A stretch of 64,000 bases of DNA from Spirochaetaceae bacterium (GTDB taxonomy: Bacteria > Spirochaetota > Spirochaetia > Treponematales > Treponemataceae), in assembly GCA_017618015.1 (NCBI GenBank), contig JAFZVC010000007.1, forward strand, positions 1 to 64,000, in the 5' to 3' direction. The position numbers and the translations under genes were made by a program. The notes beneath the pieces were generated by a model. The model did not search any database. It was not told the DNA's origin and worked only from the letters and a program-made list of their open reading frames with translations. The first letter of the stretch is position 1. Each line of letters starts with the position of its first letter. Shown piece after piece: positions 1 through 64,000 of this stretch.

Positions 1-2
1 AC

Positions 3-899
3 GGAAACGTCCGCCGCGCAAGAGGCTGCTACCTGTACACAGAGAAAGGCGTTCGCCTGACGGACTGTTATCTTGATGGCGGACGAACTCTTCTTGGCTG
101 GGATGGTGGCAAGGCGCGGACTGTCTGTAAGGACACGCTTGAGCGCGGCGCGACAGGCGCATATTGTGGCGGCTACGAAAGCAGGCTCGCAACAGCTGTG
201 CGTCATTTGCTGCCGGGCGAATACACGGAAATCCGCTGGTATTATGCCGATTGTCGCGAAACCTGCGCAGTTTCCGGCGGCTCTGCTGGGGGCGCGGGTG
301 CAGATTGCGTGAGTTGCGCGCCCAGTAAAATGCGCGATTTGGCTGATGGCGCGGGTGATGCCGTGTTGTGGCGACCGTGGCTCGACATTTGCGCGGAATC
401 GACTCCGAAGCAAACTCGCTACCCCGACATAAAGATAGTTCATCCTGGCACAGAACGCCCGGCTGTAATAAAACTCGTGCCGCCGTATCCGTGGGCAACG
501 TCGCTTTGCATTTATGCATTCCGCGCGGACGTGCCGCAAAACGCGACAGGCGCGAAACAGGAACCGGGCGCGACCTCTGCAACTGGTGCGGAAATCCCGC
601 CGTCTGATGTTGTGCCCACACCGCTTCTCGCCGCATACGCACGCGCTTTCTACGACTTAAAAACGGCTCTGGGTATGTTCGGCGAAAACGACTTCAAGCA
701 GTTTTCCAAGCAGCTTTCTCCGCTTTTTGACCGCCGCGCATGCTGGCTTTTCCCAAAAATCCCGCGCGACAGCTACGAAGACTTTGCAAAACGCTGCCTT
801 GATGCAGGAATTGTCGTGTCTCCGCATTACGACGTTCCTTCAATTATCCCCTGGCGCGCGAACAAAGGCGACATAAAACGCATCGCCGACTGCATTTAG
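3..899 (+). CDS. 5'-truncated protein, aminotransferase-like N-terminal region
   Basis: The reading frame is open from the first bases of the window to a TAG stop, so the gene begins upstream and only its last ~298 codons are seen. The first visible residues (GCYLYTEKGVRL, then a segment with LLGW) resemble the entry strand of class III PLP aminotransferases of the glutamate-1-semialdehyde type, but no PLP lysine motif is visible in the remaining part and the middle is rich in Ala, Pro and Cys. The C-terminal third (YDLKTALGMFGENDFKQF and onwards) is charged and looks globular. I do not recognise the family with confidence. It converges on dapL across a palindromic spacer. Confidence 0.6.
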   Translation, partial: GNVRRARGCYLYTEKGVRLTDCYLDGGRTLLGWDGGKARTVCKDTLERGATGAYCGGYESRLATAVRHLLPGEYTEIRWYYADCRETCAVSGGSAGGAGADCVSCAPSKMRDLADGAGDAVLWRPWLDICAESTPKQTRYPDIKIVHPGTERPAVIKLVPPYPWATSLCIYAFRADVPQNATGAKQEPGATSATGAEIPPSDVVPTPLLAAYARAFYDLKTALGMFGENDFKQFSKQLSPLFDRRACWLFPKIPRDSYEDFAKRCLDAGIVVSPHYDVPSIIPWRANKGDIKRIADCI

Positions 900-911
900 C
901 TGGGGCGTTAC

Positions 912-1017
912 GGGTAGGGAGCGACGGCTGAAGGCTGTGCCCCGTATAAGGGGTTCGCCCGCAACCGTGTGCGGTGAAACGCTCCGCTGGCAAGGCACAG
1001 GGTCGCTCCCTATCCCC
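912..1017. repeat. Large imperfect palindrome between convergent genes
   Basis: The arms TAGGGAGCGAC (about 915-925) and GTCGCTCCCTA (1002-1012) are perfect reverse complements. Shorter nested matches such as GCTGTGCC against GGCACAG lie inside. There is no T-run, so it is not a classical terminator. The adjacent string GGGGCGTTACGGG (903-914) and GGTAGGGAGCG recur near 61840-61880, so this looks like a dispersed intergenic repeat. Confidence 0.55.
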
Positions 1018-1020
1018 TTC

Positions 1021-2217
1021 CTAATTAAAATATTTCTTGATTCTTTCCAATGCTTCGAGGGTCCGCTCGCGGCTACCGAAGCCCGTCAGACGCAGATATC
1101 CCTCGCCTTTTTTTCCGAATCCGCTTCCTGGGGTGCCGACAACCTGGCATTTTTCCAAAAGCTCGTCAAAAAACGACCAGCTCGTAAAGCCGGCTGGGAT
1201 TTTCATCCACACATAAGGCGAGTTTTTGCCGCCGAACGCTTTGAAACCGGCTGCCATCACACCCTCGTAAATGAGCCGGGCATTCTCGCGGTAGTACGAA
1301 AGGTTTTCCTGTATCTGCTTTTGTCCTTCGGCTGAATAGACTGCCTCTGCCGCACGCTGCGTGATGTACGACACTCCGTTGAATTTGGTTGACTGTCTGC
1401 GTGACCAAAGCGCGTTAAGCTCCGTTCCTTCAAAAACGAGGTCGTGCGGAACGACGGTGTATCCGCAGCGAACGCCAGTGAATCCGGCTGTCTTTGAGAA
1501 GGACCGCAGCTCTATGGCGCATGTTTTGGCACCTTCTATCTCGTAGATTGAGCGCGGAATATCAGGCTCGGTGATGAATGCTTCATACGCGGAATCGAAC
1601 AGGATAAGGCTGTGGTGTGCGTTCGCATAATCGACCCACTTTTTAAGGTATGCTTTTGACGCGACAGCCCCGGTCGGGTTGTTCGGAAAACACAAGTAGA
1701 TGATGTCAGCGACTCGCGCGGTATCTGACGGAAGCTCCGGCAAGAAGCCTGTTTCCTCGCCGCACGGCATTATGATGATGTTTTTGCCGCGTCCGTTCAT
1801 AATGTTTGTGTCGATATAAACCGGATAAACGGGATCGCAGATTGCGACGGTGTTGTCTACGGAGAAGATGTCACCGATGTTTCCGCAGTCCGATTTTGCG
1901 CCGTCGGAAAGGAAAATCTCGTCTTTTTTAAGGCTGATTCCGCGCCCGATATAGTCACACTGGAGGATTGCATCAAGAATAAAGTCGTATCCGTAATCCG
2001 GCGGATAGCCCCGGAATGTTTTTTCGTCAGCCATTTCGTCAACGGCTTTGTGCATTGCGTCGATGACAGCGGGGCACAGCGGGCGCGTCACATCGCCGAT
2101 GGAAAGCTTTATAACGTCGGCATCTGGATGCGCGGCGATAAACTCACGCGCTTTTCTTCCGACCGTTGAAAAAAGATAGCTCGCTTCCAAATCCAAAAAG
2201 TTTTTGTTTATTTTCAT
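1021..2217 (-). CDS. dapL: LL-diaminopimelate aminotransferase
   Basis: This cytosolic PLP enzyme converts tetrahydrodipicolinate directly to LL-diaminopimelate with glutamate as amino donor, bypassing the succinylase and acetylase branches of lysine and peptidoglycan-precursor synthesis. At 398 residues it is close to the usual ~400-410. Visible features are the class I fold-type signature FPNNPTG (177-183), an aspartate at 208 that would contact the PLP pyridine nitrogen, and [10 protein letters not shown] with Lys242 as the Schiff-base lysine. The N-terminal [10 protein letters not shown] segment is typical of DapL. Its ATG overlaps the dapF stop codon (ATGA), so the two genes are translationally coupled in the order dapF-dapL. 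Confidence 0.95.
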
Positions 2218-3095
2218 AGCTCAACATCTCCTGTGAATACCATTTCGGCGGGACCTGTCATAAAAACACTGTCGCCTTCACGCCCGCTCCATTGAATCTC
2301 CAAATCGCCGCCAAGCAGATGTACGGTGATTTTTTCACCGGCATCGACAAGCCCGTTCAGGATTGCCGCAACGACTGTCGCACAAGTGCCTGTTCCGCAC
2401 GCAAGCGTCTCGCCGGTTCCACGCTCCCACACGCGCATCCAGATTGTGCGGCGATCTTGTACAAATGCGAACTCCGTGTTCGTGCGCTCCGGGAAGAACG
2501 TATCGTTTTCGAAAAGCGGTCCGATTTCGCACACCGGAAATTTTGCCGGCGGCTTGTCCAAAAAGACAACTGCGTGCGGGTTTCCCATTGAAACGCAAGT
2601 AATCTTGTATTCGGTGCCACCGACGGAAATTGGATGCTGGATGACGTTCGAATCTGCACCCGACGTGCACATCGCAACATTCACAGGGATTTTCGCCGCC
2701 TGAAAAATCGGGCTTCCCATATCGACAGAAAGCTTAGTCACCTTATCGCCGCGCTCACCGCTCTCGATTTTAAGGTGCTTGACCGCGCCCATCGACTCGA
2801 CTGTAAACTCGCGTCCTTTTGTATAGCCCGCGTCAAAGACATACTTTCCGACGCAGCGGATTCCGTTTCCGCACATCTGGCTCCGGCTTCCGTCGGCGTT
2901 ATACATGACCATCTCAAAATCAGCCTTTGTGCCTTTTTTTATAAGGATTATTCCGTCGCCACCGATTCCGAAATGCCTGTCCGAAAGCTTTATCGCAGCA
3001 AGACGCTCGCCTTCCGCGCCGCCGGGAAAACCCTCGCGTGTGCAGTCAAAATAGATATAGTCATTTCCGCATCCATGCATTTTTGTAAACGTCAT
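2214..3095 (-). CDS. dapF: Diaminopimelate epimerase
   Basis: DapF interconverts LL- and meso-diaminopimelate in the cytosol, supplying peptidoglycan cross-link precursors and lysine. It is the step directly after DapL, whose gene follows with a 4-nt overlap. The start at 3095 is chosen because an AGGAGG lies 11 nt upstream and it gives the family N-terminus [11 protein letters not shown]; an in-frame start at 3134 would add 13 unsupported residues. The two catalytic cysteines are in MCGNGIRC (Cys75) and ACGTGTC (Cys233), acting as the paired acid/base. The product is 293 residues, slightly longer than the common ~275. Confidence 0.95.
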
Positions 3096-3134
3096 AGCGG
3101 TTATATCCTCCTGTGATAACCGATAAACGGACAT

Positions 3135-3164
3135 GTCAAGGCTTTAAGCGAAGCGTGCCTTGAC
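3135..3164. repeat. REP-like hairpin, copy 1 (GTCAAGGC / GCCTTGAC)
   Basis: An 8-bp perfect stem GTCAAGGC...GCCTTGAC encloses a 14-nt loop; the stem extends by about three more bases with one mismatch. A near-identical element with 11 of 14 loop bases conserved is at 17293-17322. Confidence 0.6.
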
Positions 3165-3247
3165 GTGGACGTATCGCAACCTCCTGGACGCCACGGCTGC
3201 CCTCTAATAGCCGCCAATAAAACTGCGCCCGCCACACGGCATAAAAC

Positions 3248-3308
3248 AAAAAAGGCCGTAGAAATATCCCCTGCGCAAATGCTGCATCAAGAAATATATC
3301 TACGACCT
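3248..3308 (-). terminator. Intrinsic terminator or attenuator in the dapF leader
   Basis: On the minus strand the segments at 3308-3294 and 3267-3253 form a 15-bp stem with one mismatch and one G-U pair, followed by six T residues (3253-3248). It lies between a predicted promoter (3351-3328) and dapF (start 3095), so a transcript from that promoter would meet it about 70 nt after initiation. Just before it, ACGAC can pair with GTCGT, which is part of the terminator's 5' arm, giving a possible competing antiterminator. The ligand or signal, if any, is not apparent. Confidence 0.6.
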
Positions 3309-3327
3309 CTTTGTCGTGTATGCTTCT

Positions 3328-3356
3328 GTTTTATCGATTAAGCCCACGTTTGTCAA
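3328..3356 (-). promoter_or_regulatory. Predicted sigma-70-type promoter for dapF-dapL
   Basis: On the minus strand a perfect -35 TTGACA (3356-3351) is followed by a 17-nt spacer and TAAAAC (3333-3328). It precedes the dapF leader terminator. Confidence 0.5.
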
Positions 3357-3476
3357 TACACGCGGGTGTGTAGGCGCCGGGCTGGAGCACCTTTAGTTCC
3401 TGCGCGGAACGCGCAGGAATGAGGCGGATGAGCCGAAGTGCGCAAGACCGGATAACTTCTATCCGCCACGCCCCAT

Positions 3477-4340
3477 TCATCCGCGTAAAAACGCCCTTAT
3501 CTCTTCCAGACGTTCCACCGCTATCCGCCGCCCTTCATCATATACGCGCTGAAGCTCTTTCTCGTCATGCTCGGTGCGGCTTATTCCAAGCGGTGCTTCG
3601 GGGCAAATTACAAGCACCTCTCCCCTATCGGCTTTTTCAAAGACGTATGAAGTCTGCTTGTTGTATTCCTCTGGGCGGCGCTGCATCGCCTCGACAAGCG
3701 CCGGGTATTTCCGTAACGCAAACTTCATCAGCGGCATAAGGCTGGATGAACTTTTTTTGTACGAGCGCGGCTGCGTCAGAATAACGACATTCCGCCCATA
3801 TCCGATGCTCTCAAAAAAAGCAAGCGGAATAGAGTCGGTCATGCCGCCGTCGAGCAGCTTGTAACCGTCAACTTCGACAATCCGGCTCGCAAGCGGCATG
3901 GACGCGCTCGCACGCATCCATGTAAGCTCGTGCGCATCGCACGTCTCAAGCTTTTTGTAAACAGGCTTTCCGGTAACGCAGTCGGATGCGACGCAGTAAA
4001 ACTCCATCGGGTTAGCGCGGTACGTTGCCAAATCATAAACATCAAGTTCATTCGGGATTCTGTTGTAGCAGAAGTCCGCGCCGTAAAGGTCTCCGGTAAA
4101 AATCAGTGAACGCAGGGAACAGTAACGCCATTCGTGCGCGTACCGCTTGTTGTAACGGATAGCGCGTCCTATCTGGCGTGACTTGAAGTTGCAGCCGAAC
4201 GTCGCACCGGCGGAAACCCCGATAGCGCCGTCGAACTCAATTCTGTTCTCCATAAAAACATCAAGAACGCCCGCTGTGAACATACCGCGCATCGCGCCAC
4301 CTTCCATGACGAGCCCTCTTTTAATAACATTTTCGCTCAT
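3477..4340 (-). CDS. Patatin-like phospholipase
   Basis: This is predicted to be a serine acyl hydrolase of the patatin family (bacterial RssA/YjjU-like branch), acting on phospholipid or other acyl esters. The glycine-rich oxyanion segment EGGAMRG (13-19), the nucleophile elbow GVSAG with Ser43, and the dyad aspartate in LDGG (Asp164) are all present. The 287-residue length matches the small single-domain members. There is no signal peptide, so it is probably cytosolic. The gene begins 9 nt after the stop of the upstream amino-acid symporter gene and shows no clear Shine-Dalgarno of its own, suggesting an operon with translational coupling. The physiological substrate cannot be read from the sequence. 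Confidence 0.9.
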   Translation of the reverse strand: MSENVIKRGLVMEGGAMRGMFTAGVLDVFMENRIEFDGAIGVSAGATFGCNFKSRQIGRAIRYNKRYAHEWRYCSLRSLIFTGDLYGADFCYNRIPNELDVYDLATYRANPMEFYCVASDCVTGKPVYKKLETCDAHELTWMRASASMPLASRIVEVDGYKLLDGGMTDSIPLAFFESIGYGRNVVILTQPRSYKKSSSSLMPLMKFALRKYPALVEAMQRRPEEYNKQTSYVFEKADRGEVLVICPEAPLGISRTEHDEKELQRVYDEGRRIAVERLEEIRAFLRG

Positions 4341-4349
4341 AATGACAGT

Positions 4350-5837
4350 TTAATCTTCTGCTTCCAGTTCCTTTTCATCAACCTGATATTCCGGGTATTT
4401 AGAGATCATCGGAGCCTCGTCTTTGCCCAAAATCTTTCGGTTGATATAGTTTTTCGTGATTTTCGCGACGAGCGGACAAAGTGCAATAACGCCAATCAAG
4501 TTCGGTATCATCATCAAACCGTTGAACGTATCTGACAAATCCCATGCGAGGGAAAGGCTCATCGTGCAGCCGAAGAAAATAACGATTACAAACAAAACTT
4601 TGTATATAAGCTGTGTTTTCTCACCAAAAAGATACTGCCACGCCGTCGCTCCGTAATGACTCCAGCCAAGAACGGTGGAGAAAGCGAACAGCAGAATCGC
4701 AATCGCGATGAACTTTGGTCCGAAAGCACCGAAAACAGTAGCAAAAGCTTCACCAACAAGGCCGGAACCTTCGCTTGCAGAAATCATGTGGCCAGTTTCA
4801 AGATCAACGACGCCCGTAGAAAGGATAACAAAAGCCGTCAGCGTACAAACGATAATCGTATCGGCGAAAACCTCGAAAATACCCCACATTCCCTGGCGAA
4901 CAGGCTCTTTTACGTTAGAAGATGAATGAACCATTACCGAAGAACCAAGGCCGGCTTCGTTAGAGAACGCGCCGCGCTTGAATCCCCATGTAATAGCTTT
5001 TTGGAAGCCGTAACCAACGATACCGCCCGCTGCGGATTTTGCGGCGAAAGCGCCTTTGAAAATAGCACCGAAAACAGCTGGAACAGCCGTGATATGCGTA
5101 AAGAAAATAACGAGCGCACCAATGATGTAGATTATCGCCATGAACGGAACGAGTTTTTCCGTAACGGCAGCGACTCTTTTAAGACCGCCCAGAATAACGA
5201 TAGAAGCTATCATCACAAGACCGATACCAGTTACCCATGTCGGGATGTTGAACGCGCTCTCCATATTTCCGGCGATTGAGTTTACCTGACTCATGTTGCC
5301 AATACCAAAGCTCGCGATAAGACAGAAAAGGCTGAACAAGACAGCAAGGACTGTACCGACTTTTTTCATTCCCTTGTATCCGCCAAGACCGTCTTTAAGG
5401 TAGTACATAGCACCGCCATGCCACTCGCCATTCTGACCTTTCTTGCGGAAATAAATACCAAGCACGTTCTCGGAGTAGTTCGTCATCATTCCGACAATCG
5501 CCATAACCCACATCCAGAAGATTGAGCCTGGACCACCAAGGATTATAGCCGTCGCTACACCGACGATGTTTCCTGTTCCGATTGTAGCCGCAAGAGCTGT
5601 ACAAAGGCTCTGGAACTGAGAGATAGACCTGTCCTCTTTACCGGTATGGGCTGTAATCTTTTTGTCTTTGAAAATTGCACCGATTGTCTTTTTGTTCCAA
5701 TGAAGAAAATGAGTGAACTGGAATCCCTTGTTCACAATCGTCATAATAAGACCGGCGATAAACAAAAGCGCGATACCGAAGGTTCCCCAAACAACACCGT
5801 TTACAGAATTGTTGATTTTTGTGATTGTCTCTATCAT
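4350..5837 (-). CDS. Sodium:alanine/glycine symporter, AGCS family
   Basis: An integral inner-membrane carrier that imports alanine, glycine or a related amino acid with Na+. The 495-residue chain has about ten hydrophobic segments and the family-typical stretches LCTALAATIGTGNIVGVATA (early) and FKRGAFSNEAGLGSS (middle, ligand-site helix). The ATG at 5837 is chosen because GGAGG lies 5 nt upstream; the longer frame would need a TTG overlapping that ribosome-binding site. It is followed after 9 nt by the patatin gene. Substrate specificity within the family cannot be told from this alone. Confidence 0.93.
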   Translation of the reverse strand: MIETITKINNSVNGVVWGTFGIALLFIAGLIMTIVNKGFQFTHFLHWNKKTIGAIFKDKKITAHTGKEDRSISQFQSLCTALAATIGTGNIVGVATAIILGGPGSIFWMWVMAIVGMMTNYSENVLGIYFRKKGQNGEWHGGAMYYLKDGLGGYKGMKKVGTVLAVLFSLFCLIASFGIGNMSQVNSIAGNMESAFNIPTWVTGIGLVMIASIVILGGLKRVAAVTEKLVPFMAIIYIIGALVIFFTHITAVPAVFGAIFKGAFAAKSAAGGIVGYGFQKAITWGFKRGAFSNEAGLGSSVMVHSSSNVKEPVRQGMWGIFEVFADTIIVCTLTAFVILSTGVVDLETGHMISASEGSGLVGEAFATVFGAFGPKFIAIAILLFAFSTVLGWSHYGATAWQYLFGEKTQLIYKVLFVIVIFFGCTMSLSLAWDLSDTFNGLMMIPNLIGVIALCPLVAKITKNYINRKILGKDEAPMISKYPEYQVDEKELEAED

Positions 5838-5989
5838 CAGAGCCTCCAAAAACTTAGTTTAAATTATGTAAAAACGAAAGGTATATTTATATATTTCGGT
5901 TGATTCACATGATTTGTGAACGTTTCTATTTAACGTATCGTCTTTTTTTTGTTGTTTATCATAAGGCTTCCGCAGTATAAATTCCGTAA

Positions 5990-6150
5990 GTAAAAATGGC
6001 GCGAAGGAACGTAGCGTGGGTTCAAAAACACTCCGTTTGTGGAGGTCGCGATAGCGACATCTTTAATAGTTCCCTTACCACAAACGGCGTGTAGCGCGTT
6101 AACGCGCGGTTTTGACACCCCGCTACGTGACAGGGAGCCATTTTCCTAAC
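5990..6150. repeat. Composite inverted-repeat element in a divergent spacer
   Basis: Nested palindromes occupy about 160 bp. Outer arms centre on CGTAGCG and CGCTACG (about 6010 and 6121). The middle arms at 6029-6042 and 6078-6091 match at 13 of 14 positions. Inside them is GTCGC-GATA-GCGAC (6045-6058), and beyond is a perfect palindrome GCGCGTTAACGCGC (6095-6108). It codes for nothing convincing. It resembles a MITE-like or structured intergenic repeat. Confidence 0.5.
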
Positions 6151-6185
6151 AAAACTTACAATGCAGAAGCCCTGCGGTTTTACAG

Positions 6186-6214
6186 TTTACGAGTTTCGCA
6201 CACTCCGTTATAAT
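6186..6214 (+). promoter_or_regulatory. Promoter placed 6 nt from the start codon (leaderless)
   Basis: TTTACG (6186-6191), a 17-nt spacer and a perfect TATAAT (6209-6214) end only 6 nt before the ATG at 6221. Transcription would start at or within a base or two of the A of the ATG, so the mRNA should lack a leader and no Shine-Dalgarno is present. Confidence 0.6.
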
Positions 6215-6220
6215 AGCCGC

Positions 6221-6835
6221 ATGGCACAAAAAGATTTTTTACCAATCGGAAACATCCGGCTTGACCAGCAACTCCGGTTCACAGCAGAAATAGACAAAAT
6301 GACATCAATCCTGCGTCGCACAATGCTTATAGACGGCTCACGGCGCGAAAACGACGCTGAGCATTCCTGGCACATAGCTGTGATGACGCTGCTTTTTTCA
6401 GAATACGCGACGGAGCCTGTAGACGTTGCAAGAGCGGCGAAGATGTGCGTCGTCCACGACCTTATAGAGATATACGCCGGTGACACTTTCGCATACGACT
6501 TGGAAGCGAACAAAGGCAAAGCGGAGCGCGAGGCCGCCGCAGCCGACAAGCTTTTCGCGCAGCTTCCGTCGGAGCAAGGCGCGGAACTACGTGCTTTATG
6601 GGAAGAGTTTGACGCCATGAACACGCCAGATTCAAAATACGCCGCCTGCATGGACAGGCTTCAGCCGTTCCTGCACAACACGCTCACAGAAGGCCACACA
6701 TGGCGCGAAAGCGGTACAAACCGCGCCGTCGTGGAAAAGCGGATGGCGGTTATCAAAGAGTTTATGCCGGAAGTTTACAAGTGGGTCGAAGCGAACCTCG
6801 ACGCGGCTATCGCGAAAGGATGGCTAAAACCGTAG
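6221..6835 (+). CDS. HD-domain phosphohydrolase (YfbR/HDDC2-like)
   Basis: This is a metal-dependent phosphohydrolase of the HD superfamily, in the group related to YfbR 5'-deoxynucleotidase and HDDC2. Metal ligands are visible as His48 (AEHSWH), the His79-Asp80 doublet (VVHDLIEIYAGD) and an aspartate in CMDRLQP. The preceding RRTMLIDGSRREN loop is typical of this branch. The 204-residue length fits. I choose the ATG at 6221 because the family N-terminus starts there; it sits directly downstream of a -10 box, with no ribosome-binding site. An upstream ATG at 6161 would lie before the promoter. Substrate is inferred only (a nucleoside monophosphate is likely). Confidence 0.85.
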   Translation: MAQKDFLPIGNIRLDQQLRFTAEIDKMTSILRRTMLIDGSRRENDAEHSWHIAVMTLLFSEYATEPVDVARAAKMCVVHDLIEIYAGDTFAYDLEANKGKAEREAAAADKLFAQLPSEQGAELRALWEEFDAMNTPDSKYAACMDRLQPFLHNTLTEGHTWRESGTNRAVVEKRMAVIKEFMPEVYKWVEANLDAAIAKGWLKP

Positions 6836-6894
6836 AAGTTAAGAGTTTTCTTTTGAATCTACACGGATTTGAACTTTAATGTTATACTGTTATT

Positions 6895-7296
6895 ATGAAC
6901 GAAGCAGAAGAAATCAAGAAAAAACTTTCAGAATATTTTTCTCAAAACGAAAAAATTGATACCGTACTTTTGTTTGGTTCTTTTTCAAAAGGTACTTTCA
7001 ACGAAAACAGTGATATAGACATAGCCGTTCATTCTCAACTTCCACTCGACTACGAAACACTAAGCACAATTCAAACAGAGCTTTCACTTTTATGCCATCG
7101 AGAAATTGATCTTTCAGATTTAGCACAAGCAGAAGGAATCTTTTTATATCAAATCATGACAACTGGAGTGAAAATCAAAATCAAACCGACAGTTTTCGTA
7201 AAATATCTTACTAAAGCCCTTTGTTTTAAAGAAGATTTTCTACCAGCCATCGAATACATCCGCCGCGAAAAAATCAGGAGATTTGTAAATGGATAA
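6895..7296 (+). CDS. mntA: MntA-type nucleotidyltransferase antitoxin
   Basis: This is a minimal nucleotidyltransferase of the MNT family. The active-site motif is GS (28-29) followed by DID with Asp40 and Asp42, the GSX10DXD pattern. In established HepT/MntA systems this enzyme adds AMP units to a tyrosine of the HEPN toxin and so neutralises it. The gene is AT-rich compared with its neighbours and overlaps the toxin gene by 8 nt, a tight toxin-antitoxin arrangement. A TATACT box ends 6 nt before the ATG and no ribosome-binding site is seen, so the mRNA may be leaderless. At 133 residues it is typical for the family. Confidence 0.88.
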   Translation: MNEAEEIKKKLSEYFSQNEKIDTVLLFGSFSKGTFNENSDIDIAVHSQLPLDYETLSTIQTELSLLCHREIDLSDLAQAEGIFLYQIMTTGVKIKIKPTVFVKYLTKALCFKEDFLPAIEYIRREKIRRFVNG

Positions 7297-7699
7297 AGAA
7301 GTATTACAGACAAAATTAGAAGCCCTGATTCACTGTGTCCAAAGAATTAAAAGCCAAGAAATAACTAGTGTTGATGAATTGGAATCTAACATTGACAAAC
7401 AGGAAATCATAATTCTGAATCTTCAGAGAGCGGTACAAATATGTGTAGACATAGGAAATCATATACTTTTAGATTATGAAACCCCTACGCCTTCCACAAT
7501 GTCCGAAACTTTCAAATATCTTGCAGATAACAAACTAATATCATCAAAAAATGCAGAAGAATTAAGCCACGCAGTTGGTTTTAGAAATATCGCTGTGCAC
7601 CAGTACGAAAATCTTGACTGTAAAATAATATATGCAATTATAACTTCTCATCTTGATGATTTTAAAAATTTTGCAGGAGCTATATCAAAATTGATTTAA
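7289..7699 (+). CDS. hepT: HepT-type HEPN ribonuclease toxin
   Basis: A helical HEPN-domain protein of the DUF86/HepT family, 136 residues. The RX4HXY signature is intact: Arg99, His104 and Tyr106 in RNIAVHQY. Arg and His form the RNase (or tRNA-cleaving) centre and the Tyr is the residue that MntA modifies in characterised pairs. The start codon lies inside the end of mntA (overlap ATGGATAA), so the two products are made together. The acquired character is supported by low GC. Toxicity itself is inferred from the family. Confidence 0.88.
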   Translation: MDKEVLQTKLEALIHCVQRIKSQEITSVDELESNIDKQEIIILNLQRAVQICVDIGNHILLDYETPTPSTMSETFKYLADNKLISSKNAEELSHAVGFRNIAVHQYENLDCKIIYAIITSHLDDFKNFAGAISKLI

Positions 7700-7723
7700 A
7701 ACCAAAAAATGAAAGAAATAAAG

Positions 7724-8527
7724 ATGACGAACGAAGAAATACTAAAGATTGCGATGGAGCAGTCGGCGGTAGACAGCGGATGCAAGGCAGAAGATTTTTT
7801 GTCAAACGAAAACATAGTCGTTATTTCAAGGCAGTTCGATGGCGCGCGGAAATACCTTAAACTGCCGTTTTTATGCGACCTTGCCTCTTACGGAAACAAC
7901 ATCGTGGCATCCGTCTCGCCTGAGCTTAAAGACATAGTAACTGACTACATCAATTCGTATCCGCCATATCACTGCTTTGAAACGCCGAACATGATTGTCC
8001 TACAGGGAAAACTTCGCCCGCTCAATATGAACGTGTGCTTTATGGCGGAATACTGGCTCCCGGACGTCGAAGTAATTGGAAAAATATGTGCGACACGCAC
8101 CGTCCCTGCGGGCTATGAACTCCGTGTTCTTGAAAAAGCCGAAATTGACACCTTAAACTATTCGGAATGGGAAAATGCCCTTTGTGAAGCCCGCAAAGAA
8201 CTGGACATACTTGCCGTTGCCGCTTACAAAAATGGCAAGATGATAGGGCTTGCAGGCTGTTCCGCTGACTGCGACACAATGTGGCAAATCGGCATTGACG
8301 TAAAGCCCGAATACAGGCGGCAAGGCATAGCATCAACTTTGGTGAACCAGCTTGCGTGCGAATGCCTTGAACGCGGAAAAGTTCCGTTTTACTGCTGCGC
8401 CTGGTCAAACTTAAAATCAGTGCGAACCGCATTAAAAAGCGGATTCCGCCCTGCGTGGGTACAGCTTACGGTAAAGCAGAACGAAATCATCGAGAAAACG
8501 AACAAAAAAGTTATCGCAAAACATTGA
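7724..8527 (+). CDS. GNAT-family N-acetyltransferase
   Basis: The C-terminal half is a GNAT fold with the acetyl-CoA pyrophosphate-binding motif A reading IDVKPEYRRQGIAS (around residues 200-215, the R/QXXGXG/A pattern), followed by the usual alpha helix. The N-terminal ~130 residues are an additional domain I cannot name, as in other two-domain GNAT proteins. The start is uncertain: ATG codons at 7709 and 7724 are both possible and neither has a strong ribosome-binding site; 7724 is preferred for its MTNEEILKIA helix. It follows hepT by a short gap but has a base composition closer to the chromosome. The acceptor substrate is unknown. Confidence 0.75.
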   Translation: MTNEEILKIAMEQSAVDSGCKAEDFLSNENIVVISRQFDGARKYLKLPFLCDLASYGNNIVASVSPELKDIVTDYINSYPPYHCFETPNMIVLQGKLRPLNMNVCFMAEYWLPDVEVIGKICATRTVPAGYELRVLEKAEIDTLNYSEWENALCEARKELDILAVAAYKNGKMIGLAGCSADCDTMWQIGIDVKPEYRRQGIASTLVNQLACECLERGKVPFYCCAWSNLKSVRTALKSGFRPAWVQLTVKQNEIIEKTNKKVIAKH

Positions 8528-8551
8528 TTTGCAATATAACTCGTGTATAAT
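8524..8551 (+). promoter_or_regulatory. Predicted promoter of the lipase gene
   Basis: TTGATT (8524-8529), a 16-nt spacer and a perfect TATAAT (8546-8551) overlap the end of the acetyltransferase gene, giving a leader of roughly 70 nt before the lipase ATG. Confidence 0.5.
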
Positions 8552-8625
8552 ACACGGATACACAAGTCGCGCCATCCTTGGCGCATCGCTTATTAGTCGC
8601 GCACAAAAACTTAGGAGTGCTTTAT

Positions 8626-9828
8626 ATGAAAAACAAAAATCTCCTGATTTTATCCGTAGCCACTATCTTACTGATTCTTAACTCTTGTAGCTCAACAAAA
8701 ATCGTAGTCACGGACGAAATGAAAACCCAGTGGAACACAAACTACACTTACGTTTTTGTTCACGGTCTTTCCGGTTGGGGCCACTACGATTTTATGAATA
8801 ACTTCTTTCCGTACTGGGGAATGAAAAACGGCTCGCTGATGAAACAACTGCGCAAACAAGGTTTTGAATGCTACGACGCTTCTGTAGATCCACAAGGCAG
8901 CGCATGGGACAGAGCGTGCGAGCTTTATGCCCAGCTTACAGGAACTGTGACAGATTATGGCGCGGAACATTCCGCACGGTGCGGCCACGAGCGGTTCGGA
9001 CGCGATTTCTCCAAAAAACCGCTTATTCCCGAATGGGATGAAAACCACAAAATAAACTTGCTCGGCCATTCGTTCGGCGGTGTGACGGTAAGGCTACTCG
9101 CACATCTGATGGCAGAAGGATCAAAAGCAGAGCGAATCACCACGCCAGAAGAAGATCTTAGCCCGCTTTTCAAAGGCGGACACGCGGACTGGATTTACTC
9201 GATTACAGCATTAGCCGCACCGCACAACGGAACCTCAGCCTATCATGTTCCTGATCAAAGCACTGAGCCAAAGACATTCATGCATAAAATGATGGAAAAG
9301 ACAAACACGCCAAAAAAAGACGGTCGCGCCGACTATGACTATGCCAGTTTTGACATGCACATCCAGAACGCGGCGGAAATTAACAGATGGCTCTTAACAC
9401 TCGATTCAGTCTATTACTTTTCGTTCCCATGCTGTGCGACGCAGGAAGCTGAGGATGGAACACAGGAACCGATACAAGGCTTGATGGAAAAGCATTTTCA
9501 GCGGATATCGCGGAATATCGGCATTTACGAAGACACAACGTCCGACGGAATAACGCTGGGGAAAGAATGGCAGAGGAACGACGGGCTAGTGAACACGATT
9601 TCTGCCCGCGCACCTGATTATGCGCCGTCGGAAGTCTTTACGGAAACGGTGGCAGCTTCCGCGAACTTGTCCACGGCAAACTCGTCCGCGCCGCCGCTCA
9701 AAAAGGGCGTGTGGTACATTATGCCGGAGTTTACCGGCGACCACATGTCACTTCAGGGCGGACTTACGATAAAGACAGATATCACAGAGTTTTACATTAA
9801 TCACCTGGACATGATTAACAAGCTGTAA
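8626..9828 (+). CDS. Secreted lipase lipoprotein (alpha/beta hydrolase, family I.5-like)
   Basis: This is a 400-residue exported lipoprotein. A hydrophobic signal ends in the lipobox LNSC, with Cys21 as the lipidated residue. The hydrolase carries an HG oxyanion segment (VFVHGLSGWGHYDF), the nucleophile elbow GHSFGG with Ser149, Asp319 in NDGLV and His373 in GDHMS, a complete triad. The segment DYGAEHSARCGHERFG (110-125) is characteristic of the large staphylococcal and Geobacillus-type lipases. ATG 8626 is chosen for its AGGAG and signal peptide; the longer frame from 8578 would bury the signal. It likely releases fatty acids from host or dietary lipids at the cell surface. Confidence 0.9.
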   Translation: MKNKNLLILSVATILLILNSCSSTKIVVTDEMKTQWNTNYTYVFVHGLSGWGHYDFMNNFFPYWGMKNGSLMKQLRKQGFECYDASVDPQGSAWDRACELYAQLTGTVTDYGAEHSARCGHERFGRDFSKKPLIPEWDENHKINLLGHSFGGVTVRLLAHLMAEGSKAERITTPEEDLSPLFKGGHADWIYSITALAAPHNGTSAYHVPDQSTEPKTFMHKMMEKTNTPKKDGRADYDYASFDMHIQNAAEINRWLLTLDSVYYFSFPCCATQEAEDGTQEPIQGLMEKHFQRISRNIGIYEDTTSDGITLGKEWQRNDGLVNTISARAPDYAPSEVFTETVAASANLSTANSSAPPLKKGVWYIMPEFTGDHMSLQGGLTIKTDITEFYINHLDMINKL

Positions 9829-9881
9829 CGACAGCGCAGGGAAATAAGTCCGCGAGGAATCTGCGTTTACTAAGACTCTTC

Positions 9882-9987
9882 TTTAAGTGGATTGCGCAGC
9901 TGATGCTATGTTTATGAAAGTATTGACGAGCGACAGCGAGGAATCTACTTTCATAAACATAGTGTCGGCGAGAGCAATCCACTTAAA
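9882..9987. repeat. 106-bp near-perfect palindrome between convergent genes
   Basis: Two pairs of perfect arms are seen: TTTAAGTGGATTGC (9882-9895) with its complement at 9974-9987, and a 17-bp arm at 9906-9922 with its complement at 9946-9962. The loop reads TTGACGAGCGACAGCGAGGAATC-like sequence. There is no T-run, and the structure is far longer than an intrinsic terminator. It could fold as one long cruciform or RNA hairpin. Confidence 0.75.
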
Positions 9988-10020
9988 TGAAAAACTGTGA
10001 GTTATACGTGTATTCTCAGT

Positions 10021-11991
10021 TTATTTCCCGGCGCTGGACTTCTTGTAAAGAGACGCGTTTCCCGTTTTTTCGTCGGGGCGGCGCGGAATGCCTCTTGCGA
10101 ACTCCTTGCGCGGGGCGCGGCGTGAACCGCCTTTACCCGCACCACGTCCGCCAAACTCGCCTTTACCAAAGTCATCACGTCTGCCGCCGCGAGCACCTCT
10201 TTCACTTCTGTCGCCGGAACGCGCGCCGAAGCCACCTGAACGCCCGCCGAATCCACCACGGCTTCCGCCACGGGAACCGCCGTCGCGTTTTCCGCGCTCA
10301 CGCTTGCCGCCACCTTCTTTTGTGTCAACGTGTACATGAGGCAGCGACTTGTCGCGCGCGCATATGTCAAGAAGCTTTTTTCCGTGCGCAATAGGCAGGC
10401 TGAACAAAGAAAAGTTTTCGGTAATTTCAATGCGGTCTATATAGCGTTCCGGAACGCGGAGCAAGTCGCTCAAGAAAACTGAAAGCTCGCGCGCATTAAA
10501 GCCGTCGCGCCGACCAATCTGTATGTAAAGACGCATCTGGTCAGAAGCCTTTCCAGAGCGGTTAACTGAAATATTACCATAGCGCGAAGAATCAAGCTTT
10601 GTGCCAAAATAAAGCTGTACAAGCCGCGCGAGCATTTCTTCCGGGGCGGTTTCCGCGCAAAGCTCGCTTGTGAACGTTTTGAAATTCTCGGAAACATCAA
10701 CCGCGCCAGCCAGCTTTGCCTTAAGCTCGCCAAAAAGCCGTGCGCGTTTAACGGAAAGAACTTCCTCAACAGACGGAACAGGATCCTCCTGCAAAATGCC
10801 TTTCGTCGCCTTTTTCGCAACCTGCTTCAAATACTCGACTTTGCGGCGCTCCTCCGGTCTTACGAACGAATAAGCAAGTCCTTTCGCTCCGGCGCGTCCC
10901 GTGCGTCCTATGCGGTGAATATATGTCGCGCCATCATAAGGCAGCGCGTAATTTACAACGTGTGAAAGTCCCTCAATGTCGATACCGCGCGCAGCGACAT
11001 CAGTTGCGACAAGAATTCTCGTCTTTCCTGTGCGGAACCGTGCAAGAATCTTCTCGCGCTGAGTCTGCGGAATGTCTCCGTGAAGGGCTGCGACCTCGTA
11101 TCCGCGCTCGTCCAGCTGCTTAGAAACAGCGTCTGCATCAACCTTCGTCTGCGTAAATACAAGCCCGTAAAAATCAGGTGAAATATCGATAAGGCGCACA
11201 AGAGCCTCAATCTTCTCGCCCTCGCGCACAACCCAATAATGCTGCTCTGTAAGAAGCGGCTCCTCAGGCTTTGCCTCTTCTTCAACAACCTCGTACTCGC
11301 CCATGAACTTTGATGCAATTTTAAGGATTTCCGGTGGCATCGTCGCAGAAAAAAGCAGGATACGGCTGTCAGGGTTAGCCTCTCCAAAAATCTTCTCGAT
11401 ATCCTCAATAAAGCCCATATCGAGCATCTCGTCCGCTTCATCAAGGATAAAATAGCTTATCTTGTCGAGCTTAAGCGCACCGCGGTCAAGAAGATCCATG
11501 ACGCGTCCCGGCGTACCGACGACAATCTCAACGCCACGCTTCAAATCGCGGAGCTGGCTTGTAATAGACGCACCGCCGTAAACGGTCGTAAGACGCGGAT
11601 ATTTGCCTGTTGTGAAAGATTCAATCTCGCGGCAGACCTGCATTGCAAGCTCGCGAGTCGGCGTAAGAATAAGTGCCTGCGGGAAGCCGGCGTCAGAACG
11701 GATTCTCTGTACGAGCGGCAGACCGAAAGCCGCCGTTTTACCCGTACCGGTACGTGCCTTTGCGATGATATTCGCATCGCCGCCCAAAAGCCGCGGAATC
11801 GCCAGAATCTGGATTGGGGAAGGAGTCTCAAAACCTTTAGTCTCAACTGCCTTTAACGTGAGCTCATCGAGTCCCAAATCCTGGAACGAGATTTCATCGC
11901 TTTCTGAAATCTCATCATTTTCCGAAATCTCTTCGTTCATCGAGATTTCCTCATTCGAAATTTCTCCTGAAATTTCTTCATTCATATCCAT
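10021..11991 (-). CDS. DEAD-box RNA helicase with RGG-rich tail (DeaD/CsdA-like)
   Basis: An ATP-dependent RNA helicase for ribosome assembly or mRNA remodelling, 656 residues. An acidic N-terminal tract repeats the EIS triplet about six times (5-35). Motif I ARTGTGKT (79-86), motif Ia PTREL, the DEAD box (184-187), SAT (215-217) and HRIGRTGRAG (motif VI) are intact. A DbpA-type RNA-binding domain follows (GNISVNRSG through IDRIEITENFSLF), then a basic Arg/Gly-rich tail. ATG 11991 is chosen because GGAGG lies 9 nt upstream. That GGAGG can pair with an upstream CCTCCG, so translation may be structure-controlled. Upstream frame extension is not supported. Confidence 0.92.
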   Translation of the reverse strand: MDMNEEISGEISNEEISMNEEISENDEISESDEISFQDLGLDELTLKAVETKGFETPSPIQILAIPRLLGGDANIIAKARTGTGKTAAFGLPLVQRIRSDAGFPQALILTPTRELAMQVCREIESFTTGKYPRLTTVYGGASITSQLRDLKRGVEIVVGTPGRVMDLLDRGALKLDKISYFILDEADEMLDMGFIEDIEKIFGEANPDSRILLFSATMPPEILKIASKFMGEYEVVEEEAKPEEPLLTEQHYWVVREGEKIEALVRLIDISPDFYGLVFTQTKVDADAVSKQLDERGYEVAALHGDIPQTQREKILARFRTGKTRILVATDVAARGIDIEGLSHVVNYALPYDGATYIHRIGRTGRAGAKGLAYSFVRPEERRKVEYLKQVAKKATKGILQEDPVPSVEEVLSVKRARLFGELKAKLAGAVDVSENFKTFTSELCAETAPEEMLARLVQLYFGTKLDSSRYGNISVNRSGKASDQMRLYIQIGRRDGFNARELSVFLSDLLRVPERYIDRIEITENFSLFSLPIAHGKKLLDICARDKSLPHVHVDTKEGGGKRERGKRDGGSRGGSRGGFGGRSGGFGARSGDRSERGARGGRRDDFGKGEFGGRGAGKGGSRRAPRKEFARGIPRRPDEKTGNASLYKKSSAGK

Positions 11992-12392
11992 AAAATAAAA
12001 CCTCCGTACGTGTACTGACCACACCCGGAGGACTTCCCTTTCCGCGACCCTCAACCGATTTCGCGGATTCCTCTATTTTATGGCAACTGACACGTTTTTC
12101 GCCTTTTTGCGATATTTTCAACAACATAACAAAATACCGCAATTATTGCAATAGATAGGTAAAATATTATGGCGCGAGGTGACGGGCGACAATTCGCGCC
12201 TCGCACAAAGTGCTCGTTGCGACTCACCGCCCTCCCCAGTTTTCCGGTGTTCCGGGGATATCTTGTTACAACTGCGCTCATGGACGAGCGTAAAAACTGG
12301 GAGTTTGTCGAATATACGACAAACTCGATAAGTTCGAGCGCAAGGACGCGCTCGAACGACTCTCTCCACCCCGGCGCGTACAAACTTGTGGA
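11992..12392. other. Helicase leader and hairpin-rich spacer
   Basis: The right part (12301-12357) holds two strong hairpins just downstream of the BspA-like lipoprotein gene: a 10-bp stem GAGTTTGTCG/CGACAAACTC and a 9-bp stem GTTCGAGCG/CGCTCGAAC. They may act together as a transcription end or as intergenic repeats. The rest is AT-rich helicase leader. No gene is seen. Confidence 0.45.
12001..12031 (-). promoter_or_regulatory. Hairpin masking the helicase Shine-Dalgarno
   Basis: In the minus-strand mRNA, CCTCCG (12031-12026) can pair with CGGAGG (12006-12001), the Shine-Dalgarno of the helicase gene, with inner GTGT/ACAC pairing. Folding would block ribosome entry. Confidence 0.45.
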
Positions 12393-13370
12393 TTATTGTG
12401 CGGTGTAGTCCTGGACTGTCCAGCCAGTCGGGATACCGGAAACACTATTTGTTGTCCAGTCATCCATTGAAGCCGCTTTTTTGAACGTACCTGTTGCAGC
12501 GACACCATCCAACCAGTCAGTCGTACAAGTGGTTGCAAAAAAATCCGTTGCCAAACAAGTTACAGAATTCAAACTCGAGCAACCATTGAACATGTTGGAA
12601 TAGCAACCAGCTACCAACTCCGTCGCTGGCAGCGTCGGCGCAATCGTCAGTCCTGTGCAGCCTCGGAACATGCTGTCATAGCAAGCATCCCACATCGACG
12701 TCGCTGGCAGCTCCGGCGCGTTCGTCAGCCCTGTACAGCCTCGAAACATGCTGGCATAGCACCACTCCTCCAGTGTCTCCGCAGGCAGTGCCGGAGCGCT
12801 CGTCAGCCCTGTGCAGCCATTGAACATGTTTTCATAGCAAAAATATGTCAACGTAGTCGCTGGAAGTACAAGTGCCTTTTGCGCATGGTTTTTAATATGA
12901 GTGTTTCCAGAGAATAATTCTTCGAACGCATAGTCCATTGTATCAGGAATAGTTACATCGGTTTTAAAGTTTATTGAGCTCAAAAGGCTCATAACATTAC
13001 CGTAAACATAGCAGTCGGCGGAGCATTCAATTTTAAGGTACGTAGGATAAGTATTCTCAGAGCCGTCCGCATAAAACGCAACTTTGTCGCCAGCGGCAAC
13101 AGCAATTGTGTTCGCACTTGCAGTTACACTCACAAAATCGCCGCCGTTTTTCTTGTACTTAAGCGTAGACCACGGATTTGTCAGCGTAATCGTACCAGCT
13201 GCAATAGCCTCAAGCGTCAGCGGCGTTTCCCGCGCCACGAACAGTGGTTCAGCCGGCGTTGGTGTTGGTGTTTGTGTTGGCGTACCACCTGCATTATCGC
13301 CGCATCCAGTTATGCAAAAAATCATCAAAACTGCCGCAAGCAAGACAGCTGCCTTAGAAATATTCTTCAT
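12393..13370 (-). CDS. Surface lipoprotein with BspA-like cysteine repeats
   Basis: A 325-residue exported lipoprotein. A signal peptide ends in the lipobox ITGC (Cys near 23), followed by a Thr-Pro linker (QTPTPTPAEP). The C-terminal half holds about four tandem 24-residue repeats of the form CYxxMFxGCTGLTxAPxLPAT, a leucine-rich-repeat variant of the kind found in Treponema and Bacteroides surface proteins. An incomplete last repeat leads into TGTFKKAASMDDWTT, which recurs as a cap in such proteins. The start ATG has GGAGG upstream. A role in adhesion or ligand binding is an inference from the family. It is monocistronic, downstream of nothing on its strand. Confidence 0.8.
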   Translation of the reverse strand: MKNISKAAVLLAAVLMIFCITGCGDNAGGTPTQTPTPTPAEPLFVARETPLTLEAIAAGTITLTNPWSTLKYKKNGGDFVSVTASANTIAVAAGDKVAFYADGSENTYPTYLKIECSADCYVYGNVMSLLSSINFKTDVTIPDTMDYAFEELFSGNTHIKNHAQKALVLPATTLTYFCYENMFNGCTGLTSAPALPAETLEEWCYASMFRGCTGLTNAPELPATSMWDACYDSMFRGCTGLTIAPTLPATELVAGCYSNMFNGCSSLNSVTCLATDFFATTCTTDWLDGVAATGTFKKAASMDDWTTNSVSGIPTGWTVQDYTAQ

Positions 13371-13472
13371 TACTCTTACCTCCGAATACTTTGAAAAATA
13401 TAAAACTACTATAGCGCATCATCGTCTTGTTGTCTAATTGTTCAGCCGGTTTTAAAAAAATCCTAAAACATA

Positions 13473-13501
13473 TTGACACTTTTTTTCCATTCGGCTATAT
13501 T
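13473..13501 (+). promoter_or_regulatory. Promoter of the tRNA-Leu/tRNA-Gly unit
   Basis: Perfect TTGACA (13473-13478), a 17-nt spacer and TATATT (13496-13501) lie 14 nt before tRNA-Leu. Confidence 0.7.
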
Positions 13502-13515
13502 CACTATGTCCAAGG

Positions 13516-13596
13516 GCGAGAGTGGTGAAATTGGCAGACACGCTAGACTTAGGATCTAGTGCCCAAGGCGTGAGGGTTCAAATCCCTTCTCTCGCA
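13516..13596 (+). tRNA. tRNA-Leu (anticodon TAG)
   Basis: An 81-nt cloverleaf with acceptor GCGAGAG paired to CTCTCGC, discriminator A, a D arm with GGTGAAATTGGCAGAC, anticodon stem CTAGA/TCTAG with loop CTTAGGA (anticodon TAG), a long class II variable arm and a GGTTCAAATCC T arm. CCA is not encoded. Confidence 0.95.
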
Positions 13597-13664
13597 TAGC
13601 TTTTATGCCGTGCGAAATAGCAGCTTTGCTGATAGTATACGGATTGTCATTCGTATAAGTTCTT

Positions 13665-13736
13665 GCGGGAATAGCTCAGTGGTAGAGCGCCACCTTGCCA
13701 AGGTGGATGTCGCGGGTCCGACTCCCGTTTCCCGCT
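13665..13736 (+). tRNA. tRNA-Gly (anticodon GCC)
   Basis: A 72-nt cloverleaf with acceptor GCGGGAA/TTCCCGC, anticodon stem CCACC/GGTGG and loop TTGCCAA (anticodon GCC). The T loop reads TCCGACT, with C where almost all elongator tRNAs have T (pseudouridine) at position 55. CCA is not encoded. Confidence 0.92.
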
Positions 13737-13743
13737 CTAGGCG

Positions 13744-13779
13744 AAAGCGATTCGGAGAAATCTGAATCGCTTTTTTTTT
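13744..13779 (+). terminator. Rho-independent terminator after the tRNA pair
   Basis: A 10-bp stem AAAGCGATTC/GAATCGCTTT with a 10-nt loop runs into a T-run of nine. Confidence 0.9.
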
Positions 13780-13813
13780 CACCTGCATTTTTTACACGAA
13801 AGGAAAACCCACC

Positions 13814-15187
13814 GTGAAAGTAACTAAGAAAATCGAAAAGCTTGAGAATTCCGCTGTAAAACTTACCGTAACAGTTGGAAAAGAAGATGTTGACGCACAG
13901 TACAAAGATACTGTTGCAAAATGCGTCAAGAATTTGCAGATTCCCGGATTCCGCAAGGGAAAGGTACCGGCTTCTATTCTTGAGCAGAAATACGGTGAAG
14001 CCCTCCGCGCAGACGCAGCTTCAGAACTGATTGAGAAAGCACTGGAAACAGTCTTTGCAGAGTATGACGAGAAAAAGTCAGACAACCGCCCGCTTCCTTA
14101 TGCACAGCCAGCAATCGACAAGGTTCCGGAACTCAAAGTTGGCGAAGATCTTAAATTCGCCGTTACATACGATGTGTTCCCAAAAGTTTCCGTAACAGAC
14201 CTTACCGGCATAGAAATCAAAGAGCCGCAGGTTAAGCTTTCTGACGCAGACCTTAAGGACGAGCTTGAGGCTATCCGCGAGCGCAACGCGATGGTTATCG
14301 ACAGAAAAGACAACGAACCGGCTGCAAAGGACGACATTGTTACAGTCAACTACGTAGAACTCGATGACAAAGGCGCAGAGATTGAAGGCTCAAAGCGTCA
14401 GGACTTTGTTTTCACAATCGGAACAGAGCAGAACATCTACAAGTTCGACAACGAAATTATCGGCATGAAGAAAAATGAGACAAAAGACATTGAGAAAGTT
14501 TATGCCGAAGACTTTGCGGACAAAGATCTTGCCGGAAAGACAAAGAAAATCCGCGTAACAGTTACTGCTATCAAGATTCGCGACCTTCCTGCACTTGACG
14601 ACGAGCTTGCACAGGACGTAAACGAGAAGTACAAGACACTCGACGACATGAAGGCAGATATCAAGAAGAACATGGAATCCGCTCTTCAGAACAAGCTTAA
14701 GGAAATCAAATCAAACGAGCTCATTGAAAAGCTTATCGAGAAATATCCTTTCGATCTGCCTAAATCAATGCTCGACGCGGAGCTCAACCACCGCTGGAAC
14801 ATGATTGCACAGCAGTTCCAGACAACAACAGAGCAGCTTGAGAAGATGATTACAGCATCCGGTCAGAAAAAAGAGGATATGATTACTCAGTGGACCGGTG
14901 ACGCAGCAAAGATGCTCAAAGGCCGCATCATCGTAGAAAGCCTGCTTAAAGACAGAAACATTTCCGTAACACCAGAAGAAATCGAGGCTGAGTACACCAA
15001 GATTGCAGAAGGTGCAGGAACAACTGTTGAAGAAGTTAAAAAGCACTATGCGGATGCCACTAAAAAAGAGTATCTTATTGATGATGCGAAAGAGCAGAAG
15101 CTTTACACACAGCTTTTCAGCGAGATAAAAGTTTCTAAGGGCGAAAAACTTACCTTTAAGGAACTTTTCAACGGAAAGGCTGAGTAA
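13814..15187 (+). CDS. tig: Trigger factor, ribosome-associated chaperone and PPIase
   Basis: Trigger factor binds the ribosome exit tunnel, folds nascent chains and catalyses proline isomerisation. The 457-residue chain has the ribosome-binding N domain (with FRKGKVP near 47-53, the loop contacting protein L23), the FKBP-like PPIase domain around 150-240 (VTVNYVELDDKG through FTIGTEQNIYKFDNEIIGM) and the helical C-terminal chaperone domain. The start is GTG at 13814, with AGGAAA upstream, giving the usual MKVTKKIEKLEN opening. It heads the tig-clpP-clpX cluster, the common bacterial order, coupling folding with degradation. Confidence 0.95.
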   Translation: MKVTKKIEKLENSAVKLTVTVGKEDVDAQYKDTVAKCVKNLQIPGFRKGKVPASILEQKYGEALRADAASELIEKALETVFAEYDEKKSDNRPLPYAQPAIDKVPELKVGEDLKFAVTYDVFPKVSVTDLTGIEIKEPQVKLSDADLKDELEAIRERNAMVIDRKDNEPAAKDDIVTVNYVELDDKGAEIEGSKRQDFVFTIGTEQNIYKFDNEIIGMKKNETKDIEKVYAEDFADKDLAGKTKKIRVTVTAIKIRDLPALDDELAQDVNEKYKTLDDMKADIKKNMESALQNKLKEIKSNELIEKLIEKYPFDLPKSMLDAELNHRWNMIAQQFQTTTEQLEKMITASGQKKEDMITQWTGDAAKMLKGRIIVESLLKDRNISVTPEEIEAEYTKIAEGAGTTVEEVKKHYADATKKEYLIDDAKEQKLYTQLFSEIKVSKGEKLTFKELFNGKAE

Positions 15188-15246
15188 GTCATAACAAATA
15201 CGGCGGTCAAGGCTTGCCGAACAAAAGTTTGTTACAAGCGTGATAT

Positions 15247-15320
15247 GCGGATTATCCGCCACGCGCCGCAATTAAACAGAGAGAACCCCGATGATTGCCC
15301 TAAAAATGCAGCGTCGGGGT
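15247..15320. other. Hairpins in the tig-clpP spacer
   Basis: The perfect inverted repeat GCGGATTATCCGC (15247-15259) and a 7-bp stem ACCCCGA/TCGGGGT (15285-15291, 15314-15320) lie between tig and clpP. There is no T-run, so processing or attenuation is more likely than full termination. Confidence 0.4.
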
Positions 15321-15358
15321 CGCTTCATCTGATAAAGAACAGTAAGGAGAAGAAAGTT

Positions 15359-15976
15359 ATGGACCCAAAGATGAATAATCTTGTTCCCTATGTCATTGAG
15401 CAGACAGGAAACGGAGAAAGATCTTACGATATTTATTCAAGACTTTTAAAAGACAGGATTATTTTTGTTGACGGCGAGATAAATGATATGACAGCCGACC
15501 TTGTTGTTGCCCAGATTCTTTTCCTTGAGTCACAGAATCCAGAAAAAGACATAAGTATCTATATAAACAGCCCCGGCGGTTCTGTTACGGCAGGACTTGC
15601 CATTTACGACACGATGCAGTATATCCGCTGCGAAGTGCAGACAATCTGCATCGGACAGGCAGCGAGCATGGGCGCGTTCCTTCTTGCGGGCGGTTCTGCT
15701 GGCAAGCGTTTCGCACTGCCTTCTTCACGCATAATGATTCATCAGCCGTGGGGCGGCTCAGGCGGTCAGGCGAGCGATATCCTTATACAGACAAAAGAGA
15801 TATTAAGGCTCAAAAAACTTACTGCGGACAGGTTCGCGTTCCACACTGGTAAACCAGTTGAAAAACTTTTAGAGGATATGGAAAGAGATTTCTATATGAC
15901 ACCAGAAGATGCACTTGAATACGGCATTATAGACAGCATAATGCCACGGAGGAAAAATGGCTTTTCTGTCAAATAA
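15359..15976 (+). CDS. clpP: ATP-dependent Clp protease proteolytic subunit
   Basis: The serine peptidase of the ClpXP complex, forming the tetradecameric chamber that degrades substrates fed by ClpX. The catalytic triad is visible: Ser103 in QAASMGA, His128 in MIHQP and Asp177. The 205-residue length is standard. The ATG at 15359 is preferred over an upstream start at 15245 because AAGGAGA precedes it and the extra N-terminal residues are not ClpP-like. Its end overlaps clpX by 20 nt, so the two subunits are translationally coupled. Confidence 0.96.
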
Positions 15977-17207
15977 AGATATTCCAAGATGTTCATTCTG
16001 TAACCATACTCTTGATGACGGCAGGGATTTTGTTCCAGGACCTCCGGGAATATATATTTGCGAGCGTTGCGCCGCGATTGTAGACGAGGAGCTTTCACGC
16101 CATGAAGGCGACGTACGTCCCATCAATCTGGAAGATATTCCAACCCCGCGTGAGTTCAAGGAATTCCTTGACCAGTACGTAATTGGACAGGACTACGCCA
16201 AAAAAGTTCTTTCCGTTTCTGTATACAACCACTACAAACGCCTTACGCAGACAATGACGGACGATTCCGATGTTCAGATAGAAAAGTCGAATATTCTGCT
16301 TATTGGTCCGACCGGTTCAGGAAAGACATACCTTGCAAAGACGCTCGCTAAAAAACTGAACGTCCCGTTCGCTATTGCAGACGCAACAACGCTTACAGAA
16401 GCCGGTTACGTTGGTGAGGATGTCGAGAACGTTCTGCTCAAGCTTATAAACGCCGCTGACGGCAATATCGCTGCGGCGGAACGCGGAATTATCTTTATCG
16501 ATGAAATCGACAAGATTGCCCGCAAGTCCGAGAACACGTCAATTACGCGCGATGTTTCCGGCGAGGGCGTTCAGCAGGCTCTTCTTAAGATTATTGAGGG
16601 AACAAAAGCAAGCGTTCCGCCGCAGGGAGGACGCAAGCACCCTAACCAGGAAATGCTCGAAATAGACACGACGAACATTCTGTTTATTTGCGGCGGCGCG
16701 TTCGTAGGACTCGATAAAGTCATTGAATCCCGTATCCACGAGAACACGCTCGGATTCGGCGCGACAATCCAGACAATGACAGAAGAGGAGCGTACAGAGC
16801 TTCTTAATCAGGTTATTCCTGACGACCTCGTTAAGTTCGGACTTATCCCAGAGCTTATCGGTCGTATGCCGATTTCTGTTGCTTTGAAGGAGCTTTCGCG
16901 CGACGACCTTCGCCGAATCCTTACAGAGCCTAAAAACGCAATCACAAAGCAGTTTATCGCTTCTTTCAAGATGGACAACGTGGACCTTGAGTTTACAGAA
17001 GATTCTATCGAGGCGATTGCGGACACAGCCATTAAGCGCAAGACAGGCGCGCGCGGACTGCGCTCAATCGTAGAGAAGCTGCTTATAGACACGATGTTCG
17101 ACGCGCCGTCGCTTGACGGACACAAGAAGCTAGTAATTACGAAGGACATTGTGGAGCAGAAAGCGGAAGCCGTTATAGAAACGGATACAAAGCAGATTTC
17201 AGCCTAG
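15957..17207 (+). CDS. clpX: ATP-dependent Clp protease ATP-binding subunit ClpX
   Basis: A AAA+ unfoldase that recognises, unfolds and threads substrates into ClpP. The N-terminal C4 zinc-binding domain has Cys12, Cys15, Cys35 and Cys38. Walker A GPTGSGKT (117-124), the pore loop GYVGED, Walker B IIFIDEID and the sensor-2 arginine in TGARGLRS are intact. LGF in ENTLGFGAT fits the tripeptide loop that docks into ClpP. The gene starts within clpP behind GGAGG and is 416 residues, the usual size. A strong terminator follows. Confidence 0.97.
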
Positions 17208-17219
17208 CGCGAAGTTTTC

Positions 17220-17250
17220 AAAAGCACCTCTGAACGGGGTGCTTTTTTTT
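17220..17250 (+). terminator. Rho-independent terminator of the tig-clpP-clpX cluster
   Basis: An 8-bp stem AAAGCACC/GGTGCTTT with a nine-nucleotide loop is followed by T8 and lies 13 nt after the clpX stop. Confidence 0.9.
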
Positions 17251-17252
17251 CA

Positions 17253-17286
17253 TTGACGCTTGATAATTGTTAGCAAGCGTCAAAAA
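17253..17286. repeat. Second hairpin downstream of clpX
   Basis: A 10-bp perfect stem TTGACGCTTG/CAAGCGTCAA around an 11-nt loop follows the terminator directly. It may serve as a backup or opposing terminator in this convergent spacer. Confidence 0.6.
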
Positions 17287-17328
17287 GGTTGAGTCAAGGC
17301 CTTGAGCGTAGCGTGCCTTGACCAACCT
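17286..17328. repeat. REP-like hairpin, copy 2 (GTCAAGGC / GCCTTGAC)
   Basis: GTCAAGGC (17293-17300) and GCCTTGAC (17315-17322) form the same stem as at 3135-3164 with a 14-nt loop differing at three positions; here the stem is extended by AGGTTG/CAACCT outside. It overlaps the stop of the glycosyltransferase gene. Confidence 0.65.
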
Positions 17329-18446
17329 TATTTGTTTACGACTTTTTGGATAATCTCGACCGTGCGCGCCGCCGTCTTTTCCCAGGAGAAGCGCTTAGTC
17401 CACTCGAATCCCGCCTTTAAAAGACGCTCGCGCACTTTTGCATCAGTCACGACCGTGTTTATGGCGGCGGCTGTCTCCTCAATATCATCCGGATTAAAGT
17501 AATAAGCACAGTCGCCCGCAATCTCCGGCAAAGAACCAGCTTTTGCGCACGCCACAGGAATGCCTGTCGCCATCGCCTCAATAACAGGCAGCCCTACTCC
17601 CTCCGTCACAGACGGGAAAATACATGCATCGGCACACGAATAAAGCTCAGGCAGATGCTCGTGCGGGAAATACCCTGTTATAAAAATGTCGGAAGCAAAC
17701 TCCGACTCGGCAGCGGCTTTGCGCACTTCATCGGAATAATCGCCCTCATCCCCTGCAAGAACAAGCCTGTGCGGAAGCGACGTATTCTTCTTAAAAAGCG
17801 AGAATGCCTTTATCAGCTCGACGTGTTTCTTTTCCGCGTTCTGCAGGCGCGACGCGTATATAATGAACGGCCGCTTTATTGAGAACGGCTTTATCGGAAC
17901 AGTGTCGTCCTCAAACTCCGTGTGCGGATAAAAGTGGCTGTGGTCAATTCCGTGGTGAATAACCTCGATTTTTTCGGGGTTTATGCCAAGCGCGATCAAG
18001 TCTTTGCGGATAAACTGACTCGACGCGATTATCGCATCGGTGCGCTTAAGCGCGGTAATGTGGGCGAACTTAAGGAACGGATTGCGGTTTGTTCTGAAAA
18101 GGTCGGAAAGTACGTTGTTTACGACGGCGACCCCTGGAACATGCTGAAAAAGCGGGATAACTTCGGAACCAGCCGGATAAAAGATAACGTCGTAGTGCTG
18201 CTTAAGGGCGAGCGGGCCGATTTTTACCTGATGCCATGTTCTGTGGCTTCTGCCCTGCCCTGCGTTAAGCCCGTGGAACGTGATTTTTCCGCCGGCAGGA
18301 ATGAACGACAGACGGTCAGCTTCCTCTCCAAACAGCTCAAACGAGATGTCGTCAACATTCTGAAGCTCATTAATAAGTGATATAAGATACGAGCCTATCC
18401 CGGAATGACCGTGATTGCACCCGAACGTGTCTATGCCCACTTTCAT
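17328..18446 (-). CDS. Glycosyltransferase family 4 (GT-B)
   Basis: A retaining GT-B glycosyltransferase that moves a sugar from a nucleotide donor to an unidentified acceptor, probably a lipid or cell-envelope glycan. The 372 residues include the N-terminal Rossmann half (VGIDTFGCNHGHSGIGSYL, with the glycine-rich acceptor-site loop), a donor half starting near FIIYASRLQNAEKKHVELI, and the EX7E motif in EGVGLPVIEA. There is no signal peptide or membrane segment. It is transcribed divergently from the helicase gene at 18495 from a 48-bp shared spacer; its own TATAAT ends 8 nt before the ATG, so the mRNA may be leaderless. Confidence 0.9.
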   Translation of the reverse strand: MKVGIDTFGCNHGHSGIGSYLISLINELQNVDDISFELFGEEADRLSFIPAGGKITFHGLNAGQGRSHRTWHQVKIGPLALKQHYDVIFYPAGSEVIPLFQHVPGVAVVNNVLSDLFRTNRNPFLKFAHITALKRTDAIIASSQFIRKDLIALGINPEKIEVIHHGIDHSHFYPHTEFEDDTVPIKPFSIKRPFIIYASRLQNAEKKHVELIKAFSLFKKNTSLPHRLVLAGDEGDYSDEVRKAAAESEFASDIFITGYFPHEHLPELYSCADACIFPSVTEGVGLPVIEAMATGIPVACAKAGSLPEIAGDCAYYFNPDDIEETAAAINTVVTDAKVRERLLKAGFEWTKRFSWEKTAARTVEIIQKVVNK

Positions 18447-18494
18447 ATTGCCCTATTATAGCATACTTCCCCCAAATATGCTACAATCGTTTCT
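18447..18494. promoter_or_regulatory. 48-bp divergent promoter with symmetrical operator
   Basis: Minus-strand TATAAT (18460-18455) serves the glycosyltransferase and plus-strand TACAAT (18482-18487) serves the helicase. Each is only 7-8 nt from its start codon. Between and overlapping them, TAGCATA and TATGCTA form an inverted repeat around CTTCCCCCA. No Shine-Dalgarno exists for either gene. Confidence 0.55.
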
Positions 18495-19664
18495 ATGTCA
18501 GATTATTCGTTCCCTGCACAGTGGCAGGAAATCCTTGCAAAGAAACAAATTATAAACCCGACCGCAGTTCAGCAGAAAGTAATTCCTCTGCTCGCGGAAA
18601 AAAAGAATATCCTCTTTCAGTCAGAGACAGGAACAGGCAAAACGCTCGCCTATCTTATCCCGCTTATAGATGCGCTCGACACTTCGACGCAGCCAAAGGC
18701 GCAGTCAGTACAGCTTGTAATCGCCGCGCCTACGCACGAGCTTGCCTCACAAATAAAGGCTGAAGTCCAGTCTGTTACGGACGTAAAAACAGTTCTTCTT
18801 ATAGGCGGTGCGCCGCTCAAACGCCAGCAGGAGCTCCTTAAGGAAAAGCCTGTAATTGTCATTGGTACTCCAGCGCGGCTCACAGAGCTTATAATGCTCA
18901 AAAAACTTAAAACGACCGATGTAAAAGCATTCGTTCTTGATGAGGCGGACAGACTTCTCTCTCAGGAGCTACGCGAGCATACGCTTAAACTGGCGCAGTG
19001 TCTCGGCGCGAGCGTGCAGATTGTCGCCTGTTCCGCGACGATTAAGCCGTTTATCGAAAAGCTTATTAACCAAGCTTTGCCGGAGCTTCCGCAGCTGGAA
19101 ACAGTCGTGCTTCCGCCAGAAGACATTCTTCAGCGGAAAATCTCCCACTGGGCGATTTTTGCCGAGCAGCGCGACAAAATAGACACCGTGCGCAAATTCC
19201 TTGCAGCAACGAATCCGGCGAAAGCACTTGTCTTTACGTCGCGGCCCGACCAAGTTATGAACATATACGAAAAGCTTAAGTTCAAGAAAGTTGACTGCGA
19301 GGCGCTTCACGCAAAGGCAGGCAAACAGGAGCGAAAGGCAGCAATCGACCGCTTCCGCTCCGGCAAATGCACAGTCCTTATCACAAGCGACCTTGCCTCT
19401 CGCGGGCTCGACTTTCCGGGCATCACGCACATAATCCAGACAGACATTCCTTCTGACGATGACTTTTTCATTCACCGGGCAGGTCGCACCGCTCGCGCCG
19501 GCGCTGAGGGCATCAACGTCATTATCGGCGATGAGCGCGAAATGCGAATCCTCGCCAAAATGGAAAAGAAGCTTAAAATAAAGGTGTACCCAAAAGAGCT
19601 TTACGGCGGGCAAGTCGTCTCCCCGGAAGCACCAGAGACCCCAACCGAAGACAAGCAAGACTGA
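18495..19664 (+). CDS. DEAD-box RNA helicase (compact)
   Basis: A second, shorter DEAD-box helicase of 389 residues with only the two RecA-like domains. Motif I SETGTGKT (43-50), motif Ia as PTHEL rather than PTREL, the DEAD box (149-152), SAT, and HRAGRTARAG (motif VI) are present. The motif VI and Ia variants suggest a divergent subfamily. The C-terminal ~20 residues are Pro/Glu-rich and probably disordered. Its role in RNA metabolism is inferred from the family. The ATG follows a TACAAT box by 7 nt with no ribosome-binding site, matching the divergent neighbour. Confidence 0.92.
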   Translation: MSDYSFPAQWQEILAKKQIINPTAVQQKVIPLLAEKKNILFQSETGTGKTLAYLIPLIDALDTSTQPKAQSVQLVIAAPTHELASQIKAEVQSVTDVKTVLLIGGAPLKRQQELLKEKPVIVIGTPARLTELIMLKKLKTTDVKAFVLDEADRLLSQELREHTLKLAQCLGASVQIVACSATIKPFIEKLINQALPELPQLETVVLPPEDILQRKISHWAIFAEQRDKIDTVRKFLAATNPAKALVFTSRPDQVMNIYEKLKFKKVDCEALHAKAGKQERKAAIDRFRSGKCTVLITSDLASRGLDFPGITHIIQTDIPSDDDFFIHRAGRTARAGAEGINVIIGDEREMRILAKMEKKLKIKVYPKELYGGQVVSPEAPETPTEDKQD

Positions 19665-19710
19665 GTGCGAAACACCTCCCGAACCTACAGATAAAAATTC
19701 CTCAAACATG

Positions 19711-19739
19711 TTGTTTTTTGATAAAATAAATACTATCTT
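19711..19739 (+). promoter_or_regulatory. Possible promoter of the hflK operon
   Basis: TTGTTT (19711-19716), a 17-nt spacer and TATCTT (19734-19739) lie about 45 nt upstream of hflK. The match is moderate. Confidence 0.35.
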
Positions 19740-19785
19740 TATATTAAGCGTAGACTCGCTTCTCAAATAAATTCGGAGGTACATA

Positions 19786-20772
19786 ATGGAACCGGACAAT
19801 ATCCAAACAGAAAGTAAACCACGAAAGAAAAAACCGAACCTTACGCCGGCAGCTATTATCCTTATTCTTGTAGCTGTGCTTGCCGTAGCGGTTGTCTCCA
19901 CGAGTTTTTTCGTAGTCGATGAAACAGAGCAGGCTGTTATAACCCGCTTCGGAAAATATTACAAGACACTCGGAGCTGGCTTACAGTTCAAACTGCCGTT
20001 TGGCATAGACAAGAACTACAACGTTCCTGTAAAAGTCGTACAGACAGAGCAGTTCGGTTTCCGCACGCTCAAATCGGGTGTTACGAACCAGTATCAGAAT
20101 GGCGTTACAAAAGAGTCAACGATGCTCACGGGCGACCTGAACATTGTCGATGTTGAATGGATTATCCAGTACAGGATCGTCGATCCAGCGGCATGGCTTT
20201 TCAACGTAGAAGAGCGTACGCAGACAATCCGCGACATTTCTCAGTCAGTAATCAACACGCTCGTCGGCGACAGGGCAATCCTCAGCGTAATGGGTTCCGC
20301 CCGTACCGAAATTGAGACGATCGCGCTCGACACAATGAACGAGAACTTCAACACACTAGGTCTTGGCATAAACGTTATCGGTGTAAAACTTCAGAACATC
20401 GTTCCGCCGGAAGGCGTTCAGGACGCGTTCGAAGACGTCAACAAAGCTAGCCAGGATATGGAGCGTTACATAAACGAAGGAAAGGAAGCGTATAACCGCG
20501 AGATTCCTCTTGCACAAGGTAAAGCTGACCAGCAGATTCAGATTGCCGAAGGTTACGCTGTTGAACGCGTGAACAAGGCAAAAGGTGATGTCGCAAGGTT
20601 CAAGGCTGTTTACGAGGAATACAAAAAAGCTCCTCAAATTACGAAAGAGCGCCTTTATCTTGAGACGATGGAAGAAATCTTCAAGTCTGGCGAAGGCACG
20701 ACTCTTATAGACGACAGCCTTGACAACATGCTTCCTATCAAGAACCTTAACGGACAGGGAGGAACACGGTAA
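19786..20772 (+). CDS. hflK: HflK-like SPFH membrane protein
   Basis: HflK forms, with HflC, a membrane-anchored SPFH cage that surrounds and modulates the FtsH protease in bacteria where it is studied. This 328-residue protein has a basic N-terminus, one membrane segment (about 25-48), then the SPFH/band 7 domain (ETEQAVITRFGKYYKTLGAG onwards) and an Ala/Glu/Lys-rich coiled region around 230-290. GGAGG stands upstream of the ATG. The stop overlaps the hflC start by one base (TAATG). No ftsH is in the window. Confidence 0.88.
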   Translation: MEPDNIQTESKPRKKKPNLTPAAIILILVAVLAVAVVSTSFFVVDETEQAVITRFGKYYKTLGAGLQFKLPFGIDKNYNVPVKVVQTEQFGFRTLKSGVTNQYQNGVTKESTMLTGDLNIVDVEWIIQYRIVDPAAWLFNVEERTQTIRDISQSVINTLVGDRAILSVMGSARTEIETIALDTMNENFNTLGLGINVIGVKLQNIVPPEGVQDAFEDVNKASQDMERYINEGKEAYNREIPLAQGKADQQIQIAEGYAVERVNKAKGDVARFKAVYEEYKKAPQITKERLYLETMEEIFKSGEGTTLIDDSLDNMLPIKNLNGQGGTR

Positions 20773-21764
20773 TGAAAATGAAAAAGTTCTGGATTACACT
20801 TATTGTTATTGCCGCGTTAGTGGTCGTTTTCCTTATGATGGGTCCTCTTTATATCATAAACGAAGGCTCTCAGGCAGTTGTTACCCGCTTCGGCGAGATT
20901 GTTGACTCTCACACAGAAGCCGGTCTTTACATAAAAGTTCCGTTCATCGACATGGTGACGACTTATCCTAAGCTGATTCTTTCCATGGACGGAGACGCAC
21001 AGCGCATCCCGACGAAAGAAAACCAGTTTATCATCGTTGATACGACAAGCCGCTGGCGCATTTCTGACCCAGAGCAGTTCTATCAGTCTTTCAAGACGCT
21101 CGACAATGCGTACACACGCCTTAGCGACATCATTGATTCTGCAACCCGCACAATCATAACGCAAAACAGGCTCAGTGAAGTTATCCGCACATCGAACATC
21201 ATCAACACACAGGAAGATTCAAATACAACAGAGCTTTCAGAAGACGCTGATACAGCTGCACAGATTGATTCTCTTGTAAATGCAAAGACAACATCAGAGA
21301 CAGTCACAAAAGGCCGCCGCCAGCTCAGTATCGATATGGCGAACGAAGCCCGCAAGATGATGCCTGAGTACGGTATCGAGCTTATCGATATCCTGCCACG
21401 CCAGATTAAATACTCCGATGAGATGACTTCCAGCGTTTACAACCGTATGATCAAGGAACGTAACCAGGTTGCAGAGGCATACCGTTCCGTCGGTGAAGGA
21501 CGCAAGGCAGATACCTTGGGTAAGCTTGAAAAAGACAAGCTCAGCATTGAGTCAGAGGCTTACAGAAAGTCTGAGGAAATCAAAGGTAACGCCGATGCAG
21601 AGGCAACACGCATCTACGCAGAAGCATACGCACTTGATCCTGAGTTCTACACATTCTGGAAGAGCTTGGAGTCATACAAGACAACAATGCCTAAGTTCGA
21701 CGCAACTTACAGTACCGGAATGGACTACTTCAAATATCTTTACTCACCGGATGGTAAACGTTAA
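20772..21764 (+). CDS. hflC: HflC-like SPFH membrane protein
   Basis: The partner of HflK: one N-terminal membrane segment (about 7-25), then an SPFH domain beginning INEGSQAVVTRFGEIVDSH and a charged coiled-coil stretch rich in Ala, Glu and Lys (about 225-285, GEGRKADTLGKLEKDKLS and beyond). The length of 330 is typical. An insertion around residues 140-175, rich in Thr, Ser, Asp and Glu, separates two halves of the SPFH domain, as in HflC proteins. Start and stop both overlap neighbouring genes by one base, so the three genes form a tightly coupled operon. Confidence 0.88.
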   Translation: MKMKKFWITLIVIAALVVVFLMMGPLYIINEGSQAVVTRFGEIVDSHTEAGLYIKVPFIDMVTTYPKLILSMDGDAQRIPTKENQFIIVDTTSRWRISDPEQFYQSFKTLDNAYTRLSDIIDSATRTIITQNRLSEVIRTSNIINTQEDSNTTELSEDADTAAQIDSLVNAKTTSETVTKGRRQLSIDMANEARKMMPEYGIELIDILPRQIKYSDEMTSSVYNRMIKERNQVAEAYRSVGEGRKADTLGKLEKDKLSIESEAYRKSEEIKGNADAEATRIYAEAYALDPEFYTFWKSLESYKTTMPKFDATYSTGMDYFKYLYSPDGKR

Positions 21765-23434
21765 TGGCAGATTTTGGGGATGAACTGCTGTTCATCAACA
21801 ACGATTCAATAGTTATAGATACCGGGCTTTCAACAAGAGAAGCTGCACAGGCAAAACTGATGCAGTTTCTCATGGAACCCGGATATATCGCCGCCGTCTC
21901 CGCGCACGGGGCTGTTTCGTTCGAACCGTACACTTTTACGGAATCGTTCGAGGATATTGCAAAAGGACGCAAAAACAGCTCCGTTTTTATCCGCGGTCCG
22001 GCTTACGACGGAATTCCGCTGATGGAGCTGCTGGAAACTTCAAACTCGGCGGATAGCGGTACGGATACAAGCTCCGATGCTTCGCGCCTTGAAAAAGCGC
22101 GTCTTGCCGTCGAAAAAATCTGTAAGATTACAGAAGCTTCATTCGAGCAAGAGATAAAGCTTCCGAATAACGGACCGCTCGGCACGATTGTCGGCACAGA
22201 CGGGACAATTCTTTTTCTGCCGCCGTCAATTTTCAACCGTGCGCTCGATTCCCGCGGCGATATCACTTACTCATTTTACGAGGGCTGCTGGAAAAACACC
22301 GCGCTCACCGAAAAAGACTGTCTGCGTTTTACGGCGGCAGCATACGCCTATGCCGTTTACTCAGGAATGCCGCCTTTCACGCAGAAAGACAGCCAGCTTC
22401 GCGCCGCAGACTTCTACGACAAGAACTTTAAGAAACTCTCGTGGATTTGCAATGTCGAGGCGGGCGATGCTGAAAGCGGCGACAACTCTGACGCGGGTTC
22501 CAAAAAACTTTTCGCCGAAACATTCGCCAACATAGAGCAAAACCTAAGTTGCTCCGCCCCAGAAATGGAGACGAAAAAGAAACGGCGCGGCAAAAGTTCC
22601 AAGAAAATCGTAACTATCCCCTCAGTGGCGATTACAGAGCTTCCACCGTTCACAAAGCGTGTCATCACGGACTCTGCGGCGGTTCCTGCATACGAGGCGC
22701 AGCAAAAAAGACTTAAGCGCGTCCGTTTTATGCGCAAAAACGGAACCTGGATTAAAGTCGGAATCGTTGCTTTCGTTCTCCTTTGCATTTTCGTCGCATC
22801 ACGTATACGCGACTACATGAACCGCCCGACGACACTCGGACTGGAACCTGCCGAAGTTGTAGAAATGTTCTATGACGGATTCGACCAGCTTAACATCACG
22901 GTTTTCGATGCTACCCGCACAGACGGAGCCGGCGACGGTATTTCCAACATGATAGCGACCTTCTTCGTCACCGCGAAAATGCGTGAATCTTACGAAGGCA
23001 AATATACGTATACACCGTCGCAGTGGTTTAACATAAAGAACCCGCACACGGTAGACATATACGGAATTTCTCAGCTTACGATTGAAGAAGACACAAGAAA
23101 AGCAACTGATAACGTGCGGCACTTCAAGGCGCACTACTACCTGATAAGCACAGAGAACTACATGGTGATTGTGTCTGAAGTAAACGACGAGCTTGTGCTT
23201 TCTTTCGATGAAGACCGCTGGCTAGTTTCGTTCTTTGTTTCACAGGAAAAAGACCTTGACCTTGGCACTGACAACTTTTACGATGATTTGCAGACGCTTA
23301 TACAGCCGAACTCGAACTATAAGCCAGCGGATGTACTGAACGCACTTTCTGACAAGTACGAGTGGCTTCCGACGCTGAAAGAGACGGAAAAAGGTTACGA
23401 ACAGCTTTTTGCGAACACCGTTCAATGGTGGTAA
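21764..23434 (+). CDS. Unrecognised single-span membrane protein coupled to hflKC
   Basis: I do not recognise this 556-residue protein. Its cytosolic N-terminal ~310 residues look globular; the stretch around 115-200 (FEQEIKLPNNGPLGTIVGTD, later AAYAYAVYSGMPPF) faintly recalls a kinase-like fold but lacks visible catalytic residues. A basic segment is followed by one membrane span (about 327-345). The outer part (355-556) begins AEVVEMFYDGFDQLN and ends with a repeated SF-DEDRWLVSFF pattern, reminiscent of NTF2-like domains. The ATG overlaps the hflC stop by one base, which argues for a functional link to the SPFH complex. A terminator follows. Confidence 0.8.
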   Translation: MADFGDELLFINNDSIVIDTGLSTREAAQAKLMQFLMEPGYIAAVSAHGAVSFEPYTFTESFEDIAKGRKNSSVFIRGPAYDGIPLMELLETSNSADSGTDTSSDASRLEKARLAVEKICKITEASFEQEIKLPNNGPLGTIVGTDGTILFLPPSIFNRALDSRGDITYSFYEGCWKNTALTEKDCLRFTAAAYAYAVYSGMPPFTQKDSQLRAADFYDKNFKKLSWICNVEAGDAESGDNSDAGSKKLFAETFANIEQNLSCSAPEMETKKKRRGKSSKKIVTIPSVAITELPPFTKRVITDSAAVPAYEAQQKRLKRVRFMRKNGTWIKVGIVAFVLLCIFVASRIRDYMNRPTTLGLEPAEVVEMFYDGFDQLNITVFDATRTDGAGDGISNMIATFFVTAKMRESYEGKYTYTPSQWFNIKNPHTVDIYGISQLTIEEDTRKATDNVRHFKAHYYLISTENYMVIVSEVNDELVLSFDEDRWLVSFFVSQEKDLDLGTDNFYDDLQTLIQPNSNYKPADVLNALSDKYEWLPTLKETEKGYEQLFANTVQWW

Positions 23435-23463
23435 CTACCAAGACGATAACGCGACCTTCAAAA

Positions 23464-23499
23464 AAAAGCCCCCGGAATATCCGAGGGCTTTTCTTGTTT
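23464..23499. terminator. Bidirectional intrinsic terminator
   Basis: A 12-bp stem with one mismatch and loop ATA (23464-23492), flanked by A-rich and T-rich runs, lies between the convergent membrane-protein gene and the third SPFH gene and can serve both strands. Confidence 0.85.
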
Positions 23500-24407
23500 T
23501 ATCTTCCAGATTTCAAATCATACGTATTCGGAACGTAAATGCTCTGGCTTGAAACTTCTACACCATCCCATTTTTTTGCACGCTCCAGCTCAATCTCATA
23601 CTCCCACTGCGCTTCCATTACAGCAAGGTTCTGAGCGATTTTCTGATTCTCATACGCCTGCGCGTCCGCACGAATCTTCTTTGCCTCAGCATCACCGTTT
23701 GCGCGTGCGATTTCTGCCTGAGCATCGCTTTCCGCAGCCTGTCTTCTTGCCTCAGCTTCCTTAACAAGCTTCTGTGCCTGTGCAGCGGCAATCTCCGCTT
23801 CCTGCTGTGCAATCTGAACCTGCTGGCGTCTGTTCGCCGTCTCTTTTATCTGCTTGTCGTAATCATCCGACCAGTCGATATTTACGATAGAAACGCTCTC
23901 AATAGCGATAGGCATGCTCGCAAGTCTTTCCTTAAGGCGGTCCTCTGTTTTCTGCGAGATAGTCGTAAGACTTCCGACAAGCTCTGTTACAGAAATCTTA
24001 GAAACCTCGTCCTTGATAATCTCTTTCAAAGGCGTTGAAATCCGTTCATAGATAATGTCTTTGTTGCTGTATTTTAGCGTTGTCTCGTAAAGCTCTTCCG
24101 GCTTGTATTTCCAGAACAGCTCGTAATCAACACCGATAGTCTGCTGGTCGGCAGTAAGCGCGCCATCAGTTCCAATACCAAGGCTCTTTTTATACTGAAC
24201 CGGTGTAATATCATATTTCTTTATAGACTGAATGAACGGAAGCTTAAAATGAAGACCTGAACTAAGAACTTCTTCGTTCGGTTTTCCAAGCGTGATTTTA
24301 ACACCACGTTCCGTTGGTCCAACAGTAGAGAAGCAGTTGAGGATAACCACAACAACCAAAAGTACAACAATGCCTGTAATAACCGGCTTAAGGATTTTAT
24401 TGCTCAT
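23499..24407 (-). CDS. SPFH/band 7 (prohibitin-type) membrane protein
   Basis: A third SPFH protein, 302 residues, with an N-terminal membrane segment (about 9-30) followed by VGPTERGVKITLGKPNEEVL, the usual SPFH entry, and a long Ala/Glu/Gln coiled-coil (about 190-265, QVQIAQQEAEIAAAQAQKLV). It resembles prohibitin-like band 7 proteins more than HflK/C and ends without a C-terminal extension. ATG 24407 is chosen for AGGAGG seven nt upstream. It converges on the hflKC operon but is separately transcribed. A membrane-scaffolding role is inferred from the family. Confidence 0.87.
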   Translation of the reverse strand: MSNKILKPVITGIVVLLVVVVILNCFSTVGPTERGVKITLGKPNEEVLSSGLHFKLPFIQSIKKYDITPVQYKKSLGIGTDGALTADQQTIGVDYELFWKYKPEELYETTLKYSNKDIIYERISTPLKEIIKDEVSKISVTELVGSLTTISQKTEDRLKERLASMPIAIESVSIVNIDWSDDYDKQIKETANRRQQVQIAQQEAEIAAAQAQKLVKEAEARRQAAESDAQAEIARANGDAEAKKIRADAQAYENQKIAQNLAVMEAQWEYEIELERAKKWDGVEVSSQSIYVPNTYDLKSGR

Positions 24408-24545
24408 AACGCACCTCCTGATTTTTAGCGGCAGCCGCAAAGATAAACCTTACGGAAACCGCACTTTTTTCAAAGTCTACCTACTATGTATTATTTCTTT
24501 CAGATTGTAAAGTCTTTTTTCTAAATACCCTGTTTTTCTACCCTG

Positions 24546-24574
24546 TTGACCCTTTTCTGCATTTTATGTATACT
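24546..24574 (+). promoter_or_regulatory. Promoter of tRNA-Pro
   Basis: TTGACC (24546-24551), a 17-nt spacer and TATACT (24569-24574) end 11 nt before the tRNA. Confidence 0.7.
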
Positions 24575-24585
24575 AATGAAACTTA

Positions 24586-24658
24586 CGGAACGTAGCGCAG
24601 CTGGTAGCGCGTCTGCTTTGGGAGCAGAATGTCGCAGGTTCAAATCCTGTCGTTCCGA
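24586..24658 (+). tRNA. tRNA-Pro (anticodon TGG)
   Basis: A 73-nt cloverleaf with acceptor CGGAACG/CGTTCCG, anticodon stem TCTGC/GCAGA and loop TTTGGGA (anticodon TGG), and T arm GGTTCAAATCC. Its last 18 bases recur exactly at 24795-24812. CCA is not encoded. Confidence 0.95.
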
Positions 24659-24666
24659 TTATTTGG

Positions 24667-24701
24667 GAGCTTCTTTTGAAATCGAAAGAAGCTCTTTTTT
24701 T
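24667..24701 (+). terminator. Rho-independent terminator of tRNA-Pro
   Basis: A perfect 10-bp stem GAGCTTCTTT/AAAGAAGCTC with T7 lies 9 nt after the tRNA. Confidence 0.88.
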
Positions 24702-24725
24702 ATGCAAAAGCATTTATAACTTCTA

Positions 24726-24812
24726 GACAGGATTTGATCGGAGTCCGGATTGCGAGCAGTGCGCAGCAATTCGGACGAGGCGGGTCCGAAGGACCAAATC
24801 CTGTCGTTCCGA
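24726..24812. repeat. Palindromic element carrying a copy of the tRNA-Pro 3' end
   Basis: GACAGGATTTG (24726-24736) is the reverse complement of CAAATCCTGTC (24795-24805). The right arm continues to give CAAATCCTGTCGTTCCGA, identical to the last 18 bases of tRNA-Pro (24641-24658), 154 bp downstream of it. Inside are further arms GTCCGGATTGC and GCAGCAATTCGGAC. A partial duplication of a tRNA end is the usual mark of an attachment site. Confidence 0.65.
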
Positions 24813-24850
24813 AAAAATCCCTTTCCAATTTTTTGGGAAGGGATTTTTTT
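24812..24850 (+). terminator. Hairpin with T-run after the repeat element
   Basis: AAAATCCCTT pairs with AAGGGATTTT and is followed by T residues. It looks like an intrinsic terminator although no gene precedes it directly; it may have been carried in with the tRNA-end copy. Confidence 0.6.
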
Positions 24851-25050
24851 ATGGTGTTTCCCTCACTTCGTTCGGGTCGGGCTTTTCGGGGTTCCGGCAT
24901 TCGCCTTCATTCTTGCTTCGCAAGAACGCTTCGCGCCCCTACAATCCCTAACACAGAAAAATAATGCTGATAAAAAAGACTATATTCTATTCAAGAAGTG
25001 TTTGTTTCCGAATAATGTGTAACATCAAAACCAGATTTTTATAATACGCC

Positions 25051-25398
25051 TTATCTACTTTCTTTTTTAATTCTGTCTAATGCTTTATTAACACCGTGAC
25101 GAATTTCTTCCACAATCTCATCGGTCATCTGCATACGGATTCTTTCATTTTCCGGGGTATCTTCTATCACAATTGGAGTTTTGTCTTGCGGAACGAAAAG
25201 CTGATAAACTTCAACACCTAGTGCTGATGCGATTCTTGCAAGGCTTGATTTACTAACCCATTTTCTTCCCCCCTCAATCGCATTTATTAATTGAACAGAA
25301 AGTTCCGCTTTCTCTGCTAATGCCTCTTGGGTCATTATATTTCCACGATATTTTTTAATGTTTCTAGAAAGAATGTTTGCCAATTCTAATTCATTCAT
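25051..25398 (-). CDS. XRE-family regulator of the restriction island
   Basis: A 115-residue DNA-binding protein with an N-terminal helix-turn-helix of the XRE/lambda-repressor class (about 9-65: MTQEALAEKAELSVQLINAIEGGRKW, then LARIASALGVEVYQLF) and a charged C-terminal tail of ~45 residues. It is divergent from the methyltransferase genes, the position typical of controller proteins of restriction-modification systems. CTACTAAAAG-like motifs in the spacer are candidate operators. The gene is AT-rich. A controller role is inferred from position. Confidence 0.82.
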   Translation of the reverse strand: MNELELANILSRNIKKYRGNIMTQEALAEKAELSVQLINAIEGGRKWVSKSSLARIASALGVEVYQLFVPQDKTPIVIEDTPENERIRMQMTDEIVEEIRHGVNKALDRIKKESR

Positions 25399-25403
25399 AC
25401 TTA

Positions 25404-25508
25404 CTTTTAGTAGGTTTTAATATTGTTTTACACTTACCAAAAGAAGAATTATGTGCTATTCTCCTAATAGTAGTATTTTGCGAATAATGATTAAACCTTT
25501 ACTAAAAG
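25404..25508. promoter_or_regulatory. Three candidate operator boxes (YTACYAAAAG)
   Basis: The motif occurs as CTTTTAGTAG (25404-25413, minus orientation), TTACCAAAAG (25434-25443) and TTACTAAAAG (25499-25508), the latter two also sharing the next five bases GAAGA/AAGAA. They flank the divergent starts of the regulator and methyltransferase genes. Confidence 0.45.
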
Positions 25509-26200
25509 AAGAATCTGAACGTCAACTTTCTCAAATCAAATCACGCAAACGTGTTCAAGACCACGGAGAAGTATTTACTGCAGAACGCGAAGTTAAAGCA
25601 ATGTGCGACCTAGTAAAAGATGAAACTGAACGAATAGACAGCCGCTTTTTAGAACCTGCCTGTGGTGACGGTAACTTTCTTGCTGAAATTCTGAAACGAA
25701 AACTTGCTGTTGTAGAAAAACTGTACTCAAAATCCATAAGCGATTGGGAAAAGTTTTCCATACAGGCTCTTACTTCACTTTATGGAATCGATATATTACA
25801 AGATAACGCTCGAATTTGTCGGGAACGACTTTTTAACATTTGGCTTAATGAATATCAACGTTTATTTGATAAAAAGATAAATCTAACAGAACAAGATGAA
25901 ATCAAAAAAGCTGCCACTTTTATTTTGAACAGAAACATTCTTTGCGGAAATGCACTCTCCTTGAAGGAAGTAGATGAAACCCAGAACGATACAGATCATC
26001 CTATTATTTTCAGCGAATGGAGTTTTGTCAGCTCAAACATCAAACGCCGCGATTTTACTTTTAGAGAACTTGTAAATCAGGAATACATGAAAGACGAAGG
26101 CAGCCTTTTTTCTGACCTTGGCGACGAAGCAGAGATTTTTTCACCAATTAAAGAATATCCCTTAATCAATTTCAGGAGGGTCTATGAGCAATCTGAATAA
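25487..26200 (+). CDS. N6-adenine DNA methyltransferase-like protein lacking motif IV
   Basis: This 237-residue protein opens with a region like that of N-6 adenine methylases: VFTAEREVKAMCDLV (motif X-like) and SAM-binding motif I in FLEPACGDGNFL, then YGIDILQDNARICRERL and NILCGNAL. The chain ends before any catalytic NPPY (motif IV), so it should not methylate alone. The ATG at 25487 is preferred over 25451 because the latter adds residues overlapping the operator region. The gene overlaps the next methyltransferase by 17 nt. It may be a truncated paralogue or a non-catalytic partner of the downstream enzyme. Confidence 0.75.
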   Translation: MIKPLLKEESERQLSQIKSRKRVQDHGEVFTAEREVKAMCDLVKDETERIDSRFLEPACGDGNFLAEILKRKLAVVEKLYSKSISDWEKFSIQALTSLYGIDILQDNARICRERLFNIWLNEYQRLFDKKINLTEQDEIKKAATFILNRNILCGNALSLKEVDETQNDTDHPIIFSEWSFVSSNIKRRDFTFRELVNQEYMKDEGSLFSDLGDEAEIFSPIKEYPLINFRRVYEQSE

Positions 26201-27698
26201 TTCGGCATATAACCCTGATGTTTTAAGCTGTCTAGCAAATCTAAGCAATGATGAAGTTTTTACTCCACCAGAAGTTGCAAATGCAATGCTTGACTTGCTT
26301 CCACAGGAAATCTTTTCTAACCCAAACGCAAAATTCTTAGACCCGGCATGTAAAAGCGGTGTTTTTCTTCGTGAAATTGCTAAACGCCTGATTGAAGGAT
26401 TAAAAGATAAAATTCCAGATTTGCAGGAACGTGTAAATCACATTTTCAAAACTCAGCTTTATGCCATAGCCATAACAGAACTTACTTCGTTATTGGCACG
26501 TCGCAGCGTTTATTGCTCAAAAGACGCAGGCGGAAAATACAGTGTAGCTCAATTTGGGCAATCAGACGGAAATATTTTTTATGAACCTACTAAGCATCTA
26601 TGGGTAGGTGGGAAGTGTCTGCATTGTGGTGCAAGTCAGTCTGAATACGGAAACGAAACACGCGAAGGTCTTGAAAGCCACGCCTATCAATTTATTCATA
26701 ACGCTATTCCAGGAGAAATTGAAAATATGAAGTTTGATGTGATTATAGGAAATCCGCCGTATCAATTGAGTGATGGAGGGAACGGAAAAAGTGCAAAACC
26801 TATATATCACTTATTTGTTAATGAAGCAAAAAAATTAAAACCAAGATATTTAGTTATGATTATCCCTTCAAGATGGTTCACCGGAGGAAAAGGTCTCGAA
26901 GATTTTAGGAAAACCATGTTAAATGATTCTCATATACTTCAACTTATTGATTATGAGAATTTTAAAGATGTCTTTCCTGGTGTCGATTTAGCTGGAGGAG
27001 CATGTTATTTTTTATGGGATAGAGATCATAAAGATGACTGTATTGTTTCAAACTATAAAGACGGTCAATTGTTTTCATCAAAAAGAAAACTTAATGAATT
27101 TGAAACTTTTATTCGCCAAAACCTTGCTGTTGAAATTGTTCGAAAAATAGTTTCTGCTAATAAACTTTTTCTTTCAGAACGAGTATCATCAAGAAAACCA
27201 TTTGGAATGCCTACAAATTATGAGCCTAGAAAATCAGGAATTCCGTGCTGGTTTATTCAAAAAATCGGATTGCAATATGCAGATAAAAATGATGTAGATG
27301 ATTCAAATAAATACTTAGATAAATGGAAATTTATTGTACCCAAAGCTCCAATTGCAGGACAAACTGATTTTTCTAAACCTGTAGGTTTTTACTATGAAGG
27401 TAATACAAAAATTGCAAAACCAGGAGAATGTTGTACAGAATCATTTATTGTTTTAGGAGCTTTTACATCAAGCCAAGAAGTTGAATCATTTAAATCTTAC
27501 ATTTTTACTAAAACAGTACGATTTCTTCTTTTACAAACAGTTGTTTCTCAAGATGTTACAAAAAAGAATTTTTGTTTTATTCCTGATTTAGAAAAATACG
27601 ACCACCACTTTACCGACAAAGAACTTTGTAAGAAATGGAATATTACAGATGATGAATGGCAATACATTGATTCAAGAATCTGCAATATTGGTCAATGA
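26184..27698 (+). CDS. Adenine-specific DNA methyltransferase (Eco57I-type)
   Basis: A 504-residue methyltransferase of the gamma-type N6-adenine class. SAM-binding motif I reads FLDPACKSGVFLREIA (~50-65) and the catalytic motif IV is NPPY in FDVIIGNPPYQLS (~190). A CLHCGA pair of cysteines near 155 sits between them. The remaining ~300 residues would hold target recognition. Unusually, Lys and Ser replace the usual glycines after PAC (CKSG). The ATG overlaps the previous gene behind AGGAGGG. It should protect DNA from the restriction protein encoded at 28409. The recognition sequence cannot be predicted. Confidence 0.88.
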   Translation: MSNLNNSAYNPDVLSCLANLSNDEVFTPPEVANAMLDLLPQEIFSNPNAKFLDPACKSGVFLREIAKRLIEGLKDKIPDLQERVNHIFKTQLYAIAITELTSLLARRSVYCSKDAGGKYSVAQFGQSDGNIFYEPTKHLWVGGKCLHCGASQSEYGNETREGLESHAYQFIHNAIPGEIENMKFDVIIGNPPYQLSDGGNGKSAKPIYHLFVNEAKKLKPRYLVMIIPSRWFTGGKGLEDFRKTMLNDSHILQLIDYENFKDVFPGVDLAGGACYFLWDRDHKDDCIVSNYKDGQLFSSKRKLNEFETFIRQNLAVEIVRKIVSANKLFLSERVSSRKPFGMPTNYEPRKSGIPCWFIQKIGLQYADKNDVDDSNKYLDKWKFIVPKAPIAGQTDFSKPVGFYYEGNTKIAKPGECCTESFIVLGAFTSSQEVESFKSYIFTKTVRFLLLQTVVSQDVTKKNFCFIPDLEKYDHHFTDKELCKKWNITDDEWQYIDSRICNIGQ

Positions 27699-27726
27699 TT
27701 CGCCCAATGGAGTAAACTCTATGGTT

Positions 27727-28005
27727 TTATATCCTTGCAAATTCAACTTTGAGAATTCGCCCCATACCAGCTGCAAGTCGTTTCAGAGTTCTGAGAGAGG
27801 GGTTCGCATTTCCACGCTCAAGTTTGCTTATGTCCGCCTGATTGATTCCTGTTTTTTCAGAAAGCTCTTTTTGAGTAAGTCCGGTTTCTTTACGGGCATC
27901 AATCATTGCCTGAATGATTGCAAACTCTGGTTCAAGAGCATCATACTCAGCTTTAAATTCTGGGTCTTTAAGTTCTTCTGCGAGAAAATCATTAAATTTT
28001 GTCAT
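27727..28005 (-). CDS. HigA-like XRE antitoxin
   Basis: A 92-residue antitoxin candidate. An N-terminal acidic helix (MTKFNDFLAEELKDPEF) leads into an XRE helix-turn-helix (about 40-75: TGLTQKELSEKTGINQADISKLE). It overlaps the upstream toxin gene by 4 nt (ATGA) on the same strand, the reversed toxin-first order typical of HigBA. It probably represses its own promoter. The pair sits between the methyltransferase and the restriction gene, pointing the opposite way, so it looks inserted into that system. Confidence 0.87.
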   Translation of the reverse strand: MTKFNDFLAEELKDPEFKAEYDALEPEFAIIQAMIDARKETGLTQKELSEKTGINQADISKLERGNANPSLRTLKRLAAGMGRILKVEFARI

Positions 28006-28364
28006 TTCTTTCCTCCTCGCGACTTGTATTCATCACGATACTTTTTTGCAAGCTCAAGCTGGCTCTTTGGTGTTTTTTGTGTTTTCTTTACAAAACCATT
28101 TGTCAGTATGATTTTCTTTCCTACAAAGAAAAAATACAACACACGAGTTATGTTCGTTCCTTGTTTAGCGCGAACTTCAAAAATTCCATCATCAAGATGC
28201 TCGGAATACGGAAGTCTTAATTCTGGTCCTACTTGTTGCAAAAGAGCAATTGATTTTTCAAGTTTTGCTCGCATTTTTACATCGAGAGACTTGATAAAAT
28301 CCAAAGCTGGCTCTGTGCCATCTGGAAGGTCATAGAATATGGCTTCGTAATTCGTTTCACCCAT
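28002..28364 (-). CDS. HigB/RelE-superfamily toxin (Gp49-like)
   Basis: A 120-residue protein of the phage Gp49-like/HigB group of RelE-fold toxins. Typical segments are RLPYSEHLDDGIFEVRAK, TRVLYFFFVGKKIILTNGFVKK and the Lys-rich TQKTPKSQLELAKKY. In characterised members such toxins cut mRNA on the ribosome. The gene precedes the antitoxin and starts 44 bp from the divergent restriction gene. An imperfect inverted repeat AAATAT..ATATTT (about 28370-28392) in that gap is a candidate operator. Activity is inferred from the family. Confidence 0.87.
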   Translation of the reverse strand: MGETNYEAIFYDLPDGTEPALDFIKSLDVKMRAKLEKSIALLQQVGPELRLPYSEHLDDGIFEVRAKQGTNITRVLYFFFVGKKIILTNGFVKKTQKTPKSQLELAKKYRDEYKSRGGKK

Positions 28365-28408
28365 ACATTAAATATATGATAAATCCCATATTTGTCAAGG
28401 AGAATCGT

Positions 28409-30952
28409 ATGAAAAACCAAGAATTCTTTCCACAGCGTCCTGATTCAAAACCAATAATATATGCTTATTCTGATACACGTTTTAACGGAATGCTCAAAGT
28501 CGGTTATACAGAACGCAAAATTGAAGACCGCATGAAAGAGCATTATCCTACACTTACACCTATGCAATCATGGAAAGTAGAACTTGTAGAAAGTGCGATG
28601 AAAAACGACGGTTCTTCTTTTATGGATCATGATGTTCACCGTGTTTTAGAATATTGGGGATTTAAGGCTATAAGAGATGAAAATGACAGCAAAAGCGAAT
28701 GGTTTAAATGCTCTATAGATGATGTAAAGTCTGCGATAAATGCCGTTAAGCTTGGAAACGCAAACCTAAAAAGTCGAAGTGCCAATTTTGCTCCACGCCC
28801 GGAGCAATCAGCAGCCGTGGAAAAGACATATTTATATTTTGATAAAATAAAAAAAGATAAAATTAATGGTGTATTACCGCAAAATTTTACACCTAAATTT
28901 TTATGGAACTGCAAGATGCGTTTTGGAAAAACCTTTGCATCGTATCTTCTTGCACAAAAAATGGAAGCAAAAAGAGTTCTCGTTCTTACTTTCAAACCGG
29001 CTGTTCAAAGTGCTTGGCAAGAAGACATAGAAAACCACGTTCTTTTTGATGGTTGGCAGTTTGTCTGTCGTGGCGGAATGACTTACGAAGAATGTGACAA
29101 AAAAAAGCCTATAGTTTGTTTCGGTAGTTTTCAGGATTTTTTAGGTACAAACGAAAACGGTGGAATAAAACCTCGTAATGAATGGGTTCATACAACCAAC
29201 TGGGATTTAGTTATTTTCGACGAATACCATTTTGGTGCTTGGAGAGAAAACGCAAAACGTCTTTTTGAAAATGAGGATGAAGAAAATCTTAATGGATTCG
29301 ATGCAGAAAAATATACAAGGGAAGAAGCCGGTAACGTCCAGAATGAAGATTCTCTTCCAATTACGACCAACCATTATCTGTTTTTAAGTGGAACTCCGTT
29401 CCGTGCTCTTAATAGCGGAGAGTTTATTGAAGAACAGATTTACAGTTGGACATATTCAGATGAGCAACGAGAAAAAGAAAATTGGAACAAAACAGAACCT
29501 AACCCATATGCAGCTCTTCCTCGCATGGTCATGATGACATATCAAATTCCAGACAGCATAAAAGAAATCGCCAAAGGTGGCGAATTTAACGAATTTGATT
29601 TAAATATCTTTTTTACTGCTGAAGGAAACGGAGATAAAGCTCAATTCAAATATAAAGAACATGTTCAAAAGTGGCTAGATTTGATTCGTGGCTCGTACCT
29701 TCCTTCAACTGTGGATGATTTAAAGCTTGGTGCCAACAAACGCCCACCTATGCCTTATAGCGACACTCGATTACTCAATGTCTTAAGTCATACTGTCTGG
29801 CTTTTACCTGGCGTCGCTTCTTGTTTCGCAATGGCAAATCTTCTTAAAGAAAAGCAGAATGTGTTTTATCATGATTATAAAATTATTGTCTGCGCTGGTA
29901 CTGGCGCTGGTGTAGGAATGGCGGCACTCGAACCTGTTCAGCTAGTAATGGATGATCCTCTAGAAACAAAAACAATTACATTAAGCTGCGGAAAGTTGAT
30001 GACTGGAGTTACGGTAAAACCTTGGACTGGAATATTTATGCTCTGTAATCTAAGAAGTCCTGAAACTTACTTTCAAAGTGCTTTTCGTGTACAAAGTCCG
30101 TGGGAAATAAAAGACTCATCGAATAAAAATGTAATTCTGAAAAATGAATGTTATATTTTTGACTTTGCTCTTGACCGTGCATTAAAGCAGATAAGCGATT
30201 ACAGCCGTAATCTTAACACAGACCCGTTAAAGGATAACCCACAAAAACTTGTAGAAGAATTTATTTCATTTCTGCCTGTACTTGCATATGACGGTTCAAC
30301 CATGAAACAAATAAGTGCAACTGAGATTCTTGATATGGCTATGAGTGGTACTAGTGCAACACTACTTGCAAAACGCTGGGAAAGCGCACTTCTTGTAAAT
30401 GTTGATAATGAAACGCTTGCTCGGTTGATGGCAAACCCGGAAGCAATGAAAGCACTGGAAAACATAGAAGGATTCCGAAATCTTAACAGTGACATTGAAA
30501 CAATCATAAATAAGAGCGAAGCTGTTAAAAAGGCAAAGAAAGAAAAATCAGAAAAACTCACGCAGGAAGAAAAGCGAGAATTAAGCCAGGAAGAAAAGGA
30601 TTATAAGAGTAAGAGGAAGCTAATTCAAGAAAAACTGATAAAATTTGCAACTCGTATTCCTGTCTTTATGTATTTAACAGATTATCGAGAACACTGTTTA
30701 AAAGATGTAATAACTCAACTTGAACCAGGGCTTTTCAAAAAAGTAACTGGTCTTACCTTAAAAGACTTTGAACTCTTAGTAAGCCTAAATGTTTTTAATG
30801 GCTCCGTGATGAATGATGCTATCTTTAAATTCCGACGTTACGAAGATTCTAGCCTTAGTTATACAGGAATAGACAAACACGCCGAAGTAGATAAATACGT
30901 TGGAGGATTTGATACAGTTATTACAGTCAGCGAATTCGAAGAGATTAGATAG
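28409..30952 (+). CDS. Restriction protein: GIY-YIG nuclease fused to DEAD-type helicase
   Basis: An 847-residue protein. The N-terminal ~110 residues match the T5orf172/GIY-YIG nuclease type (IIYAYSDTRFNGMLKVGYT, then ER-IEDRMKEHYPT, and a Trp-rich EWFKC end). A superfamily 2 helicase follows: RPEQSAAV (Q-like), motif I MRFGKT (with Met-Arg-Phe in place of the usual Gly-x-Gly), DEYH as motif II in VIFDEYHFGAW, and SGTPFRAL as motif III. The C-terminal ~300 residues are helical and charged. It is the natural restriction partner of the methyltransferases upstream, separated by HigBA. AAGGAG precedes the ATG at 28409. ATP-driven translocation and cleavage are inferred from domains. Confidence 0.85.
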   Translation: MKNQEFFPQRPDSKPIIYAYSDTRFNGMLKVGYTERKIEDRMKEHYPTLTPMQSWKVELVESAMKNDGSSFMDHDVHRVLEYWGFKAIRDENDSKSEWFKCSIDDVKSAINAVKLGNANLKSRSANFAPRPEQSAAVEKTYLYFDKIKKDKINGVLPQNFTPKFLWNCKMRFGKTFASYLLAQKMEAKRVLVLTFKPAVQSAWQEDIENHVLFDGWQFVCRGGMTYEECDKKKPIVCFGSFQDFLGTNENGGIKPRNEWVHTTNWDLVIFDEYHFGAWRENAKRLFENEDEENLNGFDAEKYTREEAGNVQNEDSLPITTNHYLFLSGTPFRALNSGEFIEEQIYSWTYSDEQREKENWNKTEPNPYAALPRMVMMTYQIPDSIKEIAKGGEFNEFDLNIFFTAEGNGDKAQFKYKEHVQKWLDLIRGSYLPSTVDDLKLGANKRPPMPYSDTRLLNVLSHTVWLLPGVASCFAMANLLKEKQNVFYHDYKIIVCAGTGAGVGMAALEPVQLVMDDPLETKTITLSCGKLMTGVTVKPWTGIFMLCNLRSPETYFQSAFRVQSPWEIKDSSNKNVILKNECYIFDFALDRALKQISDYSRNLNTDPLKDNPQKLVEEFISFLPVLAYDGSTMKQISATEILDMAMSGTSATLLAKRWESALLVNVDNETLARLMANPEAMKALENIEGFRNLNSDIETIINKSEAVKKAKKEKSEKLTQEEKRELSQEEKDYKSKRKLIQEKLIKFATRIPVFMYLTDYREHCLKDVITQLEPGLFKKVTGLTLKDFELLVSLNVFNGSVMNDAIFKFRRYEDSSLSYTGIDKHAEVDKYVGGFDTVITVSEFEEIR

Positions 30953-30961
30953 ATACCATAA

Positions 30962-31735
30962 CTACTTTTCTGGGTCAAAGCGCTCGAAGATCGGGATGCT
31001 GCCCGCGTTCCGGCATGCGTCAAAATCCGCCTTGGACGCGATTGTCCACGAGAACTCCTGCGCACCACACTTGTCCACAACACGGCGGCAAGCTTTCACA
31101 TTTCTGTCCTCAAAACGGTAGGCGATGAAATCCGGCTTGTTAAGAAAACCGAACGCAAGCTTTGTAAGTAAGCCCCGCTGCCATGCTGGTAAGTTTTCCG
31201 GGCGTTTAACAAAATCCTGCGCAAGCTGACCGCGCATCACACTAGGGCGCAGCTTTTTTACAGCAAGGACGCACCGAGGGTCAAAAGATTCTATGCAAAA
31301 GTCGCCTTTGTAACTGTCGAGCCTGTTCAGCACGGCAGTGGCAAGAGCGTTGTAGTTGCCCCGGAAAGATTTAAGTTCTATTATGAGCGGAACCTTGCCA
31401 CCGACAAGCTCCAGAACTTCATCAAAAGACGGAATCTGCTCGTCTGTTCCTTCAAGGCGAAGCTCTTTTGCCTGAGCCATCGTCAAATCTTCAAGAAAGC
31501 CTTCCGCGCCAGTGCAACGCTTAAGCGCCTCGTCGTGAAACACCATGAGCGAGCCGTCTTTCAAAAGATGAACATCAAACTCCATGCCCCAACCGCGCTC
31601 AATGGCGCGACGGAACGCAACCAACGAGTTCTCTGGAATCTGGGGTTTATCGTGGAAACCGCGATGGGCGAATATCTGGTTTTTAAAAACGGACAGAAGC
31701 GGATGCCCCGTCCGGCAATTACAATGATTTCTCAT
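30962..31735 (-). CDS. Glycerophosphodiester phosphodiesterase
   Basis: A GDPD-type TIM-barrel enzyme that hydrolyses glycerophosphodiesters to glycerol 3-phosphate and an alcohol. The signature is present: HRG (~24-26), PENS (~34-37), EFDVHLLKDG with the metal-binding Glu/Asp, VFHDE and the later IELK. No signal peptide is visible, so the enzyme is probably cytosolic (UgpQ-like). The start is uncertain: the first ~18 residues (MRNHCNCRTGHPLLSVFK) are not conserved. GC returns to chromosomal level here, so the defence island ends just to the left. It follows the restriction gene in convergent orientation with only 9 nt between. Confidence 0.88.
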   Translation of the reverse strand: MRNHCNCRTGHPLLSVFKNQIFAHRGFHDKPQIPENSLVAFRRAIERGWGMEFDVHLLKDGSLMVFHDEALKRCTGAEGFLEDLTMAQAKELRLEGTDEQIPSFDEVLELVGGKVPLIIELKSFRGNYNALATAVLNRLDSYKGDFCIESFDPRCVLAVKKLRPSVMRGQLAQDFVKRPENLPAWQRGLLTKLAFGFLNKPDFIAYRFEDRNVKACRRVVDKCGAQEFSWTIASKADFDACRNAGSIPIFERFDPEK

Positions 31736-31810
31736 AATTTACAACGTAACTCCGCGCACAATAATGCAACCTCGCGCAAATAAAATCACGCTAAACGAGA
31801 CCGCAACGAA

Positions 31811-33145
31811 CTAGTCGTCCATGTCCTCGTAAGCGTTGAGGCCTTTCTTCGCTTCCGGCGCAGAATCGCCATGCTTAACAAAGAGCATCGTCACAAAACT
31901 GAGCGCGACAAAAATCGCCGCGTACGGGAACAGCACCTTGTAATCGATATTGCGCATCAGCGTTCCGGCAAAAATCGGCGTAACAACCTGCGCCGCCATA
32001 GAAGCCGTGTAATAATAGCCTGTGAACTTTCCGATATCCGAGCCTTTGCACATCTCCACGACCATCGGAAGAGAGTTTACGTTAATCGCCGACCAAGCAA
32101 GACCAACGAGCGCGAACACAATGAACATCACGACATTGATGCTTGAGTACATCGTCGTAAGGAAAAATCCTGTCGCAAAGCAAACCGCAAGCAGGATAAT
32201 TCCGCCAAGAATCGTCTTTTTACGCCCGATTTTCGACGCGACAATACCGATCGGAATATAAGAGATAATCGCACCGCCTGTCGCAATCAAAAGACACGTA
32301 CTCGCACCGCCAAGCCCCTGCCCCATCACCTTGTCGACATACGTCGTGAACCACGTCGTTACGGCATTGTAGCCCGCGAACCACAGAGCGATCGAAGCTA
32401 GCATGAAAATAAGAGAAAGCTTTACTTTGCGCGGCAGAACCTCTTTTCCGCTGCCGTCGTCCACAGCAAGGTTCCACTCCGGGTGCTTTTCCTCAAGCGC
32501 TTTATTTTCCGCAACGAGTTTGGGCTCTTTTATCGTAAGATAAAGCACGATAATGCTCACAACCATAATTGCAGACACTACAATGAATAGTGGCTGATAG
32601 TTCACATGCAATAGCCCCGCCGTCTTTGAATTGGGGTACATCACAGCGGCAATTCCAAGATAGATAATACCACCGAGCGCACCCATCAGGTTGATGATAG
32701 CGTTCGCCTTTGAACGGAGCGGCTTCGGCGTAACATCAGACATAAGCGCAACAGCCGGTGAGCGGTAAATGCCCATCGAAAAGAGAACGACGCCAAGCCC
32801 TATGATGAAAAGCACGAAAACGGCTGACGAAGGAGACGCTGCATAACTGTTATCAAGGAACGGAAGCACGTTCAGGAAAACGACGGCAGACGCCGTACCC
32901 GCAATAATATACGGCATTCGTTTTCCAATCTTTGTATGAGTCTTGTCGGAAAGCGTACCGAAAAACGGCAGCATAAAAAGCGCAAGGATGTTGTCCACAG
33001 CCATAATCGCGCCCGACCAAGTTTCGTTCATGTGGAAAGTCTTTGTCAGAATGAGCGGAATCACGTTGTCATACATCTGCCAGAACGAGCAGATAGAAAG
33101 GAACGCAAGACCTACAAGAATTGTTCTTTTATTATTGAGCTTCAT
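31811..33145 (-). CDS. Major facilitator superfamily transporter
   Basis: A 12-span inner-membrane carrier of 444 residues. The MFS loop 2-3 motif reads GTLSDKTHTKIGKRMPYI, and the corresponding second-half loop is VASKIGRKKT. The family region PKPLRSKANAIINLMGALGGIIY after TM4-5 is typical of the sugar-type (SLC45/GPH-like) carriers. The ATG at 33145 is preferred over 33157 because GGAG is then 6 nt upstream; the longer frame to 33292 would run through the divergent promoter region. The substrate is not evident; a sugar is the best guess. Confidence 0.87.
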   Translation of the reverse strand: MKLNNKRTILVGLAFLSICSFWQMYDNVIPLILTKTFHMNETWSGAIMAVDNILALFMLPFFGTLSDKTHTKIGKRMPYIIAGTASAVVFLNVLPFLDNSYAASPSSAVFVLFIIGLGVVLFSMGIYRSPAVALMSDVTPKPLRSKANAIINLMGALGGIIYLGIAAVMYPNSKTAGLLHVNYQPLFIVVSAIMVVSIIVLYLTIKEPKLVAENKALEEKHPEWNLAVDDGSGKEVLPRKVKLSLIFMLASIALWFAGYNAVTTWFTTYVDKVMGQGLGGASTCLLIATGGAIISYIPIGIVASKIGRKKTILGGIILLAVCFATGFFLTTMYSSINVVMFIVFALVGLAWSAINVNSLPMVVEMCKGSDIGKFTGYYYTASMAAQVVTPIFAGTLMRNIDYKVLFPYAAIFVALSFVTMLFVKHGDSAPEAKKGLNAYEDMDD

Positions 33146-33257
33146 TTTTTTCTCCATTAAAACTATTGTATTACAGGAAACTTGGAAAGTAAACGAAAAA
33201 AACGCCCACCAAACATGCGCAATAGCTTTTGCTACGATAAGTAGCATAAAAAAATCG

Positions 33258-33285
33258 TTATGTAATGCTTGTTTTCTGTTATAAT
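33258..33285 (+). promoter_or_regulatory. Predicted promoter of the XRE-CPBP operon
   Basis: TTATGT (33258-33263), a 16-nt spacer and a perfect TATAAT (33280-33285) lie about 70 nt upstream of the regulator gene. Confidence 0.45.
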
Positions 33286-33356
33286 TGACCATACGGCTTT
33301 ATGCTTCAGTTACAAGCTCGCGGAAAAAACGCGGCGAACAAGTTTAAGGAGACACT

Positions 33357-34247
33357 ATGAACTTTGCAGAAAAACTTAAAGAACTTAGAAAGCAGAAAAG
33401 CATTTCTCAGGAACAGCTCGCAGAGAAAATCTTTGTGAGCCGTCAGGCAATCACAAAATGGGAAAGCGGAAACGGGCTTCCTGATATAGAAAATCTGATT
33501 GCAATTTCTTCCTTATTCAATGAATCTCTTGATTCTCTTTTGAGCGAAGAAAAAAGCCTTATTTCAAAGCACGAATTCCTTTACGAAAGCCGTACAGAAT
33601 ACGATTTGGACAGACAGAAGAAGATTGATTTCCACATCGGTACAGCACACGAAGTTATAATAGAAAGAACAAAGGATGAGAAAATCCAGATTGTCGCCGC
33701 ATCGAACAAGCTGAGCTTCCTTGCACAGCAGGTAAAAGTGAAAATTACTGAGCACGACAAACGGATGGACGTAGTCGTAAAACATTCGACCGATTTATCT
33801 GATATTTCGGCACTCGAAAATCTTTTTATCCTTATAAGAATTCCAGAAAAATTCGTTGCGGACGCAGAGCTTTCTTCTGAACTGGAGAATCTGAAAATCC
33901 GTGACATCACTTTTGATACAATCGAGTTTTCGGGAAAAGCAAAAAACATAAGCATCACGAACGCGAAAGGCGTTGTTTCGCTCGATACGAACTCGAATCT
34001 TCTTGTCGCGGCGAACCGTGCTAAAGGAAAAATCGAGATTAACCAGTGGCACGCTGTTTCCAAAATCAATTTTGCGGAAAACACGAATTTCTATCTGAAG
34101 AATACTGGACGTTTCACGCGTTTTGTTGATTCCAATTCAAAGATTATATGCGGAAAGAACAAAAACGATGCTCCCGACACAGAGACCGATTTGATCGTAG
34201 AGCTTGGCGGTTGGAAATCAGAAGTCCAGATTGTCAAAGCCGACTAA
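33357..34247 (+). CDS. XRE regulator with adhesin-like beta domain (DUF4097-like)
   Basis: A 296-residue protein with a canonical XRE helix-turn-helix at the N-terminus (5-60: LKELRKQKSISQEQLAEKIFVSRQAITKWESG) and then a beta-rich C-terminal domain (about 85-290) with repeated short strands such as IRDITFDTIEFSGKAKNISITN, resembling DUF4097-type beta-helical domains that follow such HTHs in Firmicutes. There is no membrane segment. AGGAG lies upstream of the ATG, and the CPBP protease gene follows after 60 bp, probably in the same operon. The ligand sensed by the C-terminal domain is unknown. Confidence 0.85.
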   Translation: MNFAEKLKELRKQKSISQEQLAEKIFVSRQAITKWESGNGLPDIENLIAISSLFNESLDSLLSEEKSLISKHEFLYESRTEYDLDRQKKIDFHIGTAHEVIIERTKDEKIQIVAASNKLSFLAQQVKVKITEHDKRMDVVVKHSTDLSDISALENLFILIRIPEKFVADAELSSELENLKIRDITFDTIEFSGKAKNISITNAKGVVSLDTNSNLLVAANRAKGKIEINQWHAVSKINFAENTNFYLKNTGRFTRFVDSNSKIICGKNKNDAPDTETDLIVELGGWKSEVQIVKAD

Positions 34248-34307
34248 ACGTAAGCTTTCCGTACTTCATAAAACACACAAACTACTTTTCACAGGAGAAT
34301 AATTATT

Positions 34308-35129
34308 ATGTACACATATAGACCAAAGCGCTTTTATATCACTGTTTTCGCCACAACATGGTTTTTCTGGGGTTTCGCAATTCTTTTCAACGACGGGCTG
34401 ACAAACGCACTGGGAATGATACTTGGCGGCATTTGCCCCGCAACAGTCGCAATTATCACAGTTTTCACATCAAAAAGCGACGCGCTGAAAAAAGATTTTA
34501 AGCGGAAAATATTCAATTTCTGGAAATTAAAGCCGCGTTATATTTTTGCCGCAGTATTGCTTTTTTCTGCGATTGTGGCTGGTTCCATCCTGCTTTCGAC
34601 AGCGTTTGGTGAGTCCCTTGATCAGTTTTCGTTCACAAAGGATTTTTCATTTACTGGTGTCGGTGTGATGTCTGCCTTCGCGACGATTTTCCTGGCAGCT
34701 GTTCTGGAAGAGGTCGGCTGGCGTGGCTACGGAGAGGATTCCATCGCGCAGTACTGCTCATGGTTCAAAGAATCGATTATATTCGGCATTGTTTGGGCAT
34801 TGTGGCACCTTCCGCTTTTCTGGATTCCGGGAACGTATCACTATGAAATCCGCGAAATGAATGTCCTTTATATGCTTAACTTTTTGATTTCCGTAGCACC
34901 GATGGGATTTATTACGACATGGGTTTATGTAAAGAACGGCAGAAGTATGCTCGCAAGCATCATCTTCCATCTGTTCATAAACTTCATGCAGGAAAAAATC
35001 GCGATGACACAGACGACCAAGTGCGTTGAAACGATTGTCGTCTTAATAGCCGCGACAATCATCGTTCTTACGAACAAAGATATGTTCTTTGAGAAACGCC
35101 ACATTGGACGCTTGCTCGAAGAAAAGTAA
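34308..35129 (+). CDS. CPBP-family intramembrane glutamic endopeptidase
   Basis: A 273-residue integral membrane protein of the CAAX-protease/bacteriocin-processing (ABI) family. It has about eight hydrophobic segments. Motif 1 EEVGWRG (EExxxR-type) is present, followed by FGIVWALWHLPLFW (motif 2, FxxxH-type) and SIIFHLFINF (motif 3). Relatives process peptides or confer self-immunity to bacteriocins; which applies here cannot be said. The gene follows the XRE regulator with AGGAGAA before the ATG, suggesting that the regulator controls it. Confidence 0.88.
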   Translation: MYTYRPKRFYITVFATTWFFWGFAILFNDGLTNALGMILGGICPATVAIITVFTSKSDALKKDFKRKIFNFWKLKPRYIFAAVLLFSAIVAGSILLSTAFGESLDQFSFTKDFSFTGVGVMSAFATIFLAAVLEEVGWRGYGEDSIAQYCSWFKESIIFGIVWALWHLPLFWIPGTYHYEIREMNVLYMLNFLISVAPMGFITTWVYVKNGRSMLASIIFHLFINFMQEKIAMTQTTKCVETIVVLIAATIIVLTNKDMFFEKRHIGRLLEEK

Positions 35130-35155
35130 CGTTTGTAAAGGCCTGTTCGGTTTCG

Positions 35156-35599
35156 TCACTCCACGCGCTTACGCATCCTGACGCAATCGAACTGGCCGCT
35201 TTTTATGACTGAACCGCCATCGGACGTATACCCGAGCTTTTCGTAAAACCCCACAGCGACGACACGGCTGTCTATCACAATTTCCTTATATCCGCATTCT
35301 TTAATCCACTGCTCCGCTTCCTGAACAACCTTGCGTCCAAGCTCCCTGCCACGGTACTCCGGCAAAACGACGACACGCCCCAGAATAACGCTTTCCGCGT
35401 CATTTTCGTAAAAGCGGCAGGTCGCAACAGGATATCCGCCGTCCAGCACTACAATGTACTTTGTACCGTCGCAATCATGTTCATCGAACTCTTCCCGAAG
35501 CGAAATATTATGCTGGCGGTTCATGCCCTGAATTCTTACGGAATAAGCTCCGGCACGCTGCCATTCCTCTTGTGCCCTCATTACTTCAAAGTTTTCCAT
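35156..35599 (-). CDS. GNAT-family N-acetyltransferase
   Basis: A 147-residue acetyltransferase with motif A in VVLPEYRGRELGRKVV (~74-88, R-x-x-G-x-G/R pattern, here with Glu-Leu between the two glycines) and motif B around IDSRVVAVGFYEKLGYT. An N-terminal domain-swapped strand region precedes it. Length and pattern match single-domain GNAT proteins such as YjcF/ElaA. It lies alone, convergent with the CPBP gene. Acceptor substrate unknown. Confidence 0.83.
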   Translation of the reverse strand: MENFEVMRAQEEWQRAGAYSVRIQGMNRQHNISLREEFDEHDCDGTKYIVVLDGGYPVATCRFYENDAESVILGRVVVLPEYRGRELGRKVVQEAEQWIKECGYKEIVIDSRVVAVGFYEKLGYTSDGGSVIKSGQFDCVRMRKRVE

Positions 35600-35660
35600 A
35601 TATAATCCTATCTACCGCGTACAGCAGCGATGCCGCGCACAGCGACAATCATACCCGTGC

Positions 35661-35687
35661 AAAAAAAAACCGCCGGAAACCGGCGGT
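35661..35687 (-). terminator. Rho-independent terminator of the HU gene
   Basis: On the minus strand an 8-bp GC-rich perfect stem ACCGCCGG/CCGGCGGT with a TTT loop runs into T8. It lies 36 nt downstream of the HU stop. Confidence 0.92.
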
Positions 35688-35723
35688 ATAAAGTGACACT
35701 ATATATGTGCCAACAGAATCTCG

Positions 35724-35999
35724 TTATTTGTTGCAGAGATCCTTAAGAGCTTTTCCAGCCTTGAATTTTGGTGTCTTTGATGCAGGAATCTTGATCGTTG
35801 TACCTGTCTTAGGATTGCGACCAGATCTAGCAGCACGCTTTCCAACTGAGAAAGTACCGAATCCGATTAACTGTACTGTACCACCCTTTGAGAGTTCCTT
35901 TGATACAGCACCCATGAAAGCTTTAACAGCAGCCTCTGCATCTTTTTTTGTGAGCTTTGTCTCTTTAGCAATAGCGTCAACAAGTTCTACTCTGTTCAT
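35724..35999 (-). CDS. hup: HU-family DNA-binding protein
   Basis: A 91-residue nucleoid protein of the HU/IHF family, bending and compacting DNA. The chain starts MNRVELVDAIAKETKLTKKDA and contains the beta-arm signature GFGTFSVGKRAARSGRNPKTG, in which the proline that intercalates between bases is present. ATG 35999 is chosen because AAGGAG lies 12 nt upstream; a GTG 12 nt further out would add MHIF, which HU proteins lack. It is a single-gene unit with its own terminator. Confidence 0.95.
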   Translation of the reverse strand: MNRVELVDAIAKETKLTKKDAEAAVKAFMGAVSKELSKGGTVQLIGFGTFSVGKRAARSGRNPKTGTTIKIPASKTPKFKAGKALKDLCNK

Positions 36000-36214
36000 A
36001 AATATATGCACTCCTTTTGCACAGTGTTCGTTGATTCATCAACTTTAATAAGTATAACCCGAAACTCTTAGGAATACCAGTGTTATTTTTCATTTTTCTG
36101 CAATATTTCTGTGATATTTTAGCTTTAAACTGAAAATATTTCTAAAATGTAAAAAATTATAATCCCGAAACAGCGCCTCACCACAGGCGGGGCTTCAATC
36201 CGCAAGGTTCAAGG
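36000..36214. other. AT-rich spacer upstream of HU
   Basis: About 215 bp of AT-rich, non-coding sequence carrying the HU promoter region; no gene, tRNA or strong hairpin seen. Confidence 0.45.
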
Positions 36215-36248
36215 AAAAAAAATACCGCCCGAATAACTCGAGCGGCAT
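36215..36248 (-). terminator. Rho-independent terminator of pgk
   Basis: On the minus strand GCCGCTCGA pairs with TCGGGCGG-type sequence (one G-U pair) and is followed by TATTTTTTTT, about 30 nt after the pgk stop. Confidence 0.85.
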
Positions 36249-36279
36249 TAATTACAGAATATCTGAGTTCTCTCAGAAA

Positions 36280-37548
36280 CTATTTTGTTGCAAGAATCGC
36301 AATACCTGGGAGTGTCTTTCCTTCAAGGAACTCAAGTGATGCACCACCACCTGTTGAAACGTGGCTCATCTTTGAAGCAAGGTTGAACTTGTTTACGGCA
36401 GCAACAGAGTCACCGCCACCAACAACGCTCATTGCGCCCTTTCCTGTTGCTTCAGCAACGAGGCGAGCTACAGCTTCTGTTCCCTTTGCGAAGTTTTCGA
36501 ACTCGAAAACTCCAACAGGTCCGTTCCATACGATTGACTTTGAAGCAAGAATAGCATCTTTGTAAAGAGCAACAGTCTTAGGACCAACATCCATACCCAT
36601 AAGGTTCTCTGGCAGATCGATAGCGTCAACAGCAACCGGGTCTTTGTCCGCGAACTCAGCAGCCGCAACATGGTCTACAGGAAGAAGAATCTTTACTTTC
36701 TTCTCTGCAGCCTTTGCAAGAAGGTCTTTTGCTGTGTCGATGAAGTCGTCCTCTACGAGCGACTTACCGATTGAGTGTCCCTGTGCCTTGAGGAATGTAT
36801 AAGCCATACCACCGCCGATGATAAGCGTTGAAGCGTTCTTAAGAAGGCTCTCAAGAACAGCGATCTTTGAAGAAACTTTTGCACCGCCAATGATAGCTGT
36901 CATCGGTTTTGCAGGATTCGTAACCATCGGCTCAATGTACTTAACTTCTTTCTCCATAAGGAATCCGCCAACAGATTCAACTGGCATAAACTTTGCGATA
37001 GAAGCTGTAGAAGCCTGGTCGCGGTGAGCTGTTCCGAAAGCGTCGTTTACGAAGATGTCTCCGTATGTAGCAAGCTCTTTTGCCATTACGTCGCGCTCTG
37101 CAGCATCCTTGCTTGTCTCTTCCTTGTGGAAGCGAACATTCTCGAGCATTGCAACTGCACCGTTTGGAAGAGCGTCAATAGCTGCCTTCTGTCCAAGTGC
37201 GTCTGGAAGGAATGTAACTTCCTTTCCGAGTACCTTTGCGAAATACTCAACAACCGGCTTCATGCGGTTCTTTCCGTTGATGAACTTCTCTGCATCTGCG
37301 TCTGTCCATGTCTTTCCGGCTTTCTCAGCTTTTTCCTGAGCTTTCTTTACGTCCTTTTTAGGATCTCCCAGATGGCTCATAAGAACGAGTGAACGAGGAT
37401 TCTGCTCGATAATGTATTTAATTGTAGGAAGAGCAGCCTGAATACGTGTATCATCCTGAACTACACCGTCTTTCATAGGTACGTTAAAATCAACGCGCAT
37501 AATAATGCGTTTGCCTTTAAGATCAACATCTTTTACTGTCTTAATCAT
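36280..37548 (-). CDS. pgk: Phosphoglycerate kinase
   Basis: A cytosolic glycolytic enzyme transferring phosphate from 1,3-bisphosphoglycerate to ADP. The 422-residue chain shows MRVDFNVP, the substrate-binding SHLGDPK (in place of the commoner SHLGRP), FLPDALG (for FLDDCVG-like), the hinge FVNDAFGTAHRDQAST, GGAKVSSKI, GGGMAYTF and the C-terminal GGGDSVAAVNKF. It is a little longer than the usual ~395, from an insertion after SHLGDP (KKDVKKAQEKAEKAGKTWTD), as seen in treponemal and some other Pgk. ATG 37548 has AGGAG six nt upstream. It forms a single-gene unit with a terminator. Confidence 0.96.
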   Translation of the reverse strand: MIKTVKDVDLKGKRIIMRVDFNVPMKDGVVQDDTRIQAALPTIKYIIEQNPRSLVLMSHLGDPKKDVKKAQEKAEKAGKTWTDADAEKFINGKNRMKPVVEYFAKVLGKEVTFLPDALGQKAAIDALPNGAVAMLENVRFHKEETSKDAAERDVMAKELATYGDIFVNDAFGTAHRDQASTASIAKFMPVESVGGFLMEKEVKYIEPMVTNPAKPMTAIIGGAKVSSKIAVLESLLKNASTLIIGGGMAYTFLKAQGHSIGKSLVEDDFIDTAKDLLAKAAEKKVKILLPVDHVAAAEFADKDPVAVDAIDLPENLMGMDVGPKTVALYKDAILASKSIVWNGPVGVFEFENFAKGTEAVARLVAEATGKGAMSVVGGGDSVAAVNKFNLASKMSHVSTGGGASLEFLEGKTLPGIAILATK

Positions 37549-37820
37549 GGGAAACTCCTGTATCTCTATATACATCCGCAAAATACGGATTGTTTGCAAT
37601 TCAAGCCGGAAGGTGCGCATCCGCAGTTGCAGATTTCGGCAATTTACTCCGTCAATGAACACGATAAATATACTAATAATCGATAAAAAAGTAAAGAAAT
37701 GATTTTTATGCGCAGTTTGCACCAAAAATACATCTTTTGCACCCTTGTTTTTAACAGTGCGTACGCGGATAATTCAAGCATAACGAGTTTGGCGCGCTTC
37801 TCGTATTCAGGAGGTGTTAT
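37549..37820. other. Divergent spacer between pgk and a membrane-protein gene
   Basis: About 270 bp containing both leaders; nothing beyond promoter-like AT-rich sequence and the AGGAGG of the right-hand gene is recognisable. Confidence 0.4.
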
Positions 37821-38807
37821 ATGATAATTCAGTTTTTACTTTCAATTTTGGTGACTTTTGGTGTCGATGTATTCTGCATGTATTGCAGTGGCGGAAATAT
37901 CACGGGATTTATCAACGGTTTCGAGTTTCCGGGAATTATCCTGGTGCTTGTATGTTTTCTTTTTCTTTCCGGATACGGAAAAGATTTTTGCCGCATTTTC
38001 AGCTCGCCGTCAAAAGAGAAAAAACTTCTTGGCTCAGAAAATGCGCTTAAAAAGCTTCGCGCCACAGAAACCTCACTCGATTTCGCATCAAAATCGATTT
38101 TCTACATTTGTCTTTTCTTTACGCTGATTGCGGGAATCTATTTTTACATCAATTTTGATTACATAACTGCGCTCGGCTCCAATCTTGCAACAGTCTTGCT
38201 TTCTCTTTTCTATATGTGTTTCTTCTTTACGATTTTCACGACGCTCAAAGCAAAGCTTCGGAATCAGATTATAAACTACATGGCAGAAAAAGAGCCTGCC
38301 GCAAAGTCGGAAAAGCCTACGGCAAAAGCCGTAATCGCCGGCGTAATTAAGGTGGCGGTCGTGGCAGTTCTTATTGTCGCAATGACTTGGGGAATTACCG
38401 CATACCATACAATGAACTTGCAGGATTCAATAGATGTTTCGCCTTTGATGTTCGTTGATTTGCCATCAATTCTGTATTTGATTCTGCACTGCTTCCTTCT
38501 TATTTTGATTTCGGGCAACCTCACGGTTTTCCTACGTGGATTACGCGCTGCCTTCAAAAATCAGAAAATCTCTGTTTCTGATAAAAACCTTTTCCTGAAT
38601 GCAGTCCGCTCTTTCCGCATAATCATGATTTGTTCGGGCGCACAGTGTATGCTTGAAGGTTTCATAGGTGTGCTGTTCAATCTTGAAGACCGCAAATATC
38701 TTGGCTTGAACATGTTCATAGCGATGATTCCGGCTTTTTATGCTATAATTCTTTGCGTCGTCCTTGTGCTTGTGGAAAGCAGAATTTCAAAGCTTTGCGA
38801 AGAGTAA
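37821..38807 (+). CDS. Unrecognised multi-span membrane protein
   Basis: A 328-residue integral membrane protein with about eight hydrophobic segments, the first two spaced as in MotA/TolQ-type proteins (about 2-20 and 37-53), but without the MotA signature further on. The middle carries a Lys/Glu/Ala-rich cytosolic loop (~150-168). AGGAGG lies upstream of the ATG. A LuxR-type regulator gene starts one base after its stop, so the two genes are co-transcribed. I propose a membrane sensor or signalling partner, but there is no family evidence. Confidence 0.75.
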
Positions 38808-38808
38808 T

Positions 38809-39426
38809 ATGATTTTTGATATAGCGCTTTTTTGCGCGGGAACGCTCGTCATACTTTTGGTGAGTTTTCCTGCGCACGACAAAAATAAAGCTTTCTCGCG
38901 GTTTATAAAGGAAAGGCTTGCGGGGTGCGCGGTCGTTTCCGGCTCGCTGATTACAGTCATCAAGCTTTTGATACTTGTAAGCAGTTTTGAGCAGCTTGAT
39001 CTAAGCCAGGACGATGTTACGTTCACACAGTTTTGGATAAAGGTTTTCGTAAACTTGCGGCCGCTTCTGTTCGGAATTCTGGTGCGGATTGGCTTTATGC
39101 CGTTCAGCGCGAAACTTGCGCCAGATGCGCCAGCTCCTGGGGCTGTTCCGGCGACCTCTGGCGACGCACAAGTTTCGTCAGATGCAAGAATGCCGGAAAC
39201 ACAAACTGCGACGGAAGCTGCCCAAGTTTCGCCCGCCGCGATCCTTTCACGCCGTGAAATAGAAGTGGCGCGTCTTGCCGCAAAAGGCTGGACAAACACG
39301 CAGATTGCCGACCAGCTTTTTATTTCTATTGCGACCGTTAAACGTCACCTTGCGACAATCTTTGAAAAGCTTGGGATTAATTCGCGGCGGGAGCTAGCCG
39401 GGAAGTTCCAGGAAGCCGAACATTAA
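38809..39426 (+). CDS. Membrane-anchored LuxR-type regulator
   Basis: A 205-residue protein: three hydrophobic segments in the first ~110 residues (about 4-20, 38-58, 82-103), a Pro/Ala/Thr-rich linker (~110-140), then a LuxR/FixJ-class helix-turn-helix (~143-200: [20 protein letters not shown] then [20 protein letters not shown]). The ATG at 38809 begins one base after the previous stop; an upstream start at 38764 would be inside the preceding gene. It lacks a receiver domain, so the membrane part or its partner protein may sense the signal. The 3' end overlaps the convergent AlkD-like gene by 4 nt. Confidence 0.82.
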
Positions 39427-40097
39427 ACACGCAGCGTCCGCAAATACGCCTTGTGCTCGTCCGTGACACGGAAGCTTTCTATCGCTTTTTGGATAGCTTT
39501 GTTATGTGTCCACGGCTCAAGGCGGCGGCTTTCTATAACCGGGAGCGTCGCGTCATACTGCTTGGCGAGCGCGGTCGCAAAATACCACGCGACCATCATC
39601 TTAAGGTAATAGTCTTCGCCGCGTTTTTCCGCGACCCAGTCAAGATACTCCGGCTTAAAATCTGCGTCCAGAAACTCGTTCATAAGCATGCGCATACCGA
39701 ACCGAGCCGTGTAGACATGCGGCGAATCAATCCACTTTTTTATGAGCGGAAGAAGCTTTTCGTGATTTTTCTTAAAGACTTTCGGGCTTGACTGGTCGCA
39801 CACAGGCCAGCAGTCAATAAACGGCAGGAAACGCTCCACTTCCCTCACGCACTCATCAAAATCCTTTATGTTCGCGACAATGAAAAAATGGACGAGGTTC
39901 TCTTCATAATATTTGTGCGGAAGCTCCGACAAAAAAGCTTTTGCCTCGTCAGTGCCGGCAACGGCTTTTGCGACCGCGCGCATATCCGGAGTTCTAACCC
40001 CAATAATAGTTTTGGGGGAGATATTCGGCACGAGCTTGCTTTGGAACTCGCTGTATTTTTCATCCCGGTGTTCAATAAGTCTTTCATATATCGTCAT
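39423..40097 (-). CDS. DNA alkylation repair protein, AlkD-like
   Basis: A 224-residue all-helical HEAT-repeat glycosylase of the AlkC/AlkD superfamily, which removes alkylated purines such as 3- and 7-methylated bases. Recognisable segments are [13 protein letters not shown] near the N-terminus, the central [16 protein letters not shown] holding the catalytic-type Trp and Asp, and [14 protein letters not shown] in the C-terminal half. The length suits the family. It is oriented towards the LuxR-type gene with a 4-nt overlap of coding ends. Confidence 0.87.
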
Positions 40098-40339
40098 AGA
40101 TCTGTTTCCTTTTTTTGATTTATCAGTTTCTATTATATCATACAGTGCTGTATATCAATAGTGTTGATGTCGGCAAAATACGGAGGCAAAAGCAGACGCA
40201 GTAACAGGCGCGACGACGCGCAAGGATAAAAGCGAAATCGTAACGTTCGTAAAGTAATATATGGATAGATGTATACACAACACCTAAAAAAACTTGCCCT
40301 GGGACAAATAGCCACAGGGCAATACAGACGGCGCGAGTC
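40098..40339. other. Spacer upstream of the AlkD-like gene
   Basis: Non-coding. It contains an 8-bp hairpin TTGCCCTG/CAGGGCAA (40294-40322) whose minus-strand reading is followed by T7, so it works as a terminator only for transcription running leftwards, for example read-through from the antitoxin RNA described below. No gene is seen. Confidence 0.45.
40286..40322 (-). terminator. Minus-strand terminator left of the type I toxin locus
   Basis: Minus-strand TTGCCCTG...CAGGGCAA then GTTTTTTTA. It faces transcription coming from the toxin-antitoxin locus and insulates the AlkD-like gene. Confidence 0.6.
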
Positions 40340-40368
40340 TTTACAGAATCACTAAAGAGATGTATACT
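40340..40368 (+). promoter_or_regulatory. Promoter of the holin-like toxin mRNA
   Basis: TTTACA (40340-40345), a 17-nt spacer and TATACT (40363-40368). Transcription should start near 40375, giving a leader of ~80 nt before the GTG start. Confidence 0.65.
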
Positions 40369-40453
40369 ATACATGGTATTCGCAATCGTTGGCGGTCTTG
40401 TCTCCGAAATTCGACTATCCCAAAGGATAGATTACTTAATTTTGGAGGCTGCT

Positions 40454-40555
40454 GTGAGTTTGTATGAAATTCTGATGTTGGCTATTGCCATCGCTCAGCT
40501 TATCATCAACATTATCACGCTCCTCTTCCACAGACGGAATAAGGAAAACGAGTAA
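40454..40555 (+). CDS. Holin-like type I toxin peptide
   Basis: A 33-residue peptide starting with GTG, five nt after a GGAGG. It reads SLYEILMLAIAIAQLIIN in its membrane-spanning part and ends in a basic charged tail (HRRNKENE). This matches the small 'putative holin-like toxin' peptides of Firmicutes (TxpA/Fst-like type I toxins), which insert into the membrane when over-produced. The longer in-frame ORF from 40373 lacks a ribosome-binding site and has a non-family N-terminus, so the internal GTG is preferred. The antisense RNA on the opposite strand should control it. Confidence 0.8.
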   Translation: MSLYEILMLAIAIAQLIINIITLLFHRRNKENE

Positions 40556-40655
40556 AAAAACAGCCCGCCGAGTGTTCTGACCACTAAGCGGGCATTGGTC
40601 TAGGAAACTAGACTAAAACCACTGGAGGCAAGACGCTAGATTGCGAATGCCTTTC
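40552..40655 (-). ncRNA. Candidate antitoxin RNA of the holin-like toxin
   Basis: On the minus strand a promoter TTGCTT (40690-40685), 17-nt spacer, TACATT (40667-40662) would start an RNA near 40655. It ends at a hairpin GCCCGC/GCGGGC (40593-40563) followed by T7 (40560-40554) inside the toxin's last codons. The ~100-nt RNA overlaps the toxin mRNA tail and contains the complement of TGGAGGC, a string present both at the toxin Shine-Dalgarno (40443-40449) and at 40624-40630, giving a second pairing site as in the par/Fst locus. A tetraloop hairpin TCTAG-GAAA-CTAGA lies in it. Confidence 0.65.
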
Positions 40656-40743
40656 GTTTTTAATGTAACTCACTTTCATTTAAAAAGCAAGTGTTTTTTT
40701 TTGCCACACAGGGGGACGGTTCTCCGTTCAAGGGGACACAATA

Positions 40744-40802
40744 GTCATGCTGAACTTGTTTCAGCATCTACACGGAGATCCCGAAATAAATTCGGGATGA
40801 CA
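40744..40802. repeat. Dispersed double-hairpin repeat (ATGCTGAA / ATCCCGAA)
   Basis: ATGCTGAA-cttgt-TTCAGCAT (40747-40767) and ATCCCGAA-ataaa-TTCGGGAT (40778-40798) form two perfect 8-bp hairpins flanked by GTC and GAC. This is a form of intergenic repeat found in many copies in diverse bacterial genomes; only one copy is in this window. Confidence 0.65.
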
Positions 40803-40833
40803 TGTTTCTCATTCAGGGAAACGGGCGCATTAG

Positions 40834-43800
40834 CTAATTGTCTAGGCACAGAGCCGGGAGAATACCATTGATAGTACCATCCACGTAGCCGCTGAGGCTG
40901 CTGCTGGCTTTGCCATCATTGTACACGCGGAGCGAGTAGTAACTTTTATTATAACTAGGCGAGCGCAGCCACCAAATGCCCCCATCACTTGTATTGGTAA
41001 ACTGATTCGTAAATACACCACTTGACAACGCAAAGTCAGTGGGTTTGCGTAACCTTGCGCTGTCATACGCGGAATAATAGCCGAATCCGTATGATGTCGT
41101 GGTCACCTCTTTTTCGCTGAGCAGGAAAACCTTGTCGTTCGTGTCCGAACACACATAGTTCGTTGCCTGCGTAAGGTTTTCTCCGGCATCGGTCGTGCTT
41201 TCCGCGCTGTTGTCTACAGTAGTCGCGACAATTTTACCCTGCATCGCGCTCGTAAACGCCGTCTGCAGGAATCCTTTTCCGCTGTAGTCGCCGCACGTCT
41301 CGCCAGACTTGTTGTAATTCAGTCCGTTCAGGTACGCGCGTACGCGGCTGTGCTCATAGTTGTTCGGGTAGACGGTGCTTTCGTTTATCGTGCGGTTGTC
41401 CCTATTGTCGTAGAATGTGCCGCTTATCAGTATATTCTCTGCAAGAAGCAACTTCTTTCCTGTTCCGTTGTAGTCCGTTGTCACAACACGCCACTTTATT
41501 GGCTCAACTTTGAAGTATTTGTAACTGTTCTCACTAGACTGCGCGACTGTTGTGCCGTCACTGTAGGAATATCCTGTTGCGTATGCCATTTCCTGCTGTT
41601 TCGCATACCAGTTGCCGTCATCGCCCTTGTAATACGTAAACCCGCCTCTTGCCAGCGTCTGACTTTCATCAACATTAACGTTAGCGGCTTTTATCGTCTG
41701 CGGCCAGTCACCAAAGTACACATACGTCGCCGACGAACCCGCGCTGCCATTTGCGTCTGCTCCAGAAAGCGTCGTAACAGTTCCGTGGAAGCTGTACTCT
41801 ACCGGTACCTGCAGCACGAACTGCGCGGAGCCGGAAATGCTCTGCGTCCATCCGGTCGGCGTGTATGTGACAGTTACATCAAGCCGGTATGTCTCGCCCT
41901 CGTAAATCTGCGCTTCCTGCGGTATAGGAAGTCTGTTCGAGCCACCGTTCGTGAATACAGTACCACCACTGCTAATTCCAACGGCAGTTCCGCCAATGTC
42001 CTTAAGGCGGATATCCCAACTCAACTCAGAAGACAAAGGCGTAACAACCGTTTCGCCGTTCATTATCGTGGCATTAACTGTCAGCGTCGCGCCAACAGAA
42101 ACGTAACTAGGTCCACTCAGCGTAATTGAATAGTCCAGCGCATTTCCGCCGATATTGCCGCCGCTTGGAGAAAGCGCAAGCTCGTTTCCGCTTTGTATAA
42201 CCACAAAACCAGGATTCTTGTCGCATACGAATACATTACGAGCATTTGTTACAGAAAGTCCGCTATTTGCACTGAATCCGCTCGTAAACGTAATTGGATC
42301 TGTTGCAGTCGGCTCATTTTCTATATATGTTGTAACACCAATGTGGCTTGAGGAATTAAGGCTTCCTGTTATAGTGATATATTTTCCGTCCTCAAGATAT
42401 ATATTATTTGCACTGCCCGAGCCTCCATTTGTCTCGCCTGTATTGCCTGTTACGTTAACATTACCGCTGATCTTAAGCATATCAACGTTGTACACACCGC
42501 CACCGCCGTAACCAGCAATGTTGCTTGTTATAGTACAGCTATTAAGCGTAACTGTTCCACTGCTATTGAATATACCGCCACCACCCTGAGAAGCAGAGTT
42601 GCCTGTAACAGTACAGCCATTAAGCGTAACTGATCCGCCATCGTTAAATATACCGCCACCGTTTCCACCGAGAACGTGATTGTTCGAAACAGTACAGTTT
42701 GTAAGAGTTACGGTAGCATTGCTTCCTACGTAGATACCGCCGCCGTTCGTGTTTGTTCCCGTTCTACCGCCACTAATCGTAAGATTCGTAAGGTTAAGCG
42801 TGTTGTATTCAGCAACTGATATTACACAGCCAAGCTGATTTTCGTTCCGGTTTGCGTTTATCGTATAAGTCGTAGTTCCGCTGCCGCTAGAATACGGCAT
42901 TATGTTGTACGTCTTCATGGAATTTTCTGTTCCCGCGGAAAGCGTTACAAGAGATGTTATTCCGTTTACAAAATCGTCAGAAGACGGCGTTATATTGCTA
43001 AGAAGGTAGATATTGCACGTAGATTCATTAGAACATACCTCGTTAAACTTAGTGATAGCACCCTGAATTGTCCTGAGCGGGGCGTTCGTTGTTCCGTCGT
43101 TGCTGTCAGATCCGGTAGCGCTTACGAAGAAATTCGGCGACCGCCTTACTGTTATGTTACTTATCGTTACAGTGTCACTAGGAACACAGCCAGACTTCTT
43201 TGCATATATCGCGATTTCGCTGTACGTACTACTAGACAAGTGGATTGTTGCAGGCGAATTTGGTGAGGCATAACCGGCAGAAGATTCTGCAGATGAGCTT
43301 CCATCCGCATAAGTCACAACGTATCTAATTTCAACAGACCCTGCGGATGTTCCGTCAAGGCACATTCCGTTATGCGACACAACAATAGAATAATATCCGT
43401 CATTGTCAGTATAGTAAGTTCCGTTTGACTCCGTGTTCACAGTCGGCGTAGCCAAGGTTTTTTCGATGTTGGAAACAGTATCCGGGGTACCATGAAGCCC
43501 TTCATCATCCTCTACATAGATAGTGTATGTCAGCGGAGTTGTCGTTACACCATCGCCTGTATAGAAAAACACCGGAACATAATCCGTATAGCTGTAGTCG
43601 GGGAAAGATTCGCTGTTATTAGAAAGCGGAAGCATTCCCGTAGGTCTTGTCGTCGTAAAACTAGTACATTCTGTCTGATAAGATGGGGATGTATAGAATT
43701 TTCCGTCAAAAGTGGGAGTTTTGAAATAGTATGCCGTGTTATTTATAATAAGCATGTGCGTATCGGAATGCACTTCGTCAATGTCGCAAACCTTTGGAAA

Positions 43801-44421
43801 ATAAAAACACAGGATATATTGGCCGTTGGCAGATGAACGCTGCACCATAACCGTACTTACACTAGGCGGCAAAGAATTTGCGCGAGCATGAACGGGGTAC
43901 GGCTCAAAGAAGCGCGTCGTATCATAGTCGTACAGAACGATGTTTCCAGAAATATCACGGTTGCCAAGCTCACTGGCTTTTAGGAAATTGCTGCTGAAAT
44001 CAATTTCCAGCTGATTTCTGTCGGATGCAGACGGATAAATAGAAATATCAGATTTTTGTGTACTTGGAACTGCAGCATACTCGGTGTAGGAAGAATAATA
44101 AGTTTCTATAGCGTTCACGCCGCTCAAAAGGTTGTAGTGCGCTCTTAAGTTGAAATTACGCGGATTGCGCACCGTGACATGTATACCGCCGGGATACATA
44201 TACGAAAAACAATCTATACCGCTACTGTTCGTTCCGGCATAATCATGGATACTAACGCTCTCTACACACGCTGTATCCAGAGATGCTTTCACTCTTTCAC
44301 TGATATCTTCAAATAACAAATCGTCACACGATGTAAGCGCGACCACGAATATAATGGCAGAAAGGAGGAGAATCAATTTGTATAATTTTGAAACAACGCT
44401 TTTAGCCATTATACACATCAT
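40834..44421 (-). CDS. Large lipoprotein with beta-helix repeats and DUF6273 tail
   Basis: A 1195-residue surface lipoprotein. A signal ends in the lipobox LTSC. The first ~400 residues are Ig-like beta-rich sequence. At ~430-640 is a polymorphic-outer-membrane type parallel beta-helix (GGGIYVGSNATVTLTNCTVS and further GGG-I blocks). The last ~270 residues match DUF6273: PIKWRVVTTDYNGTGKKLLL, WWLRSPSYNKSYYSLRV and a final GILPALCL. The gene starts 10 nt after the stop of the other large lipoprotein, with AGGGGG as ribosome-binding site, so the two are one operon. A 29-nt stretch is identical to that gene. Role: adhesion or surface display, inferred. Confidence 0.83.
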   Translation of the reverse strand: MMCIMAKSVVSKLYKLILLLSAIIFVVALTSCDDLLFEDISERVKASLDTACVESVSIHDYAGTNSSGIDCFSYMYPGGIHVTVRNPRNFNLRAHYNLLSGVNAIETYYSSYTEYAAVPSTQKSDISIYPSASDRNQLEIDFSSNFLKASELGNRDISGNIVLYDYDTTRFFEPYPVHARANSLPPSVSTVMVQRSSANGQYILCFYFPKVCDIDEVHSDTHMLIINNTAYYFKTPTFDGKFYTSPSYQTECTSFTTTRPTGMLPLSNNSESFPDYSYTDYVPVFFYTGDGVTTTPLTYTIYVEDDEGLHGTPDTVSNIEKTLATPTVNTESNGTYYTDNDGYYSIVVSHNGMCLDGTSAGSVEIRYVVTYADGSSSAESSAGYASPNSPATIHLSSSTYSEIAIYAKKSGCVPSDTVTISNITVRRSPNFFVSATGSDSNDGTTNAPLRTIQGAITKFNEVCSNESTCNIYLLSNITPSSDDFVNGITSLVTLSAGTENSMKTYNIMPYSSGSGTTTYTINANRNENQLGCVISVAEYNTLNLTNLTISGGRTGTNTNGGGIYVGSNATVTLTNCTVSNNHVLGGNGGGIFNDGGSVTLNGCTVTGNSASQGGGGIFNSSGTVTLNSCTITSNIAGYGGGGVYNVDMLKISGNVNVTGNTGETNGGSGSANNIYLEDGKYITITGSLNSSSHIGVTTYIENEPTATDPITFTSGFSANSGLSVTNARNVFVCDKNPGFVVIQSGNELALSPSGGNIGGNALDYSITLSGPSYVSVGATLTVNATIMNGETVVTPLSSELSWDIRLKDIGGTAVGISSGGTVFTNGGSNRLPIPQEAQIYEGETYRLDVTVTYTPTGWTQSISGSAQFVLQVPVEYSFHGTVTTLSGADANGSAGSSATYVYFGDWPQTIKAANVNVDESQTLARGGFTYYKGDDGNWYAKQQEMAYATGYSYSDGTTVAQSSENSYKYFKVEPIKWRVVTTDYNGTGKKLLLAENILISGTFYDNRDNRTINESTVYPNNYEHSRVRAYLNGLNYNKSGETCGDYSGKGFLQTAFTSAMQGKIVATTVDNSAESTTDAGENLTQATNYVCSDTNDKVFLLSEKEVTTTSYGFGYYSAYDSARLRKPTDFALSSGVFTNQFTNTSDGGIWWLRSPSYNKSYYSLRVYNDGKASSSLSGYVDGTINGILPALCLDN

Positions 44422-44431
44422 GTAGCGCCCC

Positions 44432-47400
44432 CTAATTGTTCAGGCACAGAGCCGGAACAAGGCCTCCAGCAACGCTTGGCTCCCAACCATAGTTCTGGGT
44501 GATAGAACCGGTATTTGTCACAAGCATCTTAGTATTAACTGAGCCTGGTGAACGTAACCACCAGTTACCGCCCTTATTCACATCTGACTGGTCGGTTTCA
44601 ACACCGCTTGCCATAGCAAATTCAGTCGGTTTCCTGACTCTTAAACTGTCATTGGTCGAACCATCAGAAGCAAAACCATAGCTATCGCTGTTCGTAGCTT
44701 CGGCATTACTAAGCAAGAAAACCTTGTCCTCTGTTGGATCACAGTCTGTGTTATCAACCGTTGTCGTTGCAATCATCGCCTTTAATGCACTTGTGAAAGC
44801 CGTATTGTAAAAATCACCGGTGATGTAGCTTCGGATTCCACTAACATTATAAGCATCATTGCCATTTTCATTATAACGATGGGCAATTAATATATTTTCC
44901 GCAAGCAAGAGCTTCTTTCCAGTACTGTTGTAGTCTTCTGTAATAACGCGCCACTTTATTGGCTCAACTTTGAAGTAGTATTCCGTTCCGTTCACAAGCG
45001 TTGTTCCGCCGGAGCATGTGTAGTTACTATTTGTAGGATATGGACTTGCGCTTCTTTTCGCGTACCAGTTGCCGTCGCTTCCTTTGTAGTAGGTGAAGCT
45101 TCCCCTTGTAAGAGTCTGAGCTGTGTCAATATTAACGCCGGAGGCTTTTATTGTCTGAGGCCAGTCGCCGAACAGCGCGTAAGAAGTATCTTCTGTTCCA
45201 GCTGTACCGTTCGTTCCTGCCGGAAGCATTGTCACGGAGTCATGGAAACTGTAACTTAACGAGCGCACGACGCGGAAACCAGTTTTCGATCCTGCAACGC
45301 CCATTTGTACGTCACCCCGTTTATACACAGCACACCAATTATTACCAGTATTATTATTTTCACAAGAACCACCACGATTGACGCGACGAGTACCGGACTC
45401 AGCACCGGTTGCCCCAGTCGATGAGCTTATGTTATCGGCATGCCAATCCCAGCACATCTCCCATACGTTACCGCTCATGTCATATATTCCCAAAGCGTTC
45501 GGATTCTTTGTCTTTGCTACTTGCGGATGACCGCCCGAGCTGTTGCCCTCATACCACCCAACTTCTCCTAAAATATCGCTTCCGCTGTAATGGGTCTGTC
45601 CTGAATTGGTCAGGTTTCCACTTCTCGCAAGATATTCCCACTCCGCTTCTGTCGGGAGACGGTAGCCGTCCGCGTTGGAATTATATGTCACATTATTACC
45701 GTTTATCGTATAACACAGCGTAAGGTTTTTAGCTTCACTCAAAGCATTGCAATAAGCGACTGCGTTATACCACGTCACATCATACACTGGATAGTCATCA
45801 CCAAGACTCGTACTAGCCGGTACATTACTCATATAAGTGTTCCATTCTTTTTCAGTAACTTCGTGGTCGCACACGTACAAATCCGGGATTATAAGCTCGC
45901 GGTCTGATATGAACACCTCAGAGCCTGTAATTGCCGATGAACCGCTGAAATAAGCCCCCTGAACATAAAGCATGTTCAGCACTTCCGGGTCTTCCTCGAA
46001 AACACGAGCGGCGAGAGCTTCAGGACTTGTGGCATAAGCGTTGTACGAACTGTTCGCAAAACCTTTATCTTGCGTAGCTGCCAGATAAGCTTCTTTTGAA
46101 CCTTTTGGTACATAGAATTTTAAGTTGTCACTACAATTAGAAAAGTTTTTACGATTGGAATTAACAGCTAAATCTACCGGAGTACTTGATTTGAAATGAA
46201 CTTCCGTTAAATTTGTACAATATTCAAAACTCCAATCATCAAGAACAGAAACAGAACTAGAAAATATAATCTTTTTTAATGCACTGGAATTTCTGAATGC
46301 ACAATACGGTACTGTATCACAAGTTAAACCAGATAAATCAGCCTCTTCCAATTTGTTGCAGCTCGCAAATACAGAATCTCCATCCGATGTAAATATGGTA
46401 ATCTGGTTGAGTCCGTTTATTCTGACAAGGTTTTTGTTACCTCGGAAAGCCTGCATTCTAAGCTGAGTTACAGTGTTAGGCAGAGTAAACTCCGCTCCGC
46501 TTTTTGCTGCCGGATATTTTATAAGTTCTGTTTTTGTGCTGTTATAAAGGACTCCATTTTCTACAGAAAAATACGAGTTTCCGTCATTGGGCATCTTAAT
46601 TTCTGTCAAATTATTTGCTTCCTGGAACTCCTGAGAACTTATAGACTGAACATTAGAAGGTAACGTGATAGAAGTAACCTTCGAAGGAACCCAAACACTA
46701 AGGCTTGTTATTGCCGTATTAGACAAATCGAGCGAAGCACCGCTGGCATAAGAGCTTGAAAGATTTGTAAACAGAGTCGAAAGATTTGCATTTGTAAAAT
46801 CAGAAGAGGCAACTAAATTGTACGATGTTCCTGTCGCAAACGTCATATTTGCGACAGACGATGATGTAACCAAAGTACCAAGCTTAAGTTTTCCTTGAGA
46901 GTCCAGCACATAATCATTGCTGCCATTCGGCGTTACTGCGAATTTTCCGGTTTCATTCGCGAGCGTAACTCCGGTTCCAGCGGCAACTAATGCAGAGGTT
47001 CTGGAGTAACTTCCCGGCGTAAGAGTCGCAACGGGAGAGTCTCCTGTGAGCGAGCTGTATACGGTGACTGTAGCGACATCACTACCAGAGTTCAGCCAAA
47101 TATCATTTCCAGACGCGACGATTGCGCTACCACCCATATTCAGAGTTCCAGTCTCAAAGATTATACCGCTTCCTTTTACTGTTGCTGTATTGTTCTTGAT
47201 GATTCCGCCTGTAAACGTCACAACAGAACCGATAATACTCAAACCACCGCCGTTATTCGACTCGTTAAAGCTGATTTCGCCACCTTTCATTGTAAACTGA
47301 CTACCATACCCATCAATCCGAACTCCACCGGCATAACAACTGTCACTAGAGGGAGCGGTTTTATTGTAGCTTATAGCTCCACCAGAAAGCTCAAAAATCG

Positions 47401-49165
47401 CACTGCTTCCTTCCGAAGTGACACCACCCACATATCCAGTACTGCCATTATACGAGATGTGTCCGCTATTCATTTTGAGAGTGCCTTTGTTGTATACCGC
47501 TCCGGCTTCTCCGCCATTTGAATAGTTATTATAAATACCGCCAGAGAGTGTCGCAGTTGTATTTATCGCACTGTACCCCAGATACGCCGAAGCACCCACC
47601 GCGTTATAAAGGCCTCCACCATACATAGCATAGTTAGAACTGTTGCTCGTACTGTTCGGTGCTGCCGTTACACTCTTATCACCGATAACCGCACTTTCGT
47701 ACATAAAAAGCGTTCCGGCGTTATACACACCACCGCCGCCTCCATTTCTTTCTCCCGAACCCGAATAAGTGGCTTTATTTCCGGTAACAACCGCTCCGTT
47801 AGCAAGCGTAACTTTCGCACCGCTCGCAATATTAATTCCACCACCGTTAATTGCCTCTCCACCGGTGATTTTGAGGTTCCTTATCGTAATCGGTACGGTC
47901 GTGGCGATTGTAAGAACAGAGTCATTGCCAGTTCCGTGAAGGATGTCCTGAGGTACGCCTGAAGCGTTAAGCCCGCGCTGTCCCAAAATCGTTATGGAAC
48001 GGGCTTTCGACGTTGTTATCGCGTTTGTTGCGGTTGACGAAACAACTACATTCTCACTAGCCGTGCCGCTTATTCGGATTGTATAGTCTACCGAACCGCT
48101 TCCTGTCTGCGAGATTTTTTCAAGAGCCTTGCCAACTGTCGCATAAGGTTTCGCGGCAGAACCGTCACCGGATGTATCACTTCCGGCACTTCCGTCCGAT
48201 GGTTTTCCGACAAAGAACTGAGTGCGTTTGAAAAGCTCCACGAGGGCTGCCGTGACCTGGAACTGACCAGAGTTGTTTATCGGGTCGAGCGAACCGCCGC
48301 CAGAAACCCAAGTATTTGTCGTTAATCTCGGGTATACGACTATTAACTGTGTCGTTGAAAAAACAAGCTCACTGTCTTTTTTGAAATCGATTGTGACGTA
48401 GTAATTACCGGAGGCGATCCCTGTTAAAGATATAGTTCCAGACGAGAGTCCACCCTGCCATGTGGAAGGTCCTGCTCCACCAGTGTTGCTGCAGGAAACA
48501 GCAGTTATTGCAACATCGTCATAAAGACTGGTTTCCGGCTCGGTAAAAGAAAGAGTTACGGAGCCTGTGCCCGACGACAGCGGTTTAAGAATGAACGAGT
48601 GGCTTATGTTCAGACCGTCCGCGGAAAGCACGGACGGCATTGTGTATGTATCTGAAAGGATAGTTTGAGTGCTAGACTCGCCAGTACTCTGATCAGTAAC
48701 AGTCTTATTCGCAGAAACAGTGATTTTCCACTTGTACCCGGTAACGAGCGGGATGGTGAACGTGCTTGCACTGTCATTTACCGTGCCGGACGAAGTTTTT
48801 GCTGGATTTGTTCCATCTGATGCGGTTTCAACGGTTTCCGCAGTTACGGTGTATGTTACGCCAGTCGGAAGATTTGGCTTCGCGTTACGGGCATCTGTGC
48901 CGCCGGATGAATTGTCGTTTCTGTAAAGAGCGGATAACTCACTTGGGACAGCTCCGCCATTCGGAAGGGATGTTTCGAAGCTGCCCGTAAAATTGACTAC
49001 AGCCACGCCAGAGTTGCTGGTGCCAGCAGTTTGGGGAGGATCTGATATTACAGGCTCGAAAAGATTGCTGCAAGAGGTGTTAAACAAAAACGCCACAAGA
49101 AGCGCGACAAAGACAGCGCGCGCCATATTCAGACTTTTTCGACAATTATCCGTTTTTAGAATCAT
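44432..49165 (-). CDS. Multi-module lipoprotein: beta-helix, LRR, SUMF1, DUF6273
   Basis: A 1577-residue surface lipoprotein, the first gene of its operon. The lipobox is NTSC within MARAVFVALLVAFLFNTSC, so the true start may be the ATG of that segment (about 49126) rather than the ORF start at 49165. Modules in order: Ig-like beta region; beta-helix repeats (about 340-720); BspA-type LRR (~800-1000, SKVTSITLPSNVQSISSQEF); a formylglycine-enzyme-like domain (~1070-1320, YRLPTEAEWEYLARSG and DMSGNVWEMCWDWH) with Cys residues 11 apart rather than the catalytic 5 apart; and a DUF6273 tail ending LVPALCLNN. It is likely a ligand-binding protein, not an enzyme. Confidence 0.82.
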   Translation of the reverse strand: MILKTDNCRKSLNMARAVFVALLVAFLFNTSCSNLFEPVISDPPQTAGTSNSGVAVVNFTGSFETSLPNGGAVPSELSALYRNDNSSGGTDARNAKPNLPTGVTYTVTAETVETASDGTNPAKTSSGTVNDSASTFTIPLVTGYKWKITVSANKTVTDQSTGESSTQTILSDTYTMPSVLSADGLNISHSFILKPLSSGTGSVTLSFTEPETSLYDDVAITAVSCSNTGGAGPSTWQGGLSSGTISLTGIASGNYYVTIDFKKDSELVFSTTQLIVVYPRLTTNTWVSGGGSLDPINNSGQFQVTAALVELFKRTQFFVGKPSDGSAGSDTSGDGSAAKPYATVGKALEKISQTGSGSVDYTIRISGTASENVVVSSTATNAITTSKARSITILGQRGLNASGVPQDILHGTGNDSVLTIATTVPITIRNLKITGGEAINGGGINIASGAKVTLANGAVVTGNKATYSGSGERNGGGGGVYNAGTLFMYESAVIGDKSVTAAPNSTSNSSNYAMYGGGLYNAVGASAYLGYSAINTTATLSGGIYNNYSNGGEAGAVYNKGTLKMNSGHISYNGSTGYVGGVTSEGSSAIFELSGGAISYNKTAPSSDSCYAGGVRIDGYGSQFTMKGGEISFNESNNGGGLSIIGSVVTFTGGIIKNNTATVKGSGIIFETGTLNMGGSAIVASGNDIWLNSGSDVATVTVYSSLTGDSPVATLTPGSYSRTSALVAAGTGVTLANETGKFAVTPNGSNDYVLDSQGKLKLGTLVTSSSVANMTFATGTSYNLVASSDFTNANLSTLFTNLSSSYASGASLDLSNTAITSLSVWVPSKVTSITLPSNVQSISSQEFQEANNLTEIKMPNDGNSYFSVENGVLYNSTKTELIKYPAAKSGAEFTLPNTVTQLRMQAFRGNKNLVRINGLNQITIFTSDGDSVFASCNKLEEADLSGLTCDTVPYCAFRNSSALKKIIFSSSVSVLDDWSFEYCTNLTEVHFKSSTPVDLAVNSNRKNFSNCSDNLKFYVPKGSKEAYLAATQDKGFANSSYNAYATSPEALAARVFEEDPEVLNMLYVQGAYFSGSSAITGSEVFISDRELIIPDLYVCDHEVTEKEWNTYMSNVPASTSLGDDYPVYDVTWYNAVAYCNALSEAKNLTLCYTINGNNVTYNSNADGYRLPTEAEWEYLARSGNLTNSGQTHYSGSDILGEVGWYEGNSSGGHPQVAKTKNPNALGIYDMSGNVWEMCWDWHADNISSSTGATGAESGTRRVNRGGSCENNNTGNNWCAVYKRGDVQMGVAGSKTGFRVVRSLSYSFHDSVTMLPAGTNGTAGTEDTSYALFGDWPQTIKASGVNIDTAQTLTRGSFTYYKGSDGNWYAKRSASPYPTNSNYTCSGGTTLVNGTEYYFKVEPIKWRVITEDYNSTGKKLLLAENILIAHRYNENGNDAYNVSGIRSYITGDFYNTAFTSALKAMIATTTVDNTDCDPTEDKVFLLSNAEATNSDSYGFASDGSTNDSLRVRKPTEFAMASGVETDQSDVNKGGNWWLRSPGSVNTKMLVTNTGSITQNYGWEPSVAGGLVPALCLNN

Positions 49166-49234
49166 ATCCTTTAGTATAACTCAAAATTCGAATAATTTCA
49201 AAGTATTTATGCACCGAACTTCGGGGGTTTAGCG

Positions 49235-50557
49235 TTATATAAGGCATGTCATATAAACAGGAAGATACGTTATTCCGTCTTTTTGGCTTAAATCCTCGGT
49301 GTGAAGAACAAACGACTCGTCCAATTGCTCCGAATACTTTGCCCGGAATTTCTTCAAAGATGTCAGCGTGTATCTTTTCCCCGATTTTACTTCCAACGGC
49401 GACACATTATGTCTGTTTGTCGTTTTTGACTTGGCAAGAAGAAAATCTATCTCCATTCTGTCATCTTTATCATTCCGTGACGGATTCGAATAAAAATACA
49501 AGCGGCGGTCGTTGGCAGTGAGCATCTGCGCAACTATGTTCTCAAAAATCATTCCTTCGTTTACTTCAAGCTTTCCGAAAAGCAGTTTCTTATAAATTTC
49601 TTCCGAAACTATTCCTTTCTCGTCAAAGGCGTGGCTTATAAGAAGCCCTGTATCTGCCATATACATCTTGAAAGCTGAATAATCCGTGGAATTATAGCAG
49701 ATGTTGGCAATCATTGAATCTTCAAGCCAAAGGAATGCGCTTTCGTAATTCCTGAATTTCGCGCCCTTCCTGAGTGCGGAAAGAGTAAATTTTTTCTCGT
49801 GTTTCGAAAGCTGCGCCGGAATTTCATCAAAAATGCTTTCAACCTTGCTTTCATACCCTTCGGCATATTTTTTTATATCTGACCTGTACAATGAAAGTAT
49901 ATCCCTTTTTACCAAATCGACCGACTCAAAATCGCTGCTTTCAACATATTCTTTTACGGCTTGCGGCATACCACCTATCACAAGATACTCGCGGAAAAGA
50001 GTCATGACTTTGCGGTGCATTGCCTGACCAAGAGGTTTTCTGTTCTTGAAACAGTCGTTCACGAGCGGCATGATAAGCTCTTCGCCTTTTGCCCAAAGAA
50101 ATTCCTCGAAATCCATAGGATACATTTTTATATGCCTTTCTTCCGACGGGATGACAATATCCTTGACGTTTTTCTTTATGGACACCAACGAACCTGTTTC
50201 AATAAAATCGTACCGTCCATCTGCCACCAGGAATTTGATTGCGGCCCTTGCCCTTGGACACAGCTGAACTTCATCAAAAATAATGAGGGATTCTCTTTCG
50301 TACAGTTTTACATTATAGGCAGCCGAAAGATACATAAAAAAACTGTCGAGATTTCTTAGGTTCATGTCGAAAAGATTTTCAATTTCTTTTCCAACCTCGT
50401 TGAAATCAATCAAGATGTAAGACTTATAGTTGTTCTCTGCGAATTGCTTAACAATAAAGCTTTTGCCGACACGCCTTGCACCGTCGATCAACAAAGCGTT
50501 TTTGCCTTTATTGTTTATTTTCCATTCCAAGAGCTTGTTTTCTATCTTTCGTTTCAT
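49235..50557 (-). CDS. AAA-type ATPase with DUF4143 C-terminus
   Basis: A 440-residue ATP-binding protein. The P-loop is DGARRVGKS (about 27-35) with the following FVKQFAENN; Walker B is LIIFDEVQLCPRA. After a linker comes the DUF4143 region with EVKSGKRYTLTSLKKF near the end, a restriction-nuclease-like D/E-x-K pattern. Such proteins are common in mobile genomic contexts and their function is unclear. The ATG at 50557 is preferred; the frame runs further upstream only because three 33-bp repeats are multiples of three. No good ribosome-binding site precedes it. It is divergent from a GNAT gene. Confidence 0.82.
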   Translation of the reverse strand: MKRKIENKLLEWKINNKGKNALLIDGARRVGKSFIVKQFAENNYKSYILIDFNEVGKEIENLFDMNLRNLDSFFMYLSAAYNVKLYERESLIIFDEVQLCPRARAAIKFLVADGRYDFIETGSLVSIKKNVKDIVIPSEERHIKMYPMDFEEFLWAKGEELIMPLVNDCFKNRKPLGQAMHRKVMTLFREYLVIGGMPQAVKEYVESSDFESVDLVKRDILSLYRSDIKKYAEGYESKVESIFDEIPAQLSKHEKKFTLSALRKGAKFRNYESAFLWLEDSMIANICYNSTDYSAFKMYMADTGLLISHAFDEKGIVSEEIYKKLLFGKLEVNEGMIFENIVAQMLTANDRRLYFYSNPSRNDKDDRMEIDFLLAKSKTTNRHNVSPLEVKSGKRYTLTSLKKFRAKYSEQLDESFVLHTEDLSQKDGITYLPVYMTCLI

Positions 50558-50561
50558 ATTA

Positions 50562-50646
50562 CGCACCAAAACAAGATTATCACAAGGATATTTTCGCACC
50601 AAAACAAGATTATTGCAAGTAGAATTTGGCACCAAAACGAGATTAT
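50562..50646 (-). repeat. Three 33-bp direct repeats (iterons) before the ATPase gene
   Basis: The core CACCAAAAC(A/G)AGATTAT occurs at 50564-50580, 50597-50613 and 50630-50646, exactly 33 bp apart; the inner spacers differ. The exact three-turn spacing just upstream of the ATPase start suggests a protein-binding operator array or a recombination site. Confidence 0.7.
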
Positions 50647-50745
50647 TGGCGCGAATGGCGGGCACGCCCTTAATATAATTAAACATTGAAGAATCGGCTT
50701 AGTCGGTGTATACTAGTAGAATACATTAAAATACAGGAGAAACAA

Positions 50746-51219
50746 ATGACAGAAGGATGCGACATGATCGCGAGTCTGCAAAATCTGCCGGAGATACAGA
50801 TTGCGGACAGCATTAAAATAAAACGGGCGTTCGTTGGCGAGAAGGATGATATCCTGGAATTCGTCGAGAGCAAGTTCGGAAAGCATTGGCGGGGTGAGGT
50901 TGAGCACGCGCTGATGCAGGAATCGCCGAAGTGCTTTATCGCGACGGAGAATGGCAAGCTTATTGGGTTTGCATGTTATGACGCGACGGCGAAAGGCTTT
51001 TTCGGGCCGATCGGCATTGACCCGGACAAACGCGGCGGAAACGTCGGCAAGGCTCTTTTGGTGCGCACGCTGAGTGCAATGCGCGAGTACGGCTACGCAT
51101 ACGCGATTATCGGCTGGGTAAAGAGCGCGGAGATGTTCTACCGCAAGACGGTCAACGCGGAGTTCATCAAGGGCGGCAACCCGGAGAACAGCATTTACGC
51201 TAACTTGATTTCGATGTAA
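50746..51219 (+). CDS. GNAT-family N-acetyltransferase
   Basis: A 157-residue acetyltransferase. Motif A is GIDPDKRGGNVGKALLVRTL (~97-116), with the acetyl-CoA phosphate-binding RGGNVG. AIIGWVKSAEMFYRKT is motif B. ATG 50746 is chosen for AGGAG eight nt upstream; the longer frame to 50686 has no ribosome-binding site. The first 20 residues of the longer frame overlap the promoter region TATACT (50709-50714). It is transcribed away from the iteron-controlled ATPase. Substrate unknown. Confidence 0.83.
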   Translation: MTEGCDMIASLQNLPEIQIADSIKIKRAFVGEKDDILEFVESKFGKHWRGEVEHALMQESPKCFIATENGKLIGFACYDATAKGFFGPIGIDPDKRGGNVGKALLVRTLSAMREYGYAYAIIGWVKSAEMFYRKTVNAEFIKGGNPENSIYANLISM

Positions 51220-51344
51220 CACGGGAGGATTCCGCGCAAATCGCGAGTGCGCGCGAGAACAAGGGGCATATGCGCCAGCACACGAAGGACATTGAGTAAC
51301 CACAATCTTATAAATATGTTTTTTTTAAATTAGGAGGAGAGCTT

Positions 51345-54300
51345 ATGAAAAAAGCGTTTTTAATTCTTGCGGTCATTTTTATTGCAGCGGGCGTTTTTGC
51401 CCAGAGTGCGGCGTACACGAAGTACGTGAAGCTGGCGAAAGACTACGAGGCGAAAAAGCAGTGGGCGTTCGCGCTCAACGCCTGGTACGATGCCCTGGGC
51501 TGTGACGATGCACCGGCTCTGAAAACAGAAGCCCTTAACGGTTACAAAAAACTTTCAGAGACAATTTACGACGGAAACCCCGGATATGGAAACTTTAAGG
51601 GTTCAGCCCTACATGACGAATGGATAAAACTTCTGATTGATGCAGAAAAACTCGGAAACACAATCTTCACCTATGAGCTGACTTTAGGCAAGCTTGAAAA
51701 GCAGAGCGGCACTTCGAACTACACGGCTAAAATCGAGTTCAAAGAGTCCGACCGCTACCTCAAAACGATAGGTGTCATTCAAAAAGGTTTGGCGGTTGAC
51801 AATGAATCATCCTTCGACGACCATTCTCGTTGGGGGGAAGCCTGGCCGTCGGGGTGGCCTCGGTCTCCTGCAAGCCTGATGGACTCAGCAAATGAAATTC
51901 CGAAAAATCTGGCGTACAATATAGACGGCGTAAAAATTTTTGAAGTTCCTGCAGAATATGCAGAAAAATTTTATTTTTATTACCAAGACTTGAATAGTCC
52001 TAGTGTATTTCGTTTTAACGCGTTTGCCCCGATTTCATCAGGCTTAAGAGTCGGTCTTTACGACTATAAATTCAACATCGTAGACAATAAAGGCAAGGAA
52101 CTTTTCAAGGGCAAACGCTGGCTGCTCGGCGACGGAGACGGAATCACGCTTACGGATATCCCTGCCGACGTCGCAAAACTGATTGACAGCGGCAAGGCGT
52201 TCCTGAACCCGGTCGCGGTATACCTTCAATACGGAAAGTATAATCCCGCCGATGACAAGGGCGGACGCACTTTCATAAAGAATTTTCCGGAAGCACAGCT
52301 CGATATGTCTACGGCTGTAATTTACTGCTGGAACAAAACAGAAGACAAAATCAAAAAAAACTTTGATGAAGCTCTTTTTGAAAGCAAAAAAAGTGCGCTG
52401 ACATCGTATGATTTCATTCCCATAAAAGGCAAGAACTTTGAGATCGGAAAGACGGAAGTCACCCAGAAATTTTATGAAGCGGTGATGGGGTCAAATCCGA
52501 GCTTCCATAAGGGAGAGAATCTTCCTGCAGAAGGAATAAGCTGGTACGATGCGCTTTATTTCTGCAATGAATTGAGCAGACTTTCAGGATTCACACCTGT
52601 ATATTCCGTGAACGGCGAGACAGACGTAAAAAAATGGGACTATGTTCCGCACAAAGGTAAATCCTTGAAAGGTGAGATTGATTATAATCCTTATGCGGAC
52701 GGTTACAGGCTGCCAACGATTGAAGAATGGCGGTATGCCGCAAAGGGCGGAGAAAACTATGTATACGCCGGCAGTAGCAACATATATGAGGCTAGCTGGT
52801 TCCGTTACAATAGCGATGACAAAACCCACCCTGTCGCACAAAAAAAGCCCAACGGCTACGGACTTTACGACATGAACGGAAACGTATACGAGTGGGTATG
52901 GAATGAAAGTTCTGATTATTTATCGTCCGATGCCCCTCATGCGAACTACACTGTATCAGGAAGCTATTTTGTCTGGTTCGGTAATGAGGGTGTCAGCGAT
53001 GCGGAGTCGAGCGGACACGGTCGTGATAATGATATAGGTCTTCGACCTGTACGCACAATTAACATAAAGGTTGAGCCGCTGGACGTAAAGAAAGCCTTGA
53101 AGTCGTATGAGCTATCATTTCTTTCAGATGTCGGTTTTGAAATAGGAAAGACGGAAGTTACGCAGCAGCTTTACGAGGCGGTCATGGGAAAAAATCCGAG
53201 CTGGATAAAGGGCGTAAATCTTCCTGTGGAACACGTAAGCTGGTACGATGCCATTTACTTCTGCAATGAGTACAGCAGGCTTTCAGGATTCAAACCAGTG
53301 TATTCCGTGAACGGTGAGACGGACGTAAAAAAATGGAATTACATACCGCACAGCGGAAGCGCCATTGAAGGTGAGATAGTACAGATAAACAGTGCGGACG
53401 GTTACCGTCTGCCCACGAGTGAAGAATGGTTGTATGCCGCAAAGGGCGGAGAAAACCATGATTACAGCGGCAGTTACAATATTGATGAAGTCGGCTGGTA
53501 CGGTGGAGTGCCGTTCTTTAACTTCGAAGGGGGAAACAGTGAACACAGGGCACATCCCGTCGCGCAGAAAAAGGCAAACGGCTACGGACTTTACGACATG
53601 ACCGGTAACGTTAGCGAGTGGGTATGGTCAACTTCAAAACAAAAAGTTGCCTATGGCAGTGACTGGGACACTACAAGCCCAGGACTTTCATACACCAGGA
53701 AATATGACGGTGCCTTCAAAACCTCAAGTATCGGTTTCCGCGTAATGCGTCTGCCTGATGCCGGCCACAAGATCACATCGGCTTCGGAAATAAATAGAAT
53801 CATAAACTCTTATAAACTTGCTGCAATTCCCGGCAAGGAATATGAAATCGGAAAGACGGAAATAACCCAGGCCCTGTACAAAGCGGTAACAGGTGATAAT
53901 CCAAGCTGGTGGGTTAGGGATGAACTTCCTGTAGAACGCGTGAGCTGGTACGATGCCATTTATTTCTGCAATGAATTAAGCCGTCTTACAGGAAAGACTC
54001 CCGTGTATTCCGTAAACGGAGAATCTGATGTCACCAAATGGAACTACATTCCGAACAGCGGTCAGAGCATCAACGCCACAATAAATCAGAATATGGAAGC
54101 GGACGGTTACAGATTACCTACGCTTGAAGAATGGTATTTTGCCGCAAAGGGCGGAGAAAACTACACATACAGCGGCAGTGACAATCTGGATGAAGTCGGC
54201 TGGTATGGAGAAAACATAAACAAGACGCATCCTGTCGCACAGAAAAAGGCAAACGGATACGGACTTTACGACATGAGCGGCAACGTCGAAGAATGTGTTT

Positions 54301-57300
54301 GGTATAAACCCGACTGGGACGACGAGGACGAAGTTCTTGCTAAAGGCGGTTCTGTAAATACGACCACTAGTGATCTTAAGGTGCCAGCAGGGCCTTACGA
54401 AGAGGTGGGAGATATACTCTTCGACTATTTTTATGGATACGAAAATTCCACATACCGTGGCTTCCGCCTAGCGCGAAATAAAGATGCGAAACAGAGTGGG
54501 CTTATTGCAATTCCAGGTAAGAACTATGAAATCGGAAAGACAGAAGTTACGCAGGCTGTATATGAATCTGTAATGGGTGAGAACCCGACTTACTTTAAGG
54601 GAAAAAACATTCCTGTAGGAAACATCAGCTATTACGATATGCTTTATTTCTGCAACGAATACAGCAGGCTTTCGGGACTTACCCCGGTATATGCCGTGAA
54701 CGGTGAAACCAACGTAAAAAAATGGAATTATACGCCACACAAAGATGAAACCTTGAAAGGCAAAATTACGATGGACGAAAAGGCAAACGGCTACAGATTG
54801 CCTACGGTTGAAGAATGGCAGTACGCAGCGAAGGGCGGAGAAAACTACACATTCAGCGGAAGTGACAGTTATTTGGATGTTGCACAGTATAGCGGATGGG
54901 GATTCGGTGATTTGAAGACAAAACCTGTCGCACAGAAAAAGGCAAACGGCTACGGACTTTACGACATGAGCGGTAACGTCGAGGAATGTGTTTGGTGTGG
55001 AGGAGACGGCTGGAACGGCTATTTTTTGGCTTATGGCGGTCATACAGCGAGTGGAGAGGAATATTTTAAGGTGATAAATATAGCGGGAGCTTCTGGGAGC
55101 TATGGGTTATCCAACAAATATTATGAATACCAAACTTCCATATACTTTGGCTTCCGCATAGCGCGCAACAAAGAGAGAGGAGCGAAGCCGAGTGGGCTTA
55201 TTGCAATTCCTGGTAAGGACTTCGAGATTGGAAAAACAGAAGTTACGCAGGCTTTATATGAATCTGTAATGCGTGAAAACCCGAGTTACTTCAAGGGAGA
55301 AAATCTTCCTGTAGAAAACCTCAGCTATTACGATATGCTTTATTTCTGCAATGAATACAGCAGGCTTTCAGGACTTACTCCGGTATATGCCGTGGACGGT
55401 AAAACCGACGTAAAAAAATGGAACTATGCTCCGCACAAAGGTGAAAAATTGCAAGGTACAATTACGATGGACGAAAAGGCAAACGGCTACAGATTGCCTA
55501 CGCTTGAAGAATGGCATTACGCGGCGAGGGGCGGACAGAATTTTACTTACAGCGGAGGTGACAATATTGATGAAGTTGCATGGCCTTCTGAAATCATTTA
55601 TTCGAATGCGCATCCTGTCGCACAGAAAAAGGCAAACGGATACGGACTCTATGACATGAGCGGTAATGTATGGGAATGGCTCTGGGACAATGTAAATGAA
55701 ATGCGTTATAGCAGCGGCGGAGCATGGAATTCTTCGGCCTCAGCTTCTGAGGTTTCCAGAAGGAACGTTGGCGGTGCTGCCAACCGTAAAGACGGCTTAG
55801 GGTTCCGCATAGTCAGAAACATAATCAGAAAGGCAACCGTAAAACCCGTTGAAGACGCAAAAACTGTTGAAGAACTGGCTCCTGCGCCGGACAGAGAAGC
55901 GAAGCCGAGTGAGCTTATTGCAATTCCAGGCAAGAACTATGAAATCGGAAAGACAGAAGTCACGCAGGTTGTATACGAATCTGTAATGGGTGAAAACCCG
56001 AGTAAGTATAAGGGAGGAAATCGTCCTGTAGAAAACCTCAGCTATTACGATATACTTTATTTCTGCAACGAATACAGCAGGCTTTCAGGACTTACTCCGG
56101 TATATGCCGTGAACGGTGAAACCGACGTAAAAAAGTGGAACTATAATCCGCACAAAGGTAAAAACCTGAAAGGTACAATCACGATGGACGAAAAGGCAAA
56201 CGGCTACAGATTACCTACGCGTGATGAATGGAAGTACGCGGCGAAGGGCGGACAGAATTTTAAATACAGCGGAAGTGACAACATTGATGAAGTTGCATGG
56301 CGTTATGAAAACAGTGATTTGATGATACATCCTGTCGCACAGAAAAAACCAAATGGCTACGGACTTTACGACATGAGTGGTAACGTCGAGGAATGGGTTT
56401 GGTATAAACTATTAGGTTGGGCAGACGGCTATGGTATTGCTTTAGGCGGTACTGTAAATCAGATGACTGAATGTCTTGAGGTGGACAATGTGTTACCCAT
56501 CGAATGTTACGTATATCATGAATCCGACCCTTATCAGTACCGTGGCTTCCGCTTAGCGCGCAACAAAGATGGCATCGAAATCGGAAAGAGAGATGCGAAG
56601 CCGAGTGAGCTTATTGCAATTCCAGATAAGAACTTTGAAATCGGAAAGACAGAAGTTACGCAGGCTGTATACGAATCTGTAATGGGTGAAAACCCGAGTA
56701 AGTATAAGGGAGAAAATCTTCCTGTAGATACCCTTAGCTTTTACGATATACTTTATTTCTGCAACGAATACAGCAGGCTTTCGGGACTTACTCCGGTATA
56801 TGCCGTGGACGGTGAAACCGACGTAAGAAAATGGAAATATGCTCCGCACAAAGGTGAAACCTTGAAAGGTACAATTACAATGGACGAAAAGGCAAACGGC
56901 TACAGATTACCTACGCGTGCAGAATGGGAGTACGCGGCGAAGGGCGGACAGAATTTTACTTACAGCGGAAGTGACAATATTGATGAAGTTGCATGGCATT
57001 ATGATAATAGTGATGTGAAGATACATCCTGTTGCACAGAAAAAACCAAACGGCTACGGACTTTACGACATGAGCGGTAACGTCGAGGAATGGATTTGGTA
57101 TAGCTCGAACCGCTATGGTGCTGCTTTAGGAGGTAAGGTAACTGATGACATTAGATTTTTACAGATGCTAGGTGAAGTCTGCGTATATGATAAATTCGAA
57201 AGTAAATGGTACCGTGGCTTCCGTTTAGCACACAACAAAGATGCGAAGCCGAATGAGCTTATTGCAATTACAGGTGCGTCGGATAGAGAAGAGAAGCCGA

Positions 57301-58613
57301 ATGAGCTTATTGAAATTCCAGGCAAGGACTATGGAATCGGAAGTACAGAAGTTACGCAGGCTCTATATGAATCTGTAATGGGTGAAAACCCAAGTTACTT
57401 TAAAGGAGAAAACCTTCCTGTAGGAAGTGTGAGCTGGTACGATGCCATTTATTTCTGCAATGAATACAGCAGGCTTTCAGGTCTTACTCCGGTATATGCC
57501 GTGGACGGTAAAACCGACGTAAGAAAATGGAACTATGTTCCGCACAAAGGTGCAATCCTGAAAGGTAAAATTACGATGGATAAAATGGCAAACGGCTATA
57601 GATTGCCTCTGTTTGAAGAATGGAAGTACGCGGCGAAGGGCGGAGAAACCCACACATACAGCGGTAGTGGAAATATGGATGAAGTTGCATGGCACTGGGA
57701 CAACAGTGATGTGCTGATACATCCTGTCGCACAAAAAAAACCAAATGGCTACGGACTTTACGATATGAGCAGCAATGTCATGGAATGGGTTTGGGATGAC
57801 CAATACGGCCGTGAAGATAGCTATGGTACTGCTTTAGGCGGTACTGTAAATACGAACACTAAATTTCTTAAGGTTAACAATTTGTCCCCCCTCACATTTG
57901 ATAAATCCGAATGTGCGTGGTTCAACGGCTTCCGCATAGCGCGCAGCAAGGACGGTGTCGAAATCGGAAAGAGAGAAGCGAAGCCGAGTGAGCTTATTGC
58001 AATTCCAGGCAAGAACTATGAAATCGGAAAGACAGAAGTTACGCAGGCTGTATATGAATCTGTAATGGGTGAAAACCCGAGTCACTTTAAAGGAGAAGAC
58101 CTTCCTGTAGAAAGTGTGAGCTGGTACGATATGCTTTATTTCTGCAATGAATACAGCAGGCTTTCGGGACTTACTCCGGTATATGCCGTGGACGGTAAAA
58201 CCGACGTAAAAGAATGGAAATATGTTCCGCACAAAGGTGAAATCTTGCATGCTGAAATTACGATGAACGAAAAGGCAAACGGCTACAGATTACCTACAAG
58301 TGAAGAATGGAAGTACGCGGCAAAGGGCGGACAGAATTTTAAATGCAGTGGAAGTGACAATGTTGATGAAGTTGCATGGCATAACGATAACAGCAGAGGC
58401 AAGACACATCCCGTCGCACAGAAAAAACCAAACGGCTACGGACTTTACGACATGAACGGCAATGTCATGGAATGTGTATGGGATTCTTTTTATGCTTTAG
58501 GCGGTTATTACAGTCAAATCCCTAAATCTATAGGGATAGATTCTTCCACTCATCATTATAAATACGATCGTTTTTTTGACCGTGGCTTCCGCTTAGCCCG
58601 CAACAAAGACTGA
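51345..58613 (+). CDS. Giant secreted protein with nine tandem SUMF1-type domains
   Basis: A 2422-residue exported protein. A cleavable signal (MKKAFLILAVIFIAAGVFAQS) leads a ~340-residue N-terminal region beginning with a TPR-like helix. Nine SUMF1/C-type-lectin-like domains of ~230 residues follow, starting near residues 365, 600, 833, 1061, 1294, 1532, 1765, 1996 and 2226. Each opens EIGKTEVTQ, contains WYDA(L/I)YFCNE and ends NGYGLYDMxGNVxEWVW followed by a divergent segment and GFRxxR. The catalytic Cys pair of formylglycine enzyme is absent, so binding, not catalysis, is likely. Copies 4-9 are very similar. GGAGGAG precedes the ATG. No anchor is seen. Confidence 0.9.
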   Translation: MKKAFLILAVIFIAAGVFAQSAAYTKYVKLAKDYEAKKQWAFALNAWYDALGCDDAPALKTEALNGYKKLSETIYDGNPGYGNFKGSALHDEWIKLLIDAEKLGNTIFTYELTLGKLEKQSGTSNYTAKIEFKESDRYLKTIGVIQKGLAVDNESSFDDHSRWGEAWPSGWPRSPASLMDSANEIPKNLAYNIDGVKIFEVPAEYAEKFYFYYQDLNSPSVFRFNAFAPISSGLRVGLYDYKFNIVDNKGKELFKGKRWLLGDGDGITLTDIPADVAKLIDSGKAFLNPVAVYLQYGKYNPADDKGGRTFIKNFPEAQLDMSTAVIYCWNKTEDKIKKNFDEALFESKKSALTSYDFIPIKGKNFEIGKTEVTQKFYEAVMGSNPSFHKGENLPAEGISWYDALYFCNELSRLSGFTPVYSVNGETDVKKWDYVPHKGKSLKGEIDYNPYADGYRLPTIEEWRYAAKGGENYVYAGSSNIYEASWFRYNSDDKTHPVAQKKPNGYGLYDMNGNVYEWVWNESSDYLSSDAPHANYTVSGSYFVWFGNEGVSDAESSGHGRDNDIGLRPVRTINIKVEPLDVKKALKSYELSFLSDVGFEIGKTEVTQQLYEAVMGKNPSWIKGVNLPVEHVSWYDAIYFCNEYSRLSGFKPVYSVNGETDVKKWNYIPHSGSAIEGEIVQINSADGYRLPTSEEWLYAAKGGENHDYSGSYNIDEVGWYGGVPFFNFEGGNSEHRAHPVAQKKANGYGLYDMTGNVSEWVWSTSKQKVAYGSDWDTTSPGLSYTRKYDGAFKTSSIGFRVMRLPDAGHKITSASEINRIINSYKLAAIPGKEYEIGKTEITQALYKAVTGDNPSWWVRDELPVERVSWYDAIYFCNELSRLTGKTPVYSVNGESDVTKWNYIPNSGQSINATINQNMEADGYRLPTLEEWYFAAKGGENYTYSGSDNLDEVGWYGENINKTHPVAQKKANGYGLYDMSGNVEECVWYKPDWDDEDEVLAKGGSVNTTTSDLKVPAGPYEEVGDILFDYFYGYENSTYRGFRLARNKDAKQSGLIAIPGKNYEIGKTEVTQAVYESVMGENPTYFKGKNIPVGNISYYDMLYFCNEYSRLSGLTPVYAVNGETNVKKWNYTPHKDETLKGKITMDEKANGYRLPTVEEWQYAAKGGENYTFSGSDSYLDVAQYSGWGFGDLKTKPVAQKKANGYGLYDMSGNVEECVWCGGDGWNGYFLAYGGHTASGEEYFKVINIAGASGSYGLSNKYYEYQTSIYFGFRIARNKERGAKPSGLIAIPGKDFEIGKTEVTQALYESVMRENPSYFKGENLPVENLSYYDMLYFCNEYSRLSGLTPVYAVDGKTDVKKWNYAPHKGEKLQGTITMDEKANGYRLPTLEEWHYAARGGQNFTYSGGDNIDEVAWPSEIIYSNAHPVAQKKANGYGLYDMSGNVWEWLWDNVNEMRYSSGGAWNSSASASEVSRRNVGGAANRKDGLGFRIVRNIIRKATVKPVEDAKTVEELAPAPDREAKPSELIAIPGKNYEIGKTEVTQVVYESVMGENPSKYKGGNRPVENLSYYDILYFCNEYSRLSGLTPVYAVNGETDVKKWNYNPHKGKNLKGTITMDEKANGYRLPTRDEWKYAAKGGQNFKYSGSDNIDEVAWRYENSDLMIHPVAQKKPNGYGLYDMSGNVEEWVWYKLLGWADGYGIALGGTVNQMTECLEVDNVLPIECYVYHESDPYQYRGFRLARNKDGIEIGKRDAKPSELIAIPDKNFEIGKTEVTQAVYESVMGENPSKYKGENLPVDTLSFYDILYFCNEYSRLSGLTPVYAVDGETDVRKWKYAPHKGETLKGTITMDEKANGYRLPTRAEWEYAAKGGQNFTYSGSDNIDEVAWHYDNSDVKIHPVAQKKPNGYGLYDMSGNVEEWIWYSSNRYGAALGGKVTDDIRFLQMLGEVCVYDKFESKWYRGFRLAHNKDAKPNELIAITGASDREEKPNELIEIPGKDYGIGSTEVTQALYESVMGENPSYFKGENLPVGSVSWYDAIYFCNEYSRLSGLTPVYAVDGKTDVRKWNYVPHKGAILKGKITMDKMANGYRLPLFEEWKYAAKGGETHTYSGSGNMDEVAWHWDNSDVLIHPVAQKKPNGYGLYDMSSNVMEWVWDDQYGREDSYGTALGGTVNTNTKFLKVNNLSPLTFDKSECAWFNGFRIARSKDGVEIGKREAKPSELIAIPGKNYEIGKTEVTQAVYESVMGENPSHFKGEDLPVESVSWYDMLYFCNEYSRLSGLTPVYAVDGKTDVKEWKYVPHKGEILHAEITMNEKANGYRLPTSEEWKYAAKGGQNFKCSGSDNVDEVAWHNDNSRGKTHPVAQKKPNGYGLYDMNGNVMECVWDSFYALGGYYSQIPKSIGIDSSTHHYKYDRFFDRGFRLARNKD
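52416..58613 (+). repeat. Nine tandem ~700-bp coding repeats
   Basis: Repeat starts lie near 52416, 53125, 53824, 54506, 55201, 55919, 56620, 57313 and 58001, so the period is about 700 bp (range ~682-718). The ends of units (after the GNV motif) diverge much more than the starts. Nearly identical stretches such as GGCTACGGACTTTACGACATG occur in most units, which favours unequal recombination or gene conversion. Confidence 0.85.
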
Positions 58614-58620
58614 TGCACAG

Positions 58621-58640
58621 CAACCGGGCTTAGCCCGGTT
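58621..58640 (+). terminator. Hairpin after the giant SUMF1 gene
   Basis: A perfect 8-bp stem AACCGGGC/GCCCGGTT with a three-base loop directly follows the stop. There is no T-run, so termination efficiency is uncertain. Confidence 0.45.
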
Positions 58641-58652
58641 TGCAAAGTGGCT

Positions 58653-59105
58653 ATGAAAATGGTAGAACTTAAAGCAATATCAGAAGATAACTTTATAGAT
58701 GCTTTTAATCTAAAGCTTGCGCCCGGGCAGGAAAAATTCGTTTCGCATCCGATACGGAGTCTTGCTCAGGCGTATGTGTACAGGAACCAGTGCCAGCCGT
58801 TCGGGATTTACGCTGCGGACAAAATGGTCGGGTATGTGATGGTCATTTATGACTACGACATTCCTGAGTATGACATCTGGCACATGGTGATTGACGAGTC
58901 GGAGCAAGGTCACGGATACGGCGGCGAAGCGTTAAGCAAAGTGATTGAGTACATCAAGACAAAACCGTTCGGCGATTCAAACAGAGTCGCACTTACATGT
59001 AACAAGGACAATTCCGTAGCGATAAAGCTGTATGAGAAGATAGGGTTTTCCGCGACCGGGAACGAATACGATGACGAGATAGAGCTCGTGATGACTGTAG
59101 AGTAA
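58653..59105 (+). CDS. GNAT-family N-acetyltransferase
   Basis: A 150-residue acetyltransferase with motif A as VIDESEQGHGYGGEALSKVI (about 73-92, QGxGxGG) and motif B as LTCNKDNSVAIKLYEKIGFS. It resembles spermidine/diamine-type GNAT proteins. The start may be at 58653 or 58659 (both ATG); a GTG at 58647 is also in frame. No clear ribosome-binding site lies near any. It follows the giant gene after a hairpin and may be read from that transcript. Substrate unknown. Confidence 0.8.
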   Translation: MKMVELKAISEDNFIDAFNLKLAPGQEKFVSHPIRSLAQAYVYRNQCQPFGIYAADKMVGYVMVIYDYDIPEYDIWHMVIDESEQGHGYGGEALSKVIEYIKTKPFGDSNRVALTCNKDNSVAIKLYEKIGFSATGNEYDDEIELVMTVE

Positions 59106-59157
59106 TCCGATTTTACGAAGTCTTTCTATTTCTGTGAACTGGTAGCGGACAAGCAAC

Positions 59158-59206
59158 AATGCGCAGAGTAATAAAAGCTGAAATTTAGGATAATGCGCAG
59201 AGTAAT
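59158..59206 (+). promoter_or_regulatory. Direct-repeat operator of the Panacea locus
   Basis: AATGCGCAGAGTAAT occurs exactly at 59158-59172 and again at 59192-59206, a 34-bp period. The pair lies just upstream of the promoter of the toxin-antitoxin gene pair. Confidence 0.6.
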
Positions 59207-59217
59207 TTGCACCAGTC

Positions 59218-59246
59218 TTGTCTTTTACAAGCTTTGCATGTATATT
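59218..59246 (+). promoter_or_regulatory. Promoter of the Panacea-type operon
   Basis: TTGTCT (59218-59223), a 17-nt spacer and TATATT (59241-59246) precede the ATG at 59264. Confidence 0.6.
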
Positions 59247-59263
59247 AAAGTCAAGAGGTTTTG

Positions 59264-59833
59264 ATGAATATAGAAAAACTTATCCAGTTGACTTATTATC
59301 TTCTGAAAAAATATGATTACCGTCTCAATTATACAAAACTCATCAAGCTCTTATATCTTGCCGATAGGGAAGCATTCAAGGAAACCGGCCTCTCTCTTAC
59401 CGGCGATGTGTATTATTCATTAGATAATGGACCTGTTCTTAGTGGGTTATTAGATTTAATTCATGGTACATACAAAAATAAGGAAGCACAAAATTTGTGG
59501 GATGCTCGTTTTGCACGAGATTCTTATGATTTAATAACAGTTGTAGATAGAATACCTTTGTCTAAGCTTTCTGATTTTGACAGAGAAGTTTTGGACAAGG
59601 TTGATAATCAATTTCATGACAAAGATTATAGTTCGTTAATCAGTTATCTTCATAATAAAGACAATTGCCCGGAATGGAAAAATCCTAATGGATCCCGCTT
59701 GCCGATAAAAATCGAGGATATTCTTGCAAACATAGGAAAATCACAGGATGAAATTGATTTTATTATGCAAGAGAACAATCTTTATGAAGAGGAAGAAAAA
59801 TTGTTTGCGGAATTAGGAGCAAGTCTTGCCTAA
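59264..59833 (+). CDS. Panacea-domain (DUF4065/SocA-like) antitoxin candidate
   Basis: A 189-residue helical protein of the Panacea family (formerly DUF4065). The family opening is clear: LTYYLLKKYDYRLNYTKLIKLLYLADREA, then SLTGDVYYSLDNGPVLSGLLDL. In studied systems PanA proteins neutralise many unrelated toxins encoded beside them. The ATG at 59264 has AAGAGG upstream; a TTG three bases earlier is not needed. The gene is AT-rich against its neighbours, and overlaps the next ORF by 8 nt. Direct repeats upstream suggest autoregulation. Antitoxin function is inferred from family and context. Confidence 0.85.
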   Translation: MNIEKLIQLTYYLLKKYDYRLNYTKLIKLLYLADREAFKETGLSLTGDVYYSLDNGPVLSGLLDLIHGTYKNKEAQNLWDARFARDSYDLITVVDRIPLSKLSDFDREVLDKVDNQFHDKDYSSLISYLHNKDNCPEWKNPNGSRLPIKIEDILANIGKSQDEIDFIMQENNLYEEEEKLFAELGASLA

Positions 59834-60206
59834 GAAACAAACTTTTTTAAGTGATGCAGAAAAAACTCCAAGTGGTGCAAAAAAAAGACATCTAAGAATT
59901 ATAATCACAGATCCTGATAATGACCAAAATCAGGTCATTGTCTCTGTTACTACATTAAGATATCCTTCTCAAGATAAAAGTTGCGTTTTATTACCTGGTG
60001 AACATCCTTTCATAAAAGAAAAATCAATTGTTGATTTCAAAAGAACAACAGTTATGTCTTATATACAGATTTTTAATGGTATACAAAAGGGGCTCCTAAT
60101 ACGCAAAGAAGATATTTCTGATGAGTTATTGAAACGGATTCAAAAGGCTGCTACTAAGTCAAAATATATAAGCGACGAAATAAAAAGCATGTTTGTATAT
60201 TTTTAA
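59826..60206 (+). CDS. Candidate PanT toxin, small partner of the Panacea gene
   Basis: A 126-residue protein with a TTG start, supported by AGGAG six nt upstream and the 8-nt overlap with the antitoxin gene. I do not recognise a named family. The middle (VIVSVTTLRYPSQDKSCVLL, then PGEHPFIKEKSIVDFKRTTV) looks like a beta-barrel of the MazF/PemK kind, followed by a helical C-terminus (DISDELLKRIQKAA). Being in second position after a Panacea antitoxin makes it a likely toxin (mRNA interferase type is a guess). AT-rich; no further gene in the unit. Confidence 0.65.
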   Translation: MPKKQTFLSDAEKTPSGAKKRHLRIIITDPDNDQNQVIVSVTTLRYPSQDKSCVLLPGEHPFIKEKSIVDFKRTTVMSYIQIFNGIQKGLLIRKEDISDELLKRIQKAATKSKYISDEIKSMFVYF

Positions 60207-60336
60207 CAAAGAAATACTATGTCACTGTTTAAAATAGAGGCTGTTTCTTTTTAACTATTTTTTGACTTTTTCGCCTGACTCGTATTGGTTAAAATCGCCT
60301 GACGATAACACGACATTTAGAACGGAGAATAATAAA
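60207..60336. other. Spacer before the phosphatase gene
   Basis: Short AT-rich gap with the promoter and GGAG of the next gene; no other feature seen. Confidence 0.35.
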
Positions 60337-60798
60337 ATGACAAAAGTTTTATTCGTATGCCACGGCAACATTTGCCGATCGACAATGGCAGAAAGCGTTT
60401 TTACATACATGGTCGAGAAAGCAGGGCTTGCCGCGCAGTTCAAAATAGACTCAGCGGCGACCAGCACAGAGGAGATAGGAAATCCGCCGCATTACGGAAC
60501 GGTGTCGAAACTGCGCAGAGAAGGAATCCCGCTCGTTCCGCACAGGGCGCGCCGCATGACAGCAGATGACTACGAATACTACGACCTTTTAATTGGGATG
60601 GACAGCGCGAACATCCGGAACATGCAGAGAATCGCGGGCGGCGACCCGGACAGAAAGATTTTCAAGATGCTTGAGTTTTGCGGAAGCTCACGCGACGTGG
60701 CCGATCCGTGGTACACCGACAACTTTGACGAGACGTACCGCGATGTCACGGAAGGATGTTCCGCGCTGCTTGAGAAACTGCGGAAGGTTCGGCGTTGA
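60337..60798 (+). CDS. Low-molecular-weight protein-tyrosine phosphatase
   Basis: A 153-residue cytosolic phosphatase. The P-loop CHGNICRS gives nucleophile Cys8 and Arg14 (CX5RS), and DPWY holds the general acid Asp123. These features and the length match LMW-PTPs, which remove phosphate from tyrosine residues, in bacteria often on kinases controlling capsule or surface polysaccharides. The ATG at 60337 has GGAGAA upstream; the longer frame from 60262 is non-conserved. It runs towards hslO, with 15 nt between the ends. Confidence 0.93.
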   Translation: MTKVLFVCHGNICRSTMAESVFTYMVEKAGLAAQFKIDSAATSTEEIGNPPHYGTVSKLRREGIPLVPHRARRMTADDYEYYDLLIGMDSANIRNMQRIAGGDPDRKIFKMLEFCGSSRDVADPWYTDNFDETYRDVTEGCSALLEKLRKVRR

Positions 60799-60813
60799 GC
60801 TGTGGCGCGTCGG

Positions 60814-61806
60814 TTACAGTTCTGAAACCGGGATGCGGTAGACGCTGCCGCAGTTGTGGCAAACAATCTCCAGCGGATCGGGGCCGTTCTGCTTTATGTC
60901 TGCAAGCTCCGCCGCGTTCAAATTCTTTACATGACGCTTGAAAACTTCTTTTGAGCACGGACAGTCAAAAATTATGTCTCGCTCAAGAACGACAGATGGC
61001 GAAAATTCCCTGAAAAGTCCATAGATAATATCATCGCGGTCGCCTTTTTCGCTGAACCACTGACCTAGCGGCGGAGCGGCACGGAAAGCAGCTTCCACGC
61101 GGTCAAGAAGCTCATCGTCAGAAGCATTTTGTGCGCTTTCGGCGGTTGCGCTGCCCTTCTTTTTGGCGGCGCGCTCGGCAAGCTTTTCCGAAAGCTTACC
61201 ACCGACATCTGGCATAACCTGCAGGAAAAGCCCGCCGGCACCTGTTACGCGTCCGGCACGGTCCATCAGGATGCTCGTGTTGAACGCTGTCTGTATCTGC
61301 TCTGACTGCTGGAAGTACCATGTTAAATCTTGCGCTATGTTACGGAACATAATTTCCGTCGTACCTGTCTGCGGAACTTTGTTGCCTTCCTGCATACGTG
61401 TGATTGTGACCGTGCCGGGTCCAAAAAACGGCGACAAATCCCAGTTTTCAAGCGGTTTTTCGACCGGTACAGGGTTCTGAAGCAAAAAACCGCGTACGGT
61501 GCCGGCGGAATCTGCCTCTACGGAGAAACCTGCTGCGGGTCCGTTCGTGTCGTATCTATAAACAAGGTGCTCCCTTCCCTTCATCGTAGGAATCATAAGC
61601 GCACCGCAAAGACACGCCTGACCGAGAATCATCGTCTCTAAAATCCCGAGCTTGTGCTGCGCACGCATATCGTTCACAAAGCGGCTTCCGTTGAAAAGTG
61701 CGCCGCGGATTCTGCCGTCAGCCATTACGAATATCGACATTCCGTCTTTTTCTATTGTGGAAAGATGCTCCAAAAGCTCTTTATCTGCTATTTCTGCCTT
61801 AATCAT
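60814..61806 (-). CDS. hslO: Redox-regulated chaperone Hsp33
   Basis: Hsp33 is a cytosolic holdase activated by oxidation and mild heat. The 330-residue protein has the N-terminal alpha/beta core (FVMADGRIRGALFNGSRFVN, LGQACLCGALMIPTMKGREH) and the C-terminal zinc-binding redox switch with the cysteine pairs CPC (~283-285) and CHNC (~317-320). It is longer than the common ~290, mainly from a charged insert around 205-235 (SEKLAERAAKKKGSATAESA). The zinc cysteines are intact, so redox control should work. It is the end of a single-gene unit. Confidence 0.93.
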   Translation of the reverse strand: MIKAEIADKELLEHLSTIEKDGMSIFVMADGRIRGALFNGSRFVNDMRAQHKLGILETMILGQACLCGALMIPTMKGREHLVYRYDTNGPAAGFSVEADSAGTVRGFLLQNPVPVEKPLENWDLSPFFGPGTVTITRMQEGNKVPQTGTTEIMFRNIAQDLTWYFQQSEQIQTAFNTSILMDRAGRVTGAGGLFLQVMPDVGGKLSEKLAERAAKKKGSATAESAQNASDDELLDRVEAAFRAAPPLGQWFSEKGDRDDIIYGLFREFSPSVVLERDIIFDCPCSKEVFKRHVKNLNAAELADIKQNGPDPLEIVCHNCGSVYRIPVSEL

Positions 61807-62271
61807 GCTGACAGTGTACCGCTTTTTCGCGATTTATGGTAGGGAGCGCATGACGAGTTTCAACGGGGGCGTTACGGGGGTGCGCTCGAAACTGCATCCT
61901 TACGGACTTGTTGCGAATACCCCCGTACGGTGGGGTAGCGGACAAGACCGGAACGAGCCGGACGTCAGTACGGCGAGAGAGGACTTGGGAGCGATTCGCA
62001 ACGAGTGCGAAGCACGAAGTTTCTAGCGGGGGCGGGAGCCCCTTTACATAGAAAAAAATTGTTTTTTTCGCTTGACTTACGCAACATTCCATAGTAACCT
62101 CGAAATTAGGTACGTTCTCTTACATATTCGCCCGACAAACGGTTCTGCAGGCATTTAAAAATCCTTCCAGCATTGATTTCCGGTTAATACAGTTATGAAA
62201 ACAGTACACTCATTACGAAGCCTTATCTTCGTAAAATTTTAACGCCTATAACAGGCAAGGGAATTTTTAGA
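61807..62271. other. Structured spacer between hslO and the RRM gene
   Basis: The left part (61840-62035) is GC-rich and full of nested inverted repeats, for example TTGCGAAT (61912-61919) against ATTCGCAA and AGTTTC against GAAACT. It shares GGTAGGGAGCG and GGGGCGTTACGGG with the spacer at 903-925. The right part is the long leader of the RRM gene with hairpins ACGAAG/CTTCGT (62214-62231) and GCCT/AGGC before the ATG, as in cold-regulated RNA-binding protein genes. No gene seen. Confidence 0.5.
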
Positions 62272-62652
62272 ATGGCGCAGAAAATCTATGTCGGAAATAT
62301 GAATTACGCTACGACAGAAGAAACGCTCAAAAACCTTTTCTCTCAGTACGGAGAAGTCGTTTCAGCAACAGTAATCAAGGACAAGTTCACGGAGCAGTCC
62401 AAGGGCTTTGGATTCGTGGAGATGGCAGATGGCGAAGCTGCTAATACAGCTATTGCCACACTCAACGGAAAAGAGCTTGATGGCCGCCGCATCCGTGTGA
62501 ACGTTGCGGAAGAAAAACCAAGAAACGGCGGATTCCGCCCGCGCGGAAACTTTAACCGCGACAGAGGCAATCGCGGAGAAGGCGGATACAGACCACGCGG
62601 AGAAAGAAACTTCAACAGAGAAGACAGAAACCGCGACGATTACCGCTACTAA
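62272..62652 (+). CDS. RNA-binding protein with one RRM and RG-rich tail
   Basis: A 126-residue single-RRM protein of the bacterial/plant GRP-like type. RNP2 is IYVGNM (5-10) and RNP1 is KGFGFVEM (~42-49). The tail from residue 84 is Arg/Gly/Asn-rich (GNFNRDRGNRGEGGYRPRGE), like cold-inducible RBPs in cyanobacteria and spirochaetes. It probably chaperones RNA. AAGGGAA lies upstream, and the long structured leader suggests post-transcriptional control. Terminator follows. Confidence 0.92.
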   Translation: MAQKIYVGNMNYATTEETLKNLFSQYGEVVSATVIKDKFTEQSKGFGFVEMADGEAANTAIATLNGKELDGRRIRVNVAEEKPRNGGFRPRGNFNRDRGNRGEGGYRPRGERNFNREDRNRDDYRY

Positions 62653-62674
62653 AAGGCGACGCAGATAAAAGACA

Positions 62675-62710
62675 GGCGGCAGTTTATATTTAAATTGCCG
62701 CCCTTTTTTT
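62675..62710 (+). terminator. Rho-independent terminator of the RRM gene
   Basis: A 7-8-bp GC-rich stem GGCGGCA/TTGCCGCC with an AT-rich loop is followed by T7. Confidence 0.9.
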
Positions 62711-62773
62711 CGCGCGGTTACAATTTCGTGTCGCCAGTGTTGAGATTCCACATTCCTTCCGACAATTACATGT

Positions 62774-63676
62774 ATGGATTTTCTACCGGAAGATTTCTCT
62801 AAATTCATTTCAGACAGCTGCAACAGGACGGAGTTCCTTATCTCCCGGTTAAAAGAGCGTTGCATTCCTTACACGCCGATAAAACTGGACGGCAAAACTC
62901 ATATCTGCATTTTATTTCCAAAAGAATCATATTCGCCGCGATTCCGCTCAAAAACGGTAATCGTCCACTACGACAGGGCGGAGAACACACCCGGCGCGAA
63001 CGACAACAGCGCGGCGGTTTATCAGGTACTGGAGTGGGCTGAACAGCTTCTTTACTCCGGAAAAGTTCACAACACACGCATAATACTGACGGACGGAGAG
63101 GAACTTGGAGGCATGGCTTCCCCCGATTCGCTTAATCAGGGTGCGTTCGCGATTGCGCAGATGTTCAGGAAGCTCGGCGTTAAAAACAACGATGTTTTTG
63201 TGCTTGACGGATGCGGGCGCGGCGACATACTGCTCGTTTCCACGGCGGGGAAGGACAGCCCCGGTTCGCTTTCGTTCAGGCTGGAGTTTGAGTCGCTTTT
63301 CAAAAAGACGTGCGACATTGCGTCTGCTGCCGCACCCGGCCGCTGGATAAAAGCACCAGTTCCATACAGCGACAACGCGGGTTTCCTTGCGAACGGCATT
63401 CCGGCTGTGGCACTGACGGTGCTTCCTTCCGATGAAGCGACTTTGTACCTGCGAAACCTTCAGCGCGACAAGAATTTTGAAAGGCTTGTAATGACGCATA
63501 ACGTCGCGGCGGGTGCGGCAGACAAAGCCGAAGAGCTGCGGCTTACCGAAAAGCTGCCGCTCACCTGGCGCATGATGCACACCCCGATGGACGCAGAGGA
63601 ATCGCTCACGAAAGACGCGTTCACGATGATAGCCCGCTTTTTGAACAACCTCGCCGATTCAGTAACGATGGCTTAG
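62774..63676 (+). CDS. M28-family zinc peptidase-like protein
   Basis: A 300-residue protein with the metal-binding pattern of peptidase family M28: HYD near 65, the GANDNSAAVYQVLEWA loop with the bridging Asp near 77, DGEELGG near 106, an Asp in VLDGCGRGD, and a late His (MMHTPMD). This is the order of the two-zinc site; no signal peptide is seen, so action is cytosolic. The ATG is at 62774 with no strong ribosome-binding site. Its substrate (peptide or amide) is not evident. It converges with the DUF368 gene, stops overlapping by 4 nt. Confidence 0.85.
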   Translation: MDFLPEDFSKFISDSCNRTEFLISRLKERCIPYTPIKLDGKTHICILFPKESYSPRFRSKTVIVHYDRAENTPGANDNSAAVYQVLEWAEQLLYSGKVHNTRIILTDGEELGGMASPDSLNQGAFAIAQMFRKLGVKNNDVFVLDGCGRGDILLVSTAGKDSPGSLSFRLEFESLFKKTCDIASAAAPGRWIKAPVPYSDNAGFLANGIPAVALTVLPSDEATLYLRNLQRDKNFERLVMTHNVAAGAADKAEELRLTEKLPLTWRMMHTPMDAEESLTKDAFTMIARFLNNLADSVTMA

Positions 63677-64000
63677 TCCGCGGGTGCGAATTTCGTGCTG
63701 AAAAATGCCATCGCGGCTCCGGCGGCGGCGCAAACGAAACACGCCACAGCCTGCCCTACCCCATGAATCTCTGCAAAACCAGGGAAAATCGTAACGGCAG
63801 AAGCCAGAATAAGTCCGAAGATAACCGAATACGTCTGAACTTCCGCGACTTTCATCAGCCAGCTTATAAGCTTTGCGCCGCCGAAAAGCCCTGCCAGCAC
63901 GCCAAATCCGGTCGGCACAAGCAAGATGACAGCATGCCAAAACGTCGCGCCGCTTAAAAGAGCCGGGATGCTCGCTATCACAATTGGATACACGCCCATT
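63673..64000 (-). CDS. DUF368/PopT-type undecaprenyl-phosphate translocase, C-terminal part
   Basis: The last ~108 residues of a membrane protein whose start lies beyond the window. Four hydrophobic segments are present; LLVPTGFGVLAGLFGGAKLI then SWLMKVAEVQTYSVIFGLIL match the second half of DUF368 proteins, which recycle undecaprenyl phosphate across the inner membrane in characterised bacteria (PopT). An Asp at the very C-terminus ends the chain. Assignment rests on this half only. Confidence 0.7.
   Translation of the reverse strand, partial: MGVYPIVIASIPALLSGATFWHAVILLVPTGFGVLAGLFGGAKLISWLMKVAEVQTYSVIFGLILASAVTIFPGFAEIHGVGQAVACFVCAAAGAAMAFFSTKFAPAD

Follow-up and report, generated by a model that had tools for sequence, protein, structure and literature searches.

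A stretch of 64,000 nucleotides from a Spirochaetaceae bacterium (hereafter the window) contains three direct repeats immediately before the gene of a DUF4143 ATPase, which raises the question of what recognizes them and what they do for the gene. The original prediction had likened the repeats to an iteron array and proposed that they bind either the ATPase itself or a specific partner. Each repeat has a 17-bp core, CACCAAAACRAGATTAT, that reads ATAATCTYGTTTTGGTG in the direction of the gene (minus strand) and recurs with start-to-start distances of 33 and 33 bp (Table 1). The exact spacing, the single variable base (A/A/G in otherwise identical cores) and the position directly upstream of the start codon were all as predicted, the array ending 6 bp before the ATG (50555–50557) whose product start (MKRKI...) is conserved in all relatives. 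The window also lacks a visible Shine-Dalgarno sequence between the array and the start codon, as had been noted, although AGGAGG is present at this position in many relatives.

The longest open reading frame on the minus strand (49235–50686) traverses the array (NNLVLVPNSTCNNLVLVRKYPCDNLVLVRN), and the repeats could be mistaken for part of the protein. This reading was rejected. The array frame is closed by stop codons in 103 of 129 relatives of the same subfamily and the conserved start lies downstream, indicating that the array is non-coding DNA. A generic genomic repeat, which would have refuted the prediction, was also rejected. The window has three perfect core matches and one with three mismatches, versus 0.38 expected from shuffles, and a search of the whole 3.28-Mb genome, where the locus lies on a 69-kb contig of the assembly, returned just the three array cores at up to two mismatches. 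Nor was the core enriched in the flanks of relatives (4 matches versus 2 for the reversed control).

Table 1. Features of the ATPase locus (plus-strand numbering of the window)
Feature	Position	Strand	Evidence or remark
AAA_14 + DUF4143 ATPase, 440 aa from MKRKIENKL	49235..50557	-	Pfam, PADLOC PDC-S01, conserved start (alignment)
Predicted nuclease motif D371...E389-x-K391	49385..49447	-	Alignment of 61 relatives, AF2 model
Loop, codons 357–367, before D371 strand of PD-(D/E)XK domain	49457..49489	-	Covariation, AF2 model
Residue 361	49475-49477	-	Covaries with core position -6
Residue 359	49481-49483	-	Covaries with core position -5
Apparent N-terminal extension of longest ORF	50558..50686	-	Not conserved; array in chance open frame
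Repeat core 3, gene-proximal	50564..50580	-	Sense ATAATCTTGTTTTGGTG; 6 bp from start codon
Repeat core 2	50597..50613	-	Sense ATAATCTTGTTTTGGTG
Repeat core 1, distal	50630..50646	-	Sense ATAATCTCGTTTTGGTG

The protein encoded downstream of the array has the conserved domains AAA_14 (PF13173, 82 bits) and DUF4143 (PF13635, 65.6 bits), both above the Pfam cut-off, and matches the PADLOC model PDLC04792 of PDC-S01 (E 7e-112). An AF2 model (mean pLDDT 88) has an AAA+ domain, a helical middle and a C-terminal domain resembling PD-(D/E)XK nucleases. Residues D371, E389, K391 and E339 are invariant in an alignment of 61 relatives; a catalytic role of D371...E389-x-K391 can only be inferred from the motif. 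A sequence search of the PDB returned nothing useful. The top fold match of the model was Sso1545 (PDB 2fna; E 2e-7, TM 0.41 by query length), followed by ORC, Apaf-1 and STAND-type ATPases. Sso1545 is an archaeal AAA+ ATPase with only 14% identity to the window protein, and no repeat array or function is recorded for it that could be compared. The window also contains a 2422-aa open reading frame (51345–58613, plus strand) with nine tandem matches to the FGE-sulfatase (SUMF1-like) domain and the gene of a 1577-aa protein (44432–49165, minus strand) combining BspA-type leucine-rich repeats with an FGE-sulfatase domain and DUF6273.

To learn how widely the array occurs, we gathered relatives by protein similarity alone, never by the repeat, and scored an array when its signal at lags of 32–34 bp within 200 bp upstream was reached by no more than 1 of 100 dinucleotide shuffles. 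Such an array precedes the gene in 118 of 128 loci from several phyla, with proteins 25–82% identical to that of the window, and 33 was the best lag (range 15–100) in 82 of the 128. The array was found in 75 of the 78 loci at 54–82% identity (Bacillota, Bacteroidota, Kiritimatiellota and others) and in 43 of the 50 loci at 25–60% identity from the window's order, a set that includes the window locus and the copies in its own genome. A further set gave a lag-32–34 score of at least 12 in 109 of 113 loci. No such lag peak was seen in the 250 bp past the gene, which served as the downstream control. Some loci are near-copies of each other and the counts are therefore not all independent. The array is nearly exclusive to the gene: a blind search of 32 genomes with a double-core pattern retrieved 23 arrays, of which 20 precede an intact gene and 1 a gene remnant, and the reversed pattern had no matches in the same genomes. 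Absence of the repeat upstream of homologues would have refuted the prediction; instead, an array of the same period accompanies nearly all of them. The 32–34-bp array is thus a hallmark of the family and not a local oddity.

In the window's subfamily, most arrays have three copies (80 loci) or four, spaced by 33 bp in 208 and by 34 bp in 48 of 265 intervals. Some clades place the array 40–95 bp away from the start codon. The array is also present in cultured strains with a species name, among them Segatella copri DSM 18205 (WP_006848557.1, three copies, 33 bp) and Agathobacter rectalis DFI.5.28 (WP_306784691.1, four copies). Two plasmid homologues at about 30% identity (Ruminococcus albus 7 and B. 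thetaiotaomicron) have weak or doubled periods; the score of a Fusobacterium plasmid homologue was not taken at the proper start. We also recorded 46–49 ATPase-related candidates at first look in each of four genomes (G680, G651, G672 and G692), an unusually large expansion in single genomes of one family.

Matches to PDC-S01 models, with E down to 1e-187, were obtained for the window protein and for those array-bearing relatives that were examined. A clear 32–34-bp array accompanies only three of the seven models (PDLC04786, 04788 and 04792), although the sample from the others is small and mostly, not uniformly, without it. Proteins with PDLC04787 as best match (n = 5) had no comparable array, with two weak lag-33 signals, and the only protein assigned to PDLC04789 had a weak 32-bp repeat. 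For PDLC04790, one of two best-match proteins had a 23-bp repeat; this array lies upstream of a DUF4143 gene (L182) and suggests that the array period may be clade-specific. One study places PDC-S01 fourth among the most common defences of prokaryotes and describes its members as fusions of ATPase domains to PD-(D/E)XK, without giving a mechanism (PMC12988326), in agreement with the original remark that such ATPases are common but unexplained. The same text rests the defence candidacy of PDC-S01 on genomic embedding only, with validation pending for most PDCs (PMC12988326). Among single loci in rumen genomes, PDC-S01 is the most frequent according to another study (PMC13356809). The PDC-S01 passages of these two papers do not mention the array that the window locus and its relatives have, and we found no published description of it in a literature search that excluded most subscription journals and all bioRxiv preprints.

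The prediction that the same core would recur upstream of homologues held for the period of the array but not for its sequence. Across the family only the 32–34-bp spacing is common and the core diverges, from the AATCTYGATTTGGTG-like type of the window's subfamily to others such as TTCGCTCATGTTTTAG, GTTGGAAAAGTGTCAA and ATTGCGATTTTGTGG. Paralogues in one genome also differ in core, as do the three in the window's genome, seven in G619 and six each in G651 and G690. Equal cores were not significantly rarer within a genome, however (1 of 81 same-genome pairs versus 87 of 2547; P 0.22, label shuffling).

The divergence of the core is matched by changes in the protein. We compared protein and core positions in 129 subfamily loci (effective number 79), counting the first G of the core GTG as position 0. 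Mutual information ranked residue 359 with core position -5 first among all pairs and residue 361 with core position -6 fourth, and each residue was the best predictor of its own base among all protein columns. Arginine or lysine at 361 agrees with G at -6 in 120 of 129 loci (both present in 91, both absent in 29; the other 9 are exceptions), and Y359 agrees with G at -5 in 124 of 129 (both present in 23, both absent in 101; the other 5 are exceptions). At least three of the exceptions appear to stem from a register shifted by one base; re-registering the cores made the register worse and we kept the original. Both residues belong to the same loop, before the strand that bears D371. Guanine is the base that arginine or lysine would be expected to contact when a protein reads DNA, and the pattern suggests direct reading of the core by the protein, as far as can be judged without binding data. 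Independent pairs on a tree from which the loop was left out were nearly always in the expected direction (3.8 versus 0.1 and 3.4 versus 0). They were too few for the tree-aware test to reach significance, and part of the covariation may therefore reflect shared ancestry. The loop differs in length in remote clades, for which reason an out-of-sample check of the two residues failed there.

The position of the core relative to promoter elements bears on its function. In 35 of 128 subfamily loci, a TATAAT-like hexamer begins with the base that follows the core GTG (17 at the next offset), and the Bacteroidales box TAnnTTTG lies at +3 (21 loci) and +12 (21 loci), with at most one locus at any other offset. 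Part of the -10 signal derives from the AT-rich flank of the core itself. No clear sigma-70 promoter could be recognized over the window's own array. In the subfamily, the core sits in the spacer directly upstream of the -10/-7 box, and a protein bound there would prevent initiation.

We consider it probable, in the absence of binding data, that the repeats are a private operator array that the ATPase-nuclease recognizes to regulate its own expression and that travels with its gene. Self-binding, the binding of several copies by a multimer and promoter repression are inferences. In this proposal, the AAA+/PD-(D/E)XK protein, probably as a multimer, would recognize a core of about 13–17 bp via its C-terminal nuclease-like domain, with the loop at residues 357–367 reading the middle of the core. 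It would occupy several copies about three helical turns apart and cover the DNA immediately before the -10 box, and its gene would be transcribed little until the protein is titrated or changes state. The diverging cores would stop the many paralogues of a genome from cross-regulating.

Some features of the array exceed what a repressor needs and are consistent with a second, less likely possibility: that the ATPase-nuclease docks on the array and is held there, assembled and inactive (or licensed), until an invader arrives, the array being part of the sensing. The covariation maps to the nuclease domain, beside the active-site strand, and not to a separate DNA-binding domain; typically three to four copies are held at 33 bp where one operator suffices; the nuclease motif is invariant; and the family is filed as a defence candidate in PADLOC and in its description (PMC12988326). 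However, plain autoregulation already explains the promoter position and the right spacing to the -10 box, and a second array elsewhere was not found. Equally tentative is a broader version in which the array is the core of an unknown defence principle: the self-bound state on an array read by the nuclease would set both expression and activity, and loss of the array or competition for it on invasion would free the nuclease. A defence role remains an inference in either case.

The partner that the original prediction offered as an alternative to self-binding, a different protein that regulates the gene from the array, lacks binding data to exclude it. We regard it as improbable and favour binding by the ATPase because core bases and ATPase residues covary in the subfamily. 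Furthermore, the unit that is transferred contains only the array and the ATPase gene, and the flanking DNA varies by locus.

This unit is apparent in copies that are 98–99% identical in different genomes and unrelated contexts (L046–L049 among them), where the common part is the array plus the gene, about 1.5 kb. For example, the segment common to L105 and L108 runs from the first repeat through the stop codon, and that of L046 and L047 from 144 bp upstream to 10 bp past the stop. The limits are likewise array plus gene in more distant pairs of copies (83–91%). At 82% identity, a Lachnospiraceae protein is closer to the window protein than are those of the relatives sampled around the window's own genome (60% at most), an indication of transfer between lineages. 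The array and the gene are inherited and transferred jointly. Such boundaries could also mean that the unit is a mobile element with the array as its left end, on which the nuclease would act to relocate it. This is doubtful, as the far side of the unit has no cores above control, the ends are ragged within one group of copies, and neither a target duplication nor an empty site was found (the latter searched for the window and L108); joint transfer by other means and selection explain the boundaries.

Decayed units were also seen. One locus has the array and a 3' remnant of the gene (L160) and two have the array and no gene (L155 and L199); these remnants were left by gene loss. A four-copy TTGGAATGGTG-type array without an ATPase lies directly before a DUF1848 gene (L174:1501–1640) and is either a promoter captured by another gene or a remnant. 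In L198, the start of a DUF4143 ATPase gene, a truncated copy, is followed by a different array and a second DUF4143 ATPase (28.8% identity), one unit on top of another. The right flank of L108 is a dispersed Prevotella repeat of about 220 bp with many copies in one Prevotella-like genus (G725, G760 and G761). We rejected a phage-borne element, since relatives of the protein were found in only 3 IMG/VR contigs and two of three queries had none. Arrays of two core types were absent from the viral contigs and a phage decoy is therefore not indicated.

In type III toxin-antitoxin systems, the toxin gene is preceded by an array whose repeats are about 36 nt long. The arrays of the ATPase family resemble those of ToxIN in having tandem repeats of similar length directly upstream of the gene and in the same orientation; they differ in having promoter elements at the gene-proximal end and no common RNA fold apparent in the seven arrays that were folded, and Pfam and PADLOC identify AAA_14, DUF4143 and PDC-S01 at the window locus and no ToxN-like toxin gene. 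Although this anatomy, with repeats that diverge together with the gene, would suit repeats that are transcribed to act as an antitoxin-like or leader RNA, we give this explanation the least credence: in many loci the -10 box comes after the last core or the one before it, so that transcription would begin downstream of most of the array, the folding of seven arrays was unremarkable (z -2.3 to +0.5, pseudoknots excluded) with no consistent fold, and no terminator separates the array from the gene in the window.

As a proposed self-recognized operator, the array also resembles other known systems. Plasmid iterons, which are bound by Rep proteins, are likewise direct repeats at nearly whole helical turns beside the gene of the (here presumed) binder, with which they covary and which they autoregulate. 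The usual spacing of plasmid iterons is 19–22 bp. The window locus differs in its 33-bp spacing, in the lack of an origin or replication gene (Pfam finds no Rep domain) and in its presumed binder, an AAA+/PD-(D/E)XK protein. The controller (C) proteins of restriction-modification systems regulate their own promoter, which travels with the nuclease system, and have operators that differ between relatives. The ATPase would share with these and other self-repressed defence genes the self-regulated, co-travelling promoter and the divergent operators. Unlike the C proteins, it would be regulator and nuclease in one protein, and its operator would be a direct-repeat array, not a palindrome.

These results turn a family of unknown function into a testable problem of DNA recognition, in which two named residues are predicted to read two bases. 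The array also offers a sequence-based way to tell which clades have a mechanism in common. Operator/repressor pairs that are orthogonal to each other are predicted to be about as many as the paralogues. If the array were indeed the core of a defence principle, the divergence of its cores would let tens of modules coexist in one genome.
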